Shown one piece after another: positions 1 to 62,252 of a stretch of DNA of 62,252 bases; the stretch's first letter is position 1, and every line of letters starts with the position of its first letter. The DNA comes from Desulfovibrionales bacterium. Lineage in GTDB: Bacteria > Desulfobacterota > Desulfovibrionia > Desulfovibrionales > Desulfovibrionaceae. The stretch lies in NCBI GenBank assembly GCA_030156255.1, contig JASGMV010000016.1, positions 1-62,252 on the forward strand, read 5' to 3'. The notes beneath the pieces are model-generated. The model saw nothing but the letters and a program-made list of their open reading frames with translations, was not told the DNA's origin and made no database searches. Position numbers and translations under genes: made by a program.

Positions 1-26
1 TGTTTTTGGGAAAGGGGCTGGGGGTT

Positions 27-78
27 CGGGGGAAGGGGAAAACCCGTGTTTCATAAAAAGGGTTTTCCCCTTCCCCCG
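27..78. terminator. 19-bp perfect palindrome, likely bidirectional terminator
   Basis: Two 19-base arms (27-45 and 60-78, beginning CGGGGGAAGGGG) are perfectly complementary around a 14-base AT-rich loop. The hairpin lies 42 bases past the stop of the minus-strand gene at 121. It could end that gene or one entering from the left edge. There is no long T run directly after either arm, so termination is inferred from position and stem strength. Confidence 0.5.
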
Positions 79-120
79 ACCGCCTCCAAACGAATATTGC
101 TCGAATTGCCGCCGTTGGCT

Positions 121-864
121 TTACAGGTAGGCTTTGGCGATGGTGAACACTTCGTCGTAGGTCAGCTTGGCCTTGATCCCCAGGCACATCTCCAGGGCCA
201 TCTCCATTTTCAGATGGGTTTCGAACAGAATGTTTTCGCCGAGGGTCTTCAGCCGGTGCTCGACGAAACCGGTGTCGAATCCGTCCAAAAGCATGGTCAG
301 CCCCTCGGTGAAATAGGCCGAGTTCACGTACCGAAGGTAGGGCTCAAGCGCCTTGAAGTCTCCATGCCGCGCCCGCGAGGCGTAGAAGAGCAGCTTGACC
401 ATCAACTGCTCCGGCTTGAATTTGTGGTCGACGTTCAATATGGCGGCTTTGTCGGCGGCTTCGTCCGCCAGGCTGTCCATCATGGCCTGGACCATGTCGA
501 AGGCCAGTTTTTCCGCGATGGGCGCCGTGGGGTAGTGTGACAGCATGCGGACGTAGCTCACGCGGGTATGCTCTCCTTTGGACATGGAGGCCAGGGTCTC
601 GCGCATGAGGGCGAGTTTGCGTTCGTAATCCTTGAGCAGGGATTCCTGGCGCCCTTTGGCCAGCCGCACCACCCGGACTTCCGAAAGTCGGGACAGGGTG
701 GCGGTGAGCAGATGATGGATGAACGGCTCGCGCGTGTGGGCGGCTTCCTCGGCGAGAACGTTGCGGTTCTTTTTGGAGTCCAGCAGTTTCTTGACGGAAA
801 GCCAGTAGGCGGCCAGCCCCTCCAAGGGCATCTCCAGGATGTCGAACTCTTTTTCCTGGGTCAT
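121..864 (-). CDS. conserved-looking hypothetical protein
   Basis: A 247-residue soluble protein that I do not recognise. It has no signal peptide or membrane segment and is rich in helix-forming, charged residues (for example KKLLDSKKNRN and LKDYERKLALMRETL), which suggests an all-helical cytoplasmic protein. I chose the ATG at 864 (MTQEKEFD) over longer in-frame starts because the acidic MTQEKEFDILEMPLEG stretch looks like a natural N-terminus and the upstream extension is Arg-rich out-of-gene sequence. It is transcribed away from the acyltransferase at 1044 and stands alone. A strong palindrome follows its stop codon. No function is proposed. Confidence 0.75.
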   Translation of the reverse strand: MTQEKEFDILEMPLEGLAAYWLSVKKLLDSKKNRNVLAEEAAHTREPFIHHLLTATLSRLSEVRVVRLAKGRQESLLKDYERKLALMRETLASMSKGEHTRVSYVRMLSHYPTAPIAEKLAFDMVQAMMDSLADEAADKAAILNVDHKFKPEQLMVKLLFYASRARHGDFKALEPYLRYVNSAYFTEGLTMLLDGFDTGFVEHRLKTLGENILFETHLKMEMALEMCLGIKAKLTYDEVFTIAKAYL

Positions 865-1043
865 GAAGCCTCCGAATGCGTTGATGGGTCGCCGATGGGC
901 CGCAAGTGTATGAAATAGCGGCCCACGCCGCAACACTCATGATGCCTGCAATCCCTTCCTCTTCCGAATGGAAAGGCGCCGCCAACCATGAAACCCCGTA
1001 ACTAGTGCGTGACAGACGGCGTGTCGGGATTTATGTAGAAGGC

Positions 1044-2222
1044 ATGTCGTTTGTTGAATTTTCCGGCTTGAGCGCTCACTTTGTCGACCGGCTCGGCGTG
1101 GTGGATTCGGTGGAGTGGAACAGCCTGCTGCGGCCGGAAGATTCTCCCTTCTTACGATGGGAATGGCTCGACCTGCTGGAAAGTTCGGGCAGCGTTACCG
1201 AAGAATCGGGCTGGCGTCCCAACCATCTGCTGGTTCGCCGGGGCTCCAAGCTTGCGGCGGCCGCGCCTTTGTACGTCAAGCGCCACAGCGAAGGGGAGTT
1301 CATCTTCGACTACATTTGGGCCGACGCCGCGCGGCAGATGGGATTGCCGTACTACCCCAAGATCATCGGCATGAGCCCGTTCACCCCGGCCGCGGGCTAC
1401 CGTTTTCTGACGGCGCCCGGCGAAGATTCCGCGGGGCTCACTTTAAGCATGCTCATGACTCTGGAGCAGTGGGCCGCAACAGCCGGGCTCCATGGCGTGG
1501 CGTTCAATTTTGTCGATCCCCAATGGGGGACGATTCTGGAGCGCCAGGGGTACCGGCGCTGGGACCATCAGGCCTTTGTTTGGGAGAATCTGGATTACGC
1601 GTCCTTTGACGATTATCTCGCCAGGTTCCGCTCCCAGGCCCGCAAGTCCATTCGGCGGGAGCGGCGGGAGCTCGCCGAGCGCGGGATCTTCGTGCGCCCC
1701 GTCGCGGGATGCGACATCTCCCCGGACCTGATGCGGCTGATGCATCAGTTGTACGTCAAGACCAACGATAAATTCGGCATCTGGGGCTGCGAATACCTGT
1801 CCGGCGACTTTTTCGACAGAATCCTTGAAAAGTTTCGGGATCGGTTGGTGTTGATGACCGCCTGGGAGGATGGCGACGATGCCGCTCCTGTCGGCATGGC
1901 GCTCCTGGTGCGCCAGGCGGACAAGCTGTGGGGCAGGTACTGGGGGTGCCGTCGCGAAATACCCTTTTTGCATTTCGAAACCTGCCTGTACGGCCCCGTG
2001 ATCTGGGCCATTGAGCAGGGGATCAAGTGGTTTTATCCGGGGCTTGGCGGAGAGCACAAGATGCGTCGGGGATTCGTGTCCGCGCCCGAGGCGAGCTTGC
2101 ATAAGTTTTTCCACCCCACGCTCGAGGCGTTGATGCGGACCTACCTGCCTGCGGTCAACGCTCTGGAGCTCGAACAGATCGAAAAAATGAACAGCCAGTT
2201 GCCGTTCGCAAAGAACGACTGA
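1044..2222 (+). CDS. FemAB-like / GNAT-fold N-acyltransferase (DUF482 family)
   Basis: A 392-residue protein that looks like the 'peptidogalycan biosysnthesis/recognition' family (DUF482, PF04339). This family has a double GNAT fold related to FemAB aminoacyltransferases, and members are typically about 370-400 residues, as here. Recognisable pieces are the N-terminal region with SPFLRWEWLDLLE, the ARKSIRRERRELAERGI segment, and the C-terminal HKMRRGFVSAPEASLHKFF block. The ATG at 1044 follows AGAAGG; an earlier in-frame GTG at 1005 lacks support. The family is known mostly by fold and its substrate is undefined, so acyl transfer is inferred. It is not in an operon. Confidence 0.8.
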   Translation: MSFVEFSGLSAHFVDRLGVVDSVEWNSLLRPEDSPFLRWEWLDLLESSGSVTEESGWRPNHLLVRRGSKLAAAAPLYVKRHSEGEFIFDYIWADAARQMGLPYYPKIIGMSPFTPAAGYRFLTAPGEDSAGLTLSMLMTLEQWAATAGLHGVAFNFVDPQWGTILERQGYRRWDHQAFVWENLDYASFDDYLARFRSQARKSIRRERRELAERGIFVRPVAGCDISPDLMRLMHQLYVKTNDKFGIWGCEYLSGDFFDRILEKFRDRLVLMTAWEDGDDAAPVGMALLVRQADKLWGRYWGCRREIPFLHFETCLYGPVIWAIEQGIKWFYPGLGGEHKMRRGFVSAPEASLHKFFHPTLEALMRTYLPAVNALELEQIEKMNSQLPFAKND

Positions 2223-2269
2223 CGTGAGACGCCGGCGCGCATTCCAAATTTGACTTTTTTGGGAAAGTT

Positions 2270-2340
2270 TTCCGGGGGAGAAATTTTTGGCGACAGAAAG
2301 GGGCTAAAGAAGATTTTCCTCTTCCCCCGGCTTCTGTCGA
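2270..2340. terminator. palindromic region after the acyltransferase gene
   Basis: CCGGGGGAGA near 2272 pairs with TCTTCCCCCGG near 2320-2330, and CGACAGAA near 2291 pairs with TTCTGTCG near 2333. The two stems are nested or mutually exclusive. They lie 50-120 bases past the stop at 2222, so a terminator for that gene is likely. T-rich runs are present but not directly at the base of the stem. Confidence 0.4.
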
Positions 2341-2351
2341 GCAGAAAGATT

Positions 2352-2480
2352 CTAAAGCATTGTACGCTTGAAATGCTTGCTTCACGGCGAGCGTCATTCG
2401 CTTACAAGCGTTTTGCGGCAAGGGTTTGCGGGCAAATTCTTGCAGAGCAATTTGGCTCTTTCAACGTTAAAGTGCTTTAG
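2352..2480. repeat. 129-bp interspersed palindromic element, copy 1
   Basis: The element starts CTAAAGCA and ends TGCTTTAG, a perfect 8-base terminal inverted repeat. It aligns without gaps to 8102-8230; I count about 109 of 129 identical positions by eye. Internal inverted repeats are visible (GAAATGCTTG with CAAGCGTTTT, AAGGGTTTG with CAAATTCTT) but are less perfect than in copy 2. Bases 2477-2479 are the TAA stop of the DUF190 gene, so the element abuts and supplies that stop. It encodes no plausible protein. Confidence 0.85.
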
Positions 2481-2824
2481 GCGTCGTGCTTGGGGTTGTG
2501 GTTGTAGAAGACCACTTCCACCGGCTGTCTGGTGATCAGCCCTTCCTTGACCGCCTCGTTCAGAAACGGGAGAAAGGCCTCGATTTTTTCGGCCTCGTCC
2601 ACGAGTTCGATCACCACCGGCAAATCTTCGCTCAACACGAGGATTCTCGACGAACGCACCCGGCTGTTGGGGCCGTAGCCGCTGAGTCCGCGAATCACGG
2701 TCGCTCCGGCCAATCCGCGGGACCGGGCTTCCTCCACGATGGCCTCGAACAGGGGGCGACCATGGTAGCGGTTGTTTTCTCCGGTATAAATGCGCAGACG
2801 CACGCTTTGGCTCGGAATTCGCAT
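2477..2824 (-). CDS. DUF190 family protein
   Basis: A 115-residue protein of the DUF190 family (PF02641), small PII-like ferredoxin-fold proteins usually found beside crcB. The family pattern is visible as VRLRIYTGE near the N-terminus, then GRPLFEAIVEEARSRGLAGA, VIRGLSGYG and the basic tail. The length is normal. It lies 18 bases behind crcB and is almost certainly co-transcribed with it. By analogy with PII proteins it may modulate the channel, but this has not been shown from sequence. Its stop codon lies inside the 129-bp repeat element. Confidence 0.9.
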   Translation of the reverse strand: MRIPSQSVRLRIYTGENNRYHGRPLFEAIVEEARSRGLAGATVIRGLSGYGPNSRVRSSRILVLSEDLPVVIELVDEAEKIEAFLPFLNEAVKEGLITRQPVEVVFYNHNPKHDA

Positions 2825-2842
2825 GGAAATTTCTCCTAGGGG

Positions 2843-3220
2843 CTAGGCCAACCGTCCCACGCCCATGCCCAGCATGACCAGGACGAGGCCCAGGATGATC
2901 TGGCCGCCTGCATTGAGCAAGGCCAGCCAGCCCTGGCCGTGTTGCACCATGGTTGCCGTTTCGAAAGCGAATGTGGAAAATGTAGTGAACGCGCCCATGA
3001 AGCCTGTTAAGATAACGATTCTCGCCTGGCCGCCGAGGGGCAGGCGGTGTTCGAACAGGCCCCAGAGCAGCCCGAACAGGAACGAACCGATCATGTTCAC
3101 CGCGAAGGTGCCCAGGGGAAACCCGGACCCGGCTAAGCGCTGGACCGCGCCGGCCAGCAGGTAGCGGCTGACGGCGCCGGCGCCGCCGGCTACGGCGAGC
3201 AAAAGAATTTTGGCGATCAT
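2843..3220 (-). CDS. crcB: fluoride exporter CrcB/Fluc
   Basis: A 125-residue four-helix membrane protein of the CrcB/Fluc family, dual-topology dimeric channels that expel fluoride. Visible family motifs are GGAGAVSRY at the start of helix 1, GTFAVNMIGSFLFG in helix 2 (with the conserved Asn) and GFMGAFTTFSTFAFE in helix 3 (with the phenylalanine-box TFSTF). The start MIAKILLL at 3220 is preferred because the extra MGQA of the longer reading adds nothing. It is divergent from the CYTH gene with only 33 bases between starts, so there is no room for a fluoride riboswitch directly upstream. It is the first gene of a crcB-DUF190 pair. Confidence 0.93.
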   Translation of the reverse strand: MIAKILLLAVAGGAGAVSRYLLAGAVQRLAGSGFPLGTFAVNMIGSFLFGLLWGLFEHRLPLGGQARIVILTGFMGAFTTFSTFAFETATMVQHGQGWLALLNAGGQIILGLVLVMLGMGVGRLA

Positions 3221-3253
3221 GGCTTGGCCCAATGGAAAATGCTGGAGGTATGC

Positions 3254-3907
3254 ATGCCGTTGGAAATCGAGTTGAAATTTTCGAACCCTGACTTCGCGGC
3301 CTTGCGCCGGAGACTGTTGGAGCTTGGCGCCGCGCCTTTGGACAGGGTCTTTGAACGAAACCTGGTCTTCGACGACGAGGCGCGCAGCCTGAAGTCGGCA
3401 TCCATTCTGCTTCGTTTGCGCACGGAGCGCAAGTCTCTGCTGACGTTGAAGCGGCCGCCGGTCCGGGAGCAGGAAGGCGTCAAGGTTTTCGAAGAAATCG
3501 AGACCGAGGTGGCCGATCCTTCGGCCATGCAGGGCGTCCTGGAGGCCCTGGGCTACCGCGAAGCCTTCGTTTACGAGAAACTACGTGAAACATGGCGGTT
3601 TGGCGAGCGGTCTGTTTGCCTGGACGTCTTGCCTTTTGGACGGTTTGTGGAGATCGAAGGGGAGCGGGAGGCGATCTTCGAAGCGGCCCGCGCCCTGGGT
3701 CTCCCCCCGGAGGCGTCCAGCACCAAGACGTACCATGCGCTGAACCAGGAGCGTCGGGCTCGGGAGGGCGGCGACCCGTCGGAAAGCTTTGTTTTCGATC
3801 CGGAGGAAAGGGCGCGGATCGAGGCGCGGGAGTTCGGGGACCCCTGGCCCCCCTCGACAGCCCCGGGGAATGACACTATATTGGAAAAGACTGTGAGGAA
3901 CCAATGA
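3254..3907 (+). CDS. CYTH domain protein (class IV adenylate cyclase / triphosphatase fold)
   Basis: A 217-residue protein with the CYTH signature ExExK near the N-terminus (EIELKF, residues 3-8). Alternating charged strands follow ([43 protein letters not shown]) that would line the triphosphate tunnel. Members are class IV adenylate cyclases (CyaB) or inorganic/thiamine triphosphatases, and sequence alone does not choose between them. The ATG at 3254 has GGAGGT four bases upstream. About 40 C-terminal residues lie beyond the core. It ends 16 bases before clpS and may share its transcript. Confidence 0.85.
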
Positions 3908-3923
3908 TCGAGGACCCGGCTCT

Positions 3924-4238
3924 ATGTCCAAACCCGATACCAACGAACGAGTAGATCAAGGGCCTCTCATTGAAGAGGAGCTAAAGGAGCCCCGGCGATT
4001 CCGGGTGATTCTCCATAACGACGATTACACGACGATGGAGTTTGTTGTTCAGGTGCTCATGCTCGTGTTCAAGAAGTCTGAAGAGGAAGCGACGCAAATC
4101 ATGCTCCAGGTCCACAACAATGGAATGGGCGTCTGCGGGGTCTATACCGCGGAAGTCGCCGAAACCAAGGTGTCCATGGTGGCGAGGCTCGCCCGTAATG
4201 CGGGTTTCCCCTTACGCTGCAGCATGGAAGAGGTGTAA
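3924..4238 (+). CDS. clpS: ClpS, N-degron adaptor of ClpAP
   Basis: A 104-residue adaptor that binds N-terminal Leu, Phe, Tyr or Trp residues and hands substrates to ClpA. The disordered acidic N-terminus is followed by the conserved [19 protein letters not shown] block that forms the N-degron pocket, and [12 protein letters not shown] in the second half. Length and motif order are typical. GAGGA lies upstream of the ATG. The TAA is directly followed by the clpA ATG with no spacer, so translation is coupled. Confidence 0.97.
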
Positions 4239-6569
<2,331 letters not shown>

Positions 6570-6593
6570 GGCCCCCTTTCCCTAAGGACGGCC

Positions 6594-7292
6594 ATGTCCG
6601 TCTTCGCGTTGCCCGAAGAGCCTCTCGTCTTCCCGGACCCGGAGCTGGCCGATCCGGACGGTCTGGTGGCTGTGGGCGGGGACCTCTCGCCTCAGCGTCT
6701 GTTGGCGGCCTACCACCAAGGCATTTTCCCCTGGTATTCGGAGACCACCCCGATTCTGTGGTGGTCTCCGGACCCCAGGCTCGTGCTTTTTCCGGAAGAG
6801 CTGCACGTGGCCAGGAGCCTGCGCCGGATTATCAATTCCGACCGCTTCGAGGTCTCGTTCGACAAGAACTTCCAGGCTGTCATCTCGGCCTGCTCCGCCA
6901 CGTTGCGGCCGGGCCAGAACGGCACCTGGCTGGTGCCGGAGATGATCCGCGCCTACGTGCGGCTGCATGAACTGGGGCTCGCCCACAGCGTGGAGGCCTG
7001 GTCCGGCGGCAAGCTGGCCGGCGGCTTGTACGGTGTGGCCTTGGGCCGGATGTTTTTCGGAGAGTCCATGTTCTTTCGAGAAGGTAACGCTTCCAAGGTT
7101 GCGTTTGTGCATATGGTTCGTTATCTCAAAGAACAGGGATTCGTTCTTATTGATTGTCAACAGACGACGCCGCATATGATGCGTTTCGGCGCACGGGAAA
7201 TCTCGCGGAGCCGATTCCTCGCTATTCTGCGAAAATACGCAACCCGACCCTGGCCTGTTGGACATTGGCTTCAAAAGACCGAGTGCCGTTGA
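6594..7292 (+). CDS. aat: leucyl/phenylalanyl-tRNA--protein transferase
   Basis: A 232-residue Aat enzyme, which transfers Leu or Phe from aminoacyl-tRNA to proteins with N-terminal Arg or Lys and so creates the degron read by ClpS. Diagnostic stretches are FPDPELADPDGLVAVGGDLS, YHQGIFPWY, ILWWSPDPR, and GGLYGVALGRMFFGESMF followed by the FVLIDCQQTTPHM region. AAGGA precedes the ATG. It is the third gene of clpS-clpA-aat, so substrate marking, recognition and unfolding are encoded together. A hairpin with a T run follows at 7364-7418. Confidence 0.97.
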   Translation: MSVFALPEEPLVFPDPELADPDGLVAVGGDLSPQRLLAAYHQGIFPWYSETTPILWWSPDPRLVLFPEELHVARSLRRIINSDRFEVSFDKNFQAVISACSATLRPGQNGTWLVPEMIRAYVRLHELGLAHSVEAWSGGKLAGGLYGVALGRMFFGESMFFREGNASKVAFVHMVRYLKEQGFVLIDCQQTTPHMMRFGAREISRSRFLAILRKYATRPWPVGHWLQKTECR

Positions 7293-7309
7293 CCACCCCT
7301 AACTGGTTG

Positions 7310-7338
7310 TTGAAAAACTCATCGAACGCAGGCCGTTC
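7310..7338. repeat. short dispersed repeat (GAAAAACTCATCG type), copy 1
   Basis: The stretch beginning TGAAAAACTCATCG and ending CGCAGGCCG is shared, with one indel and one substitution, with 53044-53070. Both copies lie just past the 3' end of a plus-strand gene (aat here, tadD there). Confidence 0.5.
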
Positions 7339-7363
7339 AAAAATGATGAGATGCGGGGAAGTG

Positions 7364-7418
7364 AAAAAATCCAGGACGCGCAGTGTGTTGCGTAGACATA
7401 AGCGGTCTGGATTTTTTT
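7364..7418 (+). terminator. probable terminator of clpS-clpA-aat
   Basis: AAAAAATCCAGGAC (7364-7377) pairs with GTCTGGATTTTTTT (7405-7418) around a 27-base loop. The distal arm runs into seven Ts, as in an intrinsic terminator. It lies 72 bases past the aat stop and 55 bases before the next start. Confidence 0.6.
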
Positions 7419-7472
7419 GCTGACGAAGCAGATCTCTATTTCTCAACGGCCCGCCAACCATCGGAGGCCCCC

Positions 7473-7919
7473 ATGCTACGACTACGAGCACTCGCTGGAG
7501 TGTTGTCGCTGGCGTTGATGTTGTCGCTGGCCGCCTGCTCGGACAATCAGAAAGGCTCGGCGGAGTCGAAGAAAGGCGAGGTGTGGCTGTCCATGGAGGT
7601 CACGGCTTCCGCCTACACCGCGCGCCCTGAGGAAACCAAAGCGGAGAACCACGATATCGCGGCTTGGGGGGACAAGCTGACCCCCGGCATGAAATGCATC
7701 GCCGTGTCCCGCGACCTCATTCCCCTTGGCCTGGGGCACAACACCCCGGTCAAGATCGAAGGCCTGCCAGGCGAATATCTGGTGAAGGACAAGATGAACA
7801 AGCGCTGGGAAAAGAAGATCGACATCTACTTCGGCGACGACGTGAAGGCCGCCAAGGAATGGGGCAAGCGCACCGTCACCATCAGCTGGCCCAAGCCTCC
7901 GAAGAAAGAAGGCTCGTAA
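7473..7919 (+). CDS. 3D-domain lipoprotein
   Basis: A 148-residue predicted lipoprotein. The signal peptide MLRLRALAGVLSLALMLSL ends in the lipobox LAAC, giving Cys at residue 23. The mature part is a 3D domain (PF06725), the double-psi barrel shared with MltA-type lytic transglycosylases and Rpf-associated proteins. Evidence is VTASAYTARPEET, the central AAWGDKLTPGMKCIAVSRDL, and the late KKIDIYFGDDVKAAKEWGKR with conserved Asp residues. A cell-wall role is likely, but the catalytic MltA core is not present in full. GGAGG lies ten bases upstream of the ATG. Confidence 0.85.
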   Translation: MLRLRALAGVLSLALMLSLAACSDNQKGSAESKKGEVWLSMEVTASAYTARPEETKAENHDIAAWGDKLTPGMKCIAVSRDLIPLGLGHNTPVKIEGLPGEYLVKDKMNKRWEKKIDIYFGDDVKAAKEWGKRTVTISWPKPPKKEGS

Positions 7920-7933
7920 GCTTCGACGACGGA

Positions 7934-7964
7934 AGCGGGCGGGAGCTTTTCGGCTGCGCCCGCT
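7934..7964 (+). terminator. hairpin after the 3D lipoprotein gene
   Basis: AGCGGGCG (7934-7941) pairs with CGCCCGCT (7957-7964). It starts 15 bases past the stop codon and is followed only by CCTTTG, so this is a weak intrinsic terminator at best. The rest of the 307-base gap to 8226 is mostly the repeat element at 8102-8230. Confidence 0.45.
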
Positions 7965-8101
7965 CCTTTGCCGAATCCCGTCCGCCGGACTCGTGGAGCG
8001 AGGGAGGGCGCCGGAGAAGCCGCCGGGCCTGTTGTATTTTACGCCTGAACGCTTGGTTAACGACGACGCAGCCCGCCTACAAGTATTTCGCGGACACCAC
8101 A

Positions 8102-8230
8102 CTAGAGCATATTACGCTTGAAATGCTTGCTTCACGGCGAGCGTAGCTCGCCTACAAGCATTTCGCAGCAAGGATTTGCGGACAAATTCTTGCCGAGCAG
8201 TTTAACTTTTTCAAAGTTAAACTGCTCTAG
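8102..8230. repeat. 129-bp interspersed palindromic element, copy 2
   Basis: This is the better-preserved copy of the element at 2352-2480, with terminal inverted repeats CTAGAGCA and TGCTCTAG. Relative to copy 1 both arms changed together (A to G, and T to C), keeping the pairing. Internal hairpins are GAAATGCTTG (8120-8129) with CAAGCATTTC (8155-8164) enclosing GGCGAGC/GCTCGCC (8136-8152); AAGGATTTG (8170-8178) with CAAATTCTT (8183-8191); and a perfect 15-bp stem 8195-8209/8213-8227. The CTA at 8227-8229 is the stop codon of the histidine kinase gene. Confidence 0.88.
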
Positions 8231-10428
8231 ACGCCCTTTGTTTTTACGTCCTGAAGATATTTGTCGATTTCCTGCGATAGTCCTTCCAGCCCTCGGCGGA
8301 TGGGATCCATGAGCCTTTGCGCCTCCGCGATGTCTTCAGCTGTTTCGCCGCGGCACATCGATTCGTAAAGCGCCTCCAGGCCGAAGCCTCTGACCATGGC
8401 TTTGAGAGCGTGCATCCGGTGGTTGAAAGCCGTCAATTCTTCGTTTTCCAGCTCCTTCTCCATCGCCGAGCGCTCCTCGGGCAGCATTTTCTGGATGGTT
8501 TTGCAATATTCCACCAGACCGTCCTCCTGGTCTCCCAGGAGTTCTCTGACGCCGGTCCAGTCCACAGGCTCTGAAGCGGGGGAAGCGTCGTCGACGGGGC
8601 GTTGGTCGGGGGTCGCCGGCGGGGGCGGGGTCGTTCCCGTAAGCTTGGCCATGAGGCGCAGCAAATCGTCCACTTGCACGGGCTTGGCGATATACTCATC
8701 CATGCCGCACTCCAGAAAGCGTTCCCGGTCTCCGTGGAGCGCATAGGCCGTCAAGGCGATGATGGGCGGCCTGTCTCCGTGGCGCTCGCGGATGCGCCTG
8801 GAGGCTTCGACGCCGTCCATAACCGGCATGAGCACGTCCATAAGCACGATGTCGAAGGTTTCCTCCTCCAGGGCGGACAGGGCCAACTCTCCGTTGCCCG
8901 CCACCCGGACAACGTGGCCGTGGCGCTCCAGGGCCGCGGACAGAAATCGCCGGTTGAGTTCATAGTCCTCCACCAGCAGCACGCGCAGGCTCGACGGCTG
9001 GGCCTCGGCGTCGACCGGTTCTCCGGCGCTCTCCGTTTCTTCAAATGCGGAAATCGAAGCGGGGGACAGATTCACCGTGAAGGAGAAGGCGCTGCCGCGG
9101 CCGAGACTGCTCGTCACGTTGATTTCGCCGCCCATCAGGCGCACGAGGCGCTTGCTGATGGCCAGGCCCAAACCGGTCCCTCCGTATTCGGGAGAGAGTT
9201 GGACCTGGTTGAAGGAGCCGAAAATATCTTCGATTTGGTTTTCGGGGATGCCGATGCCCGTGTCCGCGACGGTGAACCGCACCATGAGGCTGTCCGGCTT
9301 TTGCGGTTTTTCGACGTTGGCCGAAATCTCCACTCGCCCCTGGCTGGTGAATTTGATGGCGTTGCCGACAAGGTTGACGAGCACCTGCCGCAGCCGTTGG
9401 GCGTCGCCCCTGGCGAGCGCGGGCAGATCGCCTTGATCGATGGTCATCTCCAGCCCCTTTTGCTGGGCCATGCGCTTCAGAGGATCCAGCGAGTCTTGGA
9501 GCAGGTCCTGCAGGCTGAAGTCGGCGCATGCGAGATGCGTTTTGCCCGACTCGATGCGCGAGAGGTCCAGGACGTCGTTGATGATTTCCAGCAGGCCCTT
9601 GGAGGCGAAGGCCGCCGAGGCGACGTACTCCTGTTGCTCGCTGGTCAGCGGGGTGGTTTTCAGGAGCTGGAGCATGCCGAGCATGGCGTTGAGAGGCGTG
9701 CGGATTTCATGGCTCATGTTGGCCAGAAAGCGGGTTTTAGCCTGGTTGGCCTGCTCGGCCTCCTCTTTGGCTTCGGCCATTTCCTGCGTCAGGCGTTCGC
9801 CGATGAGCATGACGACGCCAGCGCAGAAGAACACCATGAAGCTGATGCTGATGATGAAGCTGAGGCCCAATATTCTGGCCCGCAGGAGGTCCTTGGGATC
9901 GGTGGTCGATCCGAAATAGCCCCACAAGATGTAATAAACCAACGTACAGAGAAAGGAGTAGCCCAGAATGATCTGGGCGCGGCTGCGGTGGTAATCGCCT
10001 TTCTTGCTCAAGAGCTCCCGGCTGATGGCGGCGGCGAAGAAACCGAAGACGATTCCGCAAAGAAGCACGCGAACCTGGATGTTCGGCTGAACGGTCGTGA
10101 ACCAGGTCAGGCTGGCCGCCAGAAAAACCAACGGGACGAATTCCAGGAGATATTGGCGCTTGCGCCCAAGGAATTGCCGGAATCCTATCCAGATCAGCAT
10201 GAAGCCTAGAGCAAACCCCGTATTGCCCCCGGCGGCGGACAGCACGTCCGGAATGTGGTTTCGAAGGCCTAAAAGCAGCATGCCGGTCGTGAAGCTGACA
10301 AATCCCGACAACCAGGCGCGGGAGCCGCGTGAAGTCAATCGCAGGCGGTGGACAATGAAGATGAAGGCCGTGGTGGTGGCTAAGACGAGGACATCTGCAA
10401 AGATAAGCGTTCTCGTATCCAGCAGCAT
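8227..10428 (-). CDS. membrane hybrid histidine kinase with REC and HPt domains
   Basis: A 733-residue phosphorelay kinase. The first 200 residues hold about seven hydrophobic helices with no large periplasmic domain, resembling the membrane modules of some diguanylate cyclases. HisKA follows with SHEIRTP (His240), then HATPase_c with DTGIGIP and GGTGLGLAI, a receiver with Asp531 in LMDVLMP, and a C-terminal HPt with His673 in HALKAMVRGFG. All phosphotransfer residues are present, so a His-Asp-His relay to a separate output protein is likely. The ATG at 10428 has GGGGA upstream, while the longer start at 10455 has no ribosome site. The partner regulator is not adjacent. The stop codon lies in the repeat element. 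Confidence 0.9.
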   Translation of the reverse strand: MLLDTRTLIFADVLVLATTTAFIFIVHRLRLTSRGSRAWLSGFVSFTTGMLLLGLRNHIPDVLSAAGGNTGFALGFMLIWIGFRQFLGRKRQYLLEFVPLVFLAASLTWFTTVQPNIQVRVLLCGIVFGFFAAAISRELLSKKGDYHRSRAQIILGYSFLCTLVYYILWGYFGSTTDPKDLLRARILGLSFIISISFMVFFCAGVVMLIGERLTQEMAEAKEEAEQANQAKTRFLANMSHEIRTPLNAMLGMLQLLKTTPLTSEQQEYVASAAFASKGLLEIINDVLDLSRIESGKTHLACADFSLQDLLQDSLDPLKRMAQQKGLEMTIDQGDLPALARGDAQRLRQVLVNLVGNAIKFTSQGRVEISANVEKPQKPDSLMVRFTVADTGIGIPENQIEDIFGSFNQVQLSPEYGGTGLGLAISKRLVRLMGGEINVTSSLGRGSAFSFTVNLSPASISAFEETESAGEPVDAEAQPSSLRVLLVEDYELNRRFLSAALERHGHVVRVAGNGELALSALEEETFDIVLMDVLMPVMDGVEASRRIRERHGDRPPIIALTAYALHGDRERFLECGMDEYIAKPVQVDDLLRLMAKLTGTTPPPPATPDQRPVDDASPASEPVDWTGVRELLGDQEDGLVEYCKTIQKMLPEERSAMEKELENEELTAFNHRMHALKAMVRGFGLEALYESMCRGETAEDIAEAQRLMDPIRRGLEGLSQEIDKYLQDVKTKGV

Positions 10429-10575
10429 GACGATGTCCCCGTAGCCATTTTGCAACGCTGTTGGCGAGCAACCGGCTCAGCTCTGTATAATTTTGTCAAT
10501 TGAATGCAGGTATCGTTGTATGCGCCTGAAGAGTTCACGGGGTGAACAATACACGAAAGAGCGTCAGGAGCAAAG

Positions 10576-11691
10576 TTATCCGCGCCAGTCTTGGAGGGCA
10601 GTGCAAATGGACGCAACTTCATCTTCCGTCAGTTCCGGATAGATGGGCAACGAAAGGACTTCCCGGGTCAGCCGGAAAACCGTGTCCAGTCCTCCGTGGA
10701 CTTCACAGGCGTTTTTCAGGCAGGGTTGCTCCGGCAGAGGTTTTGAGTAGTGGACGGAGGTCGCGACGCCCCGCTCCTTGAGGAAGGCGGCCAGTCCGTC
10801 CCGGTTTTCAGGGACTCGCATGACGTATTTGTGAAAGATGTGCTCGGCGCCGTCCGAGACGCGGGGCGCCTGGATCGCCGGATGTCCGGCCAGGGCTTCG
10901 GTGTAGGCCAGGGCGATGTCCTGGCGGCGCCGGCGCCATTCCAATTCGTGGTCCAGCTTGACGGAAAGCAGCGCGGCCTGCACCGTGGGAAGTTGGGAGT
11001 TGCGGCCGATTTCCGTGTAGACCCTGCCGCCGGCGTGGCCGTGGTAGCGCAGACGGCGCACGCGCTCGATGAGTTCTTCGTCATCGGACAGGACCATGCC
11101 GCCGCTGCCCTGGGCGCCGATGACTTTGGTGGGGTCGAAGCTGACGCAGACGGCCCTTGCTCCGCGTCCTGGGAATGCGCCGTCGCGCGCGGCGCCCAAG
11201 ACCTGGGCGCAATCCTCGACAAGGAACGCGCCGGACTTGTCCGCGGCCTCGCGGACGGCGGAGAGGTCGGCCAATTGGCCGTACAGGTGCACGGCGAGGA
11301 TTCCCCGGACTTTTCCGGATGAGGCCAATTCGGCCAGCAGGTCTCCGCGGGCCTGATAGTCCCGTTCGTCCACGTCCACGAAAACCGGAACCCCGCCGGC
11401 CAGGACGATGGCCGAAGCCGAAGCCATGAACGACAGGGAGGTCACGGCCACCTTGTCGCCGGGTTGAATCCCCGCCGCGGTCAGGGCCAGGACCAGCGCG
11501 TCGGTGCCGGAGCCCACGGCCGCGCCGGCCTTCAGGTCCATGAACCCGGCGATGCGCTCTTCGAGTTGGGCGACTTCCTTGCCCTGCAGGACCCCACCGT
11601 GGGAAAAGACCGTTTCCACGGCGGCCATGAAATCGTCTTTATGGGCCTCGAATTGCCGATCCAGCCGCATGAACGGGATGCTTTGGCTCAT
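10576..11691 (-). CDS. DegT/DnrJ/EryC1/StrS-family PLP aminotransferase
   Basis: A 371-residue sugar aminotransferase-type enzyme. The PLP-binding Lys is K189 in SFDPTKVIGAQGSGG, and the family's GSGTDALVLAL and VEDCAQVLGA (PLP pyridine-binding Asp) are present. Such enzymes usually convert ketosugar nucleotides to aminosugars. The start overlaps the aldehyde dehydrogenase stop by four bases (ATGA), so the two are translationally coupled. It is the last gene of the sucCD-glycosyltransferase operon, which fits a role in a modified sugar for a surface glycan. The exact substrate cannot be read from sequence. Confidence 0.88.
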   Translation of the reverse strand: MSQSIPFMRLDRQFEAHKDDFMAAVETVFSHGGVLQGKEVAQLEERIAGFMDLKAGAAVGSGTDALVLALTAAGIQPGDKVAVTSLSFMASASAIVLAGGVPVFVDVDERDYQARGDLLAELASSGKVRGILAVHLYGQLADLSAVREAADKSGAFLVEDCAQVLGAARDGAFPGRGARAVCVSFDPTKVIGAQGSGGMVLSDDEELIERVRRLRYHGHAGGRVYTEIGRNSQLPTVQAALLSVKLDHELEWRRRRQDIALAYTEALAGHPAIQAPRVSDGAEHIFHKYVMRVPENRDGLAAFLKERGVATSVHYSKPLPEQPCLKNACEVHGGLDTVFRLTREVLSLPIYPELTEDEVASICTALQDWRG

Positions 11692-13058
11692 GTGTCGAAA
11701 ACCCGGATGCTTTTGATGTTGACGAATTCCCGCAGGCCGATCTCGGCCATTTCCCGGCCGTAGCCGGACTTCTTGACGCCGCCGAAGGGCAGGTGGAAGT
11801 CCGAGCCGCTGGGGCCGTTGATGGTCACGGAGCCGGCTTCGATCTTCCGAGCCAGGCGCTGGCCGCGTTCGATGTCGCGGGTCCAGATGCTGGAGGCCAA
11901 GCCGAAATGGGTGTCGTTGGCCAAGCGGAGGGCGTGCTCTTCGGACTCGGCCGTGGTCAGGGACGCCACGGGGCCGAAGATTTCCTCGTCCCAGGCCGGC
12001 ATGCCGGGGCCGCAGTCGGCCAGGATGGTGGGCTGGAAATAGAAACCGGGGCCGGTCTGATCCTCGCCGCCGTAGACCAGCCGGGCGCCGCGGTCCAGGG
12101 AGCGCCGCACTTGCCCTCGAACCCGTTCGCGCAGGTCCTCCCTGGCCAGGGGGCCCACGTCCGTGGACGCATCGGTCGGGTCGCCCAAGCGGAAGGACGC
12201 GAAGGCCTGCGCCAATTTTTCCTCGAACTTCTTGGACACGGACTTCAAGGCGATCATCCGCTTGGGCGCCAGACAGGTCTGGCCGGCGTTGCGGAGGCGA
12301 TAGCTCGCCGCGGATTTCACGCAGGCGTCGAGGTCGGCGTCCTCCAGCACCAGCAGCGGATCGGAGCCGCCCAGCTCCAGCACGGTCTTCTTGATGTTGC
12401 GTCCCGCTGCCTCGGCCAACCTTGATCCGGCCGCGGCGCTGCCCGTGAGGGCGGCCCCGCCCACGGCCGGGTGGGCGAGCACGTTCAGAACCTCCTCGCC
12501 CGGGAGCTTCAGAACGCCGAACAGGTCGGGGTTCAGGCCTGCGTCCGCCACGGCCTGCTGCATGGCCAAAGCGCATCCCGTGACGTTGGTGGCGTGCTTG
12601 AGGAGCGTGGCGTTGCCGGCCAGCAGAGCGGGGCCGGCGAACCGGAAGACCTGCCAGTAGGGAAAATTCCACGGCATGACCGCCAGGATGACGCCCAAAG
12701 GCTCGAAGGCGATGATGCTTTCTCCGCGGGCCCGAGGGGCGGGGACGTCGGCCAGGGCGGTGGGGCCGTATCCGGCCATGACGTCCAGGAACTCGGCGCA
12801 TTTGTCCACTTCAACGAGCGACTCCCGAATGGGTTTGCCCATCTCCAGCGTGGCCAGGTCGGCCATTTCTCCGCGACGGCTGCGCAGCACGGCGGCGAGG
12901 TCCCGTAAACTCTGGGCGCGTTCGGAGACGCTGCGGCGGCGCCATTGCAGAAAGGCCCGCCCTGCTGCGTCGACCACGGCGCGCCACTGCGCCTCGCCGT
13001 GGGCTTCGTAACGCTCGATGACTCGGCCGGTGGCCGGATTGAGGCTGATCAGCGACAT
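11688..13058 (-). CDS. NAD(P)-dependent aldehyde dehydrogenase (succinate-semialdehyde dehydrogenase-like)
   Basis: A 456-residue enzyme of the aldehyde dehydrogenase superfamily, closest in style to the shorter GabD/Sad-type succinate-semialdehyde dehydrogenases. The general-base glutamate is E228 in LELGGSDP and the nucleophile is C262 in GQTCLAPKR. GVILAVMPWNFPYWQ and the C-terminal GGVKKSGYGREM are also typical. The ATG at 13058 lies eight bases after the epimerase remnant's stop and lacks a clear Shine-Dalgarno, so translation may be coupled. Placement behind a succinyl-CoA synthetase suggests succinate or C4 semialdehyde chemistry, which is an inference. Confidence 0.88.
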   Translation of the reverse strand: MSLISLNPATGRVIERYEAHGEAQWRAVVDAAGRAFLQWRRRSVSERAQSLRDLAAVLRSRRGEMADLATLEMGKPIRESLVEVDKCAEFLDVMAGYGPTALADVPAPRARGESIIAFEPLGVILAVMPWNFPYWQVFRFAGPALLAGNATLLKHATNVTGCALAMQQAVADAGLNPDLFGVLKLPGEEVLNVLAHPAVGGAALTGSAAAGSRLAEAAGRNIKKTVLELGGSDPLLVLEDADLDACVKSAASYRLRNAGQTCLAPKRMIALKSVSKKFEEKLAQAFASFRLGDPTDASTDVGPLAREDLRERVRGQVRRSLDRGARLVYGGEDQTGPGFYFQPTILADCGPGMPAWDEEIFGPVASLTTAESEEHALRLANDTHFGLASSIWTRDIERGQRLARKIEAGSVTINGPSGSDFHLPFGGVKKSGYGREMAEIGLREFVNIKSIRVFDT

Positions 13059-13065
13059 TGTTTTT

Positions 13066-13293
13066 TTAAATGGGGTGGTTGCGCAGGTGGTCCACATACA
13101 GGGAGACACCGCGCTCCAGGTCGTACTCGGGCTTGTAGCCGAGCAGGTTGCGCGGCGTCGCCTCGGGATCGGGGATGGGGCGCTGCTCGAAGGTGTTGAA
13201 GATGTAGACCTCGTCGTTTCTTTTTATGAAACACCTAGCGGCGCGGGAGCCGACGAAACCGGCGCCGCCGGTTATGAATACTACTTTAGACAT
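13066..13293 (-). pseudogene. internally deleted NAD-dependent sugar epimerase/dehydratase
   Basis: A 75-residue reading frame that joins the two ends of an extended short-chain dehydrogenase. The first part (MSKVVFITGGAGFVGSRAA) is the N-terminal Rossmann strand and GxxGxxG loop. The last part (ATPRNLLGYKPEYDLERG) is the C-terminal signature seen just before the end of about 310-residue GalE/RfbB-type epimerases. The roughly 240 residues between, including the YxxxK active site, are missing, with the junction near residues 37-45. The deletion is in frame. It sits in the operon 12 bases after the glycosyltransferase and 7 before aldehyde dehydrogenase, so it may be kept only for coupling. Confidence 0.8.
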
Positions 13294-13305
13294 TGTGGCC
13301 TCATT

Positions 13306-14403
13306 TCACTTGCCGGGAATGGAAATAACCTGTTCGAAATCCTTAAACGTCTTTTGCAGCTCGAAATTTTCGATGACGCGCCTGCGCCCGGCCTCGCCCA
13401 ATTCCTTTCGCCTTTTTGGATGCTGGATCAGGGCGTCCAAAGAATCGGCGAAGGCCGCAACGTCGCCGACAGGGGCCAAATAGCCTGTCTCGCCGTGAAT
13501 GACAACTTCCGGAATGCTGGAGACGTTGAAGGCCACGACCGGGCGCTCAAGGGTCATGGCCTCTACCTGAGCGTAGCAGAAGCCTTCCCAGAAGGAAGGC
13601 AGGGCGAAAATGTCCAAGCTGGCGTGGAATCCTTTCATATTGGTAGTAAATCCAATAAATTGTGTTATGTCGTCCACGGCGAGCTCCTTGGCCTTGAGCT
13701 TGAGCTTCTGCTCCAGCTCGCCCTTGCCCGCGATGAGCACGCGGATGTTGCGTCCGCGGTCTTTGAGAATTTTCGCCGCTTCCAGCAAAACCTGTTGCCC
13801 TTTTTGCTTGGTGAGCCGGCCGGCGTTGCCGATGACCACTTCGTCCGCCTGGCGCGGGACCAAAGGCGTTGCATCCATGGCGTCGAATTCGGCGGTGTTG
13901 AATCCGCAATGGACGATATGCGTGCGCTCTCGGGGGATGAGGTCCGGGTTGTTCTTGAGCACTTGCCGCCGGGTGTCCTCGGAGTTGCAGATGAGTTTTG
14001 TGATGACCCGGCCGAAAAGCAAGCGATTCAGGGGGGTGTCCCTGGTGGGGACGCCGAGGCCTCGTCGAAAAATGATGTCCCCGACTCCGGCCATTCGGGC
14101 GGCGAATCCGCCTGCCTTGAGGTCCGAGGGCAGAGCCATGACCAGCGTGTCGATGCGGTGTCGCCGGAAAAATTTCGCCAGCCGCATGATGGTCGCAGGG
14201 TTCAGGAAGCTCAGATTGCCCACGCGCAGGCGCAGGGTTGTGACGCCCTCGGCCGCATCCAGCCGGTCGGCCAATTCGCTTGGGCTGTTGGTTACCGCGA
14301 AGGAGCCGTAACCGGCGTCGCGCGTCAGCAGGGCGAAGTCGTGATGCCATTTCTCCCCGCCGCCCCACACGGGGGTCGTGTTCATGAAGCAAATATTTTT
14401 CAT
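13306..14403 (-). CDS. GT4-family glycosyltransferase
   Basis: A 365-residue GT-B glycosyltransferase. The N-terminal glycine-rich loop is TPVWGGGEKWHHDFALL. The C-terminal nucleotide-sugar domain begins VIGNAGRLTKQKGQQVLLEA and contains the retaining-enzyme motif EGFCYAQVEAM (E-x7-E). No signal peptide or membrane helix is present, so it acts on the cytoplasmic face. It lies 11 bases behind fused sucCD and 12 before the epimerase remnant. A role in lipopolysaccharide or another surface glycan is likely, but donor and acceptor are unknown. Confidence 0.92.
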   Translation of the reverse strand: MKNICFMNTTPVWGGGEKWHHDFALLTRDAGYGSFAVTNSPSELADRLDAAEGVTTLRLRVGNLSFLNPATIMRLAKFFRRHRIDTLVMALPSDLKAGGFAARMAGVGDIIFRRGLGVPTRDTPLNRLLFGRVITKLICNSEDTRRQVLKNNPDLIPRERTHIVHCGFNTAEFDAMDATPLVPRQADEVVIGNAGRLTKQKGQQVLLEAAKILKDRGRNIRVLIAGKGELEQKLKLKAKELAVDDITQFIGFTTNMKGFHASLDIFALPSFWEGFCYAQVEAMTLERPVVAFNVSSIPEVVIHGETGYLAPVGDVAAFADSLDALIQHPKRRKELGEAGRRRVIENFELQKTFKDFEQVISIPGK

Positions 14404-14414
14404 TGCAGAAGTCT

Positions 14415-16499
14415 TCAGAGAGAAGTTGAGAGTACGCTTTTCACCAATTCCGGCAACTCGGACAGGGTGGCGCCCGAGATGACGCCGGCTTGGCGCATGG
14501 TTTCGAGTTTGGCCGCAACACCGGGCCCTTGTTCGTCCAGGATGGCGCCTGCGTGCCCGAATCTTTTGCCCGGAGGCGCGCTACGACCGGCGATGAACCC
14601 GATCACGGGTTTGGTGAACCGCCCCTGTTTGATCCGCCGGGCCGCGTCCTCCTCGGCGGTTCCGCCGATCTCTCCCAGCATCAGCACGGCCTTGGTGGGT
14701 TCATGGTCGGCCAGCAGGTCCAGGGCCTCGGCCAGGGTGGTCCCCATGAAGGGATCGCCGCCCACGCCGATGCATACGGACTGGCCCAAGCCCGCCGTGC
14801 TCAGCCGATTGGCCGCTTCGTAGGTCAGCGTGCCGCTGCGGGAGACGATGGCCACGGGGCCCGGCGTGAAGGGGTCGGTGGGCAGGATGCCGATCTTGGC
14901 CGCCCTGGGCGCCAGCAGGCCCGGGGAGTTCGGCCCGATCAGCCGCGTCGGGGCGTCGCGCAGCCGGTCCATGATTTCGATCATCTCCAGTTGCGGAACG
15001 CCTTCGGTGATGCAGATTACCCACGGGATGCGGTTGTCGATGGCTTCGAGGATCGCGTCCTTGGCTTTGGGGGCTGGAACGAAGATGACGCTGGCCTCCA
15101 CCGGATGTTCGCGCAGGGCCTGCTCCACGCTGTTGTAGACCGGCGCGCCCTCTACGCATTCCCCGCCTTTGAAGGGCGTGACGCCGGCCACGACGTTGGT
15201 TCCGTACTCCAGCATGAGCCGGGTGTGCAGACGGCCTTGGCGGCCGGTGATTCCCTGGACCAGAATGGGACTGGTCTTGTCCACGGGCAGCTTGCGGGGT
15301 TTGCCGGGCTTGGGCGCATCGCTCCAGGAGATGGAGATCGGAGGCTGCTGGTTGAGCGTGCAGCGTTCAAGCTTCGCTCCCGGAGTCAAGGCGTGCAAAA
15401 GGCCTAGCGCCGCGTCCGTTTCCGCGGCCAGATGCAGGTTCGGGACGTCGAGCCGGCTGAGGATCTCCCGTCCCGCGGCGCCGCCGTTTCCTGCCATCCT
15501 CACCACGAGCGGCTTGCTCGGAGGTTCGCCTCCCAGAGCTTCGATCATGGCGAAGGCCGTCTTTTCGCAGGACAGGATGCCGCCATATAGGTTCACCAGC
15601 ACGGCCTTGATCTGGTCGTCATGGAAAAGGATGTCGAAGGCGGTTCGGATTCTGGCGGGGTCGGCGTCGCCGCCTACGTCCAGAAAGTTGGCCGGCGGCA
15701 GCCCGGCGGCCGTGAGCAGGTCCATGGAGGCCATGGCCATGCCTGCGCCGTTCGCCAGCGTTCCAACGAATCCGTCCAAGCGAACGTAGCTGAGTCCTGC
15801 GACGCGGGCGCGGCGTTCATCCTCGGATTCGCCAGGCAGGGCCGTCTCCATGCTGGCCAGGCCCGCGCCGGGCGCGAAGTCGTCCACTTCGACCTTGGCG
15901 TCGAGCACGGCCAGCCGTCCGTCGGTCGTGAGGGCCAGCGGGTTGATTTCCGCCAGCAGCAAATGGCGGTCGCGTACGGCGCAGACGAGTTTGGCGGCCA
16001 ACTCCATGAAGGGATCGGAAAGTTCCCGGGGAAGGCCCAAATGGAAGAATGCGGTCCGCAGGTGGTGCTCGTCGGGGGCCAGCGGGGAAGGCAGCTCCTG
16101 GATGAGAAGGTCGCAGCTGCAGGCCGAATCCACGTCGAGATAGCCGGTGCGGCTCGTGGTGAGCAGGACCTTGCCGCGTTCGCGGGATAGCGAGCAGGAC
16201 AGATACATTTCCCTGACCACGGGGGCCAGAGGCTCCAGCCTCGCCCGCATCACGGCCTCGCCGTTGATTTTGAGGGAGAACAGCCGCTTGAGCTCCGGCT
16301 TGAGCGCCTCCTCCGAGGCCGCGCGGACGACTCCGCCGGCTTCGCTGCGGCCGCCGCTGCGGACCAGCGCCTTGAGAATCCAGGGAGGCCCCATGGGCGG
16401 GCGCTTGAGCATGTCGTCAGGCGTCAGCAGGACTCCTTGCTCCTGGGGAATTCCGGCTTGCTCCAGCACAATCTTACTATCGTGCTCGTCAAGACGCAT
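14415..16499 (-). CDS. fused succinyl-CoA synthetase, beta-alpha (SucC-SucD)
   Basis: A 694-residue single chain combining the normal beta (about 390 residues) and alpha (about 290) subunits. The N-terminal half has the ATP-grasp pattern ILKALVRSGGRSEAGGV and the beta ligase segment with GGILSCEKTAFA. The C-terminal half has the CoA-binding ILVQGITGRQGRLHTRLML, a VSRSGTLTYEA ligase motif and the phosphohistidine loop RFGHAGAIL with H649. The beta-then-alpha order matches SucC-SucD rather than ADP-forming acetyl-CoA synthetase, where alpha comes first. It interconverts succinate, CoA and ATP with succinyl-CoA. It is the first gene of a five-gene operon otherwise concerned with glycan or amino-sugar chemistry, which is unusual. 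Confidence 0.9.
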   Translation of the reverse strand: MRLDEHDSKIVLEQAGIPQEQGVLLTPDDMLKRPPMGPPWILKALVRSGGRSEAGGVVRAASEEALKPELKRLFSLKINGEAVMRARLEPLAPVVREMYLSCSLSRERGKVLLTTSRTGYLDVDSACSCDLLIQELPSPLAPDEHHLRTAFFHLGLPRELSDPFMELAAKLVCAVRDRHLLLAEINPLALTTDGRLAVLDAKVEVDDFAPGAGLASMETALPGESEDERRARVAGLSYVRLDGFVGTLANGAGMAMASMDLLTAAGLPPANFLDVGGDADPARIRTAFDILFHDDQIKAVLVNLYGGILSCEKTAFAMIEALGGEPPSKPLVVRMAGNGGAAGREILSRLDVPNLHLAAETDAALGLLHALTPGAKLERCTLNQQPPISISWSDAPKPGKPRKLPVDKTSPILVQGITGRQGRLHTRLMLEYGTNVVAGVTPFKGGECVEGAPVYNSVEQALREHPVEASVIFVPAPKAKDAILEAIDNRIPWVICITEGVPQLEMIEIMDRLRDAPTRLIGPNSPGLLAPRAAKIGILPTDPFTPGPVAIVSRSGTLTYEAANRLSTAGLGQSVCIGVGGDPFMGTTLAEALDLLADHEPTKAVLMLGEIGGTAEEDAARRIKQGRFTKPVIGFIAGRSAPPGKRFGHAGAILDEQGPGVAAKLETMRQAGVISGATLSELPELVKSVLSTSL

Positions 16500-16763
16500 G
16501 CATGCTCCTTGTCCTGCGGGACGCCATTGTCTGAAATCCAGGCCAGTGGGATATACCTACGCGATCCAAGTGTAAAGAAGGCGTTCGGTATCGTCCCGGC
16601 CCGCCAGGCGCCTGGGTTGGGGCGGAGAAAAAGTAGGCGCCATGGACGCTCTCCGGTTGCGTCCTCATGGAGCCCAGGAACTCTCTTCCGCCATTTGTTG
16701 GATTGTAGCCCCTGAAGCGCAAAGCTGCAACGGCTCAGGCCGCCGGTTGTTTGAAATCGCTTC

Positions 16764-16794
16764 TTGACACGGCGGCGAACGTTTTGTTTGTAAT
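16764..16794 (+). promoter_or_regulatory. candidate sigma-70 promoter for the lipoprotein gene
   Basis: A perfect TTGACA at 16764-16769 is followed after 19 bases by TGTAAT (5 of 6 matches to TATAAT) at 16789-16794. The spacing is a little long. The site is 35 bases upstream of the ATG at 16829. It is the only clear signal in the 329-base gap 16500-16828 between the divergent sucCD fusion and the lipoprotein; nothing else there is supported. Confidence 0.5.
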
Positions 16795-16828
16795 CCTCAT
16801 CATAGAATCAATCGAACGGGAGGCCGAC

Positions 16829-17401
16829 ATGATCCGTCGTTGTTACATCGCTTTGATAGTCTCCGGATGTCTTTTCTTGTTGGCAGGATGCTCGGCCACG
16901 ACCGGGATCATGCTGACGAATACGCCCCAACAATTGCCCGGCGTCCAATGCCGGGGCAAGGTGGTGATCGAGGTTTTCAAAAACGCCAAGGTATTCGAGG
17001 CGATCGGCCAACGCGACGACCAACCGCTGCACCCGGCCAATATGAAAGTGGGGCGCTGGGCGGCCAAAGCCGTGGCGGACCAACTGGCGGCGTGCGGCTG
17101 CGAGGCGGTGATTATGGAAAAAGCTTCCGCTCTTCCTGAGGAATGGCTGGTGCGCGGGACAGTGAACCAAGCTTACGCCGAACAGACGGGCTTGCTGACC
17201 TATCAGACCAATTTCACGATGAATGTGGAGCTGGCGCGCGGGGACAAAAAGCTTTTCGGGAAAAAAGTGGAGTTCTCCTCGGAGAAGACCGCGGCGTTGC
17301 CGTCCAGCGATTTGCCGTCCAAGTATCTGGACGAGGCCGTGTCCGACGCGGCGGTCGACGCTGCGAAGAGCATCATCGAGCAGATGGGCGCGGTGCGTTG
17401 A
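16829..17401 (+). CDS. hypothetical lipoprotein
   Basis: A 190-residue predicted lipoprotein. MIRRCYIALIVSGCLFLLAGC ends in the lipobox LAGC, with Cys at residue 21. The mature part is soluble, alternates short strands and helices (VVIEVFKNAKVFEA, VRGTVNQAYAEQ, NFTMNVELARGDKKLFG) and ends in a helix. This is reminiscent of small outer-membrane lipoproteins that hold an LptE/DUF4136-like fold, but I cannot assign a family. GGGAGG lies upstream of the ATG. It converges on the neighbouring sensor kinase gene, with stops seven bases apart. Confidence 0.8.
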   Translation: MIRRCYIALIVSGCLFLLAGCSATTGIMLTNTPQQLPGVQCRGKVVIEVFKNAKVFEAIGQRDDQPLHPANMKVGRWAAKAVADQLAACGCEAVIMEKASALPEEWLVRGTVNQAYAEQTGLLTYQTNFTMNVELARGDKKLFGKKVEFSSEKTAALPSSDLPSKYLDEAVSDAAVDAAKSIIEQMGAVR

Positions 17402-17407
17402 TTCGCT

Positions 17408-20400
17408 TCAGGCCATGTTGAGCATCCGGCGCAGCTTGTCCACGAGTTCGTTCAGCTCCACGGGCTTGGTTACGTAGTCGTCCATGCCCTCCGCCATGAT
17501 TTGCTCGCGGTCGCCGGCCATGGCGTGGGCCGTTACGGCGATGAGGCGCATCTTTTTCATCCGGTTGTCGCGCTCCCATTCTCGGTACGCCCGGGAGACT
17601 TCCGTGCCGTCCATTTCCGGCATGCGCACATCCAGCAGCGCGACGTCGTAGGCCCTGGCTTTCATGGCGTCCAGGGCCTGGCGTCCGTCGACAACGCTGG
17701 CGACGTCGAATCCGGCCATTTCCAGAGCCCGCTGCAGGGCCAGACGGCTGATCGCATCATCTTCCGCCACCAAAACGCCGCCTTTTTCTCCGGTCTTCGA
17801 CGGTTCGAGCCCCGGTTGGGGCGCCAGCGCGGGTTTTTCCATGGCTTTGGCTCCGAGTTTGAGGGTGACATGGATATCGCTGCCCATTCCGTCTCGGCTG
17901 TCCACGGCCAGGGTTCCTCCCATGAGGTGCACCAGCCGTTTGACGATGGACAAGCCGAGTCCCGCGCCGCCGTAGGTCCGGCTGAGCGCGCCGTCGGCCT
18001 GGGTAAAACTGTCGAAGAGGTGGTCGATCATGTCGTCCGGGAATCCGGGGCCGGAGTCGGAAACGAGGATGTGGACGTAGCAGGTATCCTCTCCACTGGA
18101 TTTGAGTGGGTAGATATCCAGTCGAACCGATCCGTTTTGCGAAAATTTGATCGCGTTGCCCACAAGGTTGTAAAGTATCTGCCGGATGCGCACCGGGTCG
18201 CCCGTGAGCAAGGCGGGCAGATTGGGATCGATCTCGACGGTGAAGGCGAGTCCTTTGGCTGCGGCGATGTCGCGGAAGGCGTTGCTGACGGGCTCCACCA
18301 CCGCGCACATTTTGAACGTCTCCTCCAGAATGTCCATCCGCCCGGATTCGATCTTCGACAGGTCCAGGATGTCGCCCAGGATACGAAGCAGACTGCGCGC
18401 CGCGGTGGTGGCCGTGTCCGCGAAATAGCGCTGCTCTTCGTCGAGTTCGGTCCCTTTGAGCAATTGCAGCATGCCCAGCGCCCCGTTGAGAGGCGTCCGG
18501 ATTTCGTGGCTCATGTTCGCCAGAAATTCGGATTTGGCGCGGTTGGAGGCTTCCGCGGCGTCTCTGGCCCGGATGAGTTCGTCCTCGGTCTCTCGCCATT
18601 GCGTGACGTCCTGGACCTGGGAGAGGATGGAGACAACGGCGCCGGAGGCGTCCCGCAGGGGCGAATTGTACCATTGGCAGTGCAGCAACCGCCCGTCTTT
18701 GGCGAAGTTGCGGTTGAGCACGATGTTGTAGGCGTCTTCCCCCGTGAACAACCGCTCCATCTTGACGTTCACGAAGGCCAGATCGTCCTCATGGACAAAG
18801 TGGAAATCCGTCCAGGTTTTTCCCAGAACTTCCTCGGCCCTCCAACCGAAGATTTCCTCCGCCCGCCTGGACCAGTCATGGATGGTGGAGCCGTTTTTCC
18901 ACTCCACCACCGCGAGGGGAGAATTGGAGACTTGGAAGCTAATGCGCTCCAACGCTTCGGCCAGTTCCTCCTCCTGCCGCAACAGGACTTGTTCGGCCTT
19001 CTTGCGGCCGGTGATGTCCGTACTGATGCTGCACAGGGCTGTCGGGACGCCTTCTTCGTTGCGCATGATCCAGGTTCTGGCGTGAAGGAACATGCGTTGC
19101 CCCGAGGCGGTGTTGGCGACCAGTTCGCCGCTCCAAAATCCATTGGCCAGGGTTTGCTTGCGGATTTCCTCCGGGGCGCCGTCCCGCTCAATGGCGGCGT
19201 TGAGAATTTTGGCGTCTCGGTGCAGCAGCTTTTCCCGGGAAACGCCGATGAGCTTCGCCTGGGCCTCGTTGGCGTAGATGATTTTACCGTCGAGCTTCGT
19301 CGCCGCGATGAGGTCGCCGATTTGCTCCAGAATGGAGGAGTGCAGCCGCAGTTCGTTCTCGGCGCGTCGGCGTTGCTGTACTTCCTTTTGCAGCTTTCGA
19401 TTGGCGAGCAGCAGCCCGAAACTGATCAGCGCCCCGGCGAGGCAAAGTCCGCCCAAAAGCCAGAGCAATCCCTTCAGCCAGGGAGACAAGGGGGCGGCCC
19501 TGGGGTAGAATTCGTCCAGCGTCTTGTCCAAATCTTCGCTTCTCGGCGCCATGTTCAGATCGGTGAACGTGAGGGCGATTTGCCTCCAGCGCTCTCTGTT
19601 GGAGGAGCCGATGGGCACCAGGTCCGGCAGGATGAGCCGCCGCATTTTTTCGGCTTCGTATTGCAGGTGCTCCCGGGTCTTGTTCGGATTGTAGTGCGCG
19701 AGGATCATGTCGATGACCTCTTCGGGATGGGCCATGGCGTAGGCCCAGCCCTTGAGGCTGGCCTTGGTGAAGGCCGCGACGATCTTCGGATGCGCCCGCG
19801 CTTCCTCTTCGCTGGTGAACAGGCAGTCTCCGTAGAAATCCACACCGTAGTCCCGGGGAGAGATGACCCGGTAGTTCAAGCCTTCCTGCTCCAGGAAAAA
19901 GGGTTCGTTGGTGATGTACGCGCTGATCGCGTCGATGCGGGGGTTGCGATAGTCTTCGAGGCCCACTTCGCCTTCCGCAAGCTCTATTTCGTCCATGCTG
20001 ACGCCTGCATTGCGCAGCATGGCCTGGATTTCGGCGTCGCGCGGATGGCTGGTCATCTTGATGGCGCGGCCCTTTAGGTGGCGCGGCTCCCTGATTCCCC
20101 TCTCCGTGCGGGCCACGAGCGCCAACGGGGAGTGTTGAAAGGTCGCCGCCAGGAGCACGATGGGGTCGCCACGCAATTTGTGCAGCATGATTTCCGCGTT
20201 GGAGACGCCGAATTGAGCGCGCCCTTCAAGGATTTCCTGCACCGGGTCCTGGTTTTTGTCCCGTTCGAGAATGGTCACGGACAACCCGGCTTGGTGGTAG
20301 TAGCCCATCTCCTTGGCTGCGTAGTAGCCGGCGAATTGAAACTGATGGCGCCAACGAAGCTGCAGGTTGACGTGGACCGGCGTGTCTTGGGCGCGGACCT

Positions 20401-20494
20401 GCGCGGCAGGGAGCAAAACGCAAGCCGCAAAAGCAAAGAACACAGCCAACAGCGGGACGCGGAGGATCGTGTTGCGACGGCGTTTGGAGTTCAT
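17408..20494 (-). CDS. hybrid histidine kinase with NMT1/THI5-type periplasmic sensor
   Basis: A 1028-residue transmembrane kinase. The signal peptide ends near AAQVRA. Residues about 40-330 form a periplasmic solute-binding-like domain of the NMT1/THI5/SsuA family ([42 protein letters not shown]). A transmembrane helix lies near 345-368. Two PAS domains follow, then HisKA with His663 in SHEIRTP, HATPase_c with GAGLGLSIV, and a receiver with Asp955 in LLDVRMP. There is no HPt, so the relay ends on a separate protein. The sensor family usually binds pyrimidine- or sulfonate-like ligands, but the ligand here is unknown. The start at 20494 keeps a normal signal peptide. Confidence 0.9.
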
Positions 20495-20557
20495 TACCAC
20501 ACCAGTGAACCCGATTTTTCCTTTTTCGTCGAGGAAAAACACGCATCGAAGCAAAGA

Positions 20558-22750
20558 TCAATCGTGAAGCGGCAGGCGGTTTTCCTCGATCATTGCAGCC
20601 AGTTTCCGGGCCAGGCCGGTGCGCCGGGCGCCGGCCGTGACGTTGGCCAAGCCGATACGCAGCGCCTTGACCCCGCCCACGATGACCGCCAGTTTCCGGG
20701 CCCGGGTCAGCGCGGTGTACAAGAGGTTGCGCTGTAGTAGAACATAATGCTGCGTGAGCACCGGCAGCACCACGGCGGGGTATTCGCTGCCCTGGGATTT
20801 GTGCACGCTGATGGCGTAGGCCAGGGAGAGATCATCCAGGTCCGGAGGATCCATGACCACGGCGTTTCCGTCGAAATCCACCAGAAGCGAGCCTTCGGAG
20901 GGATCGGTCTCCAGCACGCGGCCCAAGTCCCCGTTGAAGACTTCCTTGTCGTAGTTGTTGCGCAGCATCAGGACCTTGTCCCCCGGCTTGAACAGGGTGC
21001 GGCCGTTTTTCACCGCCGACCCGGACAGGGGATTGAGGGCCTGCTGCAGCATGGCGTTCAGGCTGATGGTCCCGGCCTCGCCCTTGTGCATGGGCGTGAG
21101 AACCTGCACGTCGCGCACGGGGTCCATTCGGTAGCGCTCGGGAATGCGCTCGCAGACCATTTCCTGGATCAAGGCGCGCACCTTGGCCGGATTGTCCTGC
21201 GCGATCCAGAAGAAGTCGGCCTCCGGCGGCTCCTGATCGCTTTGCACGGGCATTTTGCCTTCGTTGAAACGGTGCGCGTTGATGACGATGCGGCTTTGAA
21301 GCGCCTGGCGGAAAATGTGCGTCAATCGCGCCACAGGGATGGCGCCGGAGTTGATGGCGTCGGCCAGCACGTTGCCCGGCCCCACGCTGGGCAGCTGGCT
21401 GACGTCGCCCACCAGGATGAGCCGGCAGGTCAGCGGCAAGGCCTTGAGCATGGCCACGCAAAGCTGGGCGTCGAGCATGGAGGATTCGTCCACCACCAGC
21501 GCGTCGGCCTTGAGTTTGTTTTCCTCGTTGAGGCCGAAGCCGTATTCCGGGGAGTATTGCAGCATCCGGTGCAGGGTCGAGGCGGGTCGGCCCGTAGCTT
21601 CGGAAAGCCGCTTTGCTGCGCGGCCCGTGGGCGCCGCCAGTTTGACCTTGAGCTTCAGCTTGCGCAGGCAGGCGGCCACGGCGCGGGTGATGGTGGTCTT
21701 GCCCGTGCCCGGCCCGCCGGTGATGATGAACACCTTGTGCGCCAGGGCCGCCTGCACGGCCTCGCGCTGCTCGGCCGAAAGCCTGAATCCCAGTTGCTCC
21801 TCGACTTTGGGCAAAGCCTCCAGGATTTTGGCCGTGGAGATGGGGTTGGGGTGGATGAGCAGCTCGATGAACCGTCGGGCCGTGACCTGCTCCATGTTGT
21901 AGAACAGCGCCAGATACACGGCTTGGCCGCCGTCGGGCGAATCCTCCACGCGCACTCGTTTTTTCAGCTCCAACGCTCCCACGGCCTCGTCCACCAGGCT
22001 TGGGTCCAAGGGACCGGTGAGATGGAGGGTTTGCTCGACCAATTCGTCGCGCGGCAAATACAGGTGCCCGCAGCGTTCGCTGGCGGTGTGCAGAGCGAAA
22101 AGCACGGCCGCCTCCACCCTCGGCGGGGCGTCGGGGGCGAAGCCGAGTTTGAGGGCCATGTCGTCGGCCTTGCGGAAGCCCACGCCGCGGACTTCGTACG
22201 CCAGCTCGTAAGGATTGGCCTGAATGCGGGCCACGGAGTCGTCGGCCCAGAGGGTGAATATCCTGGCGGCGAAGGTGGGCGGGATATCGTGGCTGTGCAG
22301 GAACACGATGAGATTTTTCACCTCGCGCTGCTTGCGCCAGGACTCCACCATGTCGTCCAATTTGGTTTTGGTGACGCCTTTGACCGCCAGCAGCCTGTCC
22401 GGCTCCTTCTCCAGGACGTCCAGGACCTCGACCCCGAATTCGTCCACCATCCGTCTGGCCGTGACCTCGCCGACGCCTTTGATGCTGGTGGACAGAAATT
22501 TGACCACGCCGTTGACCGTGGCCGGCGCCCGTTGCTCGAAGCGCTCCACGGAGAACTGGCGGCCATACTTGGGGTGTTCGACCCATGCGCCGGTCATTTC
22601 CAGGGTCTCGCCCGGAGTGAGGGCGCCCAGGTTGCCGACGATGGTGGACAGCCCCGGCTCTCCCTTGGCCTTGACGCGGGCGATGACGTACCCGTTGTCT
22701 TCGTTGTGGAAAATGATGGTTTGAACTTCCCCGACCAGTGCGTCCGACAT
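20558..22750 (-). CDS. recD2: RecD2-type ATP-dependent 5'-3' DNA helicase
   Basis: A 730-residue SF1B helicase of the RecD2/TraA type, which is not part of RecBCD. The first 330 residues are the RecD2-specific N-terminal region with an OB-like start (GEVQTIIFHNEDNGYVIARV) and helix-hairpin-helix segments (IKGVGEVTARRMV, VRGVGFRKAD). The helicase core has Walker A GGPGTGKTTIT at about 344-354, motif Ia AAPTGRAAKRL, the DESSMLD Walker B, GDVSQLPSVGPG and the C-terminal AYAISVHKSQGSEYP. It likely acts in DNA repair. It lies 64 bases upstream of the sensor kinase on the same strand. Confidence 0.94.
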   Translation of the reverse strand: MSDALVGEVQTIIFHNEDNGYVIARVKAKGEPGLSTIVGNLGALTPGETLEMTGAWVEHPKYGRQFSVERFEQRAPATVNGVVKFLSTSIKGVGEVTARRMVDEFGVEVLDVLEKEPDRLLAVKGVTKTKLDDMVESWRKQREVKNLIVFLHSHDIPPTFAARIFTLWADDSVARIQANPYELAYEVRGVGFRKADDMALKLGFAPDAPPRVEAAVLFALHTASERCGHLYLPRDELVEQTLHLTGPLDPSLVDEAVGALELKKRVRVEDSPDGGQAVYLALFYNMEQVTARRFIELLIHPNPISTAKILEALPKVEEQLGFRLSAEQREAVQAALAHKVFIITGGPGTGKTTITRAVAACLRKLKLKVKLAAPTGRAAKRLSEATGRPASTLHRMLQYSPEYGFGLNEENKLKADALVVDESSMLDAQLCVAMLKALPLTCRLILVGDVSQLPSVGPGNVLADAINSGAIPVARLTHIFRQALQSRIVINAHRFNEGKMPVQSDQEPPEADFFWIAQDNPAKVRALIQEMVCERIPERYRMDPVRDVQVLTPMHKGEAGTISLNAMLQQALNPLSGSAVKNGRTLFKPGDKVLMLRNNYDKEVFNGDLGRVLETDPSEGSLLVDFDGNAVVMDPPDLDDLSLAYAISVHKSQGSEYPAVVLPVLTQHYVLLQRNLLYTALTRARKLAVIVGGVKALRIGLANVTAGARRTGLARKLAAMIEENRLPLHD

Positions 22751-22916
22751 GCATTTCTCCGCGTAATCTGTGACGTTCTCCTACCACAGGAGGCCGAGGG
22801 AGGGAAGTCGAGCGGCCGGCGCCGGGCGGGTTGAGGATATCCGCGCAGCGGGGTAAGCTATGAAACGGCGGGCCGGATCGTCCGCCGGAAACAGGCCTGC
22901 GACCCCGGGAGGATGC

Positions 22917-23273
22917 ATGCACGTCAGACGCCGCGACCGCGAACCTTTCGTCACCAAGGACGAGTCCATCATCACGGAGTTCATTCATCCGTCCTGGACG
23001 GCGGCCAAAAACCAGAGCCTGGCCGAAGCCGTGGTGCCCGTGGGCAAGGAAACTCTGGCGCATCGGCACCTTCTCACCGAGGAGCTGTACCATGTGACCC
23101 GGGGCCGCGGAGTCATGCGGCTTGGCGAGGAGTCTTTCGAGGTGGCGCCGGGCGACACCGTGCTTATTTCGCCGGGCGAGGTCCACAGCATCAAAAACAT
23201 CGGCGAGGAGGATCTGGCCGTGCTTTGCTGCTGCGCGCCGGCCTACACCCACGAGGATACGGTGCTGGAGTGA
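22917..23273 (+). CDS. single-domain cupin protein
   Basis: A 118-residue beta-barrel cupin. Motif 1 is AHRHLLTEELYHVTRGRG, carrying the metal ligands His, His and Glu. Motif 2 is PGDTVLISPGEVHSI, carrying the final His. All four typical ligands are present, so a metal centre is likely. The ATG at 22917 has GGGAGG just upstream. The family includes mannose-6-phosphate isomerase-like and dioxygenase-like proteins, and no specific reaction can be inferred. It is divergent from recD2 and 141 bases before the AAA+ ATPase gene. Confidence 0.88.
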   Translation: MHVRRRDREPFVTKDESIITEFIHPSWTAAKNQSLAEAVVPVGKETLAHRHLLTEELYHVTRGRGVMRLGEESFEVAPGDTVLISPGEVHSIKNIGEEDLAVLCCCAPAYTHEDTVLE

Positions 23274-23414
23274 CGCCGTCCGCGGCGCCTGCCCGGAAAG
23301 GATGAGGCGGGCGGGCCGCTGGCTCCATGCTCCTGGTCGGCGTTCATTGACGGCCCCGCTTGTCCATGCTCCTGTCGAAACGTTTTTTTCACATTCCAAC
23401 CAACGGGGTTTTGT

Positions 23415-25511
23415 ATGGCGCCATCGGGCGAAGCGCGAAACGTTCTCGTGACCGGCGATCTGGTCCGGGACACCAACCTGTTCCAATATTCCGTTCTGCC
23501 GTTGAGTTTCCATTATCCAAGCGGCAAGACGACCCATGAGACGCTTTTCGGCGGCGCATGGTTCCTGGAGGACATGATCCGGCGAATCAGCCCGGCGCCC
23601 GGCGTGTTCGGACCCCGCCGGCTCAAGACCACCCTGCGCGACGGCAGGGCGCATCAGGTGCACCACTCCTTTTACATCTGGTCCATGCACCAGGCCGGTC
23701 GGGCCAACGGAACCCAGCCGCCCGTGTGGCGCGTCAGCTCCTTTCTCGGATGCCAGACGGCCCCGAATCCGTGCGTCCCCAGGCTGCAGGAGGGAATCGC
23801 CCCGGAGGTTCTGGTTCTGGACGATTTGAGCCTTGGCTTCCGCGATGATCCGGTCTGCTGGCCTGCCTGCCTCGCCGGAAACGCGGAGCGTCCCGAGTCC
23901 GTGGTCTACAAGGCGACGCGCGGTTTTCAACACTCGCGGCTGTGGGAGACCCTGGCCGCCGCGAGCGACTCGCCGGATCGGCTGACGCTGGTGCTCTCCG
24001 CCCAGAGCCTGGAGGGGCTCGGCGTCATGATCCAGAAAAGCCTGTCCTGGGAGCGGTTGGCGGAGGACGTGATGGACGGGATGAAGCGCCGGCGGGACGT
24101 GTTTTCCCGCTGCAGGCGCATCCTCGCACACTTCGGGCCGGCCGGAGCGGTGTCCGTCTCCGGCGGAGATTCCCCGAAGTTGGAGTTTTTGGTCTACTAC
24201 CCCGAGCAATTGCCCGGACCGGGCCAGGCCCGGCGGCCGGGTTTGGCCTTCGGCTCCACCTCGTTGATCGCCGCGGCCGCGGCCGCTTTCGAGCGGGGCG
24301 ATGCGCAGTTCGGCCTGGAGGCCTTGGTCAAGCGAGGGCTTCAGGCCATGGGCGTCAACTGGCGCAACGGCGGCGGAGCGGACCCCGCACGCTGCCGGCC
24401 GCGCATGGTGCTGAGCTGGCTGCCCGAATGTTTCCGGCAGGGCTCGGCCGAGTCCGCGGAGGCGGAGAAAACCTATCGCGCCGTGGGCCAGGAGCAGGCC
24501 TTCCCGGAAGGGCTGGACCGTCCGGCCAATCTGCTTTCCGGCATATTGACCCGCGCCGGCGAGGATATTTTGAAGTTGGGCCGGGAAGTGGTGATCCATG
24601 GCGTGGCCCGCGCCCTCAAGGACGCGCCCAAGGCCGTGCACGGCCAGCATTTGACCGTGGACCGCGAGGAGGTGGAGCGCATCAACGCCGTGGGGCAGCT
24701 TTTCGAGCAGTACCAGATGAATTTGCGCGACGTGAAGCCGCTGTCCATCGCGGTCTTTGGCCAGCCCGGCTCCGGCAAGTCCTTCGCGGTCAAGGAGCTG
24801 GCCCGGGCCTGCCTGGACAGCCAGTACATCCTGGAGTTCAACCTGGCCCAACTGGAGCGGGAGAGCGATTTGGCCCTGGCCTTTCAGGAGGCCCGCGACG
24901 CCTCGGTGCAGGGACGCATTCCCTTGGTCTTCTGGGATGAGTTCGACAGCTCGGATTTACGCTGGCTGCGCCACTTCCTGGCGCCTATGCAGGACGGCGA
25001 GTTCTACGCCGATGGCAAGCGTTATCCGTTGGGGCGCTCCATTTTCGTGTTCGCCGGAGGCACCCGCCGCAGCTTCAAGGCCTTCGCCGAGCGCAGCGCG
25101 GAGGAGCAGGCCTGGTTTTCGGCGCGCAAGGGGCCGGATTTCGTATCCCGGCTGCGGGGATACCTCAACGTCAAAGGCCCCAACCCCCGGATGGGGAAAG
25201 ACGGCCTTTCGGAAGGCCTGTCCGCCGAGGTGGTCATCCGGCGGGCCATGCTGCTGCGCAGCCAGATTTTGCGACGGTTTCCCGGCCTGCAGGACCCCAA
25301 AGACAAAAGTATTCGCATCCAGGAAGGCGTGTTGCGCGCCTTTTTGATGGTCCCCCGCTACCTGCACGGAGCCCGCTCCCTGGCCGCGTTGGTCAAGATG
25401 AGCTCTCTGGCCGATGCGAGCTACTTCGACGCCTCGAAACTGCCGCCCAGAGACCTGCTCCGGCTACACGCGCCCGCCGACGACTTCCTGGACCTGGCTG
25501 CTTCCGGGTAA
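23415..25511 (+). CDS. AAA+ ATPase with an unusual N-terminal half (tentatively PfkB/ribokinase-like)
   Basis: A 698-residue protein. The C-terminal half is an AAA+ domain: Walker A GQPGSGKS at 449-456, Walker B VFWDEFDS (D508, E509), and sensor-like FVFAGGTRRSF. The N-terminal about 330 residues lack a signal peptide. They carry fragments that recall the ribokinase fold: NVLVTGDLVRDTNLF at the start, a FGGAWFLED glycine pair, VLVLDDLSLGFRDD, and LSWERLAEDVMDG. I could not identify the GxGD catalytic motif, so kinase activity is doubtful. The start lacks a clear Shine-Dalgarno. The neighbours (a cupin and a regulator facing it) do not reveal a function. Confidence 0.8.
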   Translation: MAPSGEARNVLVTGDLVRDTNLFQYSVLPLSFHYPSGKTTHETLFGGAWFLEDMIRRISPAPGVFGPRRLKTTLRDGRAHQVHHSFYIWSMHQAGRANGTQPPVWRVSSFLGCQTAPNPCVPRLQEGIAPEVLVLDDLSLGFRDDPVCWPACLAGNAERPESVVYKATRGFQHSRLWETLAAASDSPDRLTLVLSAQSLEGLGVMIQKSLSWERLAEDVMDGMKRRRDVFSRCRRILAHFGPAGAVSVSGGDSPKLEFLVYYPEQLPGPGQARRPGLAFGSTSLIAAAAAAFERGDAQFGLEALVKRGLQAMGVNWRNGGGADPARCRPRMVLSWLPECFRQGSAESAEAEKTYRAVGQEQAFPEGLDRPANLLSGILTRAGEDILKLGREVVIHGVARALKDAPKAVHGQHLTVDREEVERINAVGQLFEQYQMNLRDVKPLSIAVFGQPGSGKSFAVKELARACLDSQYILEFNLAQLERESDLALAFQEARDASVQGRIPLVFWDEFDSSDLRWLRHFLAPMQDGEFYADGKRYPLGRSIFVFAGGTRRSFKAFAERSAEEQAWFSARKGPDFVSRLRGYLNVKGPNPRMGKDGLSEGLSAEVVIRRAMLLRSQILRRFPGLQDPKDKSIRIQEGVLRAFLMVPRYLHGARSLAALVKMSSLADASYFDASKLPPRDLLRLHAPADDFLDLAASG

Positions 25512-25589
25512 TTTGTTTTGCTGAGGAATCGGGGGAGGATTTTTTCCCGCATCAAAAAGTGGCTTTTCCCGTCACCGGTTCAATGTCAT

Positions 25590-27155
25590 TCAACAGCGTG
25601 AGCCGTTTTTTATCGTTTTGCATTTGCGTTTTTGTTCCGCGACCAGTTGTCCGAGTCCGTATTTTTTGATCCTGTAGCCCATCTGGCGCGCAGTGATGTG
25701 CAGCTCTTTTGCGGCGCGGTGCTGGATCCACTGATTGCGCTTCAGGGCGGCCACCACCTCGTTCTTCTCCATTTCCTTCAGGGAGGGCGAGCTTTCGGGC
25801 GGCAAGGACGCCTCGACCTCGCGCTCGCCCAATTGCAGCGCCTGGCGGACGATACGGTCATCAAGGGAGGCGCGGTCGGAAAGGATCGCCAGGCGATCCA
25901 CCAGCAGTTCGAGCTCCTGGACGTTGCCGGGCCAATAATGGCTTCGCAACACCTCCAGCGCCTTGGGCGTGAAAGCCAGTTTGCGGCCGTATTGGCGCAT
26001 GGCCCGATGCAGAAAATGGGCGGACAGGGGCTCGAGGTCCTCCATACGTAGCCGGAGCGGCGGGATTTCGAGGGGAAAAACGTTGAGGCGGTAATAGAGA
26101 TCCGGTCGGAAGCGGCCGAGGGTGGTCAACTCGCCGAGGTCCGCCGAATCCCCTGCGATGATGCGAACGTCGGCCTTGCGCAGCGTCGTGGAGCCCAACC
26201 TCTCGAATTCTCCGTACTGCATCAGCCTGAGGAGCCTGGCCTGCAGTCTGCTCGGCAGATGATGGGTTTCCTCAAGGTACAGCACTCCCCCTTCGGCCTG
26301 TTCTATGAAGCCGGCGCCGCCCAAAGGCTCGGGAAAGCTTCCTCCCTCGCGGCCGAAGATGTCGGCCAGCATGTGGTCTTCCTCCAAGTCTTCGAGGGTG
26401 GCTTTGACGAACGGGCCGTGGGATCGGTCCGAAATTTGGTGAATGATTCTGGCCAGCAGCTCCTTGCCGACTCCATGCTCCCCGAGAATCAATACGGGCG
26501 CCGTGGAGGGCGCCACGGTGGACGCCTGCCGCCGGAGCTCCTGCGCAATCCGGCTCTCGCCCACGAACTGCAGTTCGCCTTCCGCCTTGAGCACCTGGTA
26601 GCGCAGCGAGGCGTTCTGGCGTTTGAGCCGCTGTTCGCGTTGCACGGCCAGGCTGTGAAGACGCATCAACCGCGCCAGAAAAGCCGTGGTGTGCAAAACG
26701 ATTTCAAGATCGTGCGACAAAGGTCGAAAGTCGGGTAGAAAAGGCTGGATGTGCAGCAGGCCGAAGGACTCCTGGTCCAGCGTGATCGGCGCGCCTATCG
26801 CCGCAACCTGGGAGCGCATCCAAGGCATGGGTTCCTCAGGGTCCACGGGAACCGGGTGGAGCCGCCCTTTGAGCAAGACGTAGGGGGAAGCCAACTCCAC
26901 CAGTTCGTTCACGAGCCCGTCGGGAAGCCGGCCGAAGCGGCCGCTCTCCTCCGAAGCGATCCAGAGCGTCTTCCATCCTTGCTGCAAGGTCTCTTCGAAG
27001 AGAATACAGCAGGCGTTGGCGAGCCCGAAATGGTCCTGCAGCGAGCGCAGCAACTGTTCTACAGCCTGCTCCAGCTGAAGCGCCTCCGGCACGATGGAGC
27101 TGAAGATGAGGTGCAGGGAGGGGAGGCTGGTGACGGCTGCGGACATGACCTCCAC
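25590..27155 (-). CDS. NifA-like AAA+ transcriptional regulator lacking GAFTGA
   Basis: A 521-residue protein with the layout of a sigma-54 enhancer-binding protein. A GAF-like sensor fills residues 20-170, the AAA+ domain about 200-430, and a Fis-type helix-turn-helix at the end reads AAKELHITARQMGYRIKKYG, as in NifA. The AAA+ part is degenerate. Walker A is GEHGVGKE (225-232). The position of GAFTGA reads GSFPEP (272-277). Walker B reads LYLEETHHLP instead of LFLDEIGDLP. Without GAFTGA it should not remodel the sigma-54 holoenzyme, so it may act as a repressor or on sigma-70, as TyrR does. It converges on the AAA+ ATPase gene. Confidence 0.85.
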   Translation of the reverse strand: MEVMSAAVTSLPSLHLIFSSIVPEALQLEQAVEQLLRSLQDHFGLANACCILFEETLQQGWKTLWIASEESGRFGRLPDGLVNELVELASPYVLLKGRLHPVPVDPEEPMPWMRSQVAAIGAPITLDQESFGLLHIQPFLPDFRPLSHDLEIVLHTTAFLARLMRLHSLAVQREQRLKRQNASLRYQVLKAEGELQFVGESRIAQELRRQASTVAPSTAPVLILGEHGVGKELLARIIHQISDRSHGPFVKATLEDLEEDHMLADIFGREGGSFPEPLGGAGFIEQAEGGVLYLEETHHLPSRLQARLLRLMQYGEFERLGSTTLRKADVRIIAGDSADLGELTTLGRFRPDLYYRLNVFPLEIPPLRLRMEDLEPLSAHFLHRAMRQYGRKLAFTPKALEVLRSHYWPGNVQELELLVDRLAILSDRASLDDRIVRQALQLGEREVEASLPPESSPSLKEMEKNEVVAALKRNQWIQHRAAKELHITARQMGYRIKKYGLGQLVAEQKRKCKTIKNGSRC

Positions 27156-27903
27156 CTAGCAAAGGGCGTGCCTTTGTTAAATGGACCGCATCTTCTGCGG
27201 GCATATCTTGGGAAAGTTAACATCTTAGGTGAAATTATCGTGGTTGCACTTTGCCTATTGGCGATTTTTTTTACAAAAATGTATGTATGATTCTGATAAT
27301 TGTTAAAAACAGGACTGCCGTGGAAAGTTCTCCGCGCCGTACGGCTGGCGTCGGTGTTGACTGACGAACGCCGGCGAGGCGCGAATGGAGCCGCGGGCAA
27401 GGTTGCGCGACGGGGCCGACGAAGTTTGTCAATTCGAGAAAGGAGCGCAAGATGCGGAGAAGAAGGAGGGCAGGCTTGGTTTCTGCGATGCAGGCTGTGC
27501 GTTGAAGAATGTTGTGACACTTGAAAATGCATCGCCAGCGGCGCAGCCCGTCAATGACCGGACGCTGCAATCCGAAAATTTTTTGAGGAGATTGTTACGC
27601 ATGTTGCATTCGTCTCGGAAGGTGCGCGAGATTGCAACGGCGCCGAAACAACATTCGAGGATGATTGTCAGAATCAGGTGTTTTGTTGCATCGGTCTTGC
27701 GTGAGTTCTTCAAGGAGCGCGTACTCCGTGAACGCTGCATCGCTGTGGTCGGGAAGGATGAGCTGGGTCCACACTTTTACTGCGCGAATCATCTGCGATT
27801 TGAAGGAAAATGCGCGAAAGCGTCGAGACGAAAGACAACTCGGAGAGAAAGCACCCGGAGACCGGCCGTGAGTCGCCTGTGGAAAACTTTCGGAGGCTGG
27901 CTT
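27156..27903. other. 748-base stretch without a convincing gene
   Basis: This lies between the 3' end of the M99 peptidase gene (stop at 27904) and the start of the NifA-like regulator (27155). It begins AT-rich around 27230-27310. Reading frames of 60-196 codons exist on both strands, but their products are Arg/Cys-rich, low in order and without recognisable motifs or ribosome sites. The regulator's promoter must lie near 27156-27300. No clear -35/-10 or -24/-12 pair, terminator or RNA family was recognised. Confidence 0.4.
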
Positions 27904-29730
27904 TCAGCTTGCGTGGGCCGGGGAAAGCGATGCGCGGGGAGGTTTGGCGTCGCCCTGGGGCGAGCCGCACGTTAAGCGAATTTTTCCAAGGGGATGGAAG
28001 GTCGTGCTCTGCTGCAGCCCCAGCTCCAGCGAGCCGCCTTCGGACAGGGTGAACGGCTCGCCGAATCGCAATGGCTCCTTGTTGAGCGTCAGGGACAGTT
28101 TATCCGCCGAGCCGTTGCTCCAGGCGTCCGTGATGCGCCAGGTCCCCGGAGCGAGCTTTTGGACGTCTCCGTTGGTGAAGGGGAGCAGCAGGTCGCGCCC
28201 GTCCGGGCCTTCGAACCGCAGCGCCTTGACCGTCCGCGGGCTGACGCGGATGTTGAAATCCGCCGGCGCGGCGCCTTTCGTCTCCCGGGCCACCCGGCAT
28301 ATCCATTCGTCTTTGATTTTTCCCGGTTCGAGATAGCGCCTGATGAAGTTGTCCGGGTCGAGAATGATCTCCATTCCGAGGTCCTGGCCGTCGTTGCTGT
28401 AGGGTTGGGAGACGTAGCCTTTGAAGTTGAGAATTTCGTCGGGCGCTCCGCCGAGCACGCCTTCGAGCACGAATTGGTCGCCCTCCACGGCATCGAGGGT
28501 GCGCCCTGCGGGAACCAGGCGGAGCTGGCCGTTGAGCCAACAGGCGAACATGGCGCCGCTTCCGGGAAGCTTGGACCACGAGCCTTTCCAGCGGACTCTG
28601 GCCCTGGACACTGTCGAACCGTCGGAGCGCACCTCCAGGGAGTTGAAAGGCGTCAAGGCCATTCGCGGAGCCGTGAGCAGGTTGAAATCGGGCCGGTCCG
28701 AGGCGTAGACGGCCAGGCTGGGCGCAAAGGCGTTGTCCGAGACGCTGGACTGCAAGGCCAGGATCGAATTCGGCGCCAATTCGATGGTTTGTCCGTTGGA
28801 GAGCGCGCGGCCGTTGAGTTCGATGCGCGGGGCGCGCCGGGTGTAGTGGTCCACCTCCTGTTCGGTGACCTCGGGAGGGGAGATGTCCACGCCGAATCGG
28901 GCCAGCAGCAGCGCCGTGGCCGCAAGCTGGCGTTGCACCTTCCAACCGAGCTGCTGGATATTCTTGCTGACTTCGACGGCCATGGCCGGGATGCCCACGT
29001 TTTCCAGGACATAGCAGGTCAGGGATTTGCGCATCTCGGGGTAGAGCGTGTTGCTTTCGAAGGTGCGGGTGTTGAAAAGCTGGAACCGGTATTGGGCCGG
29101 AACAACCGTGGGGTTGAGTTCGGCGAGAACCTTGGTCGCGGCTTCCGCCAGGTGAATGCGGTGATCGAAGACCGTGGTGTCGATGATGATGGACTGGCCG
29201 TAGCGGCGGGGGTTGCGCAGGTTGTCCACGTAGGTGGGATGGTAGAATCCGGAGCCTTCGTGAAGATGGATGAAGGCCGCGGCCTGGGATACCAGGGAGC
29301 GTATGGCCAGAGCAAGCCGGTCCTCGTAGAACTGGTTGTATTCCTTGTCAAAACGGCGGTTGAGGTCCACGTTGACCTGCCGCTGGCAGATGTTGATGGA
29401 CGGGACGTTGGCCCGGGGGACCAGGATGAGCCGGCCTTTGCGGACCCGCGCTTTGCTGAGCAGCTGCGCCGTGATAAAGCCGGACTTCTCGTCTCCCTGG
29501 ATGCCCCCCTGCACCATGATGGTCGGCCCGGGCTCGTCGCCCTCGATGAACCATGCCGTGAGGGGGTATTGGGTGCCTTGGAAGAACGTGTACTTCTTCA
29601 CTCGTTGCGCGTGGACCGAAGGCGGAGCGAGAGCCCCCGCCAAGAGCATCAGAACCGCCAGCAGACATGCGAGGAGGCGACTATGGGCGGATTTCAGCCA
29701 GCGAGTGCAATTCACCAAGAATCTCTTCAC
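27904..29730 (-). CDS. M99-family (Csd4-like) zinc carboxypeptidase
   Basis: A 608-residue exported protein. Its signal peptide ends near PPSVHAQ. The catalytic domain resembles Csd4 of Helicobacter pylori (peptidase family M99), a D,L-carboxypeptidase that trims peptidoglycan tripeptides to dipeptides and sets helical shape. The unusual Gln-x-x-Glu zinc motif replaces His-x-x-Glu: GGIQGDEKSGF with Q78 and E81. The third ligand region is FIHLHEGSGFY (H155/H157). Two beta-rich regions follow. It is the last gene of the operon and its start overlaps the previous gene by 50 bases. The length and extra C-terminal domains match M99 proteins of Desulfovibrio relatives as I recall them. Confidence 0.85.
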   Translation of the reverse strand: MKRFLVNCTRWLKSAHSRLLACLLAVLMLLAGALAPPSVHAQRVKKYTFFQGTQYPLTAWFIEGDEPGPTIMVQGGIQGDEKSGFITAQLLSKARVRKGRLILVPRANVPSINICQRQVNVDLNRRFDKEYNQFYEDRLALAIRSLVSQAAAFIHLHEGSGFYHPTYVDNLRNPRRYGQSIIIDTTVFDHRIHLAEAATKVLAELNPTVVPAQYRFQLFNTRTFESNTLYPEMRKSLTCYVLENVGIPAMAVEVSKNIQQLGWKVQRQLAATALLLARFGVDISPPEVTEQEVDHYTRRAPRIELNGRALSNGQTIELAPNSILALQSSVSDNAFAPSLAVYASDRPDFNLLTAPRMALTPFNSLEVRSDGSTVSRARVRWKGSWSKLPGSGAMFACWLNGQLRLVPAGRTLDAVEGDQFVLEGVLGGAPDEILNFKGYVSQPYSNDGQDLGMEIILDPDNFIRRYLEPGKIKDEWICRVARETKGAAPADFNIRVSPRTVKALRFEGPDGRDLLLPFTNGDVQKLAPGTWRITDAWSNGSADKLSLTLNKEPLRFGEPFTLSEGGSLELGLQQSTTFHPLGKIRLTCGSPQGDAKPPRASLSPAHAS

Positions 29731-30409
29731 CGTTGGAGGACTGGAGAATGAGGCGCAGGCCGAAGACGGCCTCGGGCTTTACGCCCGACGGCAATTCGGC
29801 ACGAGTGCGGACCTGCTTGTAGCGCTGGATGAGGTAGGACATGTCGTTGACGTCGGTGGGCAGGCTGACGACCGAGCCGTTGTCCATGACCAGTTGGATC
29901 TCCGCCTGGCCGGAAATGGATTCCTCGTCAGGCAGCAGATTGTTCAGATTGAAGGAAATGTCGAGGTCGCGCCCCTCCAACTGCGCTTGAAAGTCTTCGA
30001 CCGACGCCTTCTTCAAGTCGACAGGCTGAAAAAGTTTGGAGAGGCTGATGGGGGGCGCTTCCGCCTGGCCGGGCGTTTGGGCGACGCCGGAGGAGTTTTG
30101 GGCAAGAGCGCCGAGCAGAGGGTGGATTCCTTCGCGGTCGGATGCTGCGAGGATGCTGTGAACTCTTTCCAGGCGCTGCAACTGGCCGGCGGCGTCGGCC
30201 AGCTGGCTTTGGGCCTCGGCGTTGGCTTTGGCCAGCCGGGTGTTGGCCTGCAAGAAGCGGACGACCAGGAAGGTCGCCAGAATGGCGTAGGCCACGAGAA
30301 GAATTTGGACATAGACGAACATCTTGAGCCAGAATGGACTCATCCGGAAGCGCTTGACGCGGGTGTCGTCCCGCATGAAGAGCACGCTGTATTTCGAGTC
30401 GTTGCTCAT
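29681..30409 (-). CDS. single-pass membrane protein between the csd-like genes
   Basis: A 242-residue protein with a short cytoplasmic N-terminus, one transmembrane helix (about residues 28-52, VYVQILLVAYAILATFLVV), then a coiled coil (LQANTRLAKANAEAQSQL, AAGQLQRLERVHSIL) and a periplasmic region of about 140 residues. I do not recognise a family. Its start overlaps the upstream L,D-transpeptidase by four bases (ATGA) and its end overlaps the peptidase gene by 50. By position it could anchor or organise the two wall hydrolases, as Csd5/Csd7-type membrane proteins do in Helicobacter. That role is an inference without sequence similarity. Confidence 0.75.
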   Translation of the reverse strand: MSNDSKYSVLFMRDDTRVKRFRMSPFWLKMFVYVQILLVAYAILATFLVVRFLQANTRLAKANAEAQSQLADAAGQLQRLERVHSILAASDREGIHPLLGALAQNSSGVAQTPGQAEAPPISLSKLFQPVDLKKASVEDFQAQLEGRDLDISFNLNNLLPDEESISGQAEIQLVMDNGSVVSLPTDVNDMSYLIQRYKQVRTRAELPSGVKPEAVFGLRLILQSSNGEEILGELHSLAEIRP

Positions 30410-31692
30410 GAAAGCGGCTCCCAGGATTCGGAAACGATGGCCCAGCTCGCCCCGCGGGGTTCGAGGACCATGGTTTTCACGCCTTTGTCCGAATATCCGT
30501 TCTGGGCTGCGTAGGTCTGGAGAAAGCGCACCTCAAGCCCTTTATCATTGAGCTCCACGGTGGGGCGTTCAATGAAAACGTCCGCCGGCGGATTTTTCCC
30601 CCAGACATGTTCCTTGTGTTCGGCGATGGCTTCGAGCCCTTGGCGGTTGTCCTGGCGAGCGCTGGGTTCGTAGAAGGCGAGGTATGCGGAAAGGTCTGCA
30701 GATTTCCACGCCTGCCGCCATTTTTCCAGCAGCTCGCCGACTTCCTGGCGCTTGGCCTCCATGTAGTCGGGCAGCAGATCGGCGTTTCCGGGTGCAAATT
30801 CGCGGCCCACGATGCGCCACTGCCCGTCGGCGTTCTTTTGCCAGTACAGGCGTTTGCGGCCGCTGGAGATGAGGGCCGGGGAGCGGTAGAGCTGGTCGAA
30901 ACAGGTGACCCAATAGTCCGGGCCGGCCAGCACGCCGACATGGCCGACGAAGACCTGAAGCCAGGGTTGGGAGGCGAAGATGCGTTCTTTGCGTTGGCGA
31001 AAAGCCTCGAAAGGCGTTCCTTGGGCCTTGGTGAACGCTTCCTGCTCGTAGTGGCCAAAGAAGCGTTCGCTGCGCAACTCCCAATCCCGGGCCCATTGCC
31101 GCAGCTCCCGATGGAGCTCCTTTTCAACGGGGATATCCCTGGTAGGCGCTCCGTTCACGCTCAGATGCTTGGCGATGACCACGGGCGTGCCCGGCGCCAG
31201 GGTGGTTTGAATGCTTTTGAGGTCGGGGAGCGAGAGCGCCACGCAACCGCGGGTTTCTCTGGGCGTGAAGGCCTTGCCGCGGCCGTGGACCCAGATGCCC
31301 CCCCCGGTTTTGCCTCGAATCCTGTCCACGGGATTGGGAAAATTCAAGGGAAAGGCCAAATCCCCGTACAGATCGTAATCAAGCCCGCCCTCGATTTTGC
31401 CTTCAATGAAATAGACGCCTTCCGGGGTCTTGAGGTCGCCTTCACGCGCCTTGTCGCCGGTCGCCTGCCCCGTGGTGCAGGGATATTCGGCGGTTACGGA
31501 CAAGGGGCTTTTGCGGGTCAGGAGAAAAAATTTTTGGGAGTCCTTGTCGATGGCCAACATCAGCGGAGGACTGTAGGGACTGTCGGCGAGTTTGGTCTCC
31601 CAACCCGCCAGAATGGGCTGAGGCAACGCCGAAAAGGCGAAAAGGAGGGTGATTACCGTGAAGAATCGATTCGCACTGGGCAGAGCCTTCAT
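30406..31692 (-). CDS. YkuD-domain protein with NTF2-like C-terminus (Csd6-like)
   Basis: A 428-residue exported protein with a signal peptide ending near LPQPILA. The YkuD catalytic domain lies at about 45-165, with His136 in WVHGRGKAF and the nucleophile Cys150 in RGCVALS. The C-terminal 130 residues look like an NTF2 fold (LYWQKNADGQWRIVGREF, WRQAWKSADLSAYLAFY, VWGKNPPADVFIERPT). This two-part architecture matches Csd6 of H. pylori, an L,D-carboxypeptidase needed for helical shape. It may alternatively crosslink peptidoglycan as a classical L,D-transpeptidase. It heads a three-gene operon, csd6-like, membrane protein, csd4-like. Confidence 0.87.
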   Translation of the reverse strand: MKALPSANRFFTVITLLFAFSALPQPILAGWETKLADSPYSPPLMLAIDKDSQKFFLLTRKSPLSVTAEYPCTTGQATGDKAREGDLKTPEGVYFIEGKIEGGLDYDLYGDLAFPLNFPNPVDRIRGKTGGGIWVHGRGKAFTPRETRGCVALSLPDLKSIQTTLAPGTPVVIAKHLSVNGAPTRDIPVEKELHRELRQWARDWELRSERFFGHYEQEAFTKAQGTPFEAFRQRKERIFASQPWLQVFVGHVGVLAGPDYWVTCFDQLYRSPALISSGRKRLYWQKNADGQWRIVGREFAPGNADLLPDYMEAKRQEVGELLEKWRQAWKSADLSAYLAFYEPSARQDNRQGLEAIAEHKEHVWGKNPPADVFIERPTVELNDKGLEVRFLQTYAAQNGYSDKGVKTMVLEPRGASWAIVSESWEPLS

Positions 31693-31776
31693 GTCATCTT
31701 CCGTGATGCGTTCATAAAAATAGTGAAACTAGCTTACGCTAAAATGCGATGGATGCGCAATAGGAAGACTCTAGAA

Positions 31777-31806
31777 AATATCGAGAGAAAGACGAAATCA
31801 TGTCAA
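31777..31806 (-). promoter_or_regulatory. candidate sigma-70 promoter for the csd-like operon
   Basis: Read on the minus strand, TTGACA (31806-31801) is followed after 18 bases by GATATT (31782-31777), a perfect -35 with a 4-of-6 -10. It lies about 85 bases upstream of the Csd6-like start at 31692, in the gap after pyrE. Confidence 0.45.
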
Positions 31807-31811
31807 ACTCT

Positions 31812-32372
31812 TCAACGTCCCCCCGCCGCGAGCAGGCTGCTGCGCGTGAAGATGGAGTGGAGCGGATATCCCAATTCTGCGAGATTCTCGCTTCCGCCTT
31901 CCTCTCTGTCTAAAACGCAGAGCACTTTTGCGACAACAAGTCCCGCGTCCTCAACACGCTGGATCGAGGTCGCCAACGTGCCGCCGGTGGTGACGACGTC
32001 CTCAAGGAGCGCCACCCGATCCCCGGGGCTGAAGTTTTTCATGCCCTCGATGAACTGGTTGGAGCCGTGCCCTTTGGCTTTTTTCCGGATGATGAAGCCC
32101 GGAAGGGGTGGTTTTCTTATGTGCGAAACCACTGTCACGGCGCTCACGAGCGGATCGGCGCCCAGCGTCATGCCGCCCACCCCCTTCACGTCGGCGTCCT
32201 GCAGCATATCGCAGAAGATGTTGCCGATGAGCCATGCGCCCTCGGGGTGCAGGGCGGTCTGCTTCCCGTCGAAATAATAGGAGCTCTTGCGGCCGGAGGT
32301 CAGGGTGAACTCCCCTTCCATGTACGACAACTCCAACAGCAGGGCGGCCAGGGGTTTGGCGAGTTCATGCAT
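31812..32372 (-). CDS. pyrE: orotate phosphoribosyltransferase
   Basis: A 186-residue enzyme that makes orotidine 5'-phosphate from orotate and PRPP in pyrimidine synthesis. The PRPP-binding motif is VALLEDVVTTGGTL, and SGRKSSYYFDGK near residue 26 is the N-terminal orotate-site segment. IIRKKAKGHG matches the mobile loop region. The length is typical of the shorter bacterial and archaeal type. Its ATG overlaps the end of purB by eight bases, so the purine and pyrimidine genes are coupled. Confidence 0.94.
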   Translation of the reverse strand: MHELAKPLAALLLELSYMEGEFTLTSGRKSSYYFDGKQTALHPEGAWLIGNIFCDMLQDADVKGVGGMTLGADPLVSAVTVVSHIRKPPLPGFIIRKKAKGHGSNQFIEGMKNFSPGDRVALLEDVVTTGGTLATSIQRVEDAGLVVAKVLCVLDREEGGSENLAELGYPLHSIFTRSSLLAAGGR

Positions 32373-33675
32373 CGCTCGACTCCGGGGGAAGCACGCGGTT
32401 CAGGATTTCCTGCTCGTTGGCCAGGTAGGACGTGACGTCGAAGATGGCGTCGAGGCGCTCGGAGCCGAGAATGCCGACGATGGCTTCGTCGGCGCGCACG
32501 GCGTCGGGGAAGAGCGTTTTGTCTCCCCAACAGCGCATGGCCACCTTCTGGACCATTTCATAGGCCTTCTGCCGGGGCTGGCCTGCGTCGAGCAGGGCGT
32601 TCAGCACCCGCTGGGAGAAGAACAAACCATAGGAGCCCATAAGGTTGCGGGCCATGTTTTCCGGAATGACGCGCAGCCGGTCAAGCAGACCGGTCATGCG
32701 GCGCAGCATGTAGTGGGCCAGCGTGGTGGAGTCGGGCATGATGACGCGCTCCACCGAAGAATGGCTGATGTCCCGTTCGTGCCACAGGGCCATGTTCTCC
32801 ATGGCGGCCAGGGCGTTGGTCCGCAGAAGGCGGGACAGGCCGCACAGGTTCTCGGCCGAAATGGGGTTCTTCTTGTGGGGCATGGCCGAGGAGCCTTTTT
32901 GTCCTTTGGCGAAGCCTTCCTCCGCCTCCAGGACTTCCGTGCGCTGCAGATGCCGGAGCTCCACGCCGAGCCGTTCGATTCCCCCGCCCAGCACGCCGAG
33001 GGCCGTGAAAAATTCGGCGTAGCGGTCGCGTTGGACGATCTGGGTGGAGATGGGGTCGGGCTTCAGCCCCAGATGCTCGCAGGCCAGCCGCTCCAATTCG
33101 GGACTGAGGAAGGCGTAGGTGCCGACGGCGCCGGAGATTTTGCCCACGCGGACGTTCTCCACCGCGCGCTCGATGCGCTGCTTGTGGCGGGCGAACTCGG
33201 CGTAGAATCCGGCCATTTTGAGGCCGAAGCTCGTGGGTTCGGCGTGAACGCCGTGGGTGCGCCCCATGACCAACTGGCCTTGATGCTTCCTGGCCAGTTT
33301 GGCCAAAGAAGCCAGAAGCCCGTCCAGAGCCTCCAGGATCAGCTTGCCGGAGCGGGTCAACCGCAAGGCGTTGGCGGTGTCCACGATGTCCGAGGACGTG
33401 CAGCCCACGTGGATGAAACGGGCGTTTTCGCCCACGCTTTCCTCCACGGAGGTGAGAAAGGCGATGACGTCGTGCCTGGTGGTCTCTTCGATCTCCAGGA
33501 TGCGCTCCAGGTTGATCCTTGCCTCGGCTTTGATGGCCTCCACGGCTTCCGCAGGGACTTTTCCCAGTTTGCTCCAGGCCTCGCATACGGCGATCTCCAC
33601 TTCGAGCCATGCTTCGAAGTGCGCCTGCTGGGACCAGAGAGCGGCCATTTCCGGCGTAGAATAGCGTTCGATCAT
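32365..33675 (-). CDS. purB: adenylosuccinate lyase
   Basis: A 436-residue member of the fumarase/aspartase superfamily that cleaves SAICAR and adenylosuccinate in purine synthesis. The family signature SSAMPHKKNPI is intact and carries the catalytic flexible loop. The TSSDIVDTANALRL and MGRTHGVHAEPTSFG regions hold the remaining active-site residues. The start MIERYSTPEMAALWSQQA is the normal PurB N-terminus. pyrE follows with an eight-base overlap. The terminator of fmdB lies 42 bases upstream, so purB probably has its own promoter in the short gap. Confidence 0.95.
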   Translation of the reverse strand: MIERYSTPEMAALWSQQAHFEAWLEVEIAVCEAWSKLGKVPAEAVEAIKAEARINLERILEIEETTRHDVIAFLTSVEESVGENARFIHVGCTSSDIVDTANALRLTRSGKLILEALDGLLASLAKLARKHQGQLVMGRTHGVHAEPTSFGLKMAGFYAEFARHKQRIERAVENVRVGKISGAVGTYAFLSPELERLACEHLGLKPDPISTQIVQRDRYAEFFTALGVLGGGIERLGVELRHLQRTEVLEAEEGFAKGQKGSSAMPHKKNPISAENLCGLSRLLRTNALAAMENMALWHERDISHSSVERVIMPDSTTLAHYMLRRMTGLLDRLRVIPENMARNLMGSYGLFFSQRVLNALLDAGQPRQKAYEMVQKVAMRCWGDKTLFPDAVRADEAIVGILGSERLDAIFDVTSYLANEQEILNRVLPPESSDA

Positions 33676-33716
33676 TGGCGCCTCGGAAGGGCCGGAGCGT
33701 CGCCCCGACCGTCATG

Positions 33717-33739
33717 AAAAAGGCGCCGCAGCAGGCGCC
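33717..33739 (-). terminator. intrinsic terminator after the FmdB-family gene
   Basis: On the minus strand GGCGCC (33739-33734), a six-base loop and GGCGCC (33727-33722) are followed directly by TTTTT (33721-33717). This is a textbook rho-independent terminator, 35 bases past the fmdB stop codon. Confidence 0.75.
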
Positions 33740-33774
33740 GTGAAGTTCAATTGCAGCAGTTCCCGGTCCGGGAT

Positions 33775-34092
33775 TCACTCGGCCGAGGATGCGGACGTCG
33801 AGCCGGAGGACGCGCCCGAAGAACCGGAGGCGTCCGAAGACCCCGAAGTCCCCGAATCGCCGGACTTGGCGGTGGAGCCGCCGTTGTTGTTGGGCGCGCT
33901 GTGGCTTGCGTTGGCGCCCTTGTAGTCGGTGACGTACCAGCCGCTGCCTTTCAAAACGAAAGAAGTGTTGGAGATGAGGCGTTCGGCCTCGCCGCCGCAC
34001 ACGGGGCAGTTATGCTTGCGTTCTTTGAAATCTTTCTGCCACTCTTCAAAGATTTGTTGGCATTCGCCACACTGATACTCGTAAATGGGCAT
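33775..34092 (-). CDS. FmdB-family zinc-ribbon protein
   Basis: A 105-residue protein whose first 60 residues are the FmdB zinc ribbon: MPIYEYQCGECQ with the first CxxC, HNCPVCGGEAERLIS with the second, and FVLKGSGWYVTDY. The last 40 residues are a low-complexity Ser/Gly/Ala tail (SGSSDASGSSGASS), common in this family. The family was named as a regulatory protein but its true role is unsettled. The start at 34092 is the conserved MPIYEY. The small basic protein gene lies 71 bases upstream on the same strand. Confidence 0.93.
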   Translation of the reverse strand: MPIYEYQCGECQQIFEEWQKDFKERKHNCPVCGGEAERLISNTSFVLKGSGWYVTDYKGANASHSAPNNNGGSTAKSGDSGTSGSSDASGSSGASSGSTSASSAE

Positions 34093-34163
34093 GACGCCGC
34101 TCCTTAGGTTGATGCAATGAACGCGCAAGGTCGTGGAGACCGCGAGCCGTGCGCGCTCCGGAA

Positions 34164-34283
34164 CTACTTCTCCGCCGCCGCTTGGGCTTTGGCCTCTTTT
34201 ACGCGGGCTTTCAGGCGTTTTTCGCGGCGATGGCGCTTACGGTCGATCTCTTTCATGCGCTCGATCTTTTTATGGCGGCCCAT
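34164..34283 (-). CDS. small Lys/Arg-rich protein (39 residues)
   Basis: A short, highly basic, helical protein (MGRHKKIERMKEIDRKRHRR to the end QAAAEK). AGGAGG lies at good spacing before the ATG at 34283. Upstream in-frame codons read as Cys- and Trp-containing non-helical sequence, which argues for this internal start. The charge pattern suggests RNA or ribosome binding, but I do not recognise a named family. It is upstream of fmdB on the same strand. Confidence 0.7.
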   Translation of the reverse strand: MGRHKKIERMKEIDRKRHRREKRLKARVKEAKAQAAAEK

Positions 34284-34459
34284 AAAATCCTCCTGGGTTG
34301 GCTCTTGCTGGATTGGCTCTCGAAAACAGAGTCTCATACCCGAGCCGCGCCCGGTTGTCCAGTCTGCGAAGCATCCTGGTTTCAAGATAGGCATGCAAAA
34401 AGTAAACCGCGACGGCGACTAGTCAAGAGGCCCGCGCGCAAAGATGGACGGAGGCGAGC

Positions 34460-34489
34460 TTGACGTTTGCCCCCCGCCCGGGACATACT
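34460..34489 (+). promoter_or_regulatory. candidate sigma-70 promoter upstream of a long leader
   Basis: TTGACG (34460-34465), an 18-base spacer and CATACT (34484-34489) give 5-of-6 and 4-of-6 matches to the consensus. It would start transcription near 34496, about 250 bases before the ATG at 34745. Confidence 0.4.
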
Positions 34490-34495
34490 TTTCCT

Positions 34496-34744
34496 TCTTT
34501 TTGTGCAGAGGGTGATTTTATTTCTGTTGGATCGTGGCGAAAGATTGCGGTTCGCCGACAAACCCCGTAGAGCCCGACAGCGGAAAGAGCGCTGAAGCCG
34601 GAGGCTTCGCCCGGCGTCAGTGTTGGACAAAAGCGCCTGGGACCGTAACGGGCGGCCCGATTCGGGCCGGTGGAGCCGCTTGGAATCGCGCCGCGTTGAC
34701 GGAGCCGCCAATGTTCGACGTATCGGGACGGAAGGGAGGAAAGC
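34496..34744 (+). ncRNA. possible structured 5' leader or small RNA
   Basis: This makes up most of a 461-base gap (34284-34744). It contains GC stems including GAAGCC/GGCTTC around 34592-34606 and CGGCCCGA/CGGGCCG around 34651-34668. It ends with a strong GGGAGG before the ATG at 34745. I tested it by eye against tmRNA, 6S RNA, SRP RNA and common riboswitch cores and found no match. The call rests on length, stems and the upstream promoter candidate. Confidence 0.25.
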
Positions 34745-35251
34745 ATGAAAGAAGGCAACCTGGAAGCGGCTGTAGCCGACGTGGTCGAAGTTTTACAATT
34801 TGAGCAATGGATGCGGTTTTATTTCCTGGTCGAGGAAGGCGAGAAATTGCGCCTGGAGGTCCCCGAGAGCATGGCGGCCCGCGTCGAGGAGAAAAGTTCC
34901 CATCTTGCCGGTTTGTTGCAGCAGATGAATCATGGGCTGATCGACCCCCAGAAGTCGCAGGAGGCTGTTTGCGGTTTTGTTGGAGAGAATATCGAGGGTG
35001 TAAAGCACAGCCCGTATCTCGTGCCCGCCGTTTTCGACTCCAAGCAATTCAAACTGGAGATGTATCTTTTCAACCTATGGCTCAAGGCCTACGAAGAAGG
35101 TTTCGACACGGAACAGGACAAGGGCTTCGACGAATGGCGCGAACTCTACGCCGCATGGCGCGCGACCGATCAGGTCAAGCAATATGTGCGGGAGTTGGAG
35201 TCGGCGCCGGCGCCGGCCGTGGGAGACCCCTGCTCGCGGACTGTCCAATAG
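34745..35251 (+). CDS. hypothetical protein
   Basis: A 168-residue soluble, mostly helical, acidic protein. Trp- and Tyr-rich segments (FEQWMRFYFLVEEGEKL, FNLWLKAYEEGFDTEQ, WRELYAAWRATDQ) resemble a small helical bundle. There is no signal peptide and no family I recognise. A good GGGAGGAAAGC precedes the ATG. It ends 14 bases before the phosphodiester glycosidase gene, so the two are probably co-transcribed. An unusually long, structured leader precedes it. Confidence 0.8.
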   Translation: MKEGNLEAAVADVVEVLQFEQWMRFYFLVEEGEKLRLEVPESMAARVEEKSSHLAGLLQQMNHGLIDPQKSQEAVCGFVGENIEGVKHSPYLVPAVFDSKQFKLEMYLFNLWLKAYEEGFDTEQDKGFDEWRELYAAWRATDQVKQYVRELESAPAPAVGDPCSRTVQ

Positions 35252-35265
35252 CGCGGGCTTCTGCG

Positions 35266-36102
35266 ATGAGCGAGGAGGGATCGCCAGCCCGCGGGAAAGC
35301 GCCGCTTGCGTTGCGCCGGCCGCCCTGGTTGGGCGTTTTGTTTTTGGCGCTCTGGGTGCTGGCCGCCCCCGCCGAAGCGGAGGAGATCGCATGGCGGGAG
35401 CTGGAGCCCGGGTTCCAGATGGCCGCTCTGGCCAACGCCACGGACATCGTCGCGGCGCGGATCGACCCGACCCGTTTCAAGCTGGAGTTGTTCTCCGTCA
35501 AGGAGCAGGGCGGGGAGCCGCGGACCATTGAAGAGTGGGCGCGCGCGTTCGGTTTGTCCGCGGCGATCAACGCAGGCATGTTCCTGAAGGATCTGCGCAC
35601 CAGCGCGGGATATATGAGATCCCCCCGCGTGGTGAACAATCCCGGCTTCAATCCCCGCTACGGAGCCTTCTTCGTCTTCGGCCCCAAAGTCGAAGGCCTG
35701 CCCGAGGTCCAGTTCGTGGACCGCTACCATCACGACTGGCGCAAGCTGATCGAGCAATACGACGTGGTGGTTCAGAACTTTCGGATGATCGGCGCCGGAG
35801 GGGAAAATACGTGGCGCCCGGACGCCAACGCCCACAGTATCGCCTGTGTGGGCGTTGACGCCGAGGGATGGGTCTTGTTCATCCACAGCCGGACGCCGCG
35901 CACGGTTCACGATTTTGTCGAGCTGTTGCGGGCTCAGCCGTGGCGCGTCAAAGGACTGATGTACGTGGAGGGCGGACCGCCGGCCAGCCTGTACGTCAAG
36001 GCCGGCGACGTGGACGCCGTGTATCTGGGGGAGGGCGACCTGTTGGGCGCCGGGCTCATGCCCCGGAAGCTGCCCAACGTGCTGGGCGTACGCCGAAGAT
36101 AG
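35266..36102 (+). CDS. phosphodiester glycosidase (NAGPA domain) family protein
   Basis: A 278-residue predicted exported protein with a hydrophobic N-terminal signal (WLGVLFLALWVLAAPAEA). The rest is a NAGPA domain (PF09992): AAINAGMFLKDLRTSAGYM, YVEGGPPASLYV, and the ACVGVDAEGWVLFIHSR core. Family members cleave phosphodiester-linked sugars or serve as exopolysaccharide-modifying enzymes; the natural substrate here is unknown. The ATG at 35266 follows the stop of the upstream gene closely. Periplasmic location is inferred from the signal. Confidence 0.88.
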   Translation: MSEEGSPARGKAPLALRRPPWLGVLFLALWVLAAPAEAEEIAWRELEPGFQMAALANATDIVAARIDPTRFKLELFSVKEQGGEPRTIEEWARAFGLSAAINAGMFLKDLRTSAGYMRSPRVVNNPGFNPRYGAFFVFGPKVEGLPEVQFVDRYHHDWRKLIEQYDVVVQNFRMIGAGGENTWRPDANAHSIACVGVDAEGWVLFIHSRTPRTVHDFVELLRAQPWRVKGLMYVEGGPPASLYVKAGDVDAVYLGEGDLLGAGLMPRKLPNVLGVRRR

Positions 36103-36273
36103 AAGCCGTGAACGCGGTGGTTATGCGTCGCCGGCTTTGAGCCGGCCCCATGCCGCAAAGACCGCGTCCGCCTTGTTGCAGCGAAAAGCCGCATCCCCGC
36201 GTAACGTACGCGCCGGTCTTTTTCTCTTGCCTTTGCGGTTGTCGGGGCGACCTGCAAAGACGTTCCTTCACCG

Positions 36274-36699
36274 TCAGCCTTTCCTGGCTTCGAGCCAAGC
36301 CGCGACCCGTTCCTCCACCAGCGCCCGGGTTTTCCGGAAAGCCTCGAGTTTGTCTTCTTCGGAGCCTTCCACGTCGGCCGGGTCGTCCAGATTCCAGTTC
36401 TCCCTCGACGTGAGGCCGGGAAAAACGGGACACTTGGCGTCCACCTCGGGTCTGCAGACCGTGATGACGTGGCTGTAGAGCCTGCCGTTCCTGTAGAGCT
36501 CGAAGACGCTTTGGGTCGCCTTGCCCGTGAGATCGACGCCCTGTTCCTTCATGGCGGCGACGGTCAGGGGGTGGACCTGCGTGGGTTCGAGCCCGGCGCT
36601 TTCGGCCTGGTAGCCTTCGCCCGCCAGGCGATTGAAAATCGCCTCGGCCATCTGGCTTCTGGCCTGGTTGTGCTCGCAAATGAACAGGACTTTCTCCAT
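36274..36699 (-). CDS. arsC: thioredoxin-coupled arsenate reductase (ArsC, LMW-PTPase fold)
   Basis: A 141-residue protein with the low-molecular-weight phosphatase P-loop C-x5-R (ICEHNQARS, C8 to R14), Asn in the loop, and the two resolving cysteines C82 and C90 in VCRPEVDAKCPVFPG. This three-cysteine layout is that of the pI258/Bacillus arsenate reductases, which are recycled by thioredoxin. A protein-phosphatase role is less likely because both resolving cysteines are kept. No arsenite pump or ArsR regulator is adjacent. The MEKVLFICEHN start is the family's normal beginning. Confidence 0.9.
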   Translation of the reverse strand: MEKVLFICEHNQARSQMAEAIFNRLAGEGYQAESAGLEPTQVHPLTVAAMKEQGVDLTGKATQSVFELYRNGRLYSHVITVCRPEVDAKCPVFPGLTSRENWNLDDPADVEGSEEDKLEAFRKTRALVEERVAAWLEARKG

Positions 36700-36879
36700 G
36701 GGGATCTCCCGCGTTACTGGCATGTGAAGTTACAGAAAGACTGGCTTCAATTAGGTATTGCAAAATAGAAAAAAATAAAAGCGGTGGGCGGGGGAAGGAG
36801 CGAATTGTCCCGAATTCGCCACATTCATCCGTCTGGTCCGGGGCGATCGGTTCGGAAATCCGGGGTGGCGGCCATGATG

Positions 36880-37716
36880 CTATCTATCCGGTTGGCTTGC
36901 GTTGTCCCGTTGTTTGATGCTGGATAAAAAATTGCAGTTTCCCTTTTTCCACGGCACCGCGTCGAAGCGTTTGACGTCTCGTTCTGGATGAAACACTGAA
37001 ATGTCGATGGATGTGAAGCGGTATTGCGAGAGGTTCAGCCAGTCGGCGTTGAATTTTACGAGATAAAGAACTCCAGAGGCGTGAGGATTTATATTTTTCG
37101 CTTGATTTCGCGCAAGCACAAAGGCGCCGATGTAGTTGTACGGGGATTCTTCAAATATTGTGTATAAATGCGTTCCCGGTTTTCCTTCCTCCTCGCCTTT
37201 TTCCTCCTCCAGGTAAGAACGCAGGTCGATGTAGCATGCGGTGCAGGCGTTTTCGCAGCCTGCATCCGGGAAGAGGGCCGCTCTCAGGCTCCCCAGGTCA
37301 ACGACGGGCTCGCCTTTGAAGGTGATGCGGGCGTTGTCGAGGATGTCCGAGTTTTGATCCGGATAGCGCAGCATGTTTCGAAACGTGTTGATGAGGGGGA
37401 TGCACGGCCCAAACGGCAAACTCAGCACCGTGGCGTTTCGCCTCCAACGCGCGATCGATTTTTCATAGCTGTCTTTGACGAAATAGTATTCGGATTTGAT
37501 CTTGGAGCGCTGGACGCCTTTGGCGTCAGCATCCACCTCCTCCGGAGGAAGGGCCAGGTCGTAAAAAGACTCCAGGCACTTGAGTTTTGTCGATTCCGTG
37601 TTGCTGTTGAATATCTGGTTCTTGTCTAGCGCCTTGAGGAGCCGGCTTTTGATTTCGGCGTCCGGCAGGCCGAGTCGGGACAGAAGTTTTTGGTAGGCGA
37701 CGCACGAACTGTCCAT
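36880..37716 (-). CDS. 3' part of a frameshifted large unknown protein
   Basis: A 278-residue frame (MDSSCVAYQKLLSRLGLP onward) that continues the upstream frame at 37526-38905 once a C9 tract at 37723-37731 is read one base short. It may be translated alone from the ATG at 37716 or be only the tail of the larger protein. It is soluble, contains scattered cysteines (CENACTACYID) and has no recognised domain. Base composition is visibly more AT-rich than the pilus genes beside it, which suggests a different history. Confidence 0.6.
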   Translation of the reverse strand: MDSSCVAYQKLLSRLGLPDAEIKSRLLKALDKNQIFNSNTESTKLKCLESFYDLALPPEEVDADAKGVQRSKIKSEYYFVKDSYEKSIARWRRNATVLSLPFGPCIPLINTFRNMLRYPDQNSDILDNARITFKGEPVVDLGSLRAALFPDAGCENACTACYIDLRSYLEEEKGEEEGKPGTHLYTIFEESPYNYIGAFVLARNQAKNINPHASGVLYLVKFNADWLNLSQYRFTSIDISVFHPERDVKRFDAVPWKKGNCNFLSSIKQRDNASQPDR

Positions 37717-38905
37717 CTCTCCGGGGGGGGGAGGCCTTTTGAACGGATTGGGCGCAGCTGTTGAGTTCGTTGTCGATCTTGGTGCTGTTGCACTCCGGCG
37801 CGGGCAAGCCGAGCTTCTTCATATAATAATGCTGGCGCGTGAAGCAGCTCATTTGCTCCGGCTCCTGGTACAGGTAGTACGCCAGATTTTTTTGGCGCCG
37901 CGAAGCTAGGTGCATGAAGAATGCGATGTCCAGGTTGGACAAACCCAGTTTGTTCAAATCTCCTTTGAGCCGTTCGCAGAGGGCGTTCGCCATGGATGCG
38001 TTTGCAGCGCTGTCAAAGTCCGCCTGGGCGCTGCGCACCGTCTTATAGAGGTCGTCTCTTGTCTTTGTTTCAATAAAATCCAGGGACTTGATGTCCGGGA
38101 TCGTGGTGTAGCCGTAATTGGGCAAACCGGTGTCCGGGTTGGGGGCGAAAATGGACAAGCGGGGGTGCAGGCGGAAGATCATGTACCCGAGCATCTTGTC
38201 GTCTTCGAATTCCAGGACGCCGGGCTCGTAGAACATGGGCAAGTAGATTTCCGTGGAATAGGACGTGTCGGTCGTGAAAAAGGAGACGTCGTCTTCGATT
38301 TCGTTTTCCGTGGTCAGCGCATTGTTGACTTTTTCAGCCAATTTTTCATTCACGACTTTTACGGCCGAGCCGACCAGCTTCGCTTGGCCGTCGGCTTGTC
38401 CCGCCAAATCCAGAAGTTCGGTGATCGTTTCGACGGGGATGCGGCGGGAGTTCGAAAATTCATACCGGACGTCGACGCCCAGGCCCGGTTGAAGGCGTAT
38501 GAGCGGGGAGACGTCGACTTCCTTGACTTTGCGTGAGCACTTGTTGATGCTGGTCTTGTCGTTGGAAAAGATGAAAACAGGAATGGATTGACCCGAGCCG
38601 TCGCTGCTGTTGAACAACGCCTTGACGTAAGAACTCATGTCCGTAGACAAGAGCTGGGTCCCGGTCTCGCACAATTGCTCCAGAGACATGGGGGGAATCT
38701 TTGTATATTTTTTTTGCGCATCCGGCGGAACCCTATCGTCTTTCGCTGAGGCGTAGTCGGCTTTAATTTGAATGTAGAAATCACCAAAGTCGTTGAATTC
38801 TTTCATGCGTCGCAACGTTGCGTTGCTGATGTTCCGATAGCCCTTGAAGCTGCTACGGGCGATGTCGCCGTAGATAATTTTCCCTGAACACCCATAGGCC
38901 GTCAT
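37526..38905 (-). CDS. 5' part of a frameshifted large unknown protein, possible lipoprotein
   Basis: This frame encodes about 390 meaningful residues, starting MTAYGCSGKIIYGD. It ends, after a nine-C tract (37731-37723), in a junk Arg/Pro-rich tail. Reading eight Cs instead would join it to the frame at 36880-37716 and give about 675 residues. The in-frame codons just before the ATG (LPTLLC) plus TAYGC look like a signal peptide with a lipobox, but no start codon precedes them. The true start may therefore be damaged or mis-sequenced. No domain is recognised. It follows tadE on the same strand after 251 bases. Confidence 0.6.
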   Translation of the reverse strand: MTAYGCSGKIIYGDIARSSFKGYRNISNATLRRMKEFNDFGDFYIQIKADYASAKDDRVPPDAQKKYTKIPPMSLEQLCETGTQLLSTDMSSYVKALFNSSDGSGQSIPVFIFSNDKTSINKCSRKVKEVDVSPLIRLQPGLGVDVRYEFSNSRRIPVETITELLDLAGQADGQAKLVGSAVKVVNEKLAEKVNNALTTENEIEDDVSFFTTDTSYSTEIYLPMFYEPGVLEFEDDKMLGYMIFRLHPRLSIFAPNPDTGLPNYGYTTIPDIKSLDFIETKTRDDLYKTVRSAQADFDSAANASMANALCERLKGDLNKLGLSNLDIAFFMHLASRRQKNLAYYLYQEPEQMSCFTRQHYYMKKLGLPAPECNSTKIDNELNSCAQSVQKASPPRRDGQFVRRLPKTSVPTRPAGRRNQKPAPQGARQEPDIQQQHGIDKTQVPGVFLRPGPSSGGGGC

Positions 38906-39084
38906 GCATAATAGAGTGGGTAGGCATAGTTATATCCACTGCTTTAATTTCATGGGGCGACTCCATGGTATAGATAGTTGTATCTATTTTCAGGTATTCT
39001 TTTCCTGTGATTTCGTCAATGGGACGTGGATTTTTTCTCGTCTGAGCATCGTTTGCAGAAGAAAAACGACTGCGCCGCCTTCCG

Positions 39085-39117
39085 GACCGGACCCTGGGGA
39101 GAATCCAGGGTCCGGTC
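39085..39117 (-). terminator. strong hairpin after the tadE-tadG-tadE operon
   Basis: GACCGGACCCTGG (39085-39097) and CCAGGGTCCGGTC (39105-39117) form a perfect 13-bp stem with a seven-base loop. It begins 40 bases past the second tadE stop on the minus strand. The next T run lies about 18 bases further on, so it is terminator-like but not canonical. Confidence 0.55.
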
Positions 39118-39156
39118 GGCAAGGAGGGCGGTTGGAGGAGGGTGTCTTGGAGGGGG

Positions 39157-39663
39157 TCAGTTGCAGGGGGCCCATGGCTCGTTGACCTTGCGGTCTCTGG
39201 CCGTGAGCGTGATGGGCCCGCCAAAGATGTTGTTCATGATTCCCATGACCGGTTGGTATTGGTACGCGGCCGTGACCTCCACCGTATCGCAGGGATCGCC
39301 CGCGTCTCCGGCAAGGCATACGCCGTCGAGGTTGCGGCCGGGATAGCTGCAGACCGTGACGTCGAGGTCCGTTTCGTCCACTCCGTTCAAAATTTCGCTG
39401 ACTCTCGCCACGATGGGGCTGATGCGGTCGCCCGCCTCCGCGCCCTGGCCGGTGACGGCCACCCGTGCGCCGGCCTGGACCGCCTTGTTCAGCCTGAGCC
39501 AGTTTCCCAGCAGGTTGCCGGATTCGATGAGGCCCATCAGCAGGACGAGAAGCATCGGCAAAACGAGGGCCGCCTCCACGGCCGTGACGCCGCGGCATGA
39601 TGCGTCCCGGCGGCCCGGCGTGTGGGCCTCGGTTCGGCGGATGATTCCTAAAAGTGCGCGCAT
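39157..39663 (-). CDS. tadE: TadE-family minor pseudopilin (second copy)
   Basis: A 168-residue TadE-like protein (PF07811). A basic N-terminus is followed by the class signature CRGVTAVEAALVLPMLLVLL, with the Gly and +5 Glu of prepilin-type cleavage, and then a single hydrophobic helix and a periplasmic domain with four cysteines. It is likely processed by the CpaA peptidase encoded at 43718 and built into or around the Flp pilus. AGGAG precedes the ATG, 15 bases after the tadG stop. It is the third gene of the minus-strand pilus arm. Confidence 0.88.
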   Translation of the reverse strand: MRALLGIIRRTEAHTPGRRDASCRGVTAVEAALVLPMLLVLLMGLIESGNLLGNWLRLNKAVQAGARVAVTGQGAEAGDRISPIVARVSEILNGVDETDLDVTVCSYPGRNLDGVCLAGDAGDPCDTVEVTAAYQYQPVMGIMNNIFGGPITLTARDRKVNEPWAPCN

Positions 39664-39678
39664 GGTCGTGCTCCTAAC

Positions 39679-41004
39679 CTAGTTGAGCAGCCGCCAGCCA
39701 AGCTGCTTGCCGATGCGGCGGAAGACGTCCGGTATGTCGTCGCTGGTGGGGGCGTCGAAGTAGTGGTCGTCCGTGCCTTCGTTGCTGGAGGCCATCTGCT
39801 TCATGAGCGCCACGTCCACGGTGTCGGAGGTCCCGAACCGGATGGTGAAGATTTCGATGTCCTGGTCCTTGGCGGTCCGGGCCGCCTCCAACATGGCCTG
39901 ATTCAGGGCGCCGCCGTCCTCGCAATGGCTCGAGTCGTCGCCCATGCCGAAGTAGGCGTTGGTCCAATAATTGTTGGGTCGGTAGGACACGCCGTAGGTC
40001 CCGCCGCATTCGCCGTCCTCGGTGTCTCCGTCCGTGAGCAGGATGAGGACCTTGCGCCAGTCGTCGGGGTCGCCGCCTTCGGTGTACGGCGCTTCGGGCG
40101 TAAGAACGTTGGCGCCCCATCTGACGCCTTCGGAGATGACGGTTCCGGAGGCGCTGCCCGTGGCGGTCTGGGTGGCGATGGCGGCCAGAATCTCGGACTT
40201 GGATTCGGTGAGCGGCTGGATTCTCGGGATGCCGGAGCAGGTGTCCAGCGTGATGCGGGAGCGCAGGTAGTAGGGCAGTGCGTAGTATTCGTCCATAAAG
40301 TCTTCATGGATGCCCGTATTGAGGGAGCCGTCCGCGTTGCGGCAGCCGTCGGCCAACCCGTCCACGCTCGATCCCACGTGGACCTTGCCGCGGAAGGGCA
40401 CCAGCCCCATGCGGGTGGCGGCCCTGGAGCCGTCGGGCATGATGAGGTCGGCCAGCTCTTCGGAGGCCTCGCGGACCTTTTGGATCGGCGTTCCGCTCAT
40501 GCTGCCCGAATTGTCGATGACCAACGCGATTTCGAGGTTGTTGAATCCGGCGCAAGCGGCCGCCTTGACCGTGGGGTCGGCCATGCCGAGTACGTCCAGC
40601 AGCAGGAGAGGAACTTCCGCCTCGCCGTTCACGCACACGCTGCGGATTTCGGAGCCTTCGGACAACCCGGTGACCCTGGCCTCGGGATAGTTCCTGGCGA
40701 CCATGGCCTGGGCGGCCTGGGGAACCCGGTCGGTGCTCATGTTCGGGTCGTAGGGCAACTCGGCGCTGGCGGCCATGGCGCCGGCGTCCACCGCGTTCTG
40801 GAGCCGCGTATGGGAGACGTAGACCATCCCCAGGTCCACGGCGAGCCCGACCATGCCCATCAATACCGGCAGCATGGCCGCCACGACCACGGCCGAAAAC
40901 CCGGCGTCAGGGCATCGGCATGATGGTGCGGGCCGTGAGCTGGTACGGAGAGCCTGTCGTCGGATCCACCAACGGCGAACCCAGGAGGAACGAATGATAC
41001 GCAT
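39679..41004 (-). CDS. tadG: TadG-like pilus protein with von Willebrand A domain
   Basis: About 441 residues. An Arg-rich N-terminus leads to the TadE/G membrane helix (AAMLPVLMGMVGLAVDLG). A large vWA domain follows with the MIDAS motif DNSGS (ALVIDNSGSMSGTP) and a later LLTDGDTEDGE. Such proteins are exported pseudopilins of Tad systems. The start is uncertain: the nearest in-frame ATG at 41004 overlaps the upstream tadE by 98 bases, and no alternative start codon exists between it and the membrane helix. Position and order fit an operon with both tadE genes. Confidence 0.85.
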   Translation of the reverse strand: MRIIRSSWVRRWWIRRQALRTSSRPAPSCRCPDAGFSAVVVAAMLPVLMGMVGLAVDLGMVYVSHTRLQNAVDAGAMAASAELPYDPNMSTDRVPQAAQAMVARNYPEARVTGLSEGSEIRSVCVNGEAEVPLLLLDVLGMADPTVKAAACAGFNNLEIALVIDNSGSMSGTPIQKVREASEELADLIMPDGSRAATRMGLVPFRGKVHVGSSVDGLADGCRNADGSLNTGIHEDFMDEYYALPYYLRSRITLDTCSGIPRIQPLTESKSEILAAIATQTATGSASGTVISEGVRWGANVLTPEAPYTEGGDPDDWRKVLILLTDGDTEDGECGGTYGVSYRPNNYWTNAYFGMGDDSSHCEDGGALNQAMLEAARTAKDQDIEIFTIRFGTSDTVDVALMKQMASSNEGTDDHYFDAPTSDDIPDVFRRIGKQLGWRLLN

Positions 41005-41293
41005 AGTCCACCTCAACGGTGACGATGTTGGCCTGGTTGTCGACACTGACCGTGGTGGTGGTTTCGCTGACCGGCAAATCCGAGAGCAGATCGCTTACGA
41101 ATCCGGGTACGTCGGCGGTCTGCCCTTCGCGCATGACCAGGCGCGCGCCTTCGCGGCTCGCCTCGTACAAGTTCGAATAGGCCCGCAGCATGAAGCTTCC
41201 CTCCACCGCCAGCAGCAGCAGTGCGAGCAGCACGGGCAGGATGACCAGAAATTCCAGAGCGGCCATGCCTTGTTCGTTCTTTCTGCTGCGCAT
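40907..41293 (-). CDS. tadE: TadE-family minor pseudopilin (first copy)
   Basis: A 128-residue TadE protein. The class III prepilin-like start is EQGMAALEFLVILPVLLALL, with Gly before the cleavage site and the invariant Glu in the following helix, then a short periplasmic domain (YEASREGARLVMREGQ). It is the first gene of the minus-strand pilus arm. A good -24/-12 promoter lies about 65-80 bases upstream, so it is probably sigma-54 dependent. tadG follows with an overlapping start. Confidence 0.9.
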   Translation of the reverse strand: MRSRKNEQGMAALEFLVILPVLLALLLLAVEGSFMLRAYSNLYEASREGARLVMREGQTADVPGFVSDLLSDLPVSETTTTVSVDNQANIVTVEVDYAYHSFLLGSPLVDPTTGSPYQLTARTIMPMP

Positions 41294-41354
41294 TGCGCGT
41301 CTCCTTTTGTCGTTTCGTTACCACCCCGAACCGTTCAGGGCTTGACCAGACTTG

Positions 41355-41372
41355 AGCAGGAATCGCGCCAAA
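41355..41372 (-). promoter_or_regulatory. sigma-54 (-24/-12) promoter for tadE-tadG-tadE
   Basis: Read on the minus strand the site is TTTGGCGCGATTCCTGCT. GG (41369-41368) and GC (41357-41356) are separated by exactly ten bases, with flanking TTGGC-CG and TGCT as in the consensus TTGGCACG-N4-TTGCT; one base in each half deviates. The expected start lies near 41344, about 50 bases before the first tadE ATG. Confidence 0.65.
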
Positions 41373-41579
41373 GCGTGTTGAAGGAAAGTGCTCACGGTTA
41401 ACATGTTGTATCGCCATGATATTTTTTGAGCCGATAGGGAATGCTCTTGCTTTTGCAATCCAATTTTTATGAAAAGTAATCCATTAATCGTGGACCCTGC
41501 CCACGACCTGTGGTACAGCCCCATTGGGGCCGAAGGACGCCCCGAAAGGCTTTATCCCTTAGCAAACATTGGAGAGGCC

Positions 41580-42968
41580 ATGCCCAAGCGCATTCTGGTG
41601 GTCGACGACGAAACGGCGTTTCGCACCATGCTCGCCGAGGCCCTCGCCGAGAAGGGGTACAAGGTGGACGAGGCCGCCACGGCCGAAGAGGGTGTGGAGA
41701 TGATCCGGCCCGGGCGGTACGATCTGGTGCTGCACGACATGCAGCTGCCGGGCATGTCCGGCATCGAGGCCATCCCCCTGCTGCGCGAGCGCGATCCTCT
41801 GGTGGACGTCATCGTCATGACCGGGCACTCCACCCGCGACTCCGCGCTCAAGGCCATGCAGCAAGGGGCCTACGACTACTTCACCAAGCCCTTCAGCCTG
41901 AAGGAAATGGAGATTGTCATTCGGCGGGTCATGGAGAAGCGCCGTCTTCAGCTGGAGGTGGACAATCTCAAGCAGGCCATCCAGGGCCAGGGGCTGGGTC
42001 GGCGCATCATCGGGGACAGCGAGGCCATGCGCCAGGTCAAGCGCATGGTGCAGCGCGTGGCGACCTTGGAGACCGGCGTCCTCATCACCGGGGAAACCGG
42101 CACGGGCAAGGAGCTCATCGCGGACACCATCCACGCCCTGAGCCGGCGGGCGGAAAAGCCGTTCATCAAGCTCAATTGCGCTGCCATCCCCGAAAGCCTG
42201 CTGGAGAGCGAGTTGTTCGGGCACGAGAAGGGCGCTTTCACCGGCGCTTCGAGCGTCAAGCGGGGCAAGTTCGAACTGGCCGAAGGCGGTTCCATTTTAT
42301 TGGATGAGATCGGGGACATGCCGTTGCACCTGCAGCCCAAGCTGCTGCGCGCCGTGGAGCAGAAGCAGGTGGAGCGCGTGGGCGGGGCCAAGCCAGTGAG
42401 CTTCGACGTGCGCATCATCGCGGCCACCAACCAGGATCTGCACCAGCGGGTCGCGGACGGCGAATTCCGCAGCGACCTCTACTACCGGCTCAACGTGGCC
42501 TCCATTGAACTGCCGCCGCTTCGGGAGCGCAAGGACGACATTCCCCTGCTGGCCGGACTTTTTCTGCGCCAGATCAACCTGCGCCTGGGAACGGACCTTG
42601 CCTCGGTCTCGTCCCAGGCCATGGACCTGCTTTTCAACTACGACTGGCCGGGCAACGTTCGGCAGTTCGCCAACGCGCTGGAGCGCGCCGCCATCTTTTG
42701 CGAAGGGCCGAGCGTCGCCTTCGCGGACATCGAGCGGGCTTTTCGCAAAGGCCCTCCCTCGTCCGCTCCCGTTGTTCCCGCGGCGCCGCAGGACCTCCCG
42801 AACGTCCCCTTGAAGCAGGCCGTGAACGACTACGAGAAGGCCCTCATCCGCTCCGCCCTGGAGCGCACGGCCGGCGTCCAGACCGAGGCCGCCGCCCTGC
42901 TGGGGATCAGTCCCAAGAATCTTTGGAACAAGCTCAAAAAGCACGGCCTCGACTCCGCAGCTTTCTGA
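41580..42968 (+). CDS. NtrC-family sigma-54 response regulator controlling the Tad pilus
   Basis: A 462-residue regulator. The receiver spans about 4-118 with phospho-acceptor Asp53 (LVLHDMQLPGMSG). The AAA+ domain has Walker A GETGTGKE at 171-178, an intact GAFTGA at 218-223 and SILLDEIGDMP. The C-terminus is a Fis-type helix-turn-helix (TEAAALLGISPKNLWNKL). All residues for activating sigma-54 are present. It lies between two -24/-12 promoters, one for the minus-strand tadE unit and one for flp, so it is the likely activator of both. No sensor kinase is adjacent. GGAGAGG precedes the ATG at 41580. Confidence 0.94.
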   Translation: MPKRILVVDDETAFRTMLAEALAEKGYKVDEAATAEEGVEMIRPGRYDLVLHDMQLPGMSGIEAIPLLRERDPLVDVIVMTGHSTRDSALKAMQQGAYDYFTKPFSLKEMEIVIRRVMEKRRLQLEVDNLKQAIQGQGLGRRIIGDSEAMRQVKRMVQRVATLETGVLITGETGTGKELIADTIHALSRRAEKPFIKLNCAAIPESLLESELFGHEKGAFTGASSVKRGKFELAEGGSILLDEIGDMPLHLQPKLLRAVEQKQVERVGGAKPVSFDVRIIAATNQDLHQRVADGEFRSDLYYRLNVASIELPPLRERKDDIPLLAGLFLRQINLRLGTDLASVSSQAMDLLFNYDWPGNVRQFANALERAAIFCEGPSVAFADIERAFRKGPPSSAPVVPAAPQDLPNVPLKQAVNDYEKALIRSALERTAGVQTEAAALLGISPKNLWNKLKKHGLDSAAF

Positions 42969-43383
42969 CGCCGTCCCCCGCGCGCCTCGCCGGACCCCGC
43001 TCCGCCTCGATCCGGGCGGACACCGGCGCATCCTTCTATTATATGATCCGTAATTGGATGATATCTCCATTTGTGGCTTTGCCGTCCATGTTTTGTGGAT
43101 CGATCCAGTTTTTGTGATCTATTTGATATTATTGTATTTTCATAAATATTTCCAAGAAACGTCTATTGGGCTGGCGTTGGCTCCATGGATAACCTCCATC
43201 AATCGCCACCTTCTTCCAGGGGTGGATAAGTTTTATACTATTATATTTCAATATGTTGAATTGAGTATGCCCCTTTTTTCTCTCGTTTGGCACGCGGGTT
43301 GCTTAAGTGATCGCAAAGGCGAGAGGCAAGGAAGCGCAAACCGCGCATAAGAGAAAAAACAAATTTTTGAAAGGAGAAGGATC
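42969..43383. other. AT-rich regulatory gap upstream of flp
   Basis: 415 bases without a gene, AT-rich from about 43030. It contains a perfect 12-bp palindrome TGGATCGATCCA at 43096-43107, about 190 bases upstream of the sigma-54 promoter at 43287. That is a plausible distance for an enhancer site, but only one copy was found. No other signal is supported. Confidence 0.45.
43287..43303 (+). promoter_or_regulatory. sigma-54 (-24/-12) promoter for flp
   Basis: TTGGCACGCGGGTTGCT matches the consensus TTGGCACG-N4-TTGCT at every defined position. GG (43289-43290) and GC (43301-43302) are ten bases apart. Transcription should begin near 43313, about 70 bases before the pilin ATG. The NtrC-type activator gene lies immediately upstream. 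Confidence 0.88.
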
Positions 43384-43551
43384 ATGCTGAAGAAGTTTGC
43401 TCGCTTGTTCCGTGACGAGGAAGGCATCAGCGCTATCGAGTACGCCGTCATCGGCGCCGCCGTTCTGGGCGTCATTACCGCCGGGGCTGCGCTGCTCACC
43501 CCGCGGATCACGACCGGCTTCCAATCGATGGCCGATCAACTGCCGCAGTAG
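43384..43551 (+). CDS. flp: Flp-type pilin
   Basis: A 55-residue pilin precursor, the major subunit of the Tad pilus. A short basic leader (MLKKFARLFRDEEG) ends at the cleavage site and is followed by ISAIEYAVIGAAVLGVITAG, the Flp motif with Glu-Tyr at +4/+5 and a hydrophobic helix. Length and motif are typical. GGAGAAGG precedes the ATG. It is transcribed from a near-perfect sigma-54 promoter and followed by a 9-bp GC stem that probably sets high pilin expression apart from the assembly genes. CpaA, encoded next, should process it. Confidence 0.93.
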   Translation: MLKKFARLFRDEEGISAIEYAVIGAAVLGVITAGAALLTPRITTGFQSMADQLPQ

Positions 43552-43585
43552 CAAAACCGTAGGCGAAAGGGCTTTCGCAACTCAG

Positions 43586-43615
43586 GGCGCGGCCCCCGTA
43601 CCGGGCGGCCGCGCC
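43586..43615 (+). terminator. GC-rich stem after flp, likely partial terminator
   Basis: GGCGCGGCC (43586-43594) pairs perfectly with GGCCGCGCC (43607-43615) across a 12-base loop and is followed by TTGTC. With few Ts it should terminate only part of the transcripts. That fits abundant pilin mRNA with read-through into cpaA. Confidence 0.55.
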
Positions 43616-43717
43616 TTGTCATCTTCAGAGATAGTCATAAATAAAAAATTATTGCCATATAAGAAATTACCCGTAACCAAGGCCTTGACGAAGCTACACC
43701 AAGCAAGGGGCGAACAC

Positions 43718-44260
43718 ATGGACATCGTCATACTACCCACCTTGGGCGCCGCGCTCACAGCGGCCTGCGTCACCGACCTGACGTCGCAGCGCATTCCCAA
43801 TGTGCTGACCTATCCGTTGATGCTGGTCGGGTTGGCCTACCACGCGGCGCTTTACGGCGTGACGGGGCTTGGCTTCTCCGCGGCCGGTCTTGGCGCCGGG
43901 TTCGCTTTGCTGCTTTTGCAGTTCATGCTCGGATTCGTCGGCGCCGGCGACGTCAAGCTGCTGGCCGCCGTGGGCGCCTGGCTCGGGTGGCAGGGCGTGT
44001 TGACGGCTTTCGTCTTCACCACCCTGCTCGGCGGCGTGTACGGGCTGGTGGTTCTCGCCTTCCACAAAGGCGCCTTGCGCCGCATGGCCGCCTCCCTGTG
44101 GACGGCTTTGCGGGTTCTGCCCCTGACCAAAAGATTTTCCTACGCCCCGGTCTTGGACGGCGAAAAGCTGCCGCAGCTTTGCTACGCCGTGGCCATCGCC
44201 GCGGGAACGTTTTCGGCCCTGGTTTACCGCTCTTTGACGGGCGGCTGGCTGCTCAATTAG
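43718..44260 (+). CDS. cpaA: prepilin peptidase CpaA/TadV
   Basis: A 180-residue integral membrane aspartic peptidase of the short CpaA/TadV type. The two catalytic aspartates are in VTDLTSQRIPN (Asp16) and GAGDVKLLAA (the GxGD motif). About six hydrophobic segments are visible. It removes the leader of Flp and of the TadE/TadG pseudopilins. The ATG at 43718 begins directly before the first helix. It starts a nine-gene assembly operon and lies 16 bases before cpaB. Confidence 0.92.
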   Translation: MDIVILPTLGAALTAACVTDLTSQRIPNVLTYPLMLVGLAYHAALYGVTGLGFSAAGLGAGFALLLLQFMLGFVGAGDVKLLAAVGAWLGWQGVLTAFVFTTLLGGVYGLVVLAFHKGALRRMAASLWTALRVLPLTKRFSYAPVLDGEKLPQLCYAVAIAAGTFSALVYRSLTGGWLLN

Positions 44261-44276
44261 CGATAGGAGGCGAACC

Positions 44277-45224
44277 ATGAGTCGTGGCGTGAAGATGGCC
44301 CTGCAGCTCGGCTTGGCCCTGTCCGTGGCCTTGGTCGCCGGGGTTTTCATTTTTCGGTGGATGAACGTCAAAAGCGCCCAGGCGGTTCGGGTCTCCCAGG
44401 CCAACGCCGCGGCCACGGTGCGGATCGCAGTGGCCGTCAAGGCGTTGCCCCGAGGGACCAAAATCCAGGGTGGGGACGTCGCGCTCAAGCCGTTTCTAAA
44501 GGAGAGCCTGCCCGAAGGCGGCTTCCAGGACGCAGGCCCTCTCAAGGACCGCATTCTGCTGGTCGATCTCGGACCCAACGAACCCGTGACCGAGGCCAAG
44601 CTGGCGCCGGAAGGCGCGGCCTCTCTGGGCGTGGCCGGCATGATTCATCCGGGCAAGCGGGCCATGGCCGTGCGCGGCAACGAGGTGCTGGGCCTGGGCG
44701 GTTTCGTCCATCCCGGCGACCGCGTGGACGTGCTGGTCACCCTGGACGGCGTCGGGACGCAGCGCAATCCCAAGACCAAGCTCGTGTTGGAGAATATTCC
44801 GGTGCTGGCCACGGGAACCGAGCTTTCCCCCAGTCGGGACGGCGACAAGCCTTCGCCCGTGGACATCTACACCCTGGAGGTTTCGCCGGACGAGAGCGAG
44901 ATTCTGGCCCTGGCCGCCACCAAGGGGTCGCTTCATTTCGCTCTGCGCGGCGACGGCGACGGCGCGAGCGTGCTGACCACGGGCAAGGACGCCAAGGCCG
45001 CGCTGTCCGCGCTGCTGGCCGACAGCGACCCCTCGCCCGGCGCCCGCGTCCGGCGCAAGCCCAAGCCCACGGTGGAGCTGATTACCGGCGCCACGCGCAC
45101 CACCATCACGTTCGGCCGGCGATCGAGCGTTTCCGCGCCCAAGGCGAAGGCGGCCCCGTCCCCGTCCCCGCTCCCTCCGGTCAAGGGCGCTTCCCTGGCC
45201 CTGGGCGAACTCAAGGAGAAGTAA
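44277..45224 (+). CDS. cpaB: Flp pilus assembly protein CpaB/RcpC
   Basis: A 315-residue periplasmic protein anchored by an N-terminal helix (LALSVALVAGVFIF). A SAF domain follows (VAVKALPRGTKIQGGDVALK, with GMIHPGKRAMAV and HPGDRVDVLVTL), as in all CpaB/RcpC proteins. It is thought to stabilise or gate the secretin. The C-terminal 70 residues are a Pro/Lys-rich linker. GGAGG precedes the ATG. It lies between cpaA and cpaC in the Tad operon. Confidence 0.93.
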   Translation: MSRGVKMALQLGLALSVALVAGVFIFRWMNVKSAQAVRVSQANAAATVRIAVAVKALPRGTKIQGGDVALKPFLKESLPEGGFQDAGPLKDRILLVDLGPNEPVTEAKLAPEGAASLGVAGMIHPGKRAMAVRGNEVLGLGGFVHPGDRVDVLVTLDGVGTQRNPKTKLVLENIPVLATGTELSPSRDGDKPSPVDIYTLEVSPDESEILALAATKGSLHFALRGDGDGASVLTTGKDAKAALSALLADSDPSPGARVRRKPKPTVELITGATRTTITFGRRSSVSAPKAKAAPSPSPLPPVKGASLALGELKEK

Positions 45225-45228
45225 CGCC

Positions 45229-46674
45229 ATGTCCACCAGCCAGATAATGGGGCGGCTCCTCGCCGCGGCTTTGGCCGCGACGATGGCCGTCATGCTTCAG
45301 GCCGCGACGGTTCGAGCCCAGATGCGGCTCATGGCCTCCAACGCCCCGCAGGCGGTGGAGCTGGTCAAGGGCAAGTCCGTGATCCTGCGCACCGAGATTC
45401 CGGTTCGCCGGGTGTCGCTGGCCGCGCCGGACTACGCGGATATCGTGCTCATCTCGCCGAGCCAGTTGTACCTCACCGGCAAGGCGCCCGGCCGCACCAA
45501 CCTGACTTTATGGGGCGAAAACGACGAGATTTTAGCCGTGTACGACCTGGACGTCCGGCCCGACGTGACCCGGTTGAAGGAGCTGCTGCACCAGGTGTTG
45601 CCCGAGGAGAGCGCCATTCAAGTGCTGCCCACGGGCGAGGGCGTGACTCTGGCCGGTTCGGTGTCCAGCGCCGCCCATCTGTCCACGGCCGTGGCCCTTG
45701 CCCAGAGTTTCACGACGGGTGAAAACTCCGTGGTCAACCTGCTGGCCGTGGGCGGCGTGCATCAGGTGCTGCTGGAGGTTCGCGTGGCCGAGATGAACCG
45801 CGACACCTTCAAGCGCCTGGGCTTCAACTGGTCCATTCAATCCGGGAGCGACCTCTTCTACACGTTCCTCGGCGGGCTCAGCTCGCTGGACGGCAGCGGT
45901 TCCTTGACCCTGTCCGACGACGTGACCGCCGCCTTGTCGGTCAGCGGCGGGGACACCACGGTGGACGGGATCATCGACGCCTTGCGCAAGAACGGGCTGG
46001 TCAAGATTCTGGCCGAACCCAACCTGGTCTGCCTCTCGGGCCAGACCGCCGACTTCCTGGCCGGCGGGGAGATTCCCGTTCCCGTGCCGCAAGGGCTCGG
46101 CACGGTGGCTATCGAGTACAAGCCCTTCGGCGTCGGCCTGACCTTCACCCCCACGGTGCTTGCGGGCAATCGCATCAATCTCAAGGTCCAGCCCGAGGTG
46201 TCGGAGTTGGACGACAGCCGGGCCGTCGAGATCAGCGACGTCACCGTGCCGGCCATCGAAACCCGCCGGGCCTCCACCGTGGTGGAGCTGGGCGACGGTC
46301 AGAGCTTCGCCATCGCCGGGCTCATCAAGGACAACGTGCGCGAAAACATCAGCAAGATTCCCCTGTTGGGCGAGATTCCGGTGCTGGGCGCCTTGTTCCG
46401 CTCCCAGGATTTCCAGAAGAATCGTAGCGAGCTGGTCATCATCGTAACGCCGCATTTGGCCAAGCCGACCAACATGGCCGAGCAGACCTTGCCCACGGAC
46501 GGATTCAAGGAGCCGGACTGGTTCGAATTCTACCTGCTGGGCATGGACGAAAGCCGGGAGTCCCACGCCGGCCGACCCAAGGCCGCCTCGGCCGCCGAAC
46601 GGGCCCCGGCCGCCGCCGACCAGGGTGGATTCGATGGTTCCTACGGTCCGGTGATTCCGGGCGAAGGCCGCTAA
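45229..46674 (+). CDS. cpaC: outer-membrane secretin CpaC/RcpA
   Basis: A 481-residue secretin that forms the outer-membrane pore for the pilus. It has a signal peptide ending near ATVRAQ, an N-terminal pilus/BON-type region (VLRTEIPVRRVSLAAPDYAD is replaced here by the close LRTEIPVRRVSLAAPDYA), and a C-terminal secretin domain with VNLKVQPEVSELD-like strand IN LKVQPEVSEL and GLIKDNVRENISKIPLLGE. Length and order are normal. It is four bases after cpaB and nine before the small lipoprotein gene. Confidence 0.93.
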   Translation: MSTSQIMGRLLAAALAATMAVMLQAATVRAQMRLMASNAPQAVELVKGKSVILRTEIPVRRVSLAAPDYADIVLISPSQLYLTGKAPGRTNLTLWGENDEILAVYDLDVRPDVTRLKELLHQVLPEESAIQVLPTGEGVTLAGSVSSAAHLSTAVALAQSFTTGENSVVNLLAVGGVHQVLLEVRVAEMNRDTFKRLGFNWSIQSGSDLFYTFLGGLSSLDGSGSLTLSDDVTAALSVSGGDTTVDGIIDALRKNGLVKILAEPNLVCLSGQTADFLAGGEIPVPVPQGLGTVAIEYKPFGVGLTFTPTVLAGNRINLKVQPEVSELDDSRAVEISDVTVPAIETRRASTVVELGDGQSFAIAGLIKDNVRENISKIPLLGEIPVLGALFRSQDFQKNRSELVIIVTPHLAKPTNMAEQTLPTDGFKEPDWFEFYLLGMDESRESHAGRPKAASAAERAPAAADQGGFDGSYGPVIPGEGR

Positions 46675-46682
46675 AGGAGTCG

Positions 46683-46979
46683 ATGATGCAAGCGAAATTC
46701 CTCTTCGGGTCTCTGTGTCTGCTGGCTTGTCTCGCGTCCGGGTGCGGCATGCAGGAGCCGGCGCCGGAGGACCATTTCGGCGAGTCGGTGCGCAACATCA
46801 TGGCCAGCCAGATGGTGAACCCCGATCCGCCCCGGCCGCTGGATCCGGTCACGGGCCTGGATGGCCGTTACGCCGAAAACGAGATGGAAAATTATCGGAA
46901 GGCGCCCCAGAGCGAGCGCGAACAGCAAAAACAGCTCTACAATCCCATGCTGCTCATCGAGGCGCTGGATAAGCAGTAG
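46683..46979 (+). CDS. small lipoprotein of the Tad locus (CpaD/RcpB position)
   Basis: A 98-residue predicted lipoprotein. MMQAKFLFGSLCLLACLASGC ends in the lipobox ASGC, with Cys at residue 21. The mature part is hydrophilic and charged with no obvious fold. It occupies the place of cpaD/rcpB between the secretin and tadZ, where a lipoprotein helps secretin assembly, but it is much shorter than CpaD. A pilotin-like role is inferred from position. An in-frame ATG at 46686 is an equally good start. Confidence 0.8.
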   Translation: MMQAKFLFGSLCLLACLASGCGMQEPAPEDHFGESVRNIMASQMVNPDPPRPLDPVTGLDGRYAENEMENYRKAPQSEREQQKQLYNPMLLIEALDKQ

Positions 46980-47003
46980 GGCGGGAAGACGAGGAGAAAC
47001 GCC

Positions 47004-48194
47004 ATGGCGACGGTCTTGAACATCGGCCTGCAGGTGGATGACGCGAATTTGCGCGCAGTGGTGCAAAAGCGCGTCGACAAAGCCAAGGGCGTGAAGCTGG
47101 CGAAGGATTCGAGCGTTCGTATGGACGTGATCGTGGCGGACATGGGCGAAGATCCGGCCAACCGTATCCGCCGGATCGGCGCCATGCTGTCTCGCGGATC
47201 GGCCGCCGAGGCCGTGCTGCTGGGGGCGGAGCCTGCGCCTGAGCTGCTCATCCTGGCCATGCGGGCCGGAATCAAGGAATTCGCGGCCCTGCCGCTGCGG
47301 GAAGGGGATTTGGAGGCGGCGTGGGACCGCATTCGCAGCCGGGCCGTGGACGTCGAAAAGTCCGGCTCGGGGCCGGGCGAGATCGTGAGCGTCGTGGGCG
47401 CGTCCGGCGGCCTGGGCGCCACCTCCCTGGCCGTGAACCTGGCCTGGGAGCTGGAGGCCCGCCGTCCCGGCTCCACGGTGTTGGTGGACTTGCGGCGCCC
47501 CGACGGCGAAGTCCCGTTGTTTTTGGACCTGGAATACTCCTACACCTGGGGCGAGGTGGCCGAGAACATTTCGCGCATGGACCAGACTTTCCTGCGCTCG
47601 GTTCTGGCCGAGGCCGAAAACGGGCTGCGCATTCTGCCGGCGCCTTCGTTCTCCCAGGAATCCAAACCGTTCGTCACGCCCGAGGCCATGCGCGAATGCC
47701 TGAAGGGGCTGGCGGACATGTTCTCCTACGTCGTGGTGGAGGACAACGGCGGCTTGGACCCCGTGTCGCAGGAGGTGCTCTCGGTCTCCAAGGTTCAATG
47801 GCTGGTCATGGCCATGTCCGTAACCTGCCTGGCGCGGGTCAAGCGCCATCTGGAGGACGCGGCCCGGCGGGACGCCTCTTTCCCTGAGCGTATTCGCCTG
47901 GCGGCCGCCAGGGTGGTCAAGGGCGGGGACATCGGCCCGGAGGAGGCGGCGGAGGTGCTGGGCAAGCAGGTGTCCTGCACGATTCCCGAAGATTTGCGAG
48001 GGACCATGGCCGCCATCAACCAGGGACGGCCGCTGGCTTTGAGCGCGCCCAAGTCGCCGATGCTCAAGGCCGTGCGCGAAATGGCCAGGGAGTTCGCCAA
48101 GGAAAACAGGGCCTCCGGCAAGAAGTCGTCTTTGTTTGGATTGTTCCGTCGGTCCGGCGCCGGCGAGAGCGATTTGGCCCATCAGCCCGCGTGA
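47004..48194 (+). CDS. tadZ: pilus localisation ATPase-like protein TadZ/CpaE
   Basis: A 396-residue protein of the ParA/MinD superfamily. Residues 1-115 form an atypical receiver-like domain without the usual phospho-Asp cluster (VDDANLRAVVQKRVDKA). The ATPase part has a deviant P-loop, VVGASGGLGATSLAVNLAW, lacking the normal Lys-Thr pair, and VLVDLRRPDGEVPLFL as the switch region. A degenerate nucleotide site is usual for TadZ/CpaE, which places the pilus machine at the pole. It lies directly before tadA. Confidence 0.92.
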   Translation: MATVLNIGLQVDDANLRAVVQKRVDKAKGVKLAKDSSVRMDVIVADMGEDPANRIRRIGAMLSRGSAAEAVLLGAEPAPELLILAMRAGIKEFAALPLREGDLEAAWDRIRSRAVDVEKSGSGPGEIVSVVGASGGLGATSLAVNLAWELEARRPGSTVLVDLRRPDGEVPLFLDLEYSYTWGEVAENISRMDQTFLRSVLAEAENGLRILPAPSFSQESKPFVTPEAMRECLKGLADMFSYVVVEDNGGLDPVSQEVLSVSKVQWLVMAMSVTCLARVKRHLEDAARRDASFPERIRLAAARVVKGGDIGPEEAAEVLGKQVSCTIPEDLRGTMAAINQGRPLALSAPKSPMLKAVREMAREFAKENRASGKKSSLFGLFRRSGAGESDLAHQPA

Positions 48195-48202
48195 GGTGAT
48201 CC

Positions 48203-49689
<1,487 letters not shown>

Positions 49690-49693
<4 letters not shown>

Positions 49694-50664
49694 TGTTGAC
49701 CATTCTCGCCGTGGGCGCGGCCGCCTCGGCTGTTTTCCTTATCGTCTGGTCCGTCAGCTCCCTGGCCGGACGCTTGGCCGGCCGGCGCCGGCGCCGCGCG
49801 CTGGTCCGCCTCAAGGGGGGGCTGGCCCGGGAAAGCCCGGCGCTGCGCCGCGACCTGACTAGGCCGCAACGGGTTTCCGAACGCACCGGTCTGGGAGACA
49901 AGCTGCTTTCGTCCCTGGCTTTCGGCAGGAAGCTGGAGCGTCTTGTGATTCACGCCGACGCTCCGTCCTCGGCCGGCAGTTATTTGCTGCTGTCCATCGT
50001 TCTGGCCGGGACCGGACTGTCCACGGGCTTCTTTCTGGCCGGGACGCTTGTCCACGGAGTTCTGACCGGTGTCTTGGGCGCTTTCCTGCCGACGCTCTTA
50101 TTGATGCGGCGCAAGAAGAAAAGGCTGGCCCGGTTCGAACAGCAGCTTCCCGACGCTTTGGACCTTACGGCTCGCGCGCTCACCGCCGGGCTGACGCTCC
50201 AGAGCGGGCTGCGCATGGTGGCCGACGAATTCTCCGATCCCATCGCCTCGGAATTTCGCCGCACGCTGGACGAAATCAATTTCGGCGTGGAGGTGGAGCG
50301 CGCCTTCAGCAATCTGGTGGAGCGCATCGACCTGACGGACCTCAAGTTTTTCGTGGTGTCGGTGAGCATCCAGCGCGAAACCGGCGGCAATCTGGCCGAA
50401 ATCGTGACCAGCATCGCCTCGCTCATCCGCGAGCGGTTCAAGCTGCAGGGAAAGATCAAGGTGCTCTCCGGAGAGGTGCGCATGTCGGCCACGGTGTTGC
50501 TGGTTTTGCCGTTTGTCACCGCCGGGTTGATGCTGGCCATCAATCCCGGGGACATGATGAACTTCTGGAGCCATCCCGTAGGGCGGAAGGTGGTTTGGGC
50601 CGCCCTTGCGTGGATGGGCGTCGGGGCGTTCATCATGAAGCGTATGATCGCCATCAAGGTCTGA
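49690..50664 (+). CDS. tadB: inner-membrane platform protein TadB/CpaG
   Basis: A 324-residue type II secretion F-type platform protein. It has two N-terminal hydrophobic segments ([20 protein letters not shown] and the 80-125 region), a cytoplasmic T2SSF domain ([50 protein letters not shown]), and two C-terminal helices. It pairs with TadC to couple the ATPase TadA to pilin assembly. The start overlaps tadA by four bases, and tadC follows after ten bases. Confidence 0.94.
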
Positions 50665-50674
50665 GGAGGTCGCC

Positions 50675-51610
50675 GTGCAAGCCGTTTCGACCCTTCCCGT
50701 CCTGGCCTCCCTGGCCGGCTGCGTCTCGGTCTTTGTGGCCGGATTCTCCGTTCTGGGCTACCTGGACGGATCGACCAAAGCGGAGCGGCTCAAGGAGCGC
50801 ATTCAGGGGCGTTCGCGCCGCAGGGAGGCTCCGACCCTGAGCCGGCTGGGCCGCGCCGCGGCGGGTATGCTCATGTCCTTGGGCCGCAAGACCGGCGGCT
50901 CGGACAAATCCGGCCAGCGTCGGCTCTCCGACAGCCTGGTGCAGGCCGGCATCCATTCGCCGAACGCCGTGGCCGTGTTCCAGGGCGTGAAAATCGCCAT
51001 GGCCTTGTGCATGGGCTTGGCCGGCCTGCTGTCCTGGTGGGCCGTGGGAACGCTGCCCGGCAACCTGGCCATGCTCATGGCCGCTCTGCCGGCTCTGGAG
51101 GGGTATTACATCCCGGATATGTGGCTGTCGCGCAAACGCAAGGCCCGGCAGGAAGCCATTCTGCTGGAGCTGCCGGACGCTCTGGACCTGCTGGTGGTTT
51201 GCGTGGAGTCCGGCATGGGGTTGGACCAGGCGATTCAGCGCGTACGGCAGGAGCTGGCCATGTCCGCGCCGCACTTCAGCGGGGAGCTGCGGCAGATGTC
51301 CCTGGAGCTTCGGGCCGGCAAGCCCCGGCGCGAGGCTTTGAAGAATCTCGGCAAGAGGATCGGCGTGGATGACGTGACCAGCCTCGTTTCCCTGCTCATT
51401 CAGGCCGACATGTTCGGCGTCAGCATCGTACGCACCCTGCGCGTCTACTCCGAGACCCTGCGGTCCAACAGATTTCAACGCGCCGAGGAAAAGGCGGCCA
51501 AGCTGTCGGTGAAACTGCTGTTTCCCATGTTGTTGTGCATTTTTCCGGCCCAGATGCTTGTGTTGCTTGGACCGGCCGGCTTGAAGCTTTTCGAGGTCTT
51601 CGGCAAGTAG
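50675..51610 (+). CDS. tadC: inner-membrane platform protein TadC
   Basis: A 311-residue second T2SSF platform protein with the pattern LLELPDALDLLVVCVESGMG, AIQRVRQEL, DVTSLVSLLIQADMFG and a C-terminal helix (FPMLLCIFPAQMLVLLGPAG). The start is a GTG at 50675 with GAGGAGG at good spacing. It acts with TadB in the inner membrane. It ends 24 bases before tadD. Confidence 0.94.
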   Translation: MQAVSTLPVLASLAGCVSVFVAGFSVLGYLDGSTKAERLKERIQGRSRRREAPTLSRLGRAAAGMLMSLGRKTGGSDKSGQRRLSDSLVQAGIHSPNAVAVFQGVKIAMALCMGLAGLLSWWAVGTLPGNLAMLMAALPALEGYYIPDMWLSRKRKARQEAILLELPDALDLLVVCVESGMGLDQAIQRVRQELAMSAPHFSGELRQMSLELRAGKPRREALKNLGKRIGVDDVTSLVSLLIQADMFGVSIVRTLRVYSETLRSNRFQRAEEKAAKLSVKLLFPMLLCIFPAQMLVLLGPAGLKLFEVFGK

Positions 51611-51634
51611 CGGGACCGACAAGGAGGATAGAGG

Positions 51635-53041
51635 ATGCGCTCCCTGAAAAAATTGATTTTCCTGGCGGCCGGAACGGCTTTGGCGATTTTGTTTTCGGGC
51701 TGCGCCTTGACGGATGCGCCCCAACCGCAGCTGGATGCAAAATCAACCTCGTCGCCGCAGGGCGGCGAGAGCTTGGTCAAATCCGGCGCGGACGTTCCGG
51801 ATTTGTCCGCCGACAAGCATGAAGCCATGGGCGATGCGCTCATGAACAAGGGACGGGCGCGCGAGGCGCTGGTCCATTACGAGCGCGCCGCGGCCAAGGA
51901 CCCGGAAAATCTGGGAGCGACCCTGAAGTACGGCTACGCGTTGCTGGAAACGGACCATGCGGAGCGCGCCTTGGACGTGTTCAATCGCGCGCTGGCCATG
52001 CAGCCGGAGGCGGCCATGGCCCACGCCGGCGCCGGCATGGCCTATTTTCGCCGCGGGTTGAACCGGCAGGCCGAGGCGCACCTGCGCAAGGCGGTGGCCT
52101 TGGACGGTTCCTTGTGGCGCGCTTACAACGTGCTGGGGGTGATCCTCACCGAGGAGAAGCAGCCTCAGGCCTCCGTGGAGTTTTTGAAAAAGGCGCAGGC
52201 CCTCGCTCCGGGCCATCCGCAGGTGCTCAACAATCTGGGCGTGGCCCAGATGCTCGCCGGCGATCTCGAAGGCGCGGCTTCGAGCCTGCAGCAGGCGATT
52301 CGGGCCGGCGCCATGGGAGAAAAGACCTACAACAACCTGGGCATCGCTTTGGCCAGGCTCGGCCGATACGACGAGTCCCTGGAAGCGTTCATGGCCGCCG
52401 GAGACGAAGCCAAGGCCTTCAACAACCTGGGCTGCGCGCTGATGCTCGCGGGACATTATGCGCGGGCTCTGGCCGCCTTTGAAAGAGCCATGGAGGCCTC
52501 CCCCACGTTTTACGTCAAGGCGAGCGAGAACATGCGCAGAGCCCGCATGGCGGTGGACTTCCAGGGCGGCGCTTTGGCGCCTGCGCCCGAGCGGGCGCCT
52601 GCCCCGACCGCGCCTTCCCGGTACACCCGGCCGGCGGGTCCGGCCTCGTTTTCGCCGCTGCTGGAGCGCGGCGGCCCGCCGGCCGCGGCCGCACCCCGGA
52701 TAGCTCCCGTTTCGGCCGTGCTGGAAACGCGTCCTGTCGCGAAGTTGGAGCGGCTCTCCGTACCGCCTCCTTCCCCTACAGCGGCTCCGGTCCTTCGGAA
52801 CAAGGCCTGGGGAGTGCACGTCAGTTCGTGGCGGACTCTGGAAAAAGCGGACCACCGGGTCGAGGTTCTCGAATCCATGGGATTGCCGGCGACCGTCGAC
52901 TCCGTTGATTTGAAAGGCAAGGGCCACTGGTTCAGAGTCCTGGTGGGGCCGTATCCGGCCCACAACCTCGCCCTCGCCGACCGCTCCCGGGTCCAGGACA
53001 TTCTGGGCCTTGAGCACGCCTATATTTTCGCGATCCGTTAG
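51635..53041 (+). CDS. tadD: TadD-like TPR lipoprotein with C-terminal SPOR domain
   Basis: A 468-residue predicted lipoprotein (lipobox FSGC, Cys at residue 24). Residues 65-300 are about seven tetratricopeptide repeats (ALVHYERAAAKDPENLGATL, AHLRKAVALDGSLWRAYNVL). A Pro/Ala-rich linker follows, and the last 75 residues form a SPOR-type domain (WGVHVSSWRTLEKADHRVEV, WFRVLVGPY) that should bind denuded peptidoglycan. TadD proteins are normally TPR-only, so the SPOR end is an addition that may tether the pilus machine to the wall. It is the last gene of the plus-strand pilus operon. Confidence 0.88.
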   Translation: MRSLKKLIFLAAGTALAILFSGCALTDAPQPQLDAKSTSSPQGGESLVKSGADVPDLSADKHEAMGDALMNKGRAREALVHYERAAAKDPENLGATLKYGYALLETDHAERALDVFNRALAMQPEAAMAHAGAGMAYFRRGLNRQAEAHLRKAVALDGSLWRAYNVLGVILTEEKQPQASVEFLKKAQALAPGHPQVLNNLGVAQMLAGDLEGAASSLQQAIRAGAMGEKTYNNLGIALARLGRYDESLEAFMAAGDEAKAFNNLGCALMLAGHYARALAAFERAMEASPTFYVKASENMRRARMAVDFQGGALAPAPERAPAPTAPSRYTRPAGPASFSPLLERGGPPAAAAPRIAPVSAVLETRPVAKLERLSVPPPSPTAAPVLRNKAWGVHVSSWRTLEKADHRVEVLESMGLPATVDSVDLKGKGHWFRVLVGPYPAHNLALADRSRVQDILGLEHAYIFAIR

Positions 53042-53043
53042 CT

Positions 53044-53083
53044 GTGAAAAAACTCATCGCGCGCAGGCCGCCCCGTGCGGCCG
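53044..53083. repeat. short dispersed repeat (GAAAAAACTCATCG type), copy 2
   Basis: TGAAAAAACTCATCG followed by CGCAGGCCG (53044-53070) repeats the sequence at 7311-7338. Here it leads into a 6-bp stem GGCCGC/GCGGCC (53066-53071 and 53077-53082). It starts three bases past the tadD stop and may work as a terminator. A T run appears only about 40 bases later. Confidence 0.45.
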
Positions 53084-53236
53084 GCGCATCGCCAAGGCTC
53101 GCGCCGTGAGGGGCGGGAGTCTTTTGCATTTTTTTTCAATTCGCCGCTTGCCAATTAATTTTTAAAGAGTTTATGTTCACATTATTAATGCGTGAAGTGT
53201 TTGTTGACGGCGACTTGAATTCAAAAGGAGTTTTCC

Positions 53237-53824
53237 ATGGCTGCTAAAAAGATTCTCATGCTTGTCGGAGATTTTGTGGAGGATTACGAAGCGATGGTTC
53301 CCTTTCAGATGCTGTTGATGGTGGGCCACGACGTCCACGCCGCAGCGCCCGGCAAAAAGGCGGGCGACGCCGTCGCCACCGCCGTGCACGACTTCGAGGG
53401 ACACCAGACCTACTCCGAAAAACGCGGCCACAATTTTATGCTCAACACCGACTTCGACGCCGTGGATCCCGCGGATTACGACGCCTTGGTCCTCCCCGGC
53501 GGCCGCGCACCCGAGTACATCCGTCTCGATCCCAAAGTCATCGAGATCGTTCAGGCGTTCGATGCGGCCAAGAAGCCCATCGCGGCCGTCTGCCATGGCC
53601 CGCAGATCCTGACGGCGGCCGGAGTCGTGGAGGGCAAGACCTGTACGGCCTACCCCGCAGTCCGTCCGGACATCGACCGCGCCGGCGGCAAGTGGGCCGA
53701 CACCAACGAAACGTTCTCCAACGCCGTGGTGGACGGCAATCTGGTCACGGCGCCGGCCTGGCCGGCGCATCCGGAATGGATGCGCAAATTCCTCGAGGTG
53801 CTGGGCTCCAAAATCGAAGCTTAG
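53237..53824 (+). CDS. DJ-1/PfpI-family protein
   Basis: A 195-residue member of the DJ-1/PfpI superfamily. The nucleophilic elbow is AAVCHGPQIL with Cys119 followed by His, and the N-terminal acid is in VGDFVEDYEA. The layout resembles the PfpI/YhbO-like glutamine amidotransferase fold. Members include stress-protective deglycases, glyoxalase III enzymes and peptidases; sequence does not decide between them. GGAG lies ten bases upstream of the ATG. A good terminator follows at 53923. Confidence 0.9.
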   Translation: MAAKKILMLVGDFVEDYEAMVPFQMLLMVGHDVHAAAPGKKAGDAVATAVHDFEGHQTYSEKRGHNFMLNTDFDAVDPADYDALVLPGGRAPEYIRLDPKVIEIVQAFDAAKKPIAAVCHGPQILTAAGVVEGKTCTAYPAVRPDIDRAGGKWADTNETFSNAVVDGNLVTAPAWPAHPEWMRKFLEVLGSKIEA

Positions 53825-53922
53825 GCTTTTCGGCGATTGAGGGTGAAATCGTCTCCTTGGCTCAGAGAGCGGACGGCGTTCTTTCCGAGCCGGCGGGCGA
53901 TATGACGACAGCTCCCGCAACT

Positions 53923-53964
53923 GGCCCGCATCCGGCGTTTCGGATGCGGGCCTTGTGTTTTTTT
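53923..53964 (+). terminator. intrinsic terminator after the DJ-1 gene
   Basis: GGCCCGCATCCG (53923-53934), a six-base loop and CGGATGCGGGCC (53941-53952) form a perfect 12-bp stem followed by TTGTGTTTTTTT. It lies about 100 bases past the stop at 53824. Confidence 0.85.
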
Positions 53965-54079
53965 CGACACCCTTGCTCCGTGCGGCCGGGTCGGTGTCCA
54001 AAATGCGCCGCATCGCTTGCTTCCTGGCCCGGCGGCGTGATAGCCGTCGAGGAAGAAACCAAGCGATGCAGGAGGCTTT

Positions 54080-54934
54080 ATGCTCCCGTTTACCGGAGGC
54101 GCGCGGCTGGAGGCCGCTTTCAAGGAGCTCGCCGAGGAGGTCCGCAGCGTCAAGGACGATCTCGAAGCGTTGCGCCGGCTCCTGCTGGAGCGCGATCAGC
54201 CCCAGGCCCAGCTGGAGACGCAGTGGCGCCGGCTGGAGAAGATTCTTTCGTCCATGGAGCCCGAGCAACTCGCCGCAACGCTGCTCACGGGCCGGGAGCG
54301 GCTGCAGCGCTCCGAATACGCCTGCTGGCTGCTGGCCGTACTCCGTGTTTTGCCGGCCGCGTCCTGCCCCGACCTGGTGGACGGGCTCGGGTCTGGTTTT
54401 CAGGACGACCTGCCCATGGTCGCCGGCGTCCGCCAGATACCGTTGGACAGTTTGCAGTCCCTGAACGAGGAGCTGTTTCTCGCCGTCAGCGCGCAGAGCT
54501 GGGCGCCGCAGCGCAGCCGGGCCGCGGCTGTGGCCGGTCCGTTGGCCTGTCTGAATCCCGGCGCGCGGGCCGGCGTCCTGGACAATCTTAAAGACCGGGG
54601 AGAAGAGGCGGCCGCATTGCGGCGCGTGCTGCTGCGAGGGTTTTTGACCTTCGAGGATTTGCGGCGCGCCGACGATGCGGGCTTGAGCGCTTTGGCGCAC
54701 GAGGCTTCGGCCTCGGACTTGTCCCTGGCTTTGAGCACCGCCTCAAGGCAACTGCGCGAACGCATGTTGGGGGCTTTGCCGGAGCGGCCGGCCAGGCTGC
54801 TGGCCGAAGCCGTGGAGGAAACCCGGGCCAGGGACCAGGAAGTTCGCGCGGCCCAGCTCCGCTTGTTGCTGAAGGCCCAACGCATGTTGGAGGAGGGCCG
54901 CCTGGCTTTTGTCGAGGACTTGGCGCGGTCCTGA
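54080..54934 (+). CDS. orphan protein with FliG C-terminal-like domain
   Basis: A 284-residue cytoplasmic protein. The N-terminus is a coiled coil (FKELAEEVRSVKDDLEALRR). The last 110 residues align by eye with the C-terminal domain of the flagellar rotor protein FliG: TFEDLRRADDAGLSALA, DLSLALSTASRQLRERMLG, RPARLLAEAVEETRARDQEV and AQRMLEEGRLAF. The usual DDRxIQxLLREVD helix, which meets the stator, reads DDAGLSALAHEAS here, so the key arginines are lost. The EHPQ motif of the FliG middle domain was not found. It is probably a FliG-derived protein with a different job. No flagellar gene is adjacent. Confidence 0.65.
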   Translation: MLPFTGGARLEAAFKELAEEVRSVKDDLEALRRLLLERDQPQAQLETQWRRLEKILSSMEPEQLAATLLTGRERLQRSEYACWLLAVLRVLPAASCPDLVDGLGSGFQDDLPMVAGVRQIPLDSLQSLNEELFLAVSAQSWAPQRSRAAAVAGPLACLNPGARAGVLDNLKDRGEEAAALRRVLLRGFLTFEDLRRADDAGLSALAHEASASDLSLALSTASRQLRERMLGALPERPARLLAEAVEETRARDQEVRAAQLRLLLKAQRMLEEGRLAFVEDLARS

Positions 54935-55001
54935 TGAAGCGCTTGCGGGCTGCTCTCCAAGCGCAGGGCGCTTTCGGTAAGCGGGGTGAACGGTCTCGGA
55001 G

Positions 55002-56282
55002 CTACGAGCCGACCGGGTCCACGAAGTAGGTGATGCGGGTGCGCAGGCTCAGGTAATCGAAAATTTCGGCCGGCAGATGCGCCGGACGAATGGATTTTTC
55101 TATTTTGAGGTCCGGCTCTTCGGAAAGATCCACAACCAAGGCTTCCTTCTTGGGGATTTCCGGGTCGTAAAGCACCAGACTCGGTCTGAGTTGGTTATTG
55201 GGATTGGAGGAGATGACCAGGCCCAAGGCGCCGTTGGAAAGCTGCACCACCGTGCCCGGGGGATATACGCCCAGAATGCGGATGAACAGCGCCAGGTAGT
55301 CCTTGTCGAACCATGTCCGCTGCTTGGTGAACATGTACGACAGCGCCTGGTAGGGCGTGTAGGACTCCGCGGGGTTGAGTTGGTTGCAATGGTTGTCGTA
55401 GACGTTGGCGATGGCGGTGATGCGCGCCAGGTTGCTGATCTCCTCGCCTTGAAGCCCTTGGGGATAGCCGGAGCCGTCCATGTTTTCGTGGTGTTGGTAG
55501 ATGATGGACAGAGCGTCCGGAGGAAATCCCGAGGAGTACTGCAGCATGTCCACGCCAAGCGCCGGGTGCTGTTCAAAACGCTCCCTCTCCAGCTTGGTGA
55601 GAGGCGTCGGTTTGCGCAGGATTTTTTTGGGAATGACCGTTTTGCCCACGTCGTGGAACAGGGCGCCCATGCCGAGGTCCCGCATGGTTTTTGCGTGAAG
55701 ATCGACGTCCCTCCCCAGCATGAGGGACAGCACGGCGGTGTTCAGCGCGTGGTAATAGACCGTCTCCACCGGCGTCATGACGCTCATGAGGTGCAGGGTG
55801 GATTCGATGTCCTGAAGAAAGCTGTCCACCATCGCGTCCACCAGGCTCCGTCCCTTGCCCACCGCCGAGATGTCGCCCGTCGTGACGGCGTTCATGACTT
55901 CCGCAATGGACTGTATGGAGGTGGAGTAGCGCTGTTCGCATTCGGCGATGCGTTGTTTTTTCTTTCGAAGCCGTTTGGTGCGCTCGTGCTTGATGCGCCA
56001 AAGTTCGTTCAGGGTGGATTCGACCGGAGGCGCGGCTTTGGCGACCGGGGCGGCTCGTTGGGCTCTGGGCTTGCCGGGCAGGCAGTCGCTTTTCTCCGGG
56101 ACGCAGATAACTTGCTGCACCTCCAGGCTTTGCAGAATGGAGATTTGCGTTTCGTCTTTGATCTTGAAGCTGTTGAACAGGAAGGGGTGGTTGAACCAAT
56201 TGATCCTCTCCAGCCGAATGAAGACGCCCGGCAGCAACTGGTCCACGGAGACCCGGTATTCTGGAATGTCAAAATCGGCCAT
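55002..56282 (-). CDS. HD-GYP cyclic-di-GMP phosphodiesterase
   Basis: A 426-residue protein. An N-terminal DUF3391-like region (YRVSVDQLLPGVFIRLERINW) leads into a complete HD-GYP domain: LFHDVGKTVIPKKIL, HPALGVDMLQ, HHENMDGSGYPQGL and ANVYDNHCNQ. The metal ligands and the GYP motif are intact, so it should degrade cyclic-di-GMP and favour motility over attachment. The ATG at 56282 has GGAG at good spacing; the longer in-frame start adds a poor extension. It converges on the FliG-like gene and is divergent from ADH synthase. Confidence 0.92.
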   Translation of the reverse strand: MADFDIPEYRVSVDQLLPGVFIRLERINWFNHPFLFNSFKIKDETQISILQSLEVQQVICVPEKSDCLPGKPRAQRAAPVAKAAPPVESTLNELWRIKHERTKRLRKKKQRIAECEQRYSTSIQSIAEVMNAVTTGDISAVGKGRSLVDAMVDSFLQDIESTLHLMSVMTPVETVYYHALNTAVLSLMLGRDVDLHAKTMRDLGMGALFHDVGKTVIPKKILRKPTPLTKLERERFEQHPALGVDMLQYSSGFPPDALSIIYQHHENMDGSGYPQGLQGEEISNLARITAIANVYDNHCNQLNPAESYTPYQALSYMFTKQRTWFDKDYLALFIRILGVYPPGTVVQLSNGALGLVISSNPNNQLRPSLVLYDPEIPKKEALVVDLSEEPDLKIEKSIRPAHLPAEIFDYLSLRTRITYFVDPVGS

Positions 56283-56469
56283 TGCACACTCCGACCCCAG
56301 AGATCTATTCCCATTATGCTGAGATTCCGACAAAAAAGCAAATGTCCGGGTTCTCGGGAAAAAGGCGTTGCCAGAGGGTGCGGGCTGCGGCTAAATGGGG
56401 GTGGGCCGAAGCGGCCCGCGTTGTCGTTGACGGGGCCGCCGGGCCCTCAAGTCCAAGGAGTCCTCACCC

Positions 56470-57282
56470 ATGCAGAACACAGGCAAGGCCATTCGGCTGG
56501 AGCGCATTTTTAATCGCAACACCAAGCGCACCATCATCGTGCCCATGGACCACGGCGTCAGCGTCGGTCCCATCAAAGGCATCGAAGATATTCGCGAAAC
56601 CGTAACAAAAATGGCCAACGGCGGCGCCAACGCCGGTTTGGTGCACAAAGGCCTGCCAAGTTGCGGCCACCGGCAGGAAGGGGCCGACTTCGGTCTCATC
56701 GTCCATCTTTCGGCCAGCACGAATCTTTCGCCTTTCCCCAACGCCAAGGTCCTGGTGTGCACCGTGGAGGAGGCCATCCGCCTGGGCGCGGACGCCGTGA
56801 GCGTGCATTGCAACATCGGCGACGAAACCGAGGCCCGTATGCTGGAGGATCTGGGCCGGGTCTCGGGCCAGGCCGCCTATTGGGGCATGCCGTTGCTGGC
56901 CATGGTTTACGCCCGCGGCCCCAAGGTCCCCGACGAATACGATCCGGACGTGGTCGCCCATTGCGCTCGGGTTGGCATGGAGTTGGGCGCGGACGTGGTC
57001 AAGGTCAACTACACCGGCGACCCAGAGAGCTTCCGCCGCGTGACCGGGGGACTGGCCATTCCCGCCGTGATCGCGGGCGGCCCCAAGATGGACAGCACCG
57101 AGGCCGTGCTGCGCATGGTCTACGACTCCCTTCAGGCCGGAGGCTCGGGTCTGTCCATCGGGCGCAACGTGTTCCAGCACAAGAACCCCACCCGCATGGT
57201 CAAGGCGCTGCACTCCATCGTGCACGAGTACAAAAGCGTGGAGGACGCCCTTGCCTGGCTCGGGGAAGACGCCAATCCGTAA
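56470..57282 (+). CDS. 2-amino-3,7-dideoxy-D-threo-hept-6-ulosonate synthase (ADH synthase)
   Basis: A 270-residue class I aldolase of the DhnA family. [17 protein letters not shown] and [16 protein letters not shown] are typical, and the Schiff-base Lys is K178 in [13 protein letters not shown]-terminal [14 protein letters not shown] closes the barrel phosphate site. The length matches archaeal MJ0400-type ADH synthase, the first step of the alternative shikimate route that replaces AroG/AroB. Fructose-bisphosphate aldolase activity is an alternative in this family. The partner DHQ synthase II is not in the window. GGAG precedes the ATG. Confidence 0.85.
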
Positions 57283-58009
57283 TCGAACGCCCGCAGCGGC
57301 GCAGGCGGGAGCGGAAGCGCCCGGAACCTCCGTTGCGGCCAGGGCTCTGGCCCAGGCCGGTCCGATCGTGATGGGCTACATCCCGGTGGGGTTCGCCTAC
57401 GGGGTGTTGGCCGACAAGGCCGGCGTCGGCTCCTTGGGAATCCTGCTCATGTCCGTCCTGGTCTATGCGGGATCGGCCCAACTCATCGCCGTGGGACTGA
57501 TCCAGGCCGCGGCCGCGCCGTTGTCCATCGTGCTGACCACGTTTGTGGTGAACCTGCGCCATTTGTTGATGACCGCGGCCTTGGCGCCGAAACTGTCGGG
57601 CTTCAGCCGGCTGCAAAAGGCGCTCTTCGCGTATGAAGTCACGGACGAGACCTTCGCCGTGCACGCCGACCGGTTCGCCCGGGCGGGGGTGGACAAGGCC
57701 GAAGCCTTTCTGGTCAACGTCATCGCCCAAACGTCCTGGGTTGCGGGCAGCCTGCTCGGCATGCTGGGAGGCGGGTTGATCCGCGACGTGCGGCCGCTGG
57801 GACTGGACTACGCTTTGCCCGCGATGTTCATCGCCCTGCTCGCGGCGCGCCTTCGCCGCGGCATGGAGATTCTGGCGGCGCTGTTCGCGGCGTTTTTGTC
57901 CGTGGGGCTGCATCTGTCCGGCATGGACCAGTGGCATGTGATCATCGCTACGGCCGTTTCCGCGGCTTTGTGCGTGGGAGTGGAGCAATGGGGCAAGACA
58001 CGATCCTGA
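57251..58009 (+). CDS. azlC: AzlC-family branched-chain amino acid exporter, large subunit
   Basis: A 252-residue membrane protein with about seven hydrophobic segments and the AzlC signature [30 protein letters not shown] and [16 protein letters not shown]. With AzlD it exports branched-chain amino acids and analogues. The start is uncertain: the TTG at 57251 has GAGGA upstream but overlaps the ADH synthase gene by 32 bases, and no better in-frame start exists before the first helix. azlD begins 22 bases before its end. Confidence 0.9.
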
Positions 58010-58314
58010 TCGTTATTCTCGGCATGGCCGCCGTGACGTACATCCCGCGCGTGCTGCCCATCGCCGCTCTGGCCGGCCGGCGGCTGCCCGAGCCGGTCAC
58101 CCGGTTTCTGCACTATATTCCACCCGCGGTGCTGGCCGCGTTGCTCGCGCCGTCGCTTTTGACGTCGCAAGGGGAGCTGTGGATTTCCGGGGACAACTAT
58201 TTTCTGCTCGCCGCAGGGCCGTGTTTTATTCTGGCGCTCTGGCGCCGCGGTTTCTTCAGCGTGGTGGCCTTGGGCATGGCCTTGGTGGCCGGCCTGCGCT
58301 TTTGGGCGGGGTGA
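57988..58314 (+). CDS. azlD: AzlD-family branched-chain amino acid exporter, small subunit
   Basis: A 108-residue protein with three to four hydrophobic helices. The AzlD pattern is ILGMAAVTYIPRVLPI near the N-terminus, then RFLHYIPPAVLAALLAP and a final ALGMALVAGLRF. It forms the exporter with AzlC. Its ATG lies inside the azlC reading frame, a 22-base overlap that couples translation. No ribosome site stronger than GGGAGTGGAG is needed. It is the end of the plus-strand transcript. Confidence 0.92.
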   Translation: MGQDTILIVILGMAAVTYIPRVLPIAALAGRRLPEPVTRFLHYIPPAVLAALLAPSLLTSQGELWISGDNYFLLAAGPCFILALWRRGFFSVVALGMALVAGLRFWAG

Positions 58315-58396
58315 TCGGCGTGGGTTTGATTTTTATCCGTTGACGGCGAACCCGTTTGTCGATCAACAGACCGTTCCATGAACGGCAAATTGATTT

Positions 58397-58416
58397 GCGG
58401 CCCACAGGCGGGCCGC
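58397..58416 (-). terminator. hairpin between azlD and the 799-residue protein gene
   Basis: GCGGCCC (58397-58403) pairs with GGGCCGC (58410-58416) around a six-base loop, just past the minus-strand stop at 58425. No T run follows, so its role as a terminator is uncertain. Confidence 0.35.
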
Positions 58417-58424
58417 GAGGGCTC

Positions 58425-60824
58425 TCATTTCGCTTCGATCAGCGTCGGCAGCGGATACCCGGCCGCGTTCAGGTCCTGGATCAGGCTCGGGATGTTGACC
58501 TCTTCCTCGCCGCCCGGGCCGGTCCGATCGCCGAGGCGCGTGGCGTAGCGCAGGTACGCCTCGAAAAATTGCATGTTGCGGCGGTTCGCTCCCTGCTCCG
58601 GGTTGAGCTGGAACAGCCGGTCCATGGCGCCCGAGCCGAAGTTCTCCACCAAATCCGCGGAAACCAACGCCTCCCGGATGATGCGCAGCCGCTCCACGAA
58701 CCCGGCCAGTTGCTCCAGCGTCTTGGATTCCGCCTCGCCCAGTTCGCGGGAGCGGTCTCCCGACCGCCTTGGGGATGCGCGAAGCCGGCCTGCGTTGGCC
58801 GCGAACAGTCGCAGTTCCTCGTCCCATCCCCGAGCTGAAATGTATTTGAAGATCTTGCGGATGATCAGCCCCATGATGAAGCCAACGCGCTTGCGGCCCA
58901 TGTCGTCCTCTCTTTCCTGCTCCACGGCTCGCCCGGCCTCGGCGACGGCTTTGGGCGGTTTCCAGAGCAGCACCAGAACCGTCAGCATGTCGATGTCCAC
59001 CTCCACGAAGGCCTGTCGGCCTTCCTCGGAGCGGATGCGCACCTCGGAGAACTGGTCGATCTGGGCGGCGAATCCTCCGGGAGCGCCGTTTTCGGCGCGT
59101 TTTCCCACCAGTTCGTTGATCTTCCGGACCACGGGTTCGTCTTCGATCTTGTCCTGCTCCCGCATGGCCTGGACCTTGGCGAGAAAGACGCGCTGGGCCG
59201 TATCCTCGGCCGCGGTCTGATAGAAGGCCGGGCCGGAAGCGGTCTCCGCCATGAGCTGCGCAAGCCGGCGGCCCGCTTCTTCGCCGAGTCGCTTTTCGGC
59301 TTCCTGTAAAACGACGCGGCTGCGTCTGCCCAGCATCAGGTCCAGGGTTCGGGCGAAGTCCGCAAGCTCGCGTTTGAGCCTGGATATTTTTTGCGTCGCA
59401 TTCGCCTCGTTCGCCTCCTGCTCGCTTGGGTCCTCTTCCTGGCGCTTGGCGGCCTTCAACTCCTTTGCGGCCTGAAGCAGCTGTTCGGCCGCGGGGGCCA
59501 GGCTCGCCAGCTTGGCGATGAGGGCGCGCTGTTTGCGCGGGGATTGGTAGTCCACCTCGGCCAGGGTTTTCGAAACCTCGGGCGGAATGTCCTCCAGCCG
59601 GAGGTCCCGAAGCCTTTCCTGGAGCAGGGTCGGGCCGGCCTCCAGAGGTTCTCCGCTGTCCGGGTCCAGACGCCGCAGGTTCTGCATCATGGCGCCGAAC
59701 GAGAACGTGACCAGAAACTTCTTCCATTTGCCGCCTTCGCCGCGGTGGAATCGAACCCGGACGCCGCCGGCGTCCCTGGCCGCGGCCCTCCGGCGCATGT
59801 CGACGAACGCTTCGTCGATCCGTGCGTTCAAGGCTTCGAAAAAGGCCGGCCAGCTGCGGGCCAGAAAGACGCCGGCGCCGAAGCATCGGGCGAGCCCGAT
59901 CTCCTCCTGCTCCCGAATCGCCAGCAAGCCCACGGAGGCGCGTTCGAACTCGCACAGGATCGACTGCTCCGCGGCGCGCAACGCGTCCGACGAGGTCTGG
60001 GCCTCCTGCGCCAATCCATGCAGTTTTTTCCGAAACACGTCGATGGATTCGGCGACGTTCTGCTCGAGTTGCAGCATCTTCCGCTTGCATCGGTAGATGT
60101 TTTTCATTGCCGAGAAGAACGTCATGAGCAGCGGCCGCAGCCGGTCGTTCGTCTGCTTGCCGTCGAACAAAGGGGCGATCTCCGGAACGTGCCCGAGGGC
60201 GAAGGCTTGAAAGTTGGCCTCGGCGCGCACCGTGTCCGGCTCTCCCGCTGCGCCGCCGAAGAATTGCAGAGCCGTTGAAAAGGCTCGGGGCTGCCCGGCT
60301 ACGGAGTTGAGCAGGAAATTTTGCAGAACCTTGTTCGGGGATATTTTGATCCTGCCTGGAGCCAGTTCCGGCAGCGCCTCCAGAATACGTTCCCGGGTTT
60401 CCCGTTGGATCAGCAGGTTGCACTGGTCGATGCGTTCGCTTTCCTCGATTTCCCCTGCCTGTATCCGGGCCTCGACGCCGTCCAGGGCCAGGATCACGTT
60501 CTCCGCGTTGACGCCGGCCAGGGCCTGGATTTTGTCCACGATCCGTTGCCCGTTTTCCCGTTTGTCGATGTCGAAAAGGTCTTCGCGGCAGATTTGCCGG
60601 GCGAAGGCCATGTCCACGCCGAGGAAGACCTGGGCGAAGTCGTCCGGCCGGTCGGCCAGCGAGACGTAGCCAGGATATTCGGGAGCGGCCGGCGCTTCGG
60701 CCTCGTGGATGGCCTGAAAAGCGCTGTCCGATGCGGCGTTAGCGGACGTTTTTTTGTTCCGCTTCGACCTCTTGGGCTTGTCGATAAAAAGGTCCAGCTC
60801 GTCTTTCGGCGTGTCGCCGGGCAT
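58425..60824 (-). CDS. 799-residue unknown cytoplasmic protein
   Basis: A 799-residue protein with no family I recognise. It has a Lys/Arg-rich N-terminus (IDKPKRSKRNKKT), a mixed region 50-380, and a coiled-coil stretch near 430-500 (QLLQAAKELKAAKRQEE, KISRLKRELADFARTLD). A short hydrophobic patch lies near 645-690 (IDMLTVLVLLWKPP, VGFIMGLIIRKIF), and the last 120 residues are helical. The size and coiled coil suggest a structural or scaffold protein. I placed the start at MPGDTPKDELD (60824), because the frame stays open upstream without a plausible start. It stands alone between azlD and the FMN riboswitch, on the opposite strand from both. Confidence 0.75.
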   Translation of the reverse strand: MPGDTPKDELDLFIDKPKRSKRNKKTSANAASDSAFQAIHEAEAPAAPEYPGYVSLADRPDDFAQVFLGVDMAFARQICREDLFDIDKRENGQRIVDKIQALAGVNAENVILALDGVEARIQAGEIEESERIDQCNLLIQRETRERILEALPELAPGRIKISPNKVLQNFLLNSVAGQPRAFSTALQFFGGAAGEPDTVRAEANFQAFALGHVPEIAPLFDGKQTNDRLRPLLMTFFSAMKNIYRCKRKMLQLEQNVAESIDVFRKKLHGLAQEAQTSSDALRAAEQSILCEFERASVGLLAIREQEEIGLARCFGAGVFLARSWPAFFEALNARIDEAFVDMRRRAAARDAGGVRVRFHRGEGGKWKKFLVTFSFGAMMQNLRRLDPDSGEPLEAGPTLLQERLRDLRLEDIPPEVSKTLAEVDYQSPRKQRALIAKLASLAPAAEQLLQAAKELKAAKRQEEDPSEQEANEANATQKISRLKRELADFARTLDLMLGRRSRVVLQEAEKRLGEEAGRRLAQLMAETASGPAFYQTAAEDTAQRVFLAKVQAMREQDKIEDEPVVRKINELVGKRAENGAPGGFAAQIDQFSEVRIRSEEGRQAFVEVDIDMLTVLVLLWKPPKAVAEAGRAVEQEREDDMGRKRVGFIMGLIIRKIFKYISARGWDEELRLFAANAGRLRASPRRSGDRSRELGEAESKTLEQLAGFVERLRIIREALVSADLVENFGSGAMDRLFQLNPEQGANRRNMQFFEAYLRYATRLGDRTGPGGEEEVNIPSLIQDLNAAGYPLPTLIEAK

Positions 60825-60967
60825 GTCGAACCCCTGGCGGCTAACGATTTCGGGTAGGCCGTTCGGCGTGAGTATAGAACAGGGCGCTGCAGTGCACAAT
60901 GCGCGGAAGCTTTTTTTCTTGGCGGCGGGGCTGCGGAGGAAAAATGCATGGCGGCGTTTTCCGGCCA

Positions 60968-60996
60968 TTGACCGCGCTGGCCTGCGGGAGTAGAAA
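60968..60996 (+). promoter_or_regulatory. candidate sigma-70 promoter for the FMN riboswitch-ribB transcript
   Basis: TTGACC (60968-60973), a 17-base spacer and TAGAAA (60991-60996) give 5-of-6 and 4-of-6 matches with ideal spacing. The predicted start, near 61003, coincides with the first bases of the riboswitch. Confidence 0.6.
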
Positions 60997-61004
60997 AGCT
61001 GCAA

Positions 61005-61147
61005 ATCCTCAGGGCGGGGTGGAATTCCCCACCGGCGGTGATCCGGCCTTCGGGCCGGCAGCCCGCGAGCGCTCCCCGATTCGGGGAGGTCAGCAGACCC
61101 GGTGCGATTCCGGGGCCGACGGTTACAGTCCGGATGGGAGAGGAGCA
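61005..61147 (+). promoter_or_regulatory. FMN riboswitch (RFN element)
   Basis: The conserved RFN core is plain: CTCAGGGCGGGGTGGAATTC, CCCACCGGCGGTGATCC, GTCAGCAGACCCGGTG, ATTCCGGGGCCGACGGTTAC and AGTCCGGATGGGAGAGGAG, in order. TCCTC and GAGGA close the P1 stem. It senses FMN in the leader of ribB. A GC-rich imperfect hairpin at about 61153-61180 follows and could be the expression platform, although no long T run is visible. Confidence 0.95.
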
Positions 61148-61276
61148 TTGAGGCGCCGGCGGGCTTTTGGGCCTGCGCCGTTCGTCTTTCGGGCCTGGTC
61201 CGCCACGGGGCGGCTCCTGGTCCACCCCTCCTTGCGCCCTGATTCTGGCTTATCCTCAACCTCTGGAGCAAGCGCC

Positions 61277-61972
61277 ATGAATCAGTCGCTTTCCTTGGAA
61301 CAGGCCGATATGGCCGGTAGTTGGCGCATCGAGCGCGCCCTCGACGTTTTGCGTAATGGTCGGGGCGTGCTGGTGCGGGACGATGAAGATCGGGAGAACG
61401 AGGCGGACCTCATTTTCCCGGCCGAGACTTTGACCCATGAACAGATGGCCATGCTCATCCGGGAGTGCAGCGGCATCGTGTGCCTTTGCCTGACGGACGA
61501 GCAGGCCGACGCTCTCGACCTGCCCCCCATGGTGGAGCGCAACACCAGCCAGTTCGGCACGGCTTTCACCGTGACCATTGAGGCCGCCCGGGGCGTAACC
61601 ACCGGGGTGTCCGCCGCGGACCGGGTGTCTACGGTGCGCGCGGCCGTGGCCGACGGCGCCAAGCCTTCGGACTTGTCCCGACCGGGGCACGTCTTTCCGC
61701 TCAGGGCCAGGCCCGGCGGGGTGCTGGAGCGCCGCGGCCACACCGAGGCCGTAGTGGATCTCATGCGCCTGGCGGGGCTGAAGCCGGCCGGCGTATTGTG
61801 CGAGCTGACGAATCCCGACGGCACCATGGCCAAAGGCCGGCAGATCGAGCTATTCGCCCAGACCAACGACCTGCCCTTGATCTCGGTCAAAGGCTTGGCG
61901 GAGTACCGGATGTTCATGGAGGGCGGTGCAGGCGTCGAGGCCGGCGCCGAGGCTCCGACTCGGTCCTTCTGA
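61277..61972 (+). CDS. ribB: 3,4-dihydroxy-2-butanone 4-phosphate synthase
   Basis: A 231-residue enzyme that makes the four-carbon precursor of riboflavin from ribulose 5-phosphate. The metal and substrate motif is [45 protein letters not shown] and the [20 protein letters not shown] helix follow. It is a stand-alone RibB with no GTP cyclohydrolase II domain, and has a short C-terminal tail of about 15 residues. GGAG precedes the ATG at 61277. An FMN riboswitch lies 130 bases upstream, so it is feedback-controlled by FMN. Confidence 0.95.
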
Positions 61973-61996
61973 TTCCCTGCAACGTTGTTGACGAAA

Positions 61997-62028
61997 AAGG
62001 CCCGCGCCGTGTTCACGGCGCGGGCCTT
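61997..62028. terminator. bidirectional terminator between ribB and the right-edge gene
   Basis: AAGGCCCGCGCCGTG (61997-62011) and CACGGCGCGGGCCTT (62014-62028) form a near-perfect 15-bp stem. It has As before and Ts in the stem base on both strands. It lies 25 bases past the ribB stop and 28 past the minus-strand stop at 62057. Confidence 0.8.
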
Positions 62029-62056
62029 GATGTTTGTTGCGAGTCGAGGTTTCCGT

Positions 62057-62252
62057 CTAGCTCGTTTTGCTCTTCCGATTCCGCACGGCCCAGATCAGCG
62101 GGGCCAGGGCGAGCAGTAGCCATTCGGCGTTGAAGTCCGCGTGGGGATTCAGCGAGCAGCCGGAGGAAGATGAGGAGGACGACGAGCCCCCGTACACCAG
62201 GATGCTCGGATCCTCGATTTCTCCGAGCGTTGTATTGATGTCGTAGTCGCCG
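62057..62252 (-). CDS. C-terminus of a secreted protein with a Cys-containing CTERM-like sorting tail (partial)
   Basis: 65 codons are visible; the gene enters from the right edge. The last residues form a tripartite sorting tail. A Ser run (GGSSSSSSSSGCS) contains a Cys, a hydrophobic segment follows (WLLLALAPLIWAV), and the end is a basic cluster (RNRKSKTS). This layout is that of GlyGly-CTERM, MYXO-CTERM and related tails, which are cut by rhombosortase-type proteases for surface anchoring. The exact subclass is not certain. The body of the protein is outside the window. Confidence 0.65.
   Translation of the reverse strand, partial: GDYDINTTLGEIEDPSILVYGGSSSSSSSSGCSLNPHADFNAEWLLLALAPLIWAVRNRKSKTS

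What the first reader, a model, noticed from the sequence alone, without database searches (positions are those of the whole stretch)
27904..31692. Csd6-like/membrane/Csd4-like operon as a candidate cell-curvature module in a vibrioid sulfate reducer
A YkuD-NTF2 protein (Csd6 architecture), a coiled-coil membrane protein and an M99 peptidase with the rare Gln-x-x-Glu zinc motif are translationally coupled. In Helicobacter pylori, Csd6 and Csd4 trim peptide stems one residue at a time to make the helical shape. Finding the two enzymes fused into one operon with a membrane partner suggests a compact shape-control machine in Desulfovibrio-like cells, whose curvature is otherwise poorly explained.
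Basis: partly seen in the sequence, partly recalled or inferred. Interest (0 to 1): 0.6.

Follow-up and report, generated by a model that had tools for sequence, protein, structure and literature searches.

The report
Cell-wall trimming operon for curved shape
Three neighbouring genes appear to make two enzymes that trim the bacterial cell wall plus a membrane anchor that may tie them to an internal scaffold, a likely and testable cause of the comma shape of Desulfovibrio relatives.

Summary
In detail: window 27904-31692 (minus strand) holds an overlapping operon of a YkuD protein, a one-pass membrane protein (MID) and an M99 peptidase, with catalytic residues intact.

Four refinements. (1) The YkuD protein is nearest Bd1075, the curvature enzyme of Bdellovibrio, not Csd6. 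It has two NTF2 domains and keeps Bd1075's Trp303 (33 of 34 MID-linked relatives). (2) The core is the YkuD-MID pair (33 of 37 MID loci); M99 joins the operon mainly in a divergent M99 subfamily. (3) MID's best-conserved part is its cytoplasmic tail, which resembles the tail of LmdC-type M23 peptidases; in LmdC that tail binds bactofilin. MID and bactofilin co-occur more tightly than any other pair tested in 247 genomes (193 both, 45 neither; phi 0.89, flagellin control 0.55). (4) All 13 genomes seen of a genus read as straight-rod Desulfomicrobium lack MID, M99 and bactofilin.

Best reading: a bactofilin-anchored LD-/DL-carboxypeptidase module that sets curvature, a new variant of a known kind. 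Activity, tail binding and shape effect are inferred. No dsrA was found in the window's genome, so "sulfate reducer" is unsupported.

The parts
30406..31692 (-). YkuD-type LD-carboxypeptidase-like protein: N-terminal signal-like segment (by eye), YkuD domain (residues about 47-173, H136/C150), tandem Csd6_C/NTF2 domains (193-295 and about 312-428)
   Evidence: Pfam YkuD and Cds6_C; best PDB sequence match 7o21 (Bd1075), 121.7 bits, against 84.4 for 4xzz (Csd6); W424 = Bd1075 W303, Y394 = Bd1075 Y274
29681..30409 (-). MID: bitopic membrane protein; cytoplasmic tail residues 1-24, membrane span plus coiled coil 25-93, linker, periplasmic beta domain 135-236
   Evidence: no Pfam or NCBIfam match; conserved with YkuD upstream; tail is the best-conserved part
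30338..30394 (-). LmdC-like cytoplasmic tail of MID (residues 6-24, KYSVLFMRDDTRVKRFRMS)
   Evidence: mean pairwise column identity 0.63 against 0.34 for the beta domain and 0.26 for the span; tail comparison with M23 peptidases
27904..29730 (-). M99 DL-carboxypeptidase-like protein (divergent Csd4 relative): signal-like segment (by eye), peptidase domain 63-282, beta-rich C-terminal domains
   Evidence: PF17033 105.8 bits; Q78/E81/H157; top five Foldseek matches are all H. pylori Csd4
29681..29730 (-). 50-nt overlap of the MID end and the M99 start (if the GTG start is right)
   Evidence: many relatives have a V-K/R at the same place, but starts were not determined
31777..31806 (-). sigma-70-like promoter match TTGACA-18-GATATT between pyrE and the operon
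   Evidence: 10 of 12 positions; consensus match only
31812..32372 (-). pyrE, conserved upstream neighbour
32365..33675 (-). purB, conserved upstream neighbour

Best explanation
The operon is a peptidoglycan stem-trimming module that sets cell curvature and is tied to the bactofilin cytoskeleton. The exported YkuD protein acts as an LD-carboxypeptidase (tetra- to tripeptide), and its NTF2 pair, with the Bd1075-type tryptophan pocket, places it on one face of the wall. The exported M99 protein then acts as a DL-carboxypeptidase (tri- to dipeptide). MID is the bridge: its conserved cytoplasmic tail docks on bactofilin, as the tail of LmdC does, and its coil and periplasmic beta domain hold or locate the YkuD enzyme (and M99 where encoded) at the bactofilin track. 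Local trimming weakens one side, so that the cell grows bent. Shown: genes, residues, synteny, tail conservation, co-occurrence with bactofilin, absence from the genus read as Desulfomicrobium. Supported but not proven: likeness of the tail to M23/LmdC tails. Inferred: activities, tail-bactofilin binding, MID-enzyme contact, effect on shape.
For: Catalytic residues are intact in both enzymes. The nearest solved relative is Bd1075, an LD-CPase that bends Bdellovibrio through NTF2 targeting (PMC8938487, passages); its targeting residues are kept: W303 in 33 of 34 MID-linked YkuD proteins (F in L047) and Y274 as Y or F in 34 of 34. YkuD lies directly upstream of MID in 33 of 37 MID loci. MID-bactofilin: both 193, MID only 2, bactofilin only 7, neither 45 of 247; phi 0.89, the highest of 10 pairs; flagellin control 0.55-0.56 with MID and bactofilin. 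An HMM of 28 M23 tails that contains no MID ranks MIDs as the 15 next hits of 4,109 ORFs after two M23s (19 MIDs against 1 other at E<=1; best E 2e-4). Permuting the pre-membrane columns gives at most 6 MIDs in 60 runs, and the membrane span alone 0. In LmdC this tail binds bactofilin (PMC10945521, passages and one section). M23s of the L004 type co-occur with bactofilin in 52 of 60 genomes, with 1 bactofilin-only exception. The 13 g45 genomes seen, read as Desulfomicrobium, all lack MID, M99 and bactofilin; Desulfomicrobium cells lack the curved shape of Desulfovibrio (PMC8069399, passages).
Against: No direct evidence of activity, binding or phenotype. The tail likeness is short: a 25-residue HMM without the span recovers only 2 MIDs against 14 others at E<=10; the MID-tail HMM finds M23s only at E 0.81 (L245), 25 (L003) and 35 (L004); 1 of 200 permutations beat the full-length hhalign score. 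The M23-tail HMM does not reach the M23s encoded beside bactofilin in L211 and L245 even at E<=50 (only L003 and L004 counted as M23 there), so their likeness is by eye. The hairpin is modelled with low confidence (pLDDT about 60). Co-occurrence counts are not phylogenetically independent; 23 of 47 bactofilin-lacking genomes also lack flagellin, and Csd6_C correlates with flagellin at 0.73. MID stands without YkuD in two f4 loci and as a lone paralogue in the window's own genome. 20 MID genomes lack M99 and 5 M99 genomes lack MID.
Confidence: 0.6

Rival explanations
1. The same enzymes trim stems and affect shape, but MID does not bind bactofilin. Its tail is a membrane-insertion or general anchoring signal, and the co-occurrence with bactofilin only reflects loss of both in lineages that have become straight or simplified.
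For: The hairpin-only HMM is weak and the M23-tail HMM misses the bactofilin-adjacent M23s of other bacteria; the model is unsure of the hairpin; many losses lie in one family and coincide with flagellin loss.
Against: The tail is the best-conserved part of MID, with D14 and R22 invariant in the 33 aligned sequences, more than an anchor needs. MID-bactofilin association exceeds MID-flagellin (0.89 against 0.55). Column order matters.
Confidence: 0.22
2. The operon is general wall maintenance: stem trimming during growth, recycling or envelope stress, or attachment of proteins by a transpeptidase, without a special role in curvature.
For: YkuD proteins include transpeptidases and amidases (weak NF040599 match, 24.5 bits against a cut-off of 365); the operon sits behind housekeeping genes purB-pyrE.
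Against: The four best PDB sequence matches are all shape enzymes (7o21 Bd1075, 4xzz Csd6, 6xj6 and 6xj7 Pgp2); Bd1075's targeting residues are kept; MID, M99 and bactofilin are absent from the genus read as straight-rod Desulfomicrobium.
Confidence: 0.13
3. MID acts on the periplasmic side only, as a cofactor or inhibitor of the YkuD enzyme, with localisation set by the NTF2 domains alone.
For: The Bd1075 gene is monocistronic, and its NTF2 domain targets the protein (PMC8938487, passages). MID's beta domain is conserved.
Against: It does not explain why the cytoplasmic tail is the most conserved part or the bactofilin association.
Confidence: 0.05

Closest known systems
Bd1075 of Bdellovibrio bacteriovorus (LD-carboxypeptidase, cell curvature; 7O21)
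   Same: YkuD domain plus NTF2; catalytic His/Cys; pocket residues Y274 (Y/F) and W303 at aligned positions; an enzyme that shapes a vibrioid cell
   Different: Two NTF2 domains instead of one; encoded with MID (bd1075 is described as monocistronic, PMC8938487); activity untested here
Csd6 (H. pylori) and Pgp2 (C. jejuni)
   Same: YkuD plus Csd6_C/NTF2 architecture
   Different: Lower scores than Bd1075 (84.4 and 76.4 against 121.7 bits); one NTF2 that by the Bd1075 paper ends before the W303 position
Csd4 (H. pylori) / Pgp1 (C. jejuni), M99 DL-carboxypeptidases
   Same: M99 domain, Gln-x-x-Glu and His ligands, beta-rich C-terminal part; top five structural matches are Csd4
   Different: A divergent subfamily (108 bits against mostly 250-300 for the classic M99 of other class members), 608 aa, in an operon with YkuD. 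Pgp1 itself was not compared
LmdC (M23 peptidase of Hyphomonas and Rhodospirillum that binds bactofilin)
   Same: Short cytoplasmic tail (pattern compared with M23s of the same class, not with LmdC itself), one membrane span, coiled coil
   Different: MID has no M23 domain; it has a beta domain of no known family and travels with YkuD instead of being an enzyme itself
Csd5 (H. pylori, bitopic adaptor that binds CcmA bactofilin and wall)
   Same: Works-like analogue: non-enzymatic bitopic protein with a short cytoplasmic N-terminus and a periplasmic domain
   Different: No SH3 domain found in MID; beta domain and long coil instead; no sequence comparison with Csd5 was made

Membership tests
Csd6/Bd1075-type LD-carboxypeptidases | YkuD domain with catalytic His and Cys | tested here: met
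   PF03734 61.1 bits; H136 and C150 in all 33 MID-linked sequences that cover them
Csd6/Bd1075-type LD-carboxypeptidases | C-terminal NTF2-like (Csd6_C) domain | tested here: met
   PF24125 105 bits, two stretches; two separate matches in the same ORF. Tandem arrangement differs from the single domain of the known members
Csd6/Bd1075-type LD-carboxypeptidases | Bd1075 targeting residues Y274 and W303 | tested here: met
   window Y394 and W424; Y or F in 34 of 34 and W in 33 of 34 MID-linked YkuD proteins, F in L047
Csd6/Bd1075-type LD-carboxypeptidases | Cleaves tetra- to tripeptide stems | not testable with these tools
   needs purified protein and muropeptides
M99 / Csd4 | M99 profile above the curated cut-off | tested here: met
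   105.8 bits against cut-off 27
M99 / Csd4 | Gln-x-x-Glu plus His zinc ligands | tested here: met
   Q78, E81, H157
M99 / Csd4 | Csd4 fold | tested here: met
   AF2 model pLDDT 82.9; five Csd4 chains top Foldseek, E 1.4e-24 to 4.4e-23
M99 / Csd4 | DL-carboxypeptidase activity on tripeptides | not testable with these tools
   needs assay
LmdC (for MID) | M23 peptidase domain | tested here: not met
   no Pfam or NCBIfam match. MID is not filed as an LmdC
LmdC (for MID) | cytoplasmic bactofilin-binding beta-hairpin tail before one membrane span | tested here: inconclusive
   tail likeness to class M23s supported; hairpin-only HMM weak, MID-tail HMM weak; model confidence low; binding untested
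LmdC (for MID) | periplasmic coiled coil | tested here: met
   continuous helix 25-93 in the model; no coiled-coil predictor was run
Csd5 (for MID) | periplasmic SH3 domain | tested here: not met
   no Pfam match. Works-like comparison only
Csd5 (for MID) | binds bactofilin by the cytoplasmic N-terminus | not testable with these tools
   needs binding assay; literature for Csd5 from passages of PMC9448923

The most novel reading that the evidence does not exclude
Desulfovibrionales cells are curved by a previously undescribed class of morphogenetic adaptor: a non-enzymatic, LmdC-tailed bitopic protein that plugs a Bd1075-type carboxypeptidase (and in many genera a Csd4-type one) into the same bactofilin track that also recruits an LmdC-type M23 endopeptidase. 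The bactofilin tail would then be an exchangeable docking tag shared by unrelated wall enzymes and adaptors.
Probability: 0.45. Interest if true: 0.78.

Novelty: new variant of a known kind. Interest (0 to 1): 0.62.

Why it matters
No described mechanism for the curvature of Desulfovibrio and its relatives turned up in the listings of the open-licence papers searched here. If right, the module links the two known routes to bent cells (asymmetric stem trimming in Helicobacter, Campylobacter and Bdellovibrio, and bactofilin-guided enzymes in Rhodospirillum) through one small adaptor. It predicts that a short cytoplasmic tail is a docking tag for bactofilin that can be searched for in other bacteria. 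By alignment it also suggests that the Bd1075 targeting tryptophan is not confined to Bdellovibrio.

Tried and rejected
Fusion of enzymes: rejected, three separate ORFs. M99 as obligate part: rejected, no YkuD or MID was found in the stretches around 20 of 20 classic-type M99 genes (stretches of 3.5-9.5 kb, some cut by contig ends, one-sequence phmmer), and 20 of 195 MID genomes have no M99. MID as an LmdC peptidase: rejected, no M23 domain. MID as a known periplasmic fold: Foldseek gives only weak, mixed matches (best E 5.7e-4 to an AlkC chain, TM 0.28), so no family is claimed. Bactofilin on plasmids gave 6 records. One of two Leptospira regions has an M23 beside bactofilin whose N-terminus shows no clear tail by eye; Acetoanaerobium (L211) has an M23 beside bactofilin with a similar tail by eye, which the M23-tail HMM does not reach. 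Only 1 of 30 phylum-wide bactofilin loci had an M23 within about 1.5 kb by motif search. Literature listings for Desulfovibrio curvature with these enzymes or bactofilin showed no such study (25 of 30 papers listed; 1; 9). PMC12713370 (passages) treats curvature-dependent protein placement in a vibrioid relative, not the cause of curvature.

Counts and drops: the presence lists were typed from the tables, and their sizes match the tool tallies. Three weak bactofilin genomes (G008, G055, G243) were dropped, leaving 200, although the tool counts 201 over the cut-off. Nine weak Csd6_C genomes of f2/g45 were dropped, leaving 201, although the tool counts 203 over the cut-off; so '0 of 13' for Csd6_C in g45 depends on that drop, and I do not use it. 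The 13 g45 genomes were collected from the flagellin table, so their having flagellin is by construction and is no evidence. Loci for synteny were picked by me for genus diversity. Alignment A2 left out L047 and L052, A6 holds 33 sequences of 46 MID ORFs found in loci (start not set by my script, duplicate, or left out), and 3 of 30 M23 loci (L258, L259, L262) were missed by the motif used.
Full report
Observation. Three minus-strand ORFs fill 27904-31692. The YkuD protein (30406-31692) and the membrane protein, here called MID (29681-30409), overlap by ATGA; MID and the M99 protein (27904-29730) overlap by 50 nt if the GTG start is right. Pfam gives YkuD (61.1 bits) and Cds6_C (105 bits in two stretches) for the first, nothing for MID, and Peptidase_M99 (105.8 bits, cut-off 27) for the third. 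NCBIfam gives no family for MID and nothing over a cut-off for the two enzymes. A promoter-like match lies between pyrE and ykuD (a consensus match only).

M99 protein. Its nearest solved relatives are the Csd4 entries (80 bits). The zinc ligands align as Q78-x-x-E81 and H157, and the Gln46His variant of Csd4 (4wcm, so titled) shows His at the Q78 position. These residues are invariant in the 15 aligned sequences, window included. The AF2 model (pLDDT 82.9) has five Csd4 chains as its top Foldseek matches (E 1.4e-24 to 4.4e-23).

YkuD protein. Its best PDB match is 7o21 (121.7 bits), then 4xzz (84.4) and Pgp2 (76.4). 7O21 is Bd1075, 4XZZ is Csd6 and 6XJ6 is Pgp2 by the Bd1075 paper (PMC8938487, passages only). 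[quoted passage not shown] Numbering by the catalytic Cys (chain 151 = C156) puts Bd1075 W303 on window residue W424 and Y274 on Y394. In 34 MID-linked YkuD proteins, window included, the first position is W in 33 (F in L047) and the second Y or F in 34; the two YkuD proteins of an f4 genome that are not beside MID show no W there. The window protein has two Csd6_C domains in one ORF, where the three known enzymes have one. That its first residues are a signal peptide is my reading of the sequence; no predictor was run.

Synteny. In class-wide searches (247 genomes) M99 is in 180, MID (profile A1) in 195, Csd6_C in 210 and bactofilin in 203. Listed M99 scores fall mostly into two groups, about 250-300 bits and about 108-131 bits, with two between (153 and 189) and some fragmentary or unlisted ones; the window (108) is in the lower group. 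I fetched 20 loci of each group, chosen for genus diversity. In the lower group 18 of 20 show YkuD-MID-M99 in order, all 18 with purB and 16 with pyrE upstream; the two others (L048, L050) hold a more distant M99 alone. In the upper group 0 of 20 have YkuD or MID in the stretch (stretches of 3.5-9.5 kb, some cut by contig ends). Of 20 further loci (19 at MID hits, one at a Csd6_C hit), YkuD lies directly upstream of MID in 15; one MID is at a contig end (L085), two MIDs of family f4 stand behind purB-pyrE without YkuD (L083, L097), and one is a lone paralogue in the window's genome (L078). Together YkuD precedes MID in 33 of 37 MID loci. Only one of those 15 also has M99 (L095). So the core is YkuD-MID.

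MID. In 33 aligned sequences (of 46 MID ORFs found in the fetched loci) the cytoplasmic tail (residues 6-24) has mean pairwise column identity 0.63, against 0.26 for the span, 0.35 for the coil and 0.34 for the beta domain; the best 17-residue stretch in the protein starts at residue 6. D14 and R22 are invariant in these 33. The AF2 model (pLDDT 85.0) shows a helix 25-93 and a beta domain 135-236; the tail shows a two-strand bridge at residues 8-9 and 21-22 with pLDDT about 60. Foldseek finds only weak, mixed matches.

Likeness to LmdC tails. LmdC is a bitopic M23 peptidase whose N-terminal cytoplasmic beta-hairpin binds bactofilin (Hyphomonas, peptide 1-38, about 15 uM; changed residues abolish recruitment in Rhodospirillum) (PMC10945521: passages, one section). 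No LmdC sequence itself was at hand. Two of the five M23 proteins of the window's genome have a tail of the same pattern (L003, L004). Two M23s encoded beside bactofilin elsewhere (L211 Acetoanaerobium, L245) look alike by eye. Profile comparison of MID and M23 tails gives E 5.5e-5, probability 66. With the hairpin columns alone the score 18.4 exceeds all 200 column permutations (maximum 16.6); with the span included 1 of 200 permutations is higher. An HMM of 28 M23 tails searched against 4,109 ORFs ranks MIDs as the next 15 hits after the two M23s L004 and L003, 19 MIDs against 1 other at E<=1, best 2e-4. Permuting the pre-membrane columns gives at most 6 MIDs (mean 1.3) in 60 runs, and the span alone 0. 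Against: a 25-residue HMM without the span finds only 2 MIDs against 14 others at E<=10; the reverse search from MID tails gives the bactofilin-adjacent M23 L245 only E 0.81 and L003/L004 E 25-35; and the M23-tail HMM does not reach L211 or L245 at E<=50. I take the likeness as probable, not proven.

Co-occurrence. After dropping three weak bactofilin genomes, MID and bactofilin occur together in 193 of 247 genomes, MID alone in 2, bactofilin alone in 7, neither in 45. Phi is 0.89, the highest of ten pairs; MID-M99 0.73, MID-Csd6_C 0.80, M99-bactofilin 0.75, Csd6_C-bactofilin 0.80. The flagellin control gives 0.55 with MID, 0.56 with bactofilin, 0.54 with M99, but 0.73 with Csd6_C (lists). The genomes are related, so no probability is claimed, but both states occur within genera g3, g12 and g15 (tables). 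Of 47 genomes without bactofilin 23 also lack flagellin and 24 have it, so part of the pattern may be loss of curvature together with swimming. In the first 60 genomes M23s of the L004 type (E<1e-60) co-occur with bactofilin in 52, with one bactofilin-only genome, G034, whose closest M23 lies directly beside its bactofilin.

Shape. I therefore read g45 as Desulfomicrobium. The 13 g45 genomes that the tables show all lack MID, M99 and bactofilin; they were collected from the flagellin table, so their having flagellin is by construction, and nine of them have a weak Csd6_C match (E 9e-4 to 1.8e-5). Desulfomicrobium cells are short, straight or ellipsoidal rods without the curved shape of Desulfovibrio (PMC8069399, passages; D. 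baculatum rod-shaped, PMC3035215, passages). Among 23 named genomes tested directly MID is in 8: three of three Humidesulfovibrio, two of three Desulfonatronospira, one Desulfohalobiaceae, one Desulfovibrionaceae and one Desulfovibrio record. It is absent from 15: Desulfomicrobium (1), three Desulfovibrionales MAGs, one Desulfonatronospira MAG of 1.3 Mb, two Desulfohalobiaceae, two Desulfovibrio MAGs, Desulfothermus okinawensis, and five genomes labelled outside the order. That Humidesulfovibrio is vibrioid and Desulfonatronospira spirilloid is recalled, not looked up.

Comparison. H. pylori Csd5 is a single-pass protein whose short cytoplasmic N-terminus binds the bactofilin CcmA and whose SH3 domain binds the wall (PMC9448923, passages). 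MID would work like Csd5 but is not a Csd5 by domain content, and it has an LmdC-like tail without being a peptidase. In Campylobacter, Pgp2 makes tripeptides for Pgp1 (PMC10151779, passages), the order of action proposed here for the YkuD and M99 proteins.

Not in print, as far as searched: the listings (25 of 30 shown; 1; 9) show no study of Desulfovibrio curvature with these enzymes or with bactofilin. Only open-licence PMC papers were searched.

Organism. No dsrA match was found in the window's genome (99.28% complete, 106 contigs), while the other 23 genomes searched each have at least one match, 21 of them over the cut-off. The assembly may have a gap there, but 'sulfate reducer' is not supported.

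Noticed in passing
window genome G000 (whole): No dsrA match although the 23 other class members searched have one: either an assembly gap or a Desulfovibrio relative that does not reduce sulfate.
   Followed up: partly
L078:5105-5971 (G000:C6:18104-18955): A second MID paralogue in the same genome, alone near the contig end, with the same kind of tail (IRDD in place of MRDD) but no YkuD beside it.
   Followed up: partly
L003 and L004 (G000:C54 and C105): Two M23 peptidases with LmdC-like tails in the window's genome; the bactofilin gene itself sits behind a RodA-like protein, with no M23 seen beside it in the 3.3-kb locus (the RodA label is by eye).
   Followed up: yes
L096:2125-4854 (G045:C12): In family f4 two YkuD/NTF2 genes lie in tandem away from MID, while MID stays behind purB-pyrE; neither shows the Bd1075-type tryptophan.
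   Followed up: partly
L048, L050 (G237, G224): M99 genes of a further type: E 8e-57 and 1e-46 to the window protein, without YkuD or MID beside them.
   Followed up: no
L047:1562-3328: The YkuD protein of this locus has a long low-complexity insert between its two NTF2 domains and F in place of the conserved tryptophan.
   Followed up: no
window 23415-25511: 698-aa protein with a weak AAA match (PF00004, 23.8 bits) and no NCBIfam family, next to a sigma-54 activator at 25590-27155.
   Followed up: no
window 35250-36102: The C-terminal part of a plus-strand ORF looks like a phosphodiester glycosidase-type protein (recalled resemblance, not tested).
   Followed up: no
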